Shown in pieces: positions 1 through 24,108 of a stretch of 24,108 bases of DNA (position 1 is its first letter; each line of letters starts with the position of its first letter). A program made the translations under genes and the position numbers. The DNA is from a virus. Location of the stretch: IMG/VR virus record IMGVR_UViG_3300025890_000155, positions 1 through 24,108 of that record. One strand, given 5' to 3'. The notes below the pieces were generated by a model. The model was not told where the DNA came from and made no database searches. It was given only the letters and a program-made list of their open reading frames with translations.

Positions 1-83
1 GCTTCGATGAGTGCTGTTTCGAAGCCACCTGCATAGGGTAACCTTGCATTGAGTTTGTCGTATTGTGCTTGTGGTCTGCTCAT
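1..83 (-). CDS. Partial hypothetical protein, N-terminal 27 residues
   Basis: This is the first part of a leftward gene that leaves the window at base 1. It begins at the ATG at 83-81 and reads MSRPQAQYDKLNARLPYAGG followed by FETALIEA. I chose this start because the leader motif AAAATCTCAATTAC directly precedes it, exactly as before the next gene at 554. No promoter of the TTTG-N20-TAnnTTTG form is visible in the 96 bases up to the neighbour, so it may be read through from the promoter at 591-622. The product is not recognised; too little of it is present. Confidence 0.55.
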   Translation of the reverse strand, partial: MSRPQAQYDKLNARLPYAGGFETALIE

Positions 84-99
84 GTAATTGAGATTTTGA
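84..99 (-). promoter_or_regulatory. Conserved early leader motif, copy 1
   Basis: The sense strand reads CTCAAAATCTCAATTAC and abuts the ATG at 83. Sixteen bases are identical to the copy before the gene at 554. This copy has no obvious promoter nearby, which argues that the motif acts at translation or on RNA rather than only as part of a promoter. Confidence 0.55.
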
Positions 100-179
100 G
101 TTAGTAAAAAAGGACGATGTTTAGGTTTCTCTCCCATCGATGCAAGCCTTCGTCACCCACAGCTTACACCGTTGTGTGT

Positions 180-554
180 TTATGACAGGAAGGCAGCGAT
201 GTTGTCCTGTGCATCCTCGATGCGTTGCTCTTGCATATTGTTAGCAACCTGCAACTTCTCTCTGAACCATCGCTTGAACTCAAGTATATCATCGCCATGA
301 CAACCCCAACCCCCATTCTTCAGGACGCTTCGTCGGTGTCCGTTTTGATCGTACATGACGAGGAATGCATATACATATGGTAGACCGCCTCCGTTGTTAT
401 CTTCGAGTCGATACTCGATAGCTATCTTTCGAGTTCCACCATCTATGAAGGTGTTCGTGAGTATAGACTTGTGATTGTCGGGGTTGATTCCGATTACTTC
501 TAGTCTGTCCCATGCACCCAGCAAGTGGGTCAATGTGTTGTGTGTACATTTCAT
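180..554 (-). CDS. Hypothetical early phage protein, 124 aa
   Basis: This soluble 124-residue protein has no membrane segment and no motif I recognise. It contains a Gly-rich stretch (LEDNNGGGLPYVYAFLVMYD) and an acidic, helical C-terminus. An upstream ATG at 593 would add 13 residues, but that extension covers the -7 element of the promoter at 591-622 and the leader motif, so I place the start at 554. The gene is the first unit of its own transcript, with about 36 bases between the -7 element and the ATG. A role in early host takeover would fit its position in the leftward arm, but nothing in the sequence shows a function. Confidence 0.7.
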   Translation of the reverse strand: MKCTHNTLTHLLGAWDRLEVIGINPDNHKSILTNTFIDGGTRKIAIEYRLEDNNGGGLPYVYAFLVMYDQNGHRRSVLKNGGWGCHGDDILEFKRWFREKLQVANNMQEQRIEDAQDNIAAFLS

Positions 555-571
555 GTAATTGAGATTTTGAT
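555..571 (-). promoter_or_regulatory. Conserved early leader motif, copy 2
   Basis: The sense strand reads ATCAAAATCTCAATTAC immediately before the ATG at 554. It lies in the 5' leader, downstream of the promoter at 591-622, so it would be transcribed and placed next to the start codon. Confidence 0.6.
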
Positions 572-590
572 TTCGTCGTTGTTGACACTG

Positions 591-622
591 CAAAGATAAG
601 GCAGAGTTTTCCTTTTTCCAAA
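591..622 (-). promoter_or_regulatory. Leftward Bacteroidota-type promoter (TTTG-N20-TATCTTTG)
   Basis: On the minus strand, TTTG (622-619) is followed by exactly 20 bases and TATCTTTG (598-591), matching the Bacteroidota sigma-A pattern. The 13 bases GAAAATAAATTTG covering its -33 box are identical to those of the promoter at 2071-2102. It reads into the gene at 180-554. Confidence 0.75.
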
Positions 623-630
623 TTTATTTT

Positions 631-891
631 CTAATCCGCTGATTCTGAGGGGATTACAACCACTCCATCAACTTGTTCTGAGTAGCACCAGTGTCCGTTG
701 TTCAGGGTCAGTACGTAATGGTCATCCAAGTGTACGCACTCCACCTCATCCCCGTATTTCTCGCGAGGGTATTCCGTGCGCTCTACGCCTGTGACTACTG
801 CAATTCTCTGTGGGTCAGAGCCGAAGCCCCCACGATACACCACCTGTGTACCCTTGCGGATTATCCGCTTGTTCACAAACTTTGTTTTCAT
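631..891 (-). CDS. Hypothetical early phage protein, 86 aa
   Basis: The sequence is small and soluble, with the features VVYRGGFGSDPQ, a Val-rich central strand and a C-terminal LNNGHWCYSEQV. That pattern of a glycine-rich strand followed by a NGHW motif looks like small conserved proteins in other phages, but I cannot name a function. I take the ATG at 891 because AAAAAGATTAA precedes it, as AAAAAGATAATG precedes the next gene upstream; an in-frame ATG at 915 would add eight residues and overlap the upstream gene. Its TAG stop (631-633) touches the A-rich part of the promoter for the gene at 180-554. It is probably cotranscribed with the genes at 894-1494. Confidence 0.65.
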   Translation of the reverse strand: MKTKFVNKRIIRKGTQVVYRGGFGSDPQRIAVVTGVERTEYPREKYGDEVECVHLDDHYVLTLNNGHWCYSEQVDGVVVIPSESAD

Positions 892-893
892 TT

Positions 894-1082
894 TTAATCT
901 TTTTGAATTATCCATACTTCGTCCAATGGCATTCCAGTTTTCCGCTCAACCGAAGCAATGAAATTGTCCATGTGCGCTTGATCGTTGAACACCTTGGTGA
1001 CTGCCCACCCTGCGCTTCTGCCAGTACGCCAGTTACCTGAGTTTCCGTTGTCGAATTGTATCGTTGCTTTAATCATTGTCAT
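894..1082 (-). CDS. Hypothetical early phage protein, 62 aa
   Basis: This small, soluble protein (pattern GRSAGWAVTKVFNDQAHMDN) has mixed alpha/beta character and is not recognised. Two in-frame starts are possible, at 1082 and at 1076; the first is used here because the A-rich AAAAAGATA lies right before it. The start overlaps the 3' end of the gene at 1069-1494 by 14 bases, so translational coupling is likely. Its TAA is two bases from the start of the gene at 631-891, which makes a tightly packed three-gene unit. Confidence 0.6.
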   Translation of the reverse strand: MTMIKATIQFDNGNSGNWRTGRSAGWAVTKVFNDQAHMDNFIASVERKTGMPLDEVWIIQKD

Positions 1083-1494
1083 TATCTTTTTCTATGAAAA
1101 CACTTTTGCTTTCCCTTGCATCGTAGTAGGCATCTTCGTTGCGCTCCTTGCATAATGCATATGCAGAGCGAGAACTAGCAACTTTTTCCGATACATCGAA
1201 GACGATGCAGTCATTGTCAACCCAAGTGCCTACGGCATATGAGACTCCGCTAAGTTTAGATTCCTTGATTAGCTTGCGCACCTCGGTTGCATAATGTAGC
1301 CAGATGGAGTGAAACAGCGGTGCGTTGCAAAAATCCAAAGGGATTTTGGTTTCGCCTGTCAGACCGCCCACCATGAAGCCACTATAAGGGACTTCAAAGT
1401 CGTATCCGTCTGACGTGAGTAAGGATGAGCTACCATCCATAAGGGTTCTGCCATAGGCAAGGCGAACAGCGTGTGTTGAGAACATTGTATTCAT
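1069..1494 (-). CDS. Hypothetical early phage protein, 141 aa
   Basis: This soluble protein of 141 residues has a C-terminal half that runs VGTWVDNDCIVFDVSEKV and then a charged helix (ALCKERNEDAYYDARESKS). I have seen a similar arrangement, a V-G-x-W-V strand, a DVS turn and an A-x-x-x-A-x-x-R helix, in small uncharacterised phage proteins, but the function is unknown. The first ATG (1494) is used; a second Met at residue 4 is also possible. A run of TTAATCTTTTTC lies just upstream, unlike the AAAATCTCAAT leader of other genes in the arm. It probably shares a transcript with the 46-residue gene upstream and the genes at 894 and 631 downstream. Confidence 0.65.
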   Translation of the reverse strand: MNTMFSTHAVRLAYGRTLMDGSSSLLTSDGYDFEVPYSGFMVGGLTGETKIPLDFCNAPLFHSIWLHYATEVRKLIKESKLSGVSYAVGTWVDNDCIVFDVSEKVASSRSAYALCKERNEDAYYDARESKSVFIEKDNDND

Positions 1495-1506
1495 ATTTGA
1501 AAAAGA

Positions 1507-1647
1507 TTAATTGAAAATTAAAGAAGTGTGAGCATCGTAGGCATCGGCAACAAGCCGACAGCCCTCGTAGTCGTGGATGTAGTTGAAGTAGACGTAAGCA
1601 TCTACCATCTCCTCTAAGGAGAATTCAAGGAAGTGATTATAGTTCAT
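1507..1647 (-). CDS. Small acidic hypothetical protein, 46 aa
   Basis: The reading frame from the ATG at 1647 to TAA at 1507 gives 46 residues, starting MNYNHFLEFSLEEMVDAYVY and rich in Tyr, Asp and Glu. It fills an otherwise empty 142-base gap between two genes on the same strand and overlaps the 35-residue gene upstream by 11 bases, as neighbouring genes in this arm do. There is no membrane segment or known motif. A function cannot be assigned. Confidence 0.5.
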   Translation of the reverse strand: MNYNHFLEFSLEEMVDAYVYFNYIHDYEGCRLVADAYDAHTSLIFN

Positions 1648-1744
1648 ACTCTCGTGCCTTTACGATTAGGACTAGGATGGTGATGCATTCCACGGCTATC
1701 AAGCCCATGGCTATCTGCTCGCTGAGTGTAGGTAAATTGTACAT
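1637..1744 (-). CDS. Small single-pass membrane protein, 35 aa
   Basis: The product has 35 residues and contains one hydrophobic segment, AMGLIAVECITILVLIVKA, at about residues 12-30, followed by a short charged tail (REYEL). This is typical of a one-pass inner-membrane peptide. The frame is open much further upstream, to 2026, but that extension is antisense-quality sequence overlapping the real gene at 1803-2033. The conserved leader ATCAAAATCTTAATAAT sits directly before the ATG at 1744 and fixes the start; an in-frame ATG at 1792 is a weaker alternative. Small membrane peptides of early phage arms often target host functions, but no specific role is shown here. Confidence 0.55.
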   Translation of the reverse strand: MYNLPTLSEQIAMGLIAVECITILVLIVKAREYEL

Positions 1745-1761
1745 ATTATTAAGATTTTGAT
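1745..1761 (-). promoter_or_regulatory. Conserved early leader motif, copy 3
   Basis: The sense strand reads ATCAAAATCTTAATAAT before the ATG at 1744, with one change in the core (CTTAAT for CTCAAT). It precedes a 35-residue gene and supports that short gene being real. Confidence 0.5.
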
Positions 1762-1802
1762 TGATACAGACGCTTCGCAGCGTTTCGTCCATGCAGGACT
1801 CA

Positions 1803-2033
1803 TCAGTGTACCTTGGGTGCTTCATCCCACTCGCTCTTCGGAATATCGTGCCAGTCAGTCCAGTACATAAACTCATCCTCGAACGCCTCATCCAGCGTAT
1901 CGTAGTCGTGTTCCTGACAGATGCGGAGCGCATCTTTCTCGTACTTAGCGTAGAAGAATCCAAGACCTTCGAAGTACCAACCCTCGAACATAGGTTCGTT
2001 GGTGATTGTGCAGTAGCGGGGTGCATTTTTCAT
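1803..2033 (-). CDS. Acidic, aromatic-rich hypothetical protein, 76 aa
   Basis: This protein is strongly acidic and rich in aromatic residues, with runs such as EGWYFEGLGFFYAKYEKDAL and DEFMYWTDWHDIPKSEWDE. Such composition is seen in DNA-mimic and protein-inhibitor peptides of phages, but that is only an analogy. An in-frame ATG at 2084 would add 17 residues covering the promoter -7 element, so I start at 2033, after the conserved leader. The gene has its own promoter at 2071-2102 and about 37 bases of leader. The 58 bases after its stop contain a small inverted repeat, ACGCT/AGCGT, of uncertain meaning. Confidence 0.7.
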   Translation of the reverse strand: MKNAPRYCTITNEPMFEGWYFEGLGFFYAKYEKDALRICQEHDYDTLDEAFEDEFMYWTDWHDIPKSEWDEAPKVH

Positions 2034-2041
2034 GTGTGGGA

Positions 2042-2057
2042 TAATTGAGATTTTGAT
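2042..2057 (-). promoter_or_regulatory. Conserved early leader motif, copy 4
   Basis: The sense strand reads ATCAAAATCTCAATTA, then eight bases, then the ATG at 2033. The core is identical to copies 1 and 2, but the spacing to the start codon is longer. Confidence 0.6.
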
Positions 2058-2070
2058 TTGGAAGACGATA

Positions 2071-2102
2071 CAAATATACAACATTCAAACACCGAAGTCA
2101 AA
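2071..2102 (-). promoter_or_regulatory. Leftward Bacteroidota-type promoter (TTTG-N20-TATATTTG)
   Basis: On the minus strand TTTG (2102-2099), 20 bases and TATATTTG (2078-2071) are present. The GAAAATAAATTTG block around the -33 box is the same 13 bases as in the promoter at 591-622. It drives the gene at 1803-2033 and probably those after it. Confidence 0.75.
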
Positions 2103-2135
2103 TTTATTTTCATTTCTTCAGTGTTTACAGGGGTT

Positions 2136-2735
2136 TCAGAGCCATCGATTACGGATGGTTACCCATATGATAGCCTGCAACTCGTAAGGCTTGTACCCCA
2201 TGCTCCTTGCTAGCTTGCAGAAGTGTGCGCTCAGTCGGTCGTATTGCAAGGGTGTTACGCTGGTTTGTACGTCCTTGGGTGTCTGCGACGTAGTCACGAA
2301 GGCACGAAGCATCCACTTGTCAATCGTAACAACAGACTCATCCATCACGCCCACATTGAGTGCGAAAGCGTGAGTTTTTCTAGCCTTGCGGAGCATCTCT
2401 ACGTCACCGCTCAAGATCGCCCACGCCCTGCGCTTGTTGTTGGTGTACGTGCACACCTTGACAGACTCCATGGATTCACCACTCACGAAGGCTTGGATGA
2501 GATTGAATGCATCAATCTTATTGCGCTCCCACTTGTTGTTGGGTGAGAGTGCGCTTATGACTGCGGCGGCTACGACTTTGGAGATGTTGAACGTAACCGA
2601 AAGGTACTCAGCAAACTCCATAGCAGAAGCATACCATGCTTTGCCTTCGCGGATTTCGTCCTCGGTTGCACGCCCCGTCCACGATTTAACGTGAGCGGTG
2701 ACGCGCTTCAGTGGGTATGTGCTTAGGCTATTCAT
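2136..2735 (-). CDS. Putative helix-hairpin-helix, DNA-glycosylase-like phage protein
   Basis: The protein has 199 residues and is largely helical. Around residues 55-75 it carries AAVISALSPNNKWERN, and around residues 138-145 VTIDKWMLRAF. The layout, a conserved helical N-half followed by a V-x-[IV]-D-x-x-x-x-R segment and a C-terminal helix with ELQAIIWV, recalls small phage proteins distantly related to the HhH-GPD DNA glycosylase fold, where a V-D-T-H-V motif carries the catalytic Asp. Here the Asp (TID) is kept but the usual lysine of bifunctional enzymes is not evident. That assignment is an inference from pattern memory. The start overlaps the stop of the upstream gene by 4 bases, so the two are coupled. 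It might repair or process modified phage DNA. Confidence 0.5.
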   Translation of the reverse strand: MNSLSTYPLKRVTAHVKSWTGRATEDEIREGKAWYASAMEFAEYLSVTFNISKVVAAAVISALSPNNKWERNKIDAFNLIQAFVSGESMESVKVCTYTNNKRRAWAILSGDVEMLRKARKTHAFALNVGVMDESVVTIDKWMLRAFVTTSQTPKDVQTSVTPLQYDRLSAHFCKLARSMGYKPYELQAIIWVTIRNRWL

Positions 2736-3382
2736 GCTTCGAGGTTCATCGTGAGTTGCTCGGCTTCGATTCGGATAGCCTCAGCCTCGGCTTGAGCCTG
2801 CTGGATTTTCATGCGGCGGATACCCTGCTCAGGTGACTCCCCAGGCAGGAGGGTGAGACGCATCTGCTCACGCTTGACTGATTTGCGCTCCTCCACAGGC
2901 ACCTCCATTCGAGGCTCGAAAGGTTGCGCTTCCTTGCCAGTAACGGCGTGAACAACCTTCGTTTTCTTGACCTTACCAACCTTGTTGGCAGTCGCCGTCC
3001 GTGCTTGGGCCTGCTCTAGTCCGTCAGCACTGGAACGTTTGGGCTTGCGGACAGCCACCCTAGCCTTGGAAGCCTTTACAGGCTTTTTCTTGCGCTTGGG
3101 CTTGTTCGTGGGCTCGGTTTCTGCATCTCGCTTAGCTACGTAGCCATCGATAGCCTCACGAAGTCCAAGGATGTAGCCAACCAATTCGGCTTTCGACTTT
3201 TGCATGAGCGCCGCCTCGCTCATCGCAGGCTTGGGTGCCTCTGTGGGCTTTGCCTTGCGCTTGGGCTTGGGTGTCTGGGCCGCTCGCTCTGCAGCGTATC
3301 GAGCCTTGTTAGCGGCCTTTCTTTCAGCCTTAGTGAACTTACGTCCAGTCTCTGGACAGTGGGTTGGTGTGTATGTTGACAT
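2732..3382 (-). CDS. Lysine/alanine-rich basic protein, 216 aa
   Basis: This highly basic, low-complexity protein has repeated PKRK-type tracts (KPKRKAKP, KPKRKKKP, RKPKRSS) between about residues 38 and 130, and a C-terminal charged helix with RRMKIQQAQAEAEAIRIE. An N-terminal CPETGRKFTKAERKAANKAR could be a small turn-helix. Such histone-H1-like composition suggests binding to nucleic acid or to acidic partners, but no enzyme motif is present. In-frame ATGs allow 231 residues from 3427, but that would cover the promoter's -7 element; the leader motif and promoter place the start at 3382. It is the first gene of the operon with the gene at 2136-2735. Its base composition (one 60-base sample is 63% G+C) is far above that of the rightward genes. 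Confidence 0.6.
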   Translation of the reverse strand: MSTYTPTHCPETGRKFTKAERKAANKARYAAERAAQTPKPKRKAKPTEAPKPAMSEAALMQKSKAELVGYILGLREAIDGYVAKRDAETEPTNKPKRKKKPVKASKARVAVRKPKRSSADGLEQAQARTATANKVGKVKKTKVVHAVTGKEAQPFEPRMEVPVEERKSVKREQMRLTLLPGESPEQGIRRMKIQQAQAEAEAIRIEAEQLTMNLEA

Positions 3383-3384
3383 AC

Positions 3385-3398
3385 ATTGAGATTTAGAT
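3385..3398 (-). promoter_or_regulatory. Conserved early leader motif, copy 5
   Basis: The sense strand reads ATCTAAATCTCAAT, then two bases and the ATG at 3382. This copy differs from copies 1, 2 and 4 by one base in the A-tract (TAAATC for AAAATC). Confidence 0.5.
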
Positions 3399-3424
3399 GA
3401 AACGTCAACGGCGACGATTCGGGG

Positions 3425-3456
3425 CAAAGTTAGTTGATTAGTTCAGTGAAGTCAAG
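3425..3456 (-). promoter_or_regulatory. Leftward Bacteroidota-type promoter (CTTG-N20-TAACTTTG)
   Basis: On the minus strand, CTTG (3456-3453), 20 bases and TAACTTTG (3432-3425) are found. Spacing equals that of the two other leftward promoters. It drives the basic protein gene and its coupled partner. Confidence 0.75.
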
Positions 3457-3924
3457 TTTTTCGGTGGCTGATTTCGCGGCGTGATTTCTCCCGCAGGAAG
3501 GATACGTAGTATCCCGCACGGAAACAGGCGAAATCCGCGCTATGTAGGCATTATGTGTACCTACGTGAGAGTCGGTTAGATTTTTGTGTTTTTAATTAGG
3601 GGGTTATTGTTCGTGTTCTTTCTATGGCTAACTACGTTAAAAATGATAATACAAACTGTAAATGCCAACAATAAAAAGCTGAAAATGTAGGCGAAACTGC
3701 GGGTGCATTATGCCCACGGGGTGTTTCATGTGCGTTTTCCTATGCGTGTACGTACGTGTGTATATATATATAATCCCCACGATCTACATGGCTGATAAAA
3801 TTCTCAGATGAGTCGCAATTGGCGAGAGACTTACCAACAGAGTTATCCACAAAACCCGCATATACACAGGTTATTATGCTGTATCTTAGTTGATTACATG
3901 CTTTACTTAAAGCTTTGCTTGACA
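3457..3924. other. Noncoding divergent region, candidate replication origin
   Basis: No credible gene is present here. The stretch contains an inverted repeat GATTTCGC (3470-3477)/GCGAAATC (3528-3535) enclosing a tight hairpin GGATAC-GTA-GTATCC (3501-3515), a second inverted repeat GTAGG/CCTAC (3544-3563), an ACGTACGT palindrome and a TA tract of twelve bases (3761-3772). It also carries a perfect consensus DnaA box TTATCCACA (3843-3851) and two ATATACACA near-boxes in opposite orientation (3757-3765 and 3860-3868). AT tract plus DnaA boxes plus palindromes between divergent operons is the usual look of an origin of replication. Whether the phage uses host DnaA is unknown. Confidence 0.45.
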
Positions 3925-3956
3925 CTTGACTTTGTAAGAAAAAAGTTGTAACTTCG
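3925..3956 (+). promoter_or_regulatory. Rightward Bacteroidota-type promoter (CTTG-N20-TAACTTCG)
   Basis: CTTG (3925-3928), 20 bases and TAACTTCG (3949-3956) make a promoter with one mismatch in TAnnTTTG. It has the same spacing as the three leftward promoters and points toward the late genes. The start site would lie near 3963, leaving about 150 bases of leader before the first rightward gene. Confidence 0.6.
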
Positions 3957-3980
3957 CCAAAGCAAGATCAGCGATAAAGC

Positions 3981-4035
3981 TTAGAAGCTGTTTTAAACCT
4001 AAGAAGCTGTCTTAAAAGATGTGTGTGTGCACACA
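3981..4035 (+). repeat. Direct repeat and palindrome in the rightward leader
   Basis: The sequence AGAAGCTG(T)(C/T)TTAAA is present twice with a 19-base period (3983-3997 and 4002-4016). It is followed by a 12-base perfect palindrome TGTGTGCACACA at 4024-4035. These lie between the promoter at 3925-3956 and the first rightward gene. They could be operator sites or a folded leader RNA. Confidence 0.5.
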
Positions 4036-4101
4036 TAAAACATAACCAAATAAGCGTCAATCAAACTAATTAAGTTGTAAAGGCGCAAAAACTGTCTTCA
4101 T

Positions 4102-4109
4102 TATATTTG
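4102..4109 (+). promoter_or_regulatory. Late-type -7 element, ATG 4 bases downstream
   Basis: TATATTTG is followed by CAGT and the ATG at 4114. The 16 bases TTATATTTGCAGTATG (4101-4116) are repeated exactly at 4548-4563. There is no TTTG or TTG at the -33 position with 20-base spacing. Both copies share TAAGTT about 30 bases and AAAAAC about 15 bases upstream. Confidence 0.6.
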
Positions 4110-4113
4110 CAGT

Positions 4114-4338
4114 ATGAAACCAGTAAAGAAGTCTATAAGACAAACAGCAAGGAAGCAGATGAGGAGACTGCGAGATGAGAAGAAGCAAGGCAAAGCTCTT
4201 CAAAAAGCTTACGACCAGGCGGGTGGATTTACATTCGAGGGTCAAAAGAAACAAGCAAAGAAAAATCTTAAGGCTGCCACAAAGAGAGGTAAGAGAACCG
4301 TCAAGGCTGTAAAAAGATCCCTATTAAAAAGGAATTAA
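4114..4338 (+). CDS. Small highly basic protein, 74 aa
   Basis: The protein is dominated by Lys and Arg (MKPVKKSIRQTARKQ to KRSLLKRN) with a short Gly-rich middle (QAGGFTFEGQ). It has no hydrophobic segment and no known enzymatic motif. Its composition suggests binding to nucleic acid, for example a DNA-condensing internal virion protein, but this is only inference. It is the first rightward gene. The ATG lies 4 bases beyond a TATATTTG element, so the message may start at or very near the start codon and lack a leader. It is followed 1 base after its stop by the GTG of a second, smaller basic reading frame. Confidence 0.6.
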   Translation: MKPVKKSIRQTARKQMRRLRDEKKQGKALQKAYDQAGGFTFEGQKKQAKKNLKAATKRGKRTVKAVKRSLLKRN

Positions 4339-4339
4339 A

Positions 4340-4423
4340 GTGAGAGTTAAGAGTGCTTCATCAAATAGGGGCAGTAAGGTTGATTCTGCTGGTGACCGAA
4401 GAGCTCGTGGGGGCAAAAAATAA
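4340..4423 (+). CDS. Possible 27-residue basic micro-protein (GTG start)
   Basis: A GTG one base after the preceding stop opens a 27-codon frame ending at TAA 4421-4423. The product reads VRVKSASSNRGSKVDSAG then DRRARGGKK in genomic codons, with Met as the likely first residue. Its Ser/Lys/Arg/Gly composition matches the tiny basic proteins at 4114 and 6743. No other start fits. Its reality rests on tight spacing and composition only. Confidence 0.35.
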   Translation: MRVKSASSNRGSKVDSAGDRRARGGKK

Positions 4424-4429
4424 ATAACT

Positions 4430-4437
4430 TATTTTTG
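4430..4437 (+). promoter_or_regulatory. Late-type -7 element, ATG 4 bases downstream
   Basis: TATTTTTG followed by TGAC and the ATG at 4442 gives the same 4-base spacing as the elements at 4102 and 4549. No -33 box is visible. Confidence 0.5.
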
Positions 4438-4441
4438 TGAC

Positions 4442-4546
4442 ATGAGACTCACTAAGGAACCACCAACTGAAACCCCAAATCAGTATTTTATGAGAAATAA
4501 AAGAGGGGGTGTGCTACCTAAGTTCAAACTGCTTAAAAACAAATAA
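4442..4546 (+). CDS. Small basic protein, 34 aa
   Basis: The frame from ATG 4442 to TAA 4546 encodes 34 residues beginning MRLTKEPPTETPNQYFMRNK and ending KFKLLKNK. It has no membrane segment. It sits between two promoter elements with identical 4-base spacing to their start codons, which supports that it is expressed. Its function is unknown. Confidence 0.45.
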   Translation: MRLTKEPPTETPNQYFMRNKRGGVLPKFKLLKNK

Positions 4547-4548
4547 GT

Positions 4549-4556
4549 TATATTTG
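4549..4556 (+). promoter_or_regulatory. Late-type -7 element, ATG 4 bases downstream
   Basis: TATATTTG then CAGT then ATG at 4561, an exact copy of the arrangement at 4102-4116 over 16 bases. No -33 TTTG is present. The start site would fall at or next to the start codon. Confidence 0.6.
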
Positions 4557-4560
4557 CAGT

Positions 4561-5034
4561 ATGGCGACTCTAAAAGTTACAATCAAAGAGGAATTAGTCC
4601 TTAACAGTAAGGATGTTGGTAACAGCAACTTTAGTTCTATCTCTGGGATTAATAATGCTGAGCACAGGGTGGTGACGCTACCTCAAGACTCTGAGCAGAG
4701 CGTACTTTTATTTGACCCTACTAGTATATCAGCGGGTACAATCATAGACAATACTCTTAAGTACTTACGATTCACAAACCTGGATACTGATAACAATATA
4801 CAGGTTAGGTTTGTCACAGACAACGATGGCGATCAGTATGCTGTTTTGATCGAGCCAGGGGAGAGTTATATATTAGGTAATGACGATATGTTTGCTGAGT
4901 CAACCACAGCAACAGAGAACCCAACCCTGGATAACGCAACAACTATAAACTCCGCCCTATTAAATATCGATGCTGTTTATGCTATGGCGGTAGGGTCTGC
5001 ATGTGAACTAGAAATGTTTTTAGCTACTACGTAA
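4561..5034 (+). CDS. Putative small virion protein, 157 aa
   Basis: This protein of mostly beta character begins MATLKVTIKEELVLNSKDVG, then carries SISGINNAEHRVVTLPQDSE and SAGTIIDNTLKYLRFTNLDT before a Gly-Glu-Ser loop (LIEPGESYIL). It looks like a small beta-sandwich structural component found in several marine phages, where it is typically near tail or fibre genes. No enzymatic residue is evident. The stop overlaps the ATG of the next gene (TAATG), so the two are translated together. It is transcribed from a late-type promoter with almost no leader. A decoration, fibre-attachment or head-tail protein are all possible. Confidence 0.5.
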   Translation: MATLKVTIKEELVLNSKDVGNSNFSSISGINNAEHRVVTLPQDSEQSVLLFDPTSISAGTIIDNTLKYLRFTNLDTDNNIQVRFVTDNDGDQYAVLIEPGESYILGNDDMFAESTTATENPTLDNATTINSALLNIDAVYAMAVGSACELEMFLATT

Positions 5035-5696
5035 TGAATTACAATAAGCAACCCGAACAGAAGGGTCTTTACTCTATGCTGCAAGATGTAGCATCTAAAC
5101 AGATGCGTGAAGGTGGAAGAGTATATAAGTTTGGAGGGAAGACATACCCCCATGGTGGTGTTCACAACCCCACAGCTAGTGTCCCAGACATTAAAATAAT
5201 GGTTAAGGATAGCTATAGCACAACTGACCAGCCACGGCCAGGGACAGACTATATCTTCATGCAGGACGGACAACCCACGGATTTCTCGGTCTCGGATGTA
5301 ATGAACCTCCTTAAGTCTGAAGGTATATCTGGGGATAACCTCAACATGGCGATGAACGATATTATGGCACCAACGCGGGGACCTCGAAGCAAAGAGGATG
5401 AGAGAGCCTTTAGAGGAAGGGGAATGAAAAAGGCTTTGAGGGACGTAGGAAAAGTCGCCAGGTCCGAGGCATCGGAAACCCCCATAGCAGGGTTAGAAAC
5501 AGGTGCTAGATCTAAAGCAGCGCTGGGCCAATTGCTAAAATCTGTTCGAAGGGGGGGTGAAGCTAAACTTGGCAATATGGATCAAGGGTTAGATTACCAA
5601 AATACTCCCATCCAGAACGTGGGCCAAAAAGGAGCCCCCAAGAATGTCGATGCTGACGCTTTCTTGAGGGCTCTAGGGAGTAGCTTTAACAGATGA
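5034..5696 (+). CDS. Hypothetical virion-associated protein, 220 aa
   Basis: The protein is basic, polar and largely disordered. It has a Gly/His stretch VYKFGGKTYPHGGVHNPTAS near residues 30-50, and basic helical segments in its second half (GRGMKKALRDVGKVARSEAS). GGKTYPHGG-type motifs also occur in proteins of crAss-like and other Bacteroidota phages, whose function I cannot name. It starts on the TAATG overlap with the preceding gene and ends in TGA (5694-5696) inside a hairpin shared with the leftward gene that follows. It probably serves in virion assembly, judged only from position. Confidence 0.45.
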   Translation: MNYNKQPEQKGLYSMLQDVASKQMREGGRVYKFGGKTYPHGGVHNPTASVPDIKIMVKDSYSTTDQPRPGTDYIFMQDGQPTDFSVSDVMNLLKSEGISGDNLNMAMNDIMAPTRGPRSKEDERAFRGRGMKKALRDVGKVARSEASETPIAGLETGARSKAALGQLLKSVRRGGEAKLGNMDQGLDYQNTPIQNVGQKGAPKNVDADAFLRALGSSFNR

Positions 5697-5709
5697 GTTA
5701 GTACTCATC
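5692..5709. terminator. Hairpin between convergent genes
   Basis: GATGAGT (5692-5698), loop TAGT and ACTCATC (5703-5709) form a perfect 7-base-pair hairpin. It contains the TGA of the rightward gene and part of the TAA of the leftward gene. No T-run follows on either side, so it may be a bidirectional terminator of a non-classical kind or block read-through. Confidence 0.45.
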
Positions 5710-6105
5710 ACTTAAGAACTCAAAGTAGGTTTCTTGATTGCCAACCTTAAGTGAGATGATGTCTGAGGGCTCAACGACCTGTGTCTTTACTCCGCCCAAC
5801 CCATCTTCAATTACGTAAGCACTGAAGCTGTGAGTGAAGTCCCCCGCTCGGTTGTACATATCTACAACCAACATTGATCCCACTTGAAGGGATTTTGATC
5901 CATTGCCTTCAAACCCACACCCAGGCAGTAGTTGGGTTTTGTTAAAAGCCTGATTTACGTTTCCTTCACGGTCAATAAAAAACACATCCGCAAAGGTGTA
6001 GTCCTGATAATTAAAGCTGGCAACTTCGATGTTGAACTGAACAGCGTCCTGTGCGTTTAGAGCTGTTGTGGCGATTAAGCCGAGGGTTAAGAGAAGATTT
6101 TTCAT
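5698..6105 (-). CDS. Exported protein with Sec signal peptide, 135 aa
   Basis: This is a lone leftward gene within the rightward block. The N-terminus MKNLLLTLGLIATTALNAQD is a clear Sec signal peptide, with cleavage likely after LNA. The mature part is a small beta-rich domain (VQFNIEVASFNYQDYTFADV, LQVGSMLVVDMYNRAGDF) with one Cys. It would be placed in the periplasm or on the outer membrane, where phage proteins can alter receptors or block superinfection; no such activity is proven. A longer frame from 6210 would bury the signal peptide behind 35 charged residues, so 6105 is preferred. It shares no clear promoter motif with the early class. Opposite orientation and export make it a candidate 'moron' gene. 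Confidence 0.65.
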   Translation of the reverse strand: MKNLLLTLGLIATTALNAQDAVQFNIEVASFNYQDYTFADVFFIDREGNVNQAFNKTQLLPGCGFEGNGSKSLQVGSMLVVDMYNRAGDFTHSFSAYVIEDGLGGVKTQVVEPSDIISLKVGNQETYFEFLSDEY

Positions 6106-6168
6106 AGCAAATAACTGTTTTAAATTGTTTCGTAAATTGAGTTTGCTGATCTCAAGGTAAGATAAACT

Positions 6169-6200
6169 TTTCGATCTCACAAATTTTTTTTCTAACTTTG
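6169..6200 (+). promoter_or_regulatory. Possible rightward promoter for the endolysin gene
   Basis: TTTC (6169-6172), 20 bases and TAACTTTG (6193-6200) match the early class with one change in the -33 box. A GACCC/GGGTC inverted repeat (6258-6272) lies in the leader before the endolysin start. Confidence 0.4.
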
Positions 6201-6281
6201 CTATATTCAATCATAGATTGAAGAAATATTATCACAATCCTCGAATTAAAAGAATTGACCCGTCCTGGGTCGCCAATCGAA

Positions 6282-6743
6282 ATGAAGCTAAGCGAAAACC
6301 TAACACTAAAGGAGGCCCTGAGATCAGACACAGCGACCCGCCTTGGAATAAAAAACGTGCCTGATCAGTGGGAGATAAACAACCTTACTGCTATCGCCCA
6401 GAATGTGTTTCAGCCCATGAGGGATCATTTTGGTATACCCATTGGGGTTACCTCTGGGTATAGATGTAAAGCTCTGAATACAGCTATTGGAGGGAGTAAG
6501 TACTCTCAACATATGGTTGGTGAGGCGCTCGACATTGATGCCCATATGTGTGGAGGCGTCACAAACAAAGAACTCTTTAATTACATCAAGGACAACCTAG
6601 ATTGGGATCAGATGATCTGGGAGTTTGGCAGCGAAGACGAGCCTGACTGGATTCACATTTCATACAAAGAAGGAGGGAACAACAGAAAACAGATTAGGAG
6701 CGCCCATAGAGACGAAAAGGGCATTTATTATAAACCAATGTAA
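6282..6743 (+). CDS. Peptidase M15-family endolysin (D-Ala-D-Ala peptidase)
   Basis: This enzyme would cut peptide bonds in the host peptidoglycan during lysis. It contains the M15A signature: SGYRCKALN at residues 58-66, SQHMVGEALDID at residues 75-86 and WEF...PDWIHIS near residues 113-126. The zinc ligands would be His77, Asp84 and His125. Length (153 residues) is normal for single-domain phage M15 endolysins. There is no signal peptide, so it needs a holin or another export route; no holin is certain in the window. An in-frame TTG at 6255 adds nine residues, but MKLSENLTLKEALRS is the usual family start. It overlaps the next gene's ATG by one base (TAATG). Confidence 0.9.
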   Translation: MKLSENLTLKEALRSDTATRLGIKNVPDQWEINNLTAIAQNVFQPMRDHFGIPIGVTSGYRCKALNTAIGGSKYSQHMVGEALDIDAHMCGGVTNKELFNYIKDNLDWDQMIWEFGSEDEPDWIHISYKEGGNNRKQIRSAHRDEKGIYYKPM

Positions 6744-6877
6744 TGGCTAAAAACGTAAGCAACTTTTCACCCGACATCAATAAGGTAAGCAGGCCTGGGG
6801 TGCACTCCAAGACGAAAACATCTAGCAACAAAAACAGTAAAAACTACAAGAAATCCTACCGAGGACAGGGTAGGTAA
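6743..6877 (+). CDS. Small basic conserved phage protein, 44 aa
   Basis: The frame from ATG 6743 encodes 44 residues ending with the distinctive sequence KNSKNYKKSYRGQGR after SRPGVHSKTKTSSN. I recognise this 'RPGVH...SKNYKK.YRGQGR' tail as a recurring small protein in Bacteroidota phages, including crAss-like ones, but no function is known to me. It begins on the TAATG overlap with the endolysin, so its translation is coupled. Its Lys/Arg/Ser composition resembles the micro-protein at 4340. A virion-associated nucleic-acid binder is possible. Confidence 0.6.
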   Translation: MAKNVSNFSPDINKVSRPGVHSKTKTSSNKNSKNYKKSYRGQGR

Positions 6878-6911
6878 AATTCACTATATTCGCTCTCCAA
6901 AAAATAAAATT

Positions 6912-7049
6912 ATGAGCAATAAAGAGGATGACTTCAATGTAGATTTTCTTGATAAGGATAAGCTTAAAGATCAAGAGGAAAAGATCAAGAGCGGAAAGAT
7001 TATTTGCAATATTCACGCACCAGAAGGGTGCGAAAGCTGTAGCGGATAG
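6912..7049 (+). CDS. Small acidic protein with C-terminal cysteines, 45 aa
   Basis: From ATG 6912 to TAG 7049 the frame gives 45 residues. The first two thirds are charged (DDFNVDFLDKDKLKDQEEK) and the end carries three cysteines in the spacing C-x8-C-x2-C (CNIHAPEGCESC) with a nearby His. This could hold a zinc ion or disulphide. It sits in a 210-base gap between the basic micro-protein and the large tail gene. The function is unknown. Confidence 0.45.
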   Translation: MSNKEDDFNVDFLDKDKLKDQEEKIKSGKIICNIHAPEGCESCSG

Positions 7050-7065
7050 GTTGCTTCTCTTTTCT

Positions 7066-7088
7066 TATCTTTGCCTCAAAAGAGGCAA
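7066..7088 (+). promoter_or_regulatory. Late-type -7 element fused to a hairpin at the start codon
   Basis: TATCTTTG (7066-7073) is followed 14 bases later by the ATG at 7088. A perfect 7-base-pair inverted repeat, TTGCCTC-AAAA-GAGGCAA (7071-7088), starts inside the -7 element and ends on the first base of the start codon. There is no -33 box with 20-base spacing. Confidence 0.45.
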
Positions 7089-9259
7089 TGTTAGGATTAT
7101 CAAGATCTATAAGCAATAGGATAGTTTCGGTTTCTGAAAACACAGAGCTAGAGGACGTTGTTTATACGCTCGGAGACGACGGCGAACTTTCTGGAGCTTT
7201 CGCATACTTGTATTCTTTCGATTCAGAGGGAGAGCCAATTTTGTATGAAGTTCATCCCGATGCTTTTTTTCACGCAGACGCTACGACGTGGGATGCAAGC
7301 ACCACATTCCTGCAATTAAAAGCTGATGTTGAGGGAGAGAGCTACGGTACTTCGGTTAGTAACTGGGAGGTAGTTTCTTCGAACTTAGAGTTTATCCCCT
7401 CAAGTGGGTATTTAACATCTAGCAACCTATCCGAGTCCTTAGACCATGCTAGTGAGAACTGGATGACCGCTAACTTTTTTGTAGCTGACGCTTGCTTCCC
7501 AAGTAATCTCTCTCAAATATTATCCGACATATCAATCGGATCAAGCGATTACGCCGAAAACACAACCTTCATGGTGGTCTTTAAGAATGGTTCTACGGAC
7601 AGCTATTTTAGCATTACAAAGTCAATAAACCTGGGATCCATTCAAGATTTATTACAATTACACTCTACTCAGGGCTGGACAGAGCAAAACAACATTCAGG
7701 ATTCGTTAGGTACCTTAATTCACGCTACAGATTCTGAAGGTAAGTACGTTAATTACGTGATTGTAGCCAATCACAGGCCTATTACTGGTGACTTCAGCAT
7801 TCCCCTTGTGACCCCTATACCTACCGCTTCTGTGAATGTGTACAGCACAGACAGCCTCATCCCTAACGGAATTGATTTTGGGGTTTTGAGTGCATTTGGC
7901 GATGTGCTAGATCCGAATAGACTTGTTGATGCATCTATAGATAGGTATGTAAAATCAGATAGCATTAAAAACGAGCAAGATTATCCAGGTTTTGAAGTTC
8001 CATTCAACGAGGATAGTGCGATCTCAAGCGGGATTTCCAGCAACTCTGTGTCGATACCCTCTATTTCTACCCAGAACATGCAGGTTACCATTAAGGTTAT
8101 ATTTCATAGCCAGGAAAAACCACCAGCTCCATGGTATGACTCCGAAGTGGGTGAAGTGTTGAAGGCTAAGATTGAAGTTCTGGGTTATAGGAATAGTTCG
8201 GGCGTAGGATCCCTTAACGAATCCTTAACGGTATATGGTGATGATAATTTTATCACGGTGAACGAGGGGGTGCGTGTTGTCGAGCAAATACCTATTGCTG
8301 GAACGGCCATGTATTTTTCGTTACGCACTTTTGTTTTTGATTTATCAGCGGTTCCTGTTTATGCAACCGCCGCCGAAAAAACAGCCCTGGGTGTTGTCGG
8401 GCATGCAACAGTTAGTGATTTAGCATACGACAGTGTCAACATAGCTGGGGTGCAAAAACATAAGGCTCAAATATTCGAAGTAAAAAGCATATCGTTTGGC
8501 TCTAACAAAAGAGGGTTCTCTCCTAGCGTTTCAGGAGTATACAAGACGTTTAAAGAGATAATTGTACCAACTACAAATTTGCACGTGGGTGCAAATGTAG
8601 AAGGCGTGATGGTTGACCTATCAACATCCCCTACCCCAGTTTCCGTTATGCACAACAGTACGAAAGTCGGGTTTACCCCGCCTTACTTGGAGAATTCTCA
8701 ATTTCTATGGGAGTTCTCCGCAAGCTCTTCAGAAAATAAGAGCATAACAACATCGAATTCCGAGAAGGCTCTTAATTTTGATTCCAGGGCGGGCGCCATA
8801 AACGAGAATAGCGTCTTTGTTTACATCAATGGCTCCGATCAGCAGACTGAAATATCTGGCGACGTTACAATATCTATAGACGAGTCCCTCTATCCTTCTG
8901 ACCCAAACATTGCTATTGATCTTAAGTACAAGCTCAATGATGTGGAGTACGCGCTTGACGATGCCCCAACCATTAGCCTTAGCGGTACCGTAAGGACATA
9001 CAACTGGGACTATGTAAAGACGTTCCTTTTAACGGGTGGCGGAGCTCAACTCGAAGTTAAAGAAGAGGTGACGCTTGTAGCAAAAATAGTCAATGGCTCA
9101 AGACCTAATGGGGATTACAATATAGAGCTTATTGCAGGGAGCACATTCGTTGGGGTGGAAGACACCGTAGACTACGGATCCACCGTTTTGCCTTCTACCG
9201 ATCCAGAAGATCTTTCTGGTCAGACAATTAAGCCAGTACCTAAGTACAACAAATACTAA
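7088..9259 (+). CDS. Large putative tail or adhesion protein, 723 aa
   Basis: The protein is long, acidic, rich in Ser, Thr, Asn and Val and predicted to be mostly beta strand. It has no signal peptide, membrane segment or catalytic motif that I can identify. The C-terminal quarter has Ig-like strand patterns (GDVTISIDESLYPSDPNIAI, EVKEEVTLVAKIVNGSRPNG). It sits directly before the 859-residue LamG-like protein, one base apart, and both are downstream of the endolysin, so a tail, baseplate or receptor-binding role is likely. That role is inferred from position and composition. It is preceded by a TATCTTTG element and a hairpin at the start codon. Confidence 0.55.
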   Translation: MLGLSRSISNRIVSVSENTELEDVVYTLGDDGELSGAFAYLYSFDSEGEPILYEVHPDAFFHADATTWDASTTFLQLKADVEGESYGTSVSNWEVVSSNLEFIPSSGYLTSSNLSESLDHASENWMTANFFVADACFPSNLSQILSDISIGSSDYAENTTFMVVFKNGSTDSYFSITKSINLGSIQDLLQLHSTQGWTEQNNIQDSLGTLIHATDSEGKYVNYVIVANHRPITGDFSIPLVTPIPTASVNVYSTDSLIPNGIDFGVLSAFGDVLDPNRLVDASIDRYVKSDSIKNEQDYPGFEVPFNEDSAISSGISSNSVSIPSISTQNMQVTIKVIFHSQEKPPAPWYDSEVGEVLKAKIEVLGYRNSSGVGSLNESLTVYGDDNFITVNEGVRVVEQIPIAGTAMYFSLRTFVFDLSAVPVYATAAEKTALGVVGHATVSDLAYDSVNIAGVQKHKAQIFEVKSISFGSNKRGFSPSVSGVYKTFKEIIVPTTNLHVGANVEGVMVDLSTSPTPVSVMHNSTKVGFTPPYLENSQFLWEFSASSSENKSITTSNSEKALNFDSRAGAINENSVFVYINGSDQQTEISGDVTISIDESLYPSDPNIAIDLKYKLNDVEYALDDAPTISLSGTVRTYNWDYVKTFLLTGGGAQLEVKEEVTLVAKIVNGSRPNGDYNIELIAGSTFVGVEDTVDYGSTVLPSTDPEDLSGQTIKPVPKYNKY

Positions 9260-9260
9260 C

Positions 9261-11840
9261 ATGAATCAACAACCACTAGAGATTTACGGTGACGATTGCA
9301 TCGGGGGTTATAGCCTGAAGGTTTTAAACAGATCCTACATTGGACCTATAGCCAAAGTAAAAAGACTTGGGGCTCAAGAGGCTGAAATTTTCCTGTATCC
9401 CGATATTGACGGAAAAACTTCTTTAAATTCTCCGATTGAGGTATTTTCTGGCTCTTCCTCATCCATAAACCTCGGAGGGTTTCTTTGCCAAAGCGGATAC
9501 ACAAATGACCCAGTTTTTGAAGAGGCTAATCCAGTAGTTACCGCCGTAGTTACCATTATGTTTGATCAAGGGCCAAATGCAAATAACCTTACCGTTACGA
9601 GCGATGCTTCTGCTCCTTTAATATGCTCGAATAATTTCGTGTATAACTCTCAGTGGGGATTAGCGCTTAATATGGATGCGGGCAGGAGCTTCACCTCCTC
9701 CTCGATGTCCGATTCTTTTACCGCTCACTACAGGGTTCAATTTGAATCGCTTTCCACAACAAAGTATTTTTTCAAGCAATCCGATAACGCTATATACGCT
9801 AAGATGACAAATCTTTACGTTGATGAGGCGGTCGGAACAGATTCATCTGTGGTTCTTGTTAATGAAGACTACTATTCTGATTACACTACCGAGAATATAA
9901 CAGTCCCAGAAAATCAAGGTCAGCTAATAACCATAGAGGTAGATGTAACCCCAAACACACTTCTGGATCCTCCTTCCTTTACAATAGAAAACCTGGGATG
10001 GTTCCATACGGCTTTGTTTTACGAGAGCACATCCATTCATGTGAGGAGACACAAAACCAATCAGATGCTCTCGGAGGATATCGAGTCGCTCAACCTTAAG
10101 CTAAAGAAGTTCTCCCCTCAGTCATTTTACAATTTGTTTGCGGGTGCTAAGGCCGTTTTTGGCATGTTTTCTTTTGCTGGATTGCTTAATGATAATCCAG
10201 TCAGGATAATGAGGGCCTCCAGGCTTTATGGGGACCTTAATTTCATTGCTTATGCCGATGTTTACGCAAACACCTCTGGGTATGTTGATTTTGACTCCCC
10301 AGTTTCAGGGGTTATCGCTGGCGGAGGGTCTGCAAGCTCTATTACAAATTTAGGTCAGTTCCTCGGTCACCCTGATTACGGAGACCCAGCTAGCCTTGGT
10401 GAGTCCGACGGGGCCGTCAATAGATGGTATTCTCAGGGAATTCAGAGCTCGGGGGACCTATATGCTGAATCTTTGTATGTCAGCCCGAATAGTTCACCTA
10501 GGTTTTACGACAGCTCTACAAGGACGTTGGATGGGGCTTCTGATGACGGGATCTGCGGTTTAAACTTTCAAAGATCCTTTAACGACAATACGGTAAATTA
10601 TTTAAATATAAACTCTCCCTTTGAGGCCTCGTCTGTCCTTTTGGTTTACAGGAACCTTACTGGATATGTAAGTTCATCCACGAACAATATATCTGGACTC
10701 ACTGGTCACCCCTTGAATGAAGGTATATCTATTTTCTCTAAGAATGGCTTCCCTGGATTTAACGATCAATCTTTTCAGGGTGGCGTCGGCGTGTATGACT
10801 TAGAAAATTACAGAGGCACCACCGCTGGGTTGGATACCGACCTGCACGTAGTTGGCCTTTACCTTGGTACCTCACCTCAGACATTAGTAGTAGACACCCA
10901 GGAGTATAGCGTTGACGGGATTCGAACAACACCACTTGATGGATTCCCAGATAGTTTTAAATTTGAACAGGTGGGTGCAGCCTCGGGGTTTCCTCTTAGA
11001 GGGAATCTTTTGGCCGCCATTTACTATCAAGACGATCGTTTCTCTCAGAAGCAGGAGATGCAAGACTATATGAATATCCTTTTTGGATATCAAAATATAC
11101 CGACATTACCATCAATAGAGGGTCCTTATATAGCTGTTCATACGGTCGATGTGGCCGAAAACGACCCTTCGTCAACAGACCCATTTGAAATCCCTGTACA
11201 ACTCGTCTCAAACCCAACCTACGACTCTGTGGCGGCTAACGACTTGCTTTTAGTTGTTTTGACTTATGACGCAAGATCGAATGGTGATACCTCGCCAGGA
11301 TCCACCCCGCTTGGATGGACGAAATTATTCGACTTGTCTACCTCTAATGATACGAATTTAGGCAGTAGTGTTTACTATAGGGTTGCCGATGGAAGTGAGG
11401 GTGTTTATGCTAATTTTGAGGTGAATAATTCTGGACAGGATATCGATCAGTGTGTTTGGAATTGCTTCAAAATTAAAGGCGCTGCTACTTCTGGCTCTAT
11501 ACTGGAGTATTCAACTCCTCTTGGCGCTATAGACTCCGAGGTAGTAACAGCTTCAGCCATAAGCAAAGGAACCTCAGAGAACAATCTAGCCCTGGCTTTC
11601 GGAGCTGTAGATAACGGGTTTGCAGAAAGCTGGTCCATCGCAGGGACTGGTTGGGCTGGTGTGAATAAAGAGGTTACCCGCACGGGAGCCCCTACGGTAG
11701 ATGATATAGTCGTAGCTTGGTCTTATAAGGCTGCCCAGGATGGTACTACCACTACTGAGAATGCTGTCTTTACAGCGACGACCCCAGGGTCCTATGCGGA
11801 TGGGGATAAGATTGCCTTCCAGATCATGATAAATGAATAA
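9261..11840 (+). CDS. Large LamG/arabinofuranosidase-B-like virion protein, 859 aa
   Basis: Two degenerate copies of one fold can be seen. The first, at residues 15-130, begins GGYSLKVLNRSYIGPIAKVK and resembles the N-terminal strand of the AbfB catalytic-like LamG domain (compare [18 protein letters not shown] of the fibre at 19749). The second, at about residues 313-560, holds a GAVNRWYSQG motif, a variant of the G-F-V-x-W-Y-D-Q-x-G signature. From about residue 616 on, a third beta-domain carries NDLLLVVLTYDARSNGDTSP and PLGWTKLF. Such folds bind or cut sugars, but catalytic residues are not confirmed. The most likely role is attachment to host surface polysaccharide. Confidence 0.6.
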   Translation: MNQQPLEIYGDDCIGGYSLKVLNRSYIGPIAKVKRLGAQEAEIFLYPDIDGKTSLNSPIEVFSGSSSSINLGGFLCQSGYTNDPVFEEANPVVTAVVTIMFDQGPNANNLTVTSDASAPLICSNNFVYNSQWGLALNMDAGRSFTSSSMSDSFTAHYRVQFESLSTTKYFFKQSDNAIYAKMTNLYVDEAVGTDSSVVLVNEDYYSDYTTENITVPENQGQLITIEVDVTPNTLLDPPSFTIENLGWFHTALFYESTSIHVRRHKTNQMLSEDIESLNLKLKKFSPQSFYNLFAGAKAVFGMFSFAGLLNDNPVRIMRASRLYGDLNFIAYADVYANTSGYVDFDSPVSGVIAGGGSASSITNLGQFLGHPDYGDPASLGESDGAVNRWYSQGIQSSGDLYAESLYVSPNSSPRFYDSSTRTLDGASDDGICGLNFQRSFNDNTVNYLNINSPFEASSVLLVYRNLTGYVSSSTNNISGLTGHPLNEGISIFSKNGFPGFNDQSFQGGVGVYDLENYRGTTAGLDTDLHVVGLYLGTSPQTLVVDTQEYSVDGIRTTPLDGFPDSFKFEQVGAASGFPLRGNLLAAIYYQDDRFSQKQEMQDYMNILFGYQNIPTLPSIEGPYIAVHTVDVAENDPSSTDPFEIPVQLVSNPTYDSVAANDLLLVVLTYDARSNGDTSPGSTPLGWTKLFDLSTSNDTNLGSSVYYRVADGSEGVYANFEVNNSGQDIDQCVWNCFKIKGAATSGSILEYSTPLGAIDSEVVTASAISKGTSENNLALAFGAVDNGFAESWSIAGTGWAGVNKEVTRTGAPTVDDIVVAWSYKAAQDGTTTTENAVFTATTPGSYADGDKIAFQIMINE

Positions 11841-11844
11841 AACG

Positions 11845-11852
11845 TATATTTG
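11845..11852 (+). promoter_or_regulatory. Late-type -7 element
   Basis: TATATTTG, 17 bases before the ATG at 11870, without a -33 TTTG at 20-base spacing. It starts the small structural gene at 11870. Confidence 0.5.
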
Positions 11853-11869
11853 CTTTAAAGTAAACTACA

Positions 11870-12190
11870 ATGTCAAATCTCATAAGACAAGGGGACTCTA
11901 ACCTCGCGAATTTCGGTCAGCTTGGAGGCTATTATATCACCAGTGGGACAGAGATCGACCTCACTGATTTATCGTTTAAGGTGGTAGCGATCCAGTCCCT
12001 TGACGATACTACTAAATTCAACAACGATTACACCGTCGTTGAAACACCTACAGTCCTGACAAATGACGTTCCCACCCAGGGGTTTCCACTAGTGCCTACA
12101 GATTTTGTAATTAAGAACGGTGTTATTATTTTCGGGAGGTGGCAAAAGGTGAAGTTAGCCGCTGGCTCTGCGATTGTTTACTTTGCTTGA
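11870..12190 (+). CDS. Small putative virion protein, 106 aa
   Basis: This beta-rich protein has a C-terminal signature NGVIIFGRWQKVKLAAGSAI and a middle FKVVAIQSLDDTTKFNNDYT. It resembles small proteins in many phages that are often placed near capsid or fibre genes and called decoration or fibre proteins, though their function is not settled. It is transcribed from its own late-type promoter and ends at TGA (12188-12190), two bases before a hairpin shared with the leftward gene that follows. Confidence 0.5.
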   Translation: MSNLIRQGDSNLANFGQLGGYYITSGTEIDLTDLSFKVVAIQSLDDTTKFNNDYTVVETPTVLTNDVPTQGFPLVPTDFVIKNGVIIFGRWQKVKLAAGSAIVYFA

Positions 12191-12191
12191 C

Positions 12192-12206
12192 CTCACTTAA
12201 AGTGAG
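12192..12206. terminator. Hairpin between convergent genes
   Basis: CTCACTT (12192-12198) and AAGTGAG (12200-12206) are perfect inverted repeats around a single A; in RNA this would fold with a small loop. It contains the TAA of the leftward gene and follows the rightward TGA by one base. The layout mirrors the hairpin at 5692-5709. Confidence 0.4.
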
Positions 12207-12616
12207 TTGTAGAAACGCTGTACCGCCATTCTGCCTTTCTGGGATAGCGCATATCTTACGCGATAGTTGTACTTTGTCTCGTCTCTAAATAGGTGATCCT
12301 CGGCGGTTTGAGATGGACTTAGCTTATCAAAGTGCTTGTATATATAATCATCAGACATAAGGGGATATATAATCCTGTCAGCCAAACTGCCCCAAGCGTA
12401 TCCGTATTCTTTTGAGGCCCAAGAAATGGTGAAAAATTCCAGGTCGTAAATAAAAAGCATAAACTGAAATTGAGCTCTTGTTATTTTTTCGTTTTTCTCC
12501 AAGAAGCCCCTCATTGCACCCCTAAGGTTTTTTAGGTAGTTATGCTTTACGTACTTGTCTGGTAGCTTAGACACTTCTCTAAATAACCTTGTTTTCTTGA
12601 CTGTAGACTTTGGCAT
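12197..12616 (-). CDS. Winged-helix (MarR-like) transcriptional regulator, 139 aa
   Basis: The protein has 139 residues. The central part (ITRAQFQFMLFIYDLEFFTI, then AWGSLADRIIYPLMSDDYIY) looks like a helix-turn-helix, and the end carries a wing-type pattern RYALSQKGRMAVQRFYNSL, as in MarR/PadR family regulators. A basic N-terminus (KSTVKKTRLFREVSKL) precedes it. The family call is from pattern, not from a search. It is one of two lone leftward genes in the rightward block, and its promoter (TAAATTTG at 12651-12644) faces that of the next rightward gene. It could therefore repress itself and switch the late genes downstream. Similar regulators occur in other Bacteroidota phages. Confidence 0.6.
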   Translation of the reverse strand: MPKSTVKKTRLFREVSKLPDKYVKHNYLKNLRGAMRGFLEKNEKITRAQFQFMLFIYDLEFFTISWASKEYGYAWGSLADRIIYPLMSDDYIYKHFDKLSPSQTAEDHLFRDETKYNYRVRYALSQKGRMAVQRFYNSL

Positions 12617-12627
12617 CGATTATTTTG

Positions 12628-12651
12628 TATATTTGATTCTAAACAAATTTA
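12628..12651. promoter_or_regulatory. Face-to-face -7 elements for the regulator and its neighbour
   Basis: TATATTTG (12628-12635) points right to the gene at 12658 and CAAATTTA (12644-12651, TAAATTTG on the minus strand) points left to the regulator gene. Eight bases separate them, so the two start sites nearly coincide and polymerases on both cannot bind together. ATTTG and CAAAT form a natural inverted repeat that could be an operator. Confidence 0.5.
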
Positions 12652-12657
12652 CTAACC

Positions 12658-12960
12658 ATGAACTCAAAAGACACCCTGTTCTTTGCTGAAATGTACTCCT
12701 TAGTTAAAAAAATGGAGGATACCATTGGTGATTTTGAGATGGAGGATAGGGTCCTCGCCTCTATTGTTGTTGGCGTTATAGATCATGATGCAATGGAGGC
12801 CGATGAAACCGAGGCCGAGATGAAAACCATGTATAGCTTTAATCTAGAAAACAGACAAGAGCTGGAGGCAATTAAAACCGTCATGGATAGCGCCTACAAA
12901 GAAGAGGATGATATTAATCTTGATGATCTATTGGGCGGACTGGGTATATCATTAAATTAA
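12658..12960 (+). CDS. Acidic hypothetical protein, 100 aa
   Basis: The protein is strongly acidic and helical, with DAMEADETEAEMKTMYSFNL in the middle and EEDDINLDDLLGGLGISLN at the end. No cofactor or membrane motif is visible. It opens the gene cluster leading to the terminase and lies opposite the regulator. An assembly or scaffold-like helper or an inhibitor is imaginable, but I cannot assign a function. Confidence 0.55.
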   Translation: MNSKDTLFFAEMYSLVKKMEDTIGDFEMEDRVLASIVVGVIDHDAMEADETEAEMKTMYSFNLENRQELEAIKTVMDSAYKEEDDINLDDLLGGLGISLN

Positions 12961-12962
12961 CT

Positions 12963-13199
12963 ATGGAGGGACTTATTAGAAAAATCATTATAGGCAAAGA
13001 GCCTAAAGATGGCATGGCGTATTACATCGGCATGCGGGCGGGTAAAGGTCAAGTCACCGCCATCTTGGAGGACGAAAAATATCTCCATAGATTTGCAAAA
13101 AAAAGATACCTTATTTATATTGAGAACGAAGAAGGAACTCTTCTCTGGAAGTGTATAGATGAGATGCCTTGTATGCTAGAGTATGACTTAAACTTTTAA
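12963..13199 (+). CDS. Conserved hypothetical phage protein, 78 aa
   Basis: The sequence begins MEGLIRKIIIGKEPKDGMAY and ends IDEMPCMLEYDLNF. The sequence pattern 'RKIIIG..P...MAYY.G..AG.G.V..I..D..Y' is one I remember from small proteins of crAss-like and related Bacteroidota phages, where the function is also unknown. It follows the acidic gene by two bases and precedes the GroES-like gene by four, so the three are almost certainly one transcript. Confidence 0.6.
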   Translation: MEGLIRKIIIGKEPKDGMAYYIGMRAGKGQVTAILEDEKYLHRFAKKRYLIYIENEEGTLLWKCIDEMPCMLEYDLNF

Positions 13200-13203
13200 T
13201 TAA

Positions 13204-13788
13204 ATGAAAACATTTGATTTGTTTGTTGTTGAGCTAAAAAAGCTTGTCAACGATACGATCACGACCAATAGTGGTTTAGAGCTTTATATAGACAGTAAAT
13301 TCAATGAGTTTAAAAACAGAGTCACAGAGGGGCCCGTGGTGGCGTCGCCTTTTAAGTACGATACAGGAGTCGAGGTGGGCGACACGCTTTATTTCCATCA
13401 TCTCGTTGTTATTAACGACGGCCAGCCTCTTACTGGTGAGGACAATCATTATCTTGTTCGTTTCGATCCTCTGCATACCATTAACAACCAGGCTATTGCT
13501 TACAAGTCTGCAAAGACTGGGAGGTTACATCCGCTGGCGGGCTGGTCTCTTCTCGAAGGAGTGGAAGAAGAAGAAGAGAAGCAATCGGGCGTTATTGAGG
13601 TTGTTAAACTTAAAGACAGCCCTATCACGAAAGGCATGGTCGCATTTGAAGCGCCTTGGGTAGATGAACTGGGATTAAAAGTAGGCGACGTAGTGGGCTT
13701 TGCCAAAAACATGGATTATCGAATTACAATAGAGGGCAAGGAGTATTACCGTGTTCGAGCTGAAGACCTTATGTATGTCGAGAGTTAA
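13204..13788 (+). CDS. GroES-like (co-chaperonin-like) phage protein, 194 aa
   Basis: The N-terminal 30 residues form a charged helix. Then two similar beta-regions follow: VEVGDTLYFHHLV (about residues 56-68) and LKVGDVVGFAKNMDYRITIE (about residues 157-176), the second followed by GKEYYRVRAEDLM. The K-V-G-D-x-V-x-F-x-K...Y-x-[IV]-x...D-[LI] pattern is that of the GroES/Cpn10 beta-barrel C-terminus. At 194 residues it is double the size of GroES (about 97 residues), so it could be a two-lobe chaperone like a fused GroES dimer or a divergent T4 gp31-type helper for capsid folding. An alternative is a simple beta-barrel of other function. Confidence 0.45.
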   Translation: MKTFDLFVVELKKLVNDTITTNSGLELYIDSKFNEFKNRVTEGPVVASPFKYDTGVEVGDTLYFHHLVVINDGQPLTGEDNHYLVRFDPLHTINNQAIAYKSAKTGRLHPLAGWSLLEGVEEEEEKQSGVIEVVKLKDSPITKGMVAFEAPWVDELGLKVGDVVGFAKNMDYRITIEGKEYYRVRAEDLMYVES

Positions 13789-14068
13789 AAAGTTTACTAC
13801 GATTAGCGCTGCTGAAAGGCTCATGCATAGCATGGAGATAGCGATCGACAACATGATCGAAGAAATTAAAAAGCCTGTAGATCCTGAAGCAGGAGGGTCT
13901 TCACGTAAGGCTGAGCTCCAATCCATAAAGCAAACGGCTATCGACTGTAAGGAACTTTTGGTGGAGCGACAGAGATTAGAGCAAATGGTTAAAGAACTAA
14001 ACGACAATGGAGAAATCGAAAAAGACAAAGACTACTCAGGAGGGTTCGCAGAAAGATTCTCTAAATAG
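13775..14068 (+). CDS. Small helical protein upstream of the terminase, 97 aa
   Basis: The product is helical and charged (SAAERLMHSMEIAIDNMIEE, then a KELLVERQRLEQMVKELND coiled-coil). It overlaps the GroES-like gene by 14 bases and the next small gene by 62 bases. An in-frame GTG at 13751 would add eight residues, but the ATG at 13775 looks more natural. By position and by helical build it could be the terminase small subunit, which is usually short, helical and oligomeric, but I see no diagnostic DNA-binding motif. This is only a positional guess. Confidence 0.55.
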   Translation: MSRVKKFTTISAAERLMHSMEIAIDNMIEEIKKPVDPEAGGSSRKAELQSIKQTAIDCKELLVERQRLEQMVKELNDNGEIEKDKDYSGGFAERFSK

Positions 14069-14177
14069 TGCTAGTGGATTAATCTACTGGGGTGACTATA
14101 ACTTTGATAATCAGTCAGATACAGCTGGTTACTTAAAAGAAGGCTTCAATGTTATTTACGATGGCCCAGCAGGATGA
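14007..14177 (+). CDS. Small hypothetical protein, 56 aa
   Basis: The ATG at 14007 opens a 56-residue frame (MEKSKKTKTTQEGSQKDSLN then a Tyr/Asp/Gly-rich end). It overlaps the previous gene by 62 bases and the next one by 29, in different frames. Without it, bases 14069-14148 would be an empty gap in an otherwise packed cluster, so it is likely real. No motif is seen. Confidence 0.5.
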   Translation: MEKSKKTKTTQEGSQKDSLNSASGLIYWGDYNFDNQSDTAGYLKEGFNVIYDGPAG

Positions 14178-14403
14178 AATTCTGACTGAATACCCTTCAA
14201 CTATAGATTACTACAGTGATGAATGGACTCATGATTGGAGTAGTGATGTAGATAGCCCTGTACATTTTAATCCATGCAACACGCCTAACCCACCGTGGTG
14301 GTGCGAAGAACACGAACCAATCCCGATCGAACCGAACATTTTAATGATTGTTGGAATGTTCACATTTGGAGTATTACTTTTGACAAAAAAAATGCACCCG
14401 TAG
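14149..14403 (+). CDS. C-terminally anchored membrane protein, 84 aa
   Basis: The N-terminal two thirds are acidic and aromatic, with two cysteines and prolines (NPCNTPNPPWWCEEHEP), and the last 25 residues contain a single membrane helix (LMIVGMFTFGVLLL) with a positively charged end (TKKMHP). This would leave most of the protein outside, or with N-out topology, and only a short inside tail. An AGAAGG-like sequence precedes the ATG at 14149; a Met at 14161 is an alternative. The stop TAG lies inside the following tRNA gene. It could be a membrane-acting lysis or host-interaction factor, but no family is recognised. Confidence 0.6.
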   Translation: MLFTMAQQDEILTEYPSTIDYYSDEWTHDWSSDVDSPVHFNPCNTPNPPWWCEEHEPIPIEPNILMIVGMFTFGVLLLTKKMHP

Positions 14404-14467
14404 CTCAGCTGGATAGAGCATCTGCCTTCTAAGCAGACGGTCACAGGTTCGAGTCCTGTCGGGTGTA
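14394..14467 (+). tRNA. tRNA-Arg, anticodon TCT
   Basis: The cloverleaf is complete: acceptor GCACCCG/CGGGTGT, D-arm GCTC...GAGC, anticodon stem TCTGC/GCAGA with loop CTTCTAA (anticodon TCT, reading AGA/AGG), and T-arm ACAGG-TTCGAGT-CCTGT. The discriminator base is A and no CCA is encoded. The first and last acceptor bases pair as G-U. AGA and AGG codons are frequent in the rightward genes, so the tRNA may raise their decoding. The first 10 bases overlap the end of the upstream protein gene. Confidence 0.92.
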
Positions 14468-14484
14468 CAATTAAATTAAAAAAC

Positions 14485-14673
14485 ATGCCAGACTTAATTT
14501 GCCAGGAATGCAAATCCGAGAAATCAATCCAAACCCTAACCATGAAGTTTAAGGACGGGGAAGTCTACTACCCTGAAGGCCAATGCGATTGCGGTAAACA
14601 AATGACGCTCAAAAACCCCAAAAAAGGAGTACCTTCGTTGGGTAGAATGACAAAGCACGGACAGAGCTATTGA
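14485..14673 (+). CDS. Small zinc-ribbon protein, 62 aa
   Basis: The protein has two cysteine pairs, ICQECKSEK near residue 5 and GQCDCGKQM near residue 34, typical of a small zinc ribbon (C-x2-C ... C-x-C). The remainder is basic and Gly/Ser-rich. It sits directly in front of the terminase and shares TGATG with it, so the two are translationally coupled. A role as a DNA-binding or packaging accessory is plausible but not shown. Confidence 0.6.
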   Translation: MPDLICQECKSEKSIQTLTMKFKDGEVYYPEGQCDCGKQMTLKNPKKGVPSLGRMTKHGQSY

Positions 14674-16781
14674 TGTCCAGTTTAATCGACATAGAAGGGT
14701 ATGAAGCTAAAGGGATTAAGATCGACCCTAACGGTACAGAAGGAGAAACTATCGAGCTCCACGGGTTACTCGTTGTTTTACCGAAAAAACCTAAGCGATC
14801 TCAGATCCTGTTCCATGACAAAGCAAAGAAGCTGCAAATGTGGAAGCGCATACCTATGCCCCAAGAAATGCAGAGGGTTCGCGGTATGGATGAGTGGATC
14901 GAAAAACCTGCCGAGTTTCGCAACAAGTTTCGTTCTTACATCGAGCAAGAGTTTCAGCGTAGGCGAGACGGTGTGTGGTTTTACAATAATGGGAAACCTA
15001 CGTATATTACAGGGAGACACTATATGTTTCTACAATGGTCTAAAATTGATATCGGATACCCATCATACCTTGCTTTCCAAAAAGAAATCTTTCTCCACAT
15101 GGCTGCGTGTGAAGCTGATCCTCGTTGTTTCGGTCAGCTATATACTAAGTGTCGTCGTTCTGGCTACACTAATATATGCTCTGCTGTCCTTGTGGACGAA
15201 GCTACTCAAGTTAAAGAAAAGCTTCTCGGTATTCAATCGAAAACTGGTAAGGACGCCCAGGAAAATATTTTCATGAAGAAAGCGGTTGCGATATTTCGCG
15301 GCTACCCTTTTTTCTTTAAGCCTATACAGGACGGCACTACAAATCCACGTATGGAGCTAGCCTTTCGTGAGCCGTCGAAGCGCATAACCAAGAATAATAA
15401 AACCTCTCAGATTGGTGACGCTCTTAATTCAGTTATAAACTGGAAGAACACAACTAACAATGCTTATGATGGCGAAAAGCTTCACATGCTTTATCTTGAC
15501 GAAGCAGGCAAGTGGGAAAGACCGTCAGACATTAGGGAGGCCTGGAGAATAGAACGAACCTGCTTAATAGTTGGTAAGAGAATTGTGGGTAAGGCGCTTG
15601 TGGGTAGCACTGTGAATCCGATGAATAAGGGTGGTGAAGAATACAGAGCCCTCTGGGGCGATTCAAGCCCCAGCGAAAGAAACAACAACGGAAGAACAAG
15701 GTCTGGCCTTTACAGGATATTTATCCCCGCTTATGATGCCTTAGAGGGCTTTTTTGACGAGTACGGAAATGCTGTGTCGGAGGACCCTAGCTCAGACATC
15801 CTCGGTATTGACGGATCAACTATTGATTTGGGTAGCAAGACTTACTTGAAGAATGACAGAAAGTCATTCAAGGATGATCCATCGGAGCTCAATGAAATAA
15901 TTAGGCAGTTCCCTTTTACTGAGGACGAGGCGTTTCGAGATAGTATTGATGGTGCTTTATTCAATATAGGAAAAATATATCAGCAAATAGAAAGTAATGA
16001 TGATCTGTATCCGAGTCCAGTCGTAAGGGGAAACCTTATTTGGAGGAAAAGAGATGAGGAGGTCGTTTTTTCACCAGACCCTAACGGTAGGTTTAGGGTG
16101 TCCTGGTTGCCGCCTGAGCATCTAGCTAACAAAAAGGCTGAAAATAGAGGCAAAAAAATAGCACCAAATAAACATATTGGGGTTGGAGGGGTTGACTCCT
16201 ATGACTTAGACGTCACTGTTGATAGCAGGGGGTCTAAAGGCGCTCTTCATATGTACAATAAGTTTAACATGGACGTCCCCGCTAACATGTTTGTTGTTGA
16301 GTATGCCTCACGTCCAGACCTGGCTAGCATTTTCTATGAGGATGTACTTATGTGTGCGTTCTATTATGGGTACCCTTTGCTTATAGAGAACAATAAGTAC
16401 GGTATTGCAAGATACTTTGAGTCAAGGGGTTACGACGGCTACCTAATGGATCGGCCCGAGCACTTAAAAACATCCAGCTCTGGAAGCGTAAGAACGAAGG
16501 GCATACCCTCGAATTCACAGGACGTTATACAGTCTCATGCTCACGCTATAGAGGCTTATATTCATGATCATGTAGGTGTAAATCTTGAAACTGGGGAGAT
16601 GGGTAATATGCACTTTAATCGAACCCTTGAGGATTGGATTGGATATAAAATAGACAAGCGGACTAAGTTTGACCTGACTATAAGCTCTGGATTAGCCCTC
16701 CTTGCCGCACAAAAGGTAAAGGAAGAAAAAACTACGTCTAATTTTTCAGATAAGCGGTTCTTCAGGAGATATAAGGTCTAA
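14673..16781 (+). CDS. terL: Terminase large subunit
   Basis: This is the motor and nuclease that packs DNA into the procapsid. The ATPase part shows a Walker-A-like YTKCRRSGYTN at residues 157-167, a Walker B LHMLYLDEAG with Asp276 and Glu277, and a coupling motif GSTVN at residues 311-315. The RNase H-like nuclease shows GVDSYDLD with Asp508, LLIENN with Glu572 and KFDLTISSG with Asp667. The Walker A is odd because Tyr165 stands where lysine is usual. The ATG at 14673 is used (702 residues); a TTG three bases upstream would only add one residue. Length is near that of crAss-like and similar large terminases. The portal gene follows 48 bases on. Confidence 0.9.
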   Translation: MSSLIDIEGYEAKGIKIDPNGTEGETIELHGLLVVLPKKPKRSQILFHDKAKKLQMWKRIPMPQEMQRVRGMDEWIEKPAEFRNKFRSYIEQEFQRRRDGVWFYNNGKPTYITGRHYMFLQWSKIDIGYPSYLAFQKEIFLHMAACEADPRCFGQLYTKCRRSGYTNICSAVLVDEATQVKEKLLGIQSKTGKDAQENIFMKKAVAIFRGYPFFFKPIQDGTTNPRMELAFREPSKRITKNNKTSQIGDALNSVINWKNTTNNAYDGEKLHMLYLDEAGKWERPSDIREAWRIERTCLIVGKRIVGKALVGSTVNPMNKGGEEYRALWGDSSPSERNNNGRTRSGLYRIFIPAYDALEGFFDEYGNAVSEDPSSDILGIDGSTIDLGSKTYLKNDRKSFKDDPSELNEIIRQFPFTEDEAFRDSIDGALFNIGKIYQQIESNDDLYPSPVVRGNLIWRKRDEEVVFSPDPNGRFRVSWLPPEHLANKKAENRGKKIAPNKHIGVGGVDSYDLDVTVDSRGSKGALHMYNKFNMDVPANMFVVEYASRPDLASIFYEDVLMCAFYYGYPLLIENNKYGIARYFESRGYDGYLMDRPEHLKTSSSGSVRTKGIPSNSQDVIQSHAHAIEAYIHDHVGVNLETGEMGNMHFNRTLEDWIGYKIDKRTKFDLTISSGLALLAAQKVKEEKTTSNFSDKRFFRRYKV

Positions 16782-16792
16782 CGCGGATTTCC

Positions 16793-16800
16793 TATATTTG
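16793..16800 (+). promoter_or_regulatory. Late-type -7 element with AAAATCTC leader
   Basis: TATATTTG (16793-16800) lies 29 bases before the portal ATG, and the bases just before the ATG read GCAAAAAATCTC (16818-16829), the core of the early leader motif. There is no -33 box. Confidence 0.5.
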
Positions 16801-16829
16801 CAAAATACGCTTAGACTGCAAAAAATCTC

Positions 16830-19277
16830 ATGGATAATATAAATAGCAAGAAGGGTACTTCTTTTCCCGATCCCTTGGTGGATGTATCCCAAAAGGAGAG
16901 TAAGGATTATGGCTTGCAGTACGCTAAAGCAATAGAGTCTCAGTGGGGCAAATCTAATGAATCTAATTCTCTACTAGGGAGAAGGTCGTCAAAGTTTGAA
17001 AAGAACAGGGATTACGCTAACGGCATACAAGATACTAGCATATATAAAAAGCTGCTTCGATCACTCGACCCCAGTGACGGCGATGGAAGCTTAATGAATC
17101 TTGATTACACGCCAGTACCGATCCTGCCAAAGTTTGTCCGAGTTGTAGTAAATAAAATACTCTCCAGAGACCCATATCCAAATCTTGAAGCTATAGACCC
17201 TTTATCTTCTTCTGAGAAGAATCGTAAGAAGAAAAGAATTGAGCGCCAGGCAGCCGCAAAAGAACAGCTTAAAAAACTAAAAGAGAAATCTGGGCTGGTC
17301 ATAGACATTGATCCAGATCAACTTCCAGAGAGCGAGGAGGAAATGGAGATATTCATGGGTACGAATATCAAGACCGATGCTGAAGTTGCTGCTCAGATCG
17401 GAACCAACATGACCCTTTCCTGGAATGATTTCAATGACACAACCCTTAGGCGCTGCGTGAATGATATCGTAGCCTTGGGAATGGCCGTTACAAAAAGAAG
17501 CAATGACCCAAACGAAGGGATCAGGCTTGATTATGTAGATCCTATAAACTTCATACACAGTTACACGGAGGACCCTAACTTTAAGGATATTATTTACGCT
17601 GGACACGTTAAGCGTATTTCTATGTCTGAGTTAAAGCGACTGGCTGGTCATGAGTTAAATGAGGATGATTTCCGAAAAATTGCTACTAGTGTTCGGAGCA
17701 AATTCGGCAATAATCCAGCTTCTTTAAACTCATCTAATTACAATCAAAAGAACCAAAGAAGTGAGTATGGTTACGACGAATACATGCTGGACGTTCTTGA
17801 TTTTGAGTTTATTTCTGTTGACTGTATACATTTTGAAGAAAAGGAAAATAGGTTCGGCAATACAAACTTTTTTATGAAGGGATTTGATTACGCTCCAAAA
17901 CAAGGGAGTGTTTTCCAAAGAACCCCTCACAAAATGGAGGTTAGCACCGTTTATGGTGGTAGCTACATTATTGGTAGCGACTTCATGTTTAATTACGGAA
18001 GAGCTAAGAATACGCCCAAGAACCTTCAGGATATATCTAAGGCCAGTCTTTCATATTCGGTTGTCTCTACGAATATGCGAAACATGATGCCTAAGTCCAT
18101 GGTGGATTCTTGTTTGGGTTTTGCGGACATGCTTCAATTAACTCATTTAAAGATTCAGCAGGCTATCGCTAAGGCAAAGCCTGATGGGCTGGTAATCGAT
18201 ATAGAGGGGCTTGAGAATGTTCAGCTAGGTAAGGGGGGTGAGTTGCAGCCTTTGGAGTTGCATGATATTTACGAGCAAACAGGTGTGTTTTACTACAGAA
18301 GTAAAAACCCAGAAGGTGGATTTCAAAACCCGCCAGTAAGAGAGATAGGTAATGCAATCCGAAACGTTAATGAGTTAATCGGGCTGTACAATCATTACCT
18401 GCGCATGATTAGGGATGCCACGGGTGTTAATGAGATGATGGACGCCTCAACTCCTAAGGGCGACACTCTTGTGGGCGTTCAACAGCAGGCCATTGCGGCT
18501 GGCAATAACGCCATATATGATATCACCAACGCATCGATGCTTTTGTTTAAGCGTGTTTGTGAGGATATTGTTAAGTGCCTTCAGGTTATCCCCCCAGATT
18601 CTGTGATATTCAATATGTATGCTAACGCGGTAGGAAAAGAAAACATGAGTGTTTTGTCATCTTTTGGTGATCTCCCGATGTACAACTTTGGCGTTCAGGT
18701 GGTGAAAGAAATGGAAGATAATGATAGACAATATCTAGAGCAAAATATTCAGATTTCTATTCAGCAAAAAGAGTTAGACATAGAAGACGCCATAGCTATT
18801 CGTCAGCTCAAGGATGTAAATCAAGCAGAGAGACTCTTGGTGGTGAGGAGAAAAAAGCGTATGTCAAGAAATCAAGAGGTCGCCATGCAAAATTCTCAAC
18901 AACAGGCCCAGATTCAGCAATCTTCAGCTCAGGCAACTTCTCAAGCTAAAATGCAAGAAATGCAGGCTCAAGCTCAAATTGACGCTCAGAAAATGCAAAT
19001 GCAGGCTCAGCTTGATTCTCAAATGGAGCAAATTAAGCATGAGTTCAGGAAGGAAATTGAGATGATTAAAGCTCAGGCAATATTGGGTGTTCGGTCGGAT
19101 GACCAGGACTTCAAGGAAAAGCTTGAGGTCCTTAAGGAAAATAGAAAGGACGAAAGGGTTAAAAAACAGGCTGTTGAGCAAAGCAAACTTATCTCTCAGA
19201 GAGAGGGCAAGAGGGGTGAGATACAGCAACCAATTAACCCTATGGGCGGACTATCACTACCAAATCAATTAATATAA
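16830..19277 (+). CDS. Portal protein
   Basis: The portal ring at one capsid vertex takes in DNA and joins the tail. The central region (NDFNDTTLRRCVNDIVALGM, then LDYVDPINFIHSYTEDPNFK) is the pattern I know from portals of crAss-like and related Bacteroidota phages. A charged coiled-coil lies near residues 130-150 (EKNRKKKRIERQAAAKEQLK). The last 140 residues form a long Gln/Met-rich helix (QAQAQIDAQKMQMQAQLD), probably a barrel or a disordered tail. At 815 residues it is large for a portal. It follows the terminase directly. It is not followed by a capsid gene in this window but by the BppU-like and fibre genes. Confidence 0.85.
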   Translation: MDNINSKKGTSFPDPLVDVSQKESKDYGLQYAKAIESQWGKSNESNSLLGRRSSKFEKNRDYANGIQDTSIYKKLLRSLDPSDGDGSLMNLDYTPVPILPKFVRVVVNKILSRDPYPNLEAIDPLSSSEKNRKKKRIERQAAAKEQLKKLKEKSGLVIDIDPDQLPESEEEMEIFMGTNIKTDAEVAAQIGTNMTLSWNDFNDTTLRRCVNDIVALGMAVTKRSNDPNEGIRLDYVDPINFIHSYTEDPNFKDIIYAGHVKRISMSELKRLAGHELNEDDFRKIATSVRSKFGNNPASLNSSNYNQKNQRSEYGYDEYMLDVLDFEFISVDCIHFEEKENRFGNTNFFMKGFDYAPKQGSVFQRTPHKMEVSTVYGGSYIIGSDFMFNYGRAKNTPKNLQDISKASLSYSVVSTNMRNMMPKSMVDSCLGFADMLQLTHLKIQQAIAKAKPDGLVIDIEGLENVQLGKGGELQPLELHDIYEQTGVFYYRSKNPEGGFQNPPVREIGNAIRNVNELIGLYNHYLRMIRDATGVNEMMDASTPKGDTLVGVQQQAIAAGNNAIYDITNASMLLFKRVCEDIVKCLQVIPPDSVIFNMYANAVGKENMSVLSSFGDLPMYNFGVQVVKEMEDNDRQYLEQNIQISIQQKELDIEDAIAIRQLKDVNQAERLLVVRRKKRMSRNQEVAMQNSQQQAQIQQSSAQATSQAKMQEMQAQAQIDAQKMQMQAQLDSQMEQIKHEFRKEIEMIKAQAILGVRSDDQDFKEKLEVLKENRKDERVKKQAVEQSKLISQREGKRGEIQQPINPMGGLSLPNQLI

Positions 19278-19278
19278 T

Positions 19279-19749
19279 ATGGCTCAAAAAGCAAACTTAG
19301 ATGTATCAGAGAGGCTAGACATCTCCTGCAAGCGCGGCGACTCGTTTGAATTGTTTTTAAACCTAAAAGATAGCGCTGGAGACCCTCTGCCGCTCCTTTC
19401 GGATAATTATGAGTTTGTCATTCAAGTTAAAACTCCTGGGGCTGCTCAGCAAACGTTGAATCGGCCTCAAGCGAGTAAAACGATTATTGCGGCTTCGGCC
19501 TTGAAGGAATCGGAGACGAAAGGCGTTTCTAAAACCAAGGAGGCTGAATCCCCTATATTTACTTTTGATGAGTTTGACGATTTAGGGAATGTTGCCCTAA
19601 AGGCTACGGCTGATTCCACGTCCAGACTACCTGTTGGCAGGTTCATTTACGATCTTCAGTATAAGGTTTTGGCTAATGAGTTTTCTAAGGTTACGACGAT
19701 ACTTAGAGGCAACTTTACCGTCAAGGAGGATGTATCAACAGCGGTGTGA
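19279..19749 (+). CDS. Baseplate/BppU N-terminus-like small protein, 156 aa
   Basis: The protein is beta-rich: it starts [20 protein letters not shown] and ends [28 protein letters not shown]. That strand pattern (a polar 'xxKGDSFxLxL' start and a '[VI]YDLQ.........TILRG.F.V' end) recalls the N-terminal domain of phage baseplate upper protein BppU and related fibre-attachment domains. It is followed at TGATG by the collagen-like fibre, and may connect that fibre to the tail. The assignment is from memory of the motif. Confidence 0.5.
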
Positions 19750-21440
19750 TGGCAAAGCTTACAGTCACCCTAGAGCGGAAAGGACCTCGCGGCGACGCTG
19801 GGGTTGGGGTTAGCTCCACTGTCAATAACGGCGACGGAACGTTTACCATAAACTACACCGACGGTTCTTCATTCATAACGTCCGATTTCACTGGAGATCA
19901 AGGTCCGCAGGGTGAGACTGGACCCCAGGGCGAAACTGGACCCCAGGGCGAAACTGGACCCCAAGGAATACAGGGTGAAGTAGGCGCTCCTGGATCTGAT
20001 TCTGTTGTGGCGGGACCTCAAGGCGATCAAGGAATACAAGGAATACAAGGACCTCAAGGACCTCAAGGCAATCAAGGAGCACAAGGACCTCAAGGCGACC
20101 AAGGAATACAAGGAGTACAAGGCCTAACAGGTCTGCAAGGTATTAAAGGCGACCCAGGTATCCAGGGATTAATAGGTATCCAGGGCGAAACTGGTGCACA
20201 AGGGCCTCAAGGCCTGGCTGGGGATATTTCTACCTCAAGTATAGATGACTTGAATGACGTAGACACAACCACCACCGCCCCAGCAGATGGTCAGGCGCTC
20301 GTTTGGAACAACACGAATAGCGAGTGGGAGCCAGGCGATGTCGCAATTGATACCCAGTATCACAACCGATTCGAAACAGACGCGGAGACTTTCCGAAGCG
20401 GTGCCACGGATACGGTCGAGCTTTATTACACGGCGAAAGCGGACGGGGACGGACTTGCAGAAAGCGCAAGCAGCGACACCCCAACAGCGGGCAAGATTAT
20501 TAAGCGGAAGATTTATTACTCCGAGGCAGCGTTCGCGGATCCCGACACGGGGACATGGGTTGAGTTTACACCCGCACCCGCAGACGATGCTTCCTTTTCT
20601 ACGGTGAAGGCGGCTCTTTTGGAATACTTAAAAGCGAGGACGGGCGGAACTGTACCGATAAGCCTCAAACAAACGTGGGAGGAGGCAGATGAAGCCAACT
20701 TATTACTTGACACATACACGGGAGCAGCAGCCGCATATTCACTCCGTAAATTGCGTACGCTTTACACAGGCTCAGCGGTAGAGGTTTACAACGGGAGCAG
20801 CTACGCGGACATCGGATTTTCTAACGACGAGTTAGATACTACTGCACTGGCTACGCACTGTGGAGCATCCGACGGGTTCGTATCGAAGTGGTACGACCAA
20901 GCAGGCTCAAACGACGCGACGCAATCCACGACCGCGAATATGCCAAAGGTTTACGACGGCACGACGGGGGTAATATTGCAGAACGGGAAACCTGCTATAA
21001 CACGGAACGCAAGTAATGCACTGTTTTTTGACATTAACGCAACAATAACAAGCACCGTTGAATTCACAATTTTTTCATTGTACGAAGCGGATTATGATAA
21101 TCGTCCTTTCCAGTTTAATAATGTAAACTATGCAGGAAGTAGCAACGGAATTCCACGAATGTATCAAGGTGCTGCTATACAAGGCTCACAGGCTTATAGC
21201 CAACCAGCAATACATTCTTATTTATTTGCTTCAACGGACAAGTGCTTCATGAATGGCGTCGAAAGACTGAGCGGTGACGCTGGCACAACTGCATTCACAC
21301 AAATTCGCGTTCTTGGCGGTCAAAACTCCACCTTTAGGACAGCTGCATATATGCAAGAGGTTATATACTACGCTAGCAACGAATCCAGCAACCGCACAGG
21401 AATTGAAACGAACATGAACACCTTCTACGACATATTCTAA
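19749..21440 (+). CDS. Collagen-like tail fibre with AbfB/LamG-type head
   Basis: The fibre has three parts. The N-terminal 48 residues ([17 protein letters not shown]) probably attach it to the tail. Residues 49-158 hold about 35 Gly-x-y triplets, a collagen-like triple helix with one break (SVVA). A linker with [16 protein letters not shown] follows. The C-terminal half carries [32 protein letters not shown] and [20 protein letters not shown], the marks of the LamG-like AbfB catalytic family, placed at about residues 325-563. That domain should touch host surface sugar. The ATG at 19749 is used over the upstream GTG. G+C rises to about 50% after the collagen part. The stop overlaps the next gene (TAATG). 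Confidence 0.75.
19902..19973 (+). repeat. 18-base tandem repeats in the collagen-coding stretch
   Basis: The unit GGACCCCAGGGCGAAACT is present twice exactly (19920-19937, 19938-19955). One diverged copy precedes it (19902-19919) and a partial copy follows (19956-19970). Each unit encodes two Gly-x-y triplets. Slippage or recombination here would change fibre length. Confidence 0.75.
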
Positions 21441-21844
21441 TGAACGGTTATATCATAGTACTACCAACGCCCACGCAAACAAGCGAAGCACGGGCAAAGC
21501 AAATCACGCGCGAGCTGTACAACATCTCCCGTCCCGTTCTCATCCAAGCGGATTGGGAAATCGATTCAGCCGTCTTCGGTATCATCGTACATCCCGACGG
21601 AGTACAGAACGCTTTGCAGGTGGATACAGATTACCTCATCCACGTTAGCCCCGCGGCAACTCTTGAACGCCTCGTTGCTTGCTTCCCTGAGCTGTCGAAC
21701 GATGAGCGGTACAGCCTGAGCAGTTACGTGCAAGTGAATTCGAAGTTCCCGTTTGGGCATATTATCCCAAGCACAACGACGATAAGAACGCAGGAATATA
21801 TGGAGGAAAATGGATGGTTTCCTGAATCTCCTGAAACACTATGA
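21440..21844 (+). CDS. Small fibre-linked hypothetical protein, 134 aa
   Basis: This mixed alpha/beta protein ([20 protein letters not shown], then DSAVFGIIVHPDGVQNALQV and SSYVQVNSKFPFGHIIPS) has no enzymatic motif I recognise. It starts on the TAATG overlap with the fibre, so it is translated together with it, and its base composition (one 60-base sample is 53% G+C) matches the fibre's C-terminal half rather than the genes around it. This suggests fibre head and this gene move as one cassette. A fibre assembly chaperone or a cap protein would fit the position; it is not shown. Confidence 0.5.
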   Translation: MNGYIIVLPTPTQTSEARAKQITRELYNISRPVLIQADWEIDSAVFGIIVHPDGVQNALQVDTDYLIHVSPAATLERLVACFPELSNDERYSLSSYVQVNSKFPFGHIIPSTTTIRTQEYMEENGWFPESPETL

Positions 21845-21921
21845 TAAACTGGTTTAAAGCATTATTGTTAACGGTCAGACCAACACTTAATAAAGTATTT
21901 ACTAATGGCTATAAATTTTGA
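21841..21921 (+). CDS. Possible 26-residue peptide bridging two fibre genes
   Basis: An ATG overlaps the previous stop as ATGA and opens a 26-codon frame (MINWFKALLLTVRPTLNKVF then TNGYKF) that ends 17 bases inside the next gene. A short hydrophobic stretch (WFKALLLTV) is present. Overlaps at both ends resemble translational coupling, but its size makes it uncertain. Confidence 0.3.
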   Translation: MINWFKALLLTVRPTLNKVFTNGYKF

Positions 21922-24108
21922 TAAGGACACCAATCAGGTTAATATAACCGTACCCCCCCCAGTAGCCGTTACTGTTACCGAAAAGGGTCAGAAAGGTGAT
22001 GCGGCTACAATTACAGCTGGTTCAGTAAATACAGTTGCCGAGGGTCAACCAGCGGTTGTTGTGAATTCAGGTACAACTAAGGATGCTGTCTTTGATTTTT
22101 CTATCCCAACAGGCCCAACTGGTGCCACTGGGGATGCCGCCACGATCTCTGTTGGTACGGTCACCAATGGAGCTGAGGGTACTTCCGTTACAGTCAGTAA
22201 CTCTGGGACGAGCGGTGCTGCTGTGTTTGATTTCTCTATACCCGTAGGTGCTACTGGAGCGACAGGCCCCCAAGGTGATCAAGGTATACAGGGTATACAG
22301 GGGGATCAGGGTCCTCAGGGTGATCAAGGCATACAAGGTATACAGGGGATACAAGGCATACAGGGCGTTCCAGGTAATGATGGGGCAGATGGTTCTGACG
22401 GGGCAGATGGATCAGATGGTCAAGGAGTCCCTGCTGGAGGAACAGCAGGTCAGTCTCTTGTTAAAATTGATGGAACTGACTATAACACTCAGTGGAGCAA
22501 TATAAGCTCAGACCATTTTGCAAATGCCGACCTCACCCTCGATGCTGCTAGAGATCACGACGTTGCTGGGTTTGATATCAATATCAATAACGCAGATACT
22601 CCAATCTTGTATGTTGATGGCGCCAACAATAGAGTAGGTATCGGTACGACTACACCTACTGAAGCATTGGATGTTAGCGGAAGAGTTAATGCAACCAACT
22701 TTAATGGTGTTGTGCTTACCAGCGCTGGTACTGGGCGTCTAACAGTAGGGGGCAGCAGTACATCAGCACCAAGCGTTTACGCCACTTCGATAGGGCATTC
22801 CGCAGGACTGAACTCTAACGGAAATTTCAATTCCTTTTTTGGATACTACTCTGGAGTTAATGCCAATGGCAATGGAAATACAGCAGTAGGAAACGGCTCA
22901 GGACACGGCTGGAATGCCGCGGCTTCAAACAGTCGCACATTTAATACTTCCGTGGGGATGGGCGCTGGGTATGGACCTGGACACTTTAATGCTCATGTTG
23001 GCGCTGATAGCGGTCCAAGAGGAACCGTAGATAGCAGCAACAACGCCTCTGTTGGGTACTATGCGGGCAGAATAGTTGGCAGCGACAATGTTTCCTTGGG
23101 TTATTACTCAAACGAAGGGTCAAATAAGTCTTATAGTGTTGCGGCAGGTTCTGAATCAAACAGGTACACAAGCGGAAGCAACAATGTAGCTATTGGGCAC
23201 CAATCGGCTTTAGGCGTTTCAGGCACATCCACCTTCGCTAACACAGTAGCTGTCGGCTATCAAGCTTTAACTGCGTTAACTACTGGGGCTGGTAATACAG
23301 CTGTAGGTTATCAGGCTGGGGCTGCTATGATTGACGGAGCGTCCAATACTGTTGCGGGATATCAAGCTGGCCTAAATATCACCAGTGGTAATAGTAATAC
23401 GGTTTTTGGTTATCAAGCTGGCTTAGGTCTAACAACAAATAGAGATACAGTCGCTATTGGTAGAGGCGCTGTAAGCAGTTCAAATGCTGAAAGAGCTGTT
23501 GCAGTTGGGTATAATGCAGGAAACTCCGCTGCTGAAAGAAGTGTCCACGTAGGACACCAAGCAGGCCAAAACAATGGTGGTACGCATTGTGTAAATATAG
23601 GCTCAAGCGCAGGCTCTACGAACACAACCACTAATAGTACTATTTCTATTGGCTCTAACGCCAACTCTAACAAAGGTGGAACAATATCAAACGCAGTAGC
23701 TATAGGACTAGATTCAACTTCTAGAAACAATACCGTTTCTATAGGACATACATCAGGAAATAACACAAGTACTGATAGTGTGTTTTTAGGATATAACGCA
23801 GGAAATCAAGAAACAAATAGTAACCGTCTCTACATAGAGAACAGCAACTCCACCACCCCACTTATCTACGGGGAGTTCGATAATGATTTAGTTAGAGTAA
23901 ATGGTACGCTACAAGTAGGAGACCCAACAGGTACTGGATATGCATTCCCTACAGCTACTGGAACACTAGGTCAAGTGCTCGAAGTAGATGCTAGTGGAGA
24001 TCTTGCTTTTGCTACACCTTCTGGCGGTAGTGGAGGAGGGTTGGGTGGCGCTGATCAAACGCTTACAGCTGACAGAACCATTGACACGAATGGATTTAAT
24101 TTAGATAT
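21905..24108 (+). CDS. Second collagen/YadA-like tail fibre, C-terminus cut
   Basis: This frame is open from the ATG at 21905 to the end of the window (734 codons) and has no stop. After a short N-terminus (MAINFDKDTNQVNITVPPPV), two tandem copies of a 40-odd residue unit appear (GDAATI...SGT...AVFDFSIP, at about residues 30-120). Collagen-like triplets GPQGDQGIQ follow (22262-22370), then SDG repeats. Next is the anchor-like NNRVGIGTTTPTEALDVSG. From about 22780 to 23810 there are many YadA-head-type repeats with the pattern N-[TS]-V-A-[VI]-G-x-x-A-G (TAVGYQAG, TVFGYQAG). The end (NRLYIENSNSTTPLIYGEFD) is the usual passage to the fibre tip, which lies outside. It should be a trimeric adhesin. 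Confidence 0.8.
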   Translation, partial: MAINFDKDTNQVNITVPPPVAVTVTEKGQKGDAATITAGSVNTVAEGQPAVVVNSGTTKDAVFDFSIPTGPTGATGDAATISVGTVTNGAEGTSVTVSNSGTSGAAVFDFSIPVGATGATGPQGDQGIQGIQGDQGPQGDQGIQGIQGIQGIQGVPGNDGADGSDGADGSDGQGVPAGGTAGQSLVKIDGTDYNTQWSNISSDHFANADLTLDAARDHDVAGFDININNADTPILYVDGANNRVGIGTTTPTEALDVSGRVNATNFNGVVLTSAGTGRLTVGGSSTSAPSVYATSIGHSAGLNSNGNFNSFFGYYSGVNANGNGNTAVGNGSGHGWNAAASNSRTFNTSVGMGAGYGPGHFNAHVGADSGPRGTVDSSNNASVGYYAGRIVGSDNVSLGYYSNEGSNKSYSVAAGSESNRYTSGSNNVAIGHQSALGVSGTSTFANTVAVGYQALTALTTGAGNTAVGYQAGAAMIDGASNTVAGYQAGLNITSGNSNTVFGYQAGLGLTTNRDTVAIGRGAVSSSNAERAVAVGYNAGNSAAERSVHVGHQAGQNNGGTHCVNIGSSAGSTNTTTNSTISIGSNANSNKGGTISNAVAIGLDSTSRNNTVSIGHTSGNNTSTDSVFLGYNAGNQETNSNRLYIENSNSTTPLIYGEFDNDLVRVNGTLQVGDPTGTGYAFPTATGTLGQVLEVDASGDLAFATPSGGSGGGLGGADQTLTADRTIDTNGFNLD

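Follow-up and report, generated by a model that had tools for sequence, protein, structure and literature searches.

Five early genes of a marine Bacteroidota phage, in the leftward block of the window (the whole 24,108-nt stretch of viral DNA analyzed here, positions 1 to 24,108 of IMG/VR record IMGVR_UViG_3300025890_000155), carry nearly the same short leader just before their start codons, which raises the question of what this sequence does and why it stands both behind promoters and before genes without one nearby. The copies, all on the minus strand and named here with the element upstream of each, are as follows:

3385 to 3398, minus strand: leader copy ATCTAAATCTCAAT, 5' of the gene with start 3382; a -7 box TAACTTTG and a 5' hairpin lie just upstream
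2044 to 2057, minus strand: leader copy ATCAAAATCTCAAT, 5' of the gene with start 2033; a -7 box TATATTTG lies upstream, without a 5' hairpin
1748 to 1761, minus strand: leader copy ATCAAAATCTTAAT, 5' of a 35-codon ORF with start 1744; directly downstream of a hammerhead
558 to 571, minus strand: leader copy ATCAAAATCTCAAT, 5' of the gene with start 554; a -7 box TATCTTTG and a small hairpin lie upstream
87 to 100, minus strand: leader copy CTCAAAATCTCAAT, 5' of the ORF with start 83; neither promoter nor hammerhead upstream

All five copies listed in a preliminary description of this DNA were recovered, each on the sense strand of its gene and with 0–1 mismatch to ATCAAAATCTCAAT. Their 3' ends lie 2–10 nt from the ATGs at 83, 554, 1744, 2033 and 3382, with a gap of 3 nt at most sites, and only ~0.02 matches per window with at most one mismatch are expected in simulated sequence of the same dinucleotide composition. 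Allowing two mismatches revealed no copy in the window beyond the leftward block, and the rightward genes were without the motif. A shorter AAAAAATCTC had also been reported before the portal gene; it is present, but the portal orthologues examined lack it while conserving the TATATTTG box, and it was dropped as a leader variant for this want of conservation. Most likely, it is no more than a start region rich in A.

The position of the leader is also specific in relatives, a set comprising contigs related through the DUF7178 gene and contigs found by the leader sequence itself. Overall, 35 of 36 sites with 0–1 mismatch stand 1–11 nt before an ATG; many of these sites come from closely related contigs and are not independent, and the window copy at 3382 was counted by hand among the 35 (CAATG holds an earlier ATG). 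The sole exception, on a 176-kb contig (L048), looks like a chance match. The DUF7178 protein (window positions 2139–2735, minus strand) has tblastn matches in 113 phage records, from phages of Mycobacterium, Gordonia, cyanobacteria and Roseobacter-type hosts, where it is sometimes annotated as a glycosylase. Relatives of the window's portal gene come from phages of Flavobacterium, Cellulophaga, Tenacibaculum and Maribacter; a search of the window for host 16S sequence found none.

A Shine–Dalgarno sequence (AGGAG-like, 5–10 nt before the start) is absent at all five starts, and where the gap to the ATG is 3 nt the motif places AAAA at -14 to -11 and an A at -6, with mostly C or T, not A, at -3 in the window and most close relatives. 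In 50 non-Shine–Dalgarno leaders that follow hammerheads, A occupies -3 in 84%, -6 in 66%, -11 in 82%, -12 in 82% and -13 in 74%; these enriched positions are those reported for the initiation region of Flavobacterium johnsoniae, which is A-rich at -14 to -11, has start-proximal A positions and is low in structure from -20 to +20 (PMC6847099). The earlier proposal of a phage-specific translation signal independent of Shine–Dalgarno pairing thus stands in part, carried by the position next to the ATG, the specificity of 35 sites in 36 and the A-rich stretch from -11 to -14 (PMC6847099).

The same description had offered a second possibility, a site for an RNA-binding protein or small RNA. In this reading, a phage protein or small RNA would bind the 14 letters and so control the translation or stability of early genes. 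Conservation does extend beyond A-richness, with C residues kept across contigs whose 5' hairpins vary. However, no evidence for such a partner emerged: the window holds no complementary copy of the leader, pairing with 16S rRNA equals that of shuffled leaders, and more distant relatives use other letters (for example, TCTAAATCTCTCTCTC), which together make this reading quite unlikely. Pairing with the 5' end of 16S rRNA was itself tried as a candidate and rejected, since the leader reaches 11 of 14 pairs, yet 11 or 12 pairs are also attained by 37% of the shuffled leaders.

What precedes the leader differs from gene to gene. A -7 box of the Bacteroidota promoter class (-33 TTTG / -7 TAnnTTTG) lies upstream at 554, 2033 and 3382 and is absent at 83 and 1744, confirming that some copies stand before genes without a nearby promoter; the earlier figure of 36–42 bases downstream of three promoters is right when counted from the -7 box (TAnnTTTG) up to the start codon. 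For most promoter-driven copies in the lineage, those at 554 and 3382 among them, a small hairpin separates the leader from the expected transcription start; the 2033 copy lacks one. The hairpin sequence varies from gene to gene and phage to phage (GGCAAUGUUGCC, GCCAAUCGGC and GACAACAACGUC, among others); compared with shuffles, the fold mostly ranks in the best few percent. A further arrangement occurs in L010 (8600–8690), where a long and stable 5' fold, two hairpins closed by GCUGUCC..GGACAGC, separates a promoter from a leader copy and has no Rfam match.

At the promoterless start 1744, the preliminary description had missed the element immediately upstream, as it had the tRNA-like ends found in relatives (below), so that its account of the leader is upheld only in part. 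This element is a type I hammerhead ribozyme, for which the minimum free energy structure is exactly the hammerhead fold:

1763 to 1812, minus strand: type I hammerhead ribozyme, called from its fold and covariation
1812 to 1807 with 1768 to 1763, minus strand: stem I, followed by the core CUGAUGA (1806 to 1800), stem II, GAA and stem III
1803 to 1805, minus strand: UGA of the core CUGAUGA that doubles as the stop codon ending the upstream ORF (start 2033)

The three stems have 6, 4 and 5 pairs, stem I forms the open end, and the core CUGAUGA/GAA/GUC is complete. Cleavage is predicted at C1769, where a cut between 1769 and 1768 would leave an unpaired 24-nt leader to the ATG at 1744. A strict finder requiring the core and three stems gave one match in the window, more in relatives and zero in reversed sequence. 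Across eleven related hammerheads, 100% of pair cells are standard and five pairs have changed on both sides, with no comparable slid structure. In 84 phage hammerheads collected by a pattern that ignores stem I, that stem nevertheless pairs at 83–100% per position, versus 41–47% with shuffled partners, and uses all four Watson–Crick types. The Rfam Hammerhead_1 model scores the window copy at 22.2 bits (E 0.057 for 4.1 kb searched) and relatives at 21–24 bits, below a gathering score of 34 bits that is a curation cut-off and not a property of ribozymes. None of the hammerheads in seven loci scanned reaches this threshold, so standard annotation would miss them. We infer that the ribozyme cuts in infected cells; no tertiary contact was identified, and this and the sub-threshold scores make its speed there uncertain.

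The leader at 83 follows neither a promoter nor a ribozyme. A hammerhead was ruled out there, as the core is absent and only a stem I-like hairpin is present; the sequence upstream instead folds into an element of another kind:

101 to 165, minus strand: unclassified element 5' of the leader at 83, called as structured from its fold; a GGUGUAAGC..GGCUUGCAUC hairpin, then GAUGGGAGAGAAACCUAAACAUCGUCC

This element recurs in L007 and L054, and in L046 for the part visible there, in the conserved form GGTGTAAGC..GGCTTGCA[CT]CGATGGGAGAGAAACCTAAACATCGTCC. Before the gene at 83, L006 has a tRNA-like 3' end, and the window, L007 and L047 have structured RNAs of other kinds; the L007 hairpin is followed by a T-rich run and is terminator-like. 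The tRNA-like RNA, 132–166 nt long, combines a T-arm with an acceptor stem of 7 bp (UAGCGAU/AUCGCUA) and was located in these relatives:

L006, 8771 to 8936: tRNA-like RNA
L007, 8337 to 8500: tRNA-like RNA
L009, 8286 to 8417: tRNA-like RNA
L042, L043, L044, L046, L047 and L049: tRNA-like RNA, also present

In L006, L009 and L044, the leader starts within a few nucleotides of the tRNA-like 3' end. ARAGORN and Rfam returned no tRNA call and no full Rfam match for these RNAs, with a partial match to the tmRNA T-arm in L049 only; the RNA is perhaps tmRNA-like. Separately, a conserved, unclassified, pseudoknot-like element lies upstream of the leader in L042 (~1532), L043 (~5938), L047 (~10468) and L049 (~984), with two interleaved stems (TGACC/GGTCA or CCACC/GGTGG, plus CAGGT/ACCTG or CTGGT/ACCAG) that change together and are followed by a CCAC..GTGG hairpin; those of L042 and L047 have no Rfam match. 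Elsewhere in the window, at 14394–14501, a tRNA-Arg (TCT) gene ends 16 nt upstream of the ATG of an ORF at 14485, possibly another tRNA end just before an A-rich leader.

Promoter and ribozyme are also interchangeable upstream of a given gene. Ahead of the gene beginning ATGAGCAAATACGAA, the same leader stands after a hammerhead in L006, L007 and L010 and after a promoter in L008, and the counterpart of this gene in L051 (ATGAACAGATACGAA) likewise follows a promoter. The gene at 554 (ATGAAATGTACACAC) follows a promoter in the window, L007, L008, L042, L044, L047 and L049 and a hammerhead in L051. What the copies behind promoters, hammerheads and tRNA-like ends share is an actual or predicted 5' end close by. 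This favors a role at the RNA level over a DNA operator, in which a transcription factor would bind the leader around +20 of early promoters. Three copies do lie just downstream of promoters, but the promoterless copies behind hammerheads and tRNA-like RNAs, always in sense orientation and adjoining the ATG, leave the operator with hardly any probability.

An alternative reading of the L008 arrangement is a deletion: L008 resembles L006 minus a 76-codon gene and its hammerhead, removed exactly between two copies of the leader. This suggests that the leader might be kept alike mainly as a recombination joint, in which repeats of 14–17 nt allow cassettes to be deleted or swapped and hammerheads travel along, and the presence in each lineage of its own repeated leader fits as well. 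A joint has no need, however, for a 3-nt spacing to the ATG or for As at the positions that tune initiation in Flavobacterium, and unrelated lineages retain the position and the A pattern, not the letters. We regard recombination as a very improbable main reason for the conservation.

Placement before a start codon appears to extend to phage hammerheads generally. In 62% of 144 sequence-distinct clusters of hammerheads on viral contigs, the next start codon lies 20–34 nt after the cut, compared with 4% for the opposite strand, read in the other direction. One contig (L061/L200) carries nine hammerheads in 4.3 kb (L200 4454–8712), at nearly every junction between small genes; seven of the cuts fall 20–24 nt before the ATG, and the other two fall 32 and 34 nt before it, where an additional AGGCGAAAGCC hairpin downstream of the ribozyme keeps the unpaired part at ~20 nt. 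Two cultured phages, Flavobacterium phage elemoE_6-9C and Cellulophaga phage phi18:3, carry the hammerhead–leader unit: in elemoE_6-9C (host Flavobacterium sp. BAL314), cleavage is predicted at 16310 with the gp66 start at 16281, and in phi18:3 (host Cellulophaga baltica #18), at 21910 with the gp049 start at 21875. A search of mainly open-access journal papers found no earlier report of this placement rule.

Our preferred reading, which we hold to be somewhat more probable than its alternatives together, is that the leader serves as an unpaired landing pad of ~20 nt whose 5' side is cut free or insulated, as in the synthetic insulator RiboJ. A-rich, unpaired mRNA directly before the AUG would be the strip on which ribosomes of this lineage land without Shine–Dalgarno pairing, and a clean 5' boundary for it could be supplied in interchangeable ways: by a Bacteroidota promoter that starts the RNA just upstream, mostly with a small 5' hairpin before the pad; by an intergenic hammerhead that would cut polycistronic RNA 20–25 nt before the next AUG; or, in relatives, by a tRNA-like RNA, presumably processed, whose 3' end lies immediately 5' of the pad. 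Cleavage would remove upstream sequence able to pair with the pad, provide every gene with its own 5' end bearing a 5'-OH and make ribozyme- and promoter-derived mRNAs begin alike, RiboJ-fashion; it may thereby raise or standardize translation or mRNA stability.

The main rival to this landing-pad model assigns the hammerhead to the gene upstream, whose mRNA would gain a defined, exonuclease-resistant 3' end (folded stems followed by a 2',3'-cyclic phosphate), the leader being simply the start region of the next gene. The upstream stop indeed lies within -12 to +10 of the core in 96 of 141 clusters, often inside stem I or made by the core, and falls inside CUGA in 15 of the 141. But the start, too, is tightly placed, at 20–34 nt, so that the hammerhead sits exactly between two genes. 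The same leader also occurs behind promoters and tRNA-like ends, which mature no upstream mRNA, and promoter and hammerhead swap before the same gene. On this evidence, a role confined to the upstream gene is unlikely.

Several observations also count against the landing-pad model. The leader at 83, like its counterparts in L007, L046 and L047, sits behind a structured element that may not create a 5' end, the promoter-driven leader at 2033 lacks a 5' hairpin, position -3 is not A in the window and most close relatives, and 14 conserved letters exceed the needs of a generic A-rich pad. The tight placement of upstream stops would also fit a part for the hammerhead in maturing the 3' end of the mRNA before it.

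As a wider proposition, hammerheads in phages, especially those of Bacteroidota, could be natural insulators of the RiboJ type that split polycistronic early RNA into mRNAs starting ~20 nt before the AUG and are interchangeable with promoters and tRNA-like ends, to which we give an even chance. The insulator role, if true, would explain in general terms the presence in phages of hammerheads, whose purpose in phage genomes has been described as unknown (PMC6155905, PMC10085705), while the roles of prokaryotic hammerheads at large were called an open question in a 2017 review (PMC6155905). The placement rule, the promoter–ribozyme interchange and the shared leader together give the hammerhead a concrete, testable role, elemoE_6-9C and phi18:3 make a bench test possible, and such elements could provide natural insulators of ribosome binding sites for Bacteroidota, where Shine–Dalgarno design does not apply.

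Three known systems bear comparison. The window hammerhead and its relatives share the core, three stems, GUC, phage location and clustering with the type I hammerheads described from phages and prophages (RF00163; Perreault et al. 2011, PMC3088659). The accessible part of that report includes a halovirus hammerhead variant 13 nt upstream of a helicase start and gives no general role for such placement; unlike the hammerheads described there, those analyzed here have a general placement 20–34 nt before starts, a leader that also stands behind promoters, and sub-threshold bit scores. The leader resembles the initiation region of F. johnsoniae (PMC6847099) in being A-rich from -14 to -11 and poorly structured between -20 and +20, with start-proximal As, but differs in being a nearly fixed sequence of 14 letters repeated before several genes and in missing A-3 in most copies from the window and close relatives. 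Finally, RiboJ consists of a hammerhead, a hairpin and a ribosome binding site and standardizes the mRNA 5' end (PMC6206723). The same order is found at two of the nine L200 junctions, whereas the natural elements lie between operon genes and lack a Shine–Dalgarno sequence, and in the window the ribozyme is not followed by a hairpin.
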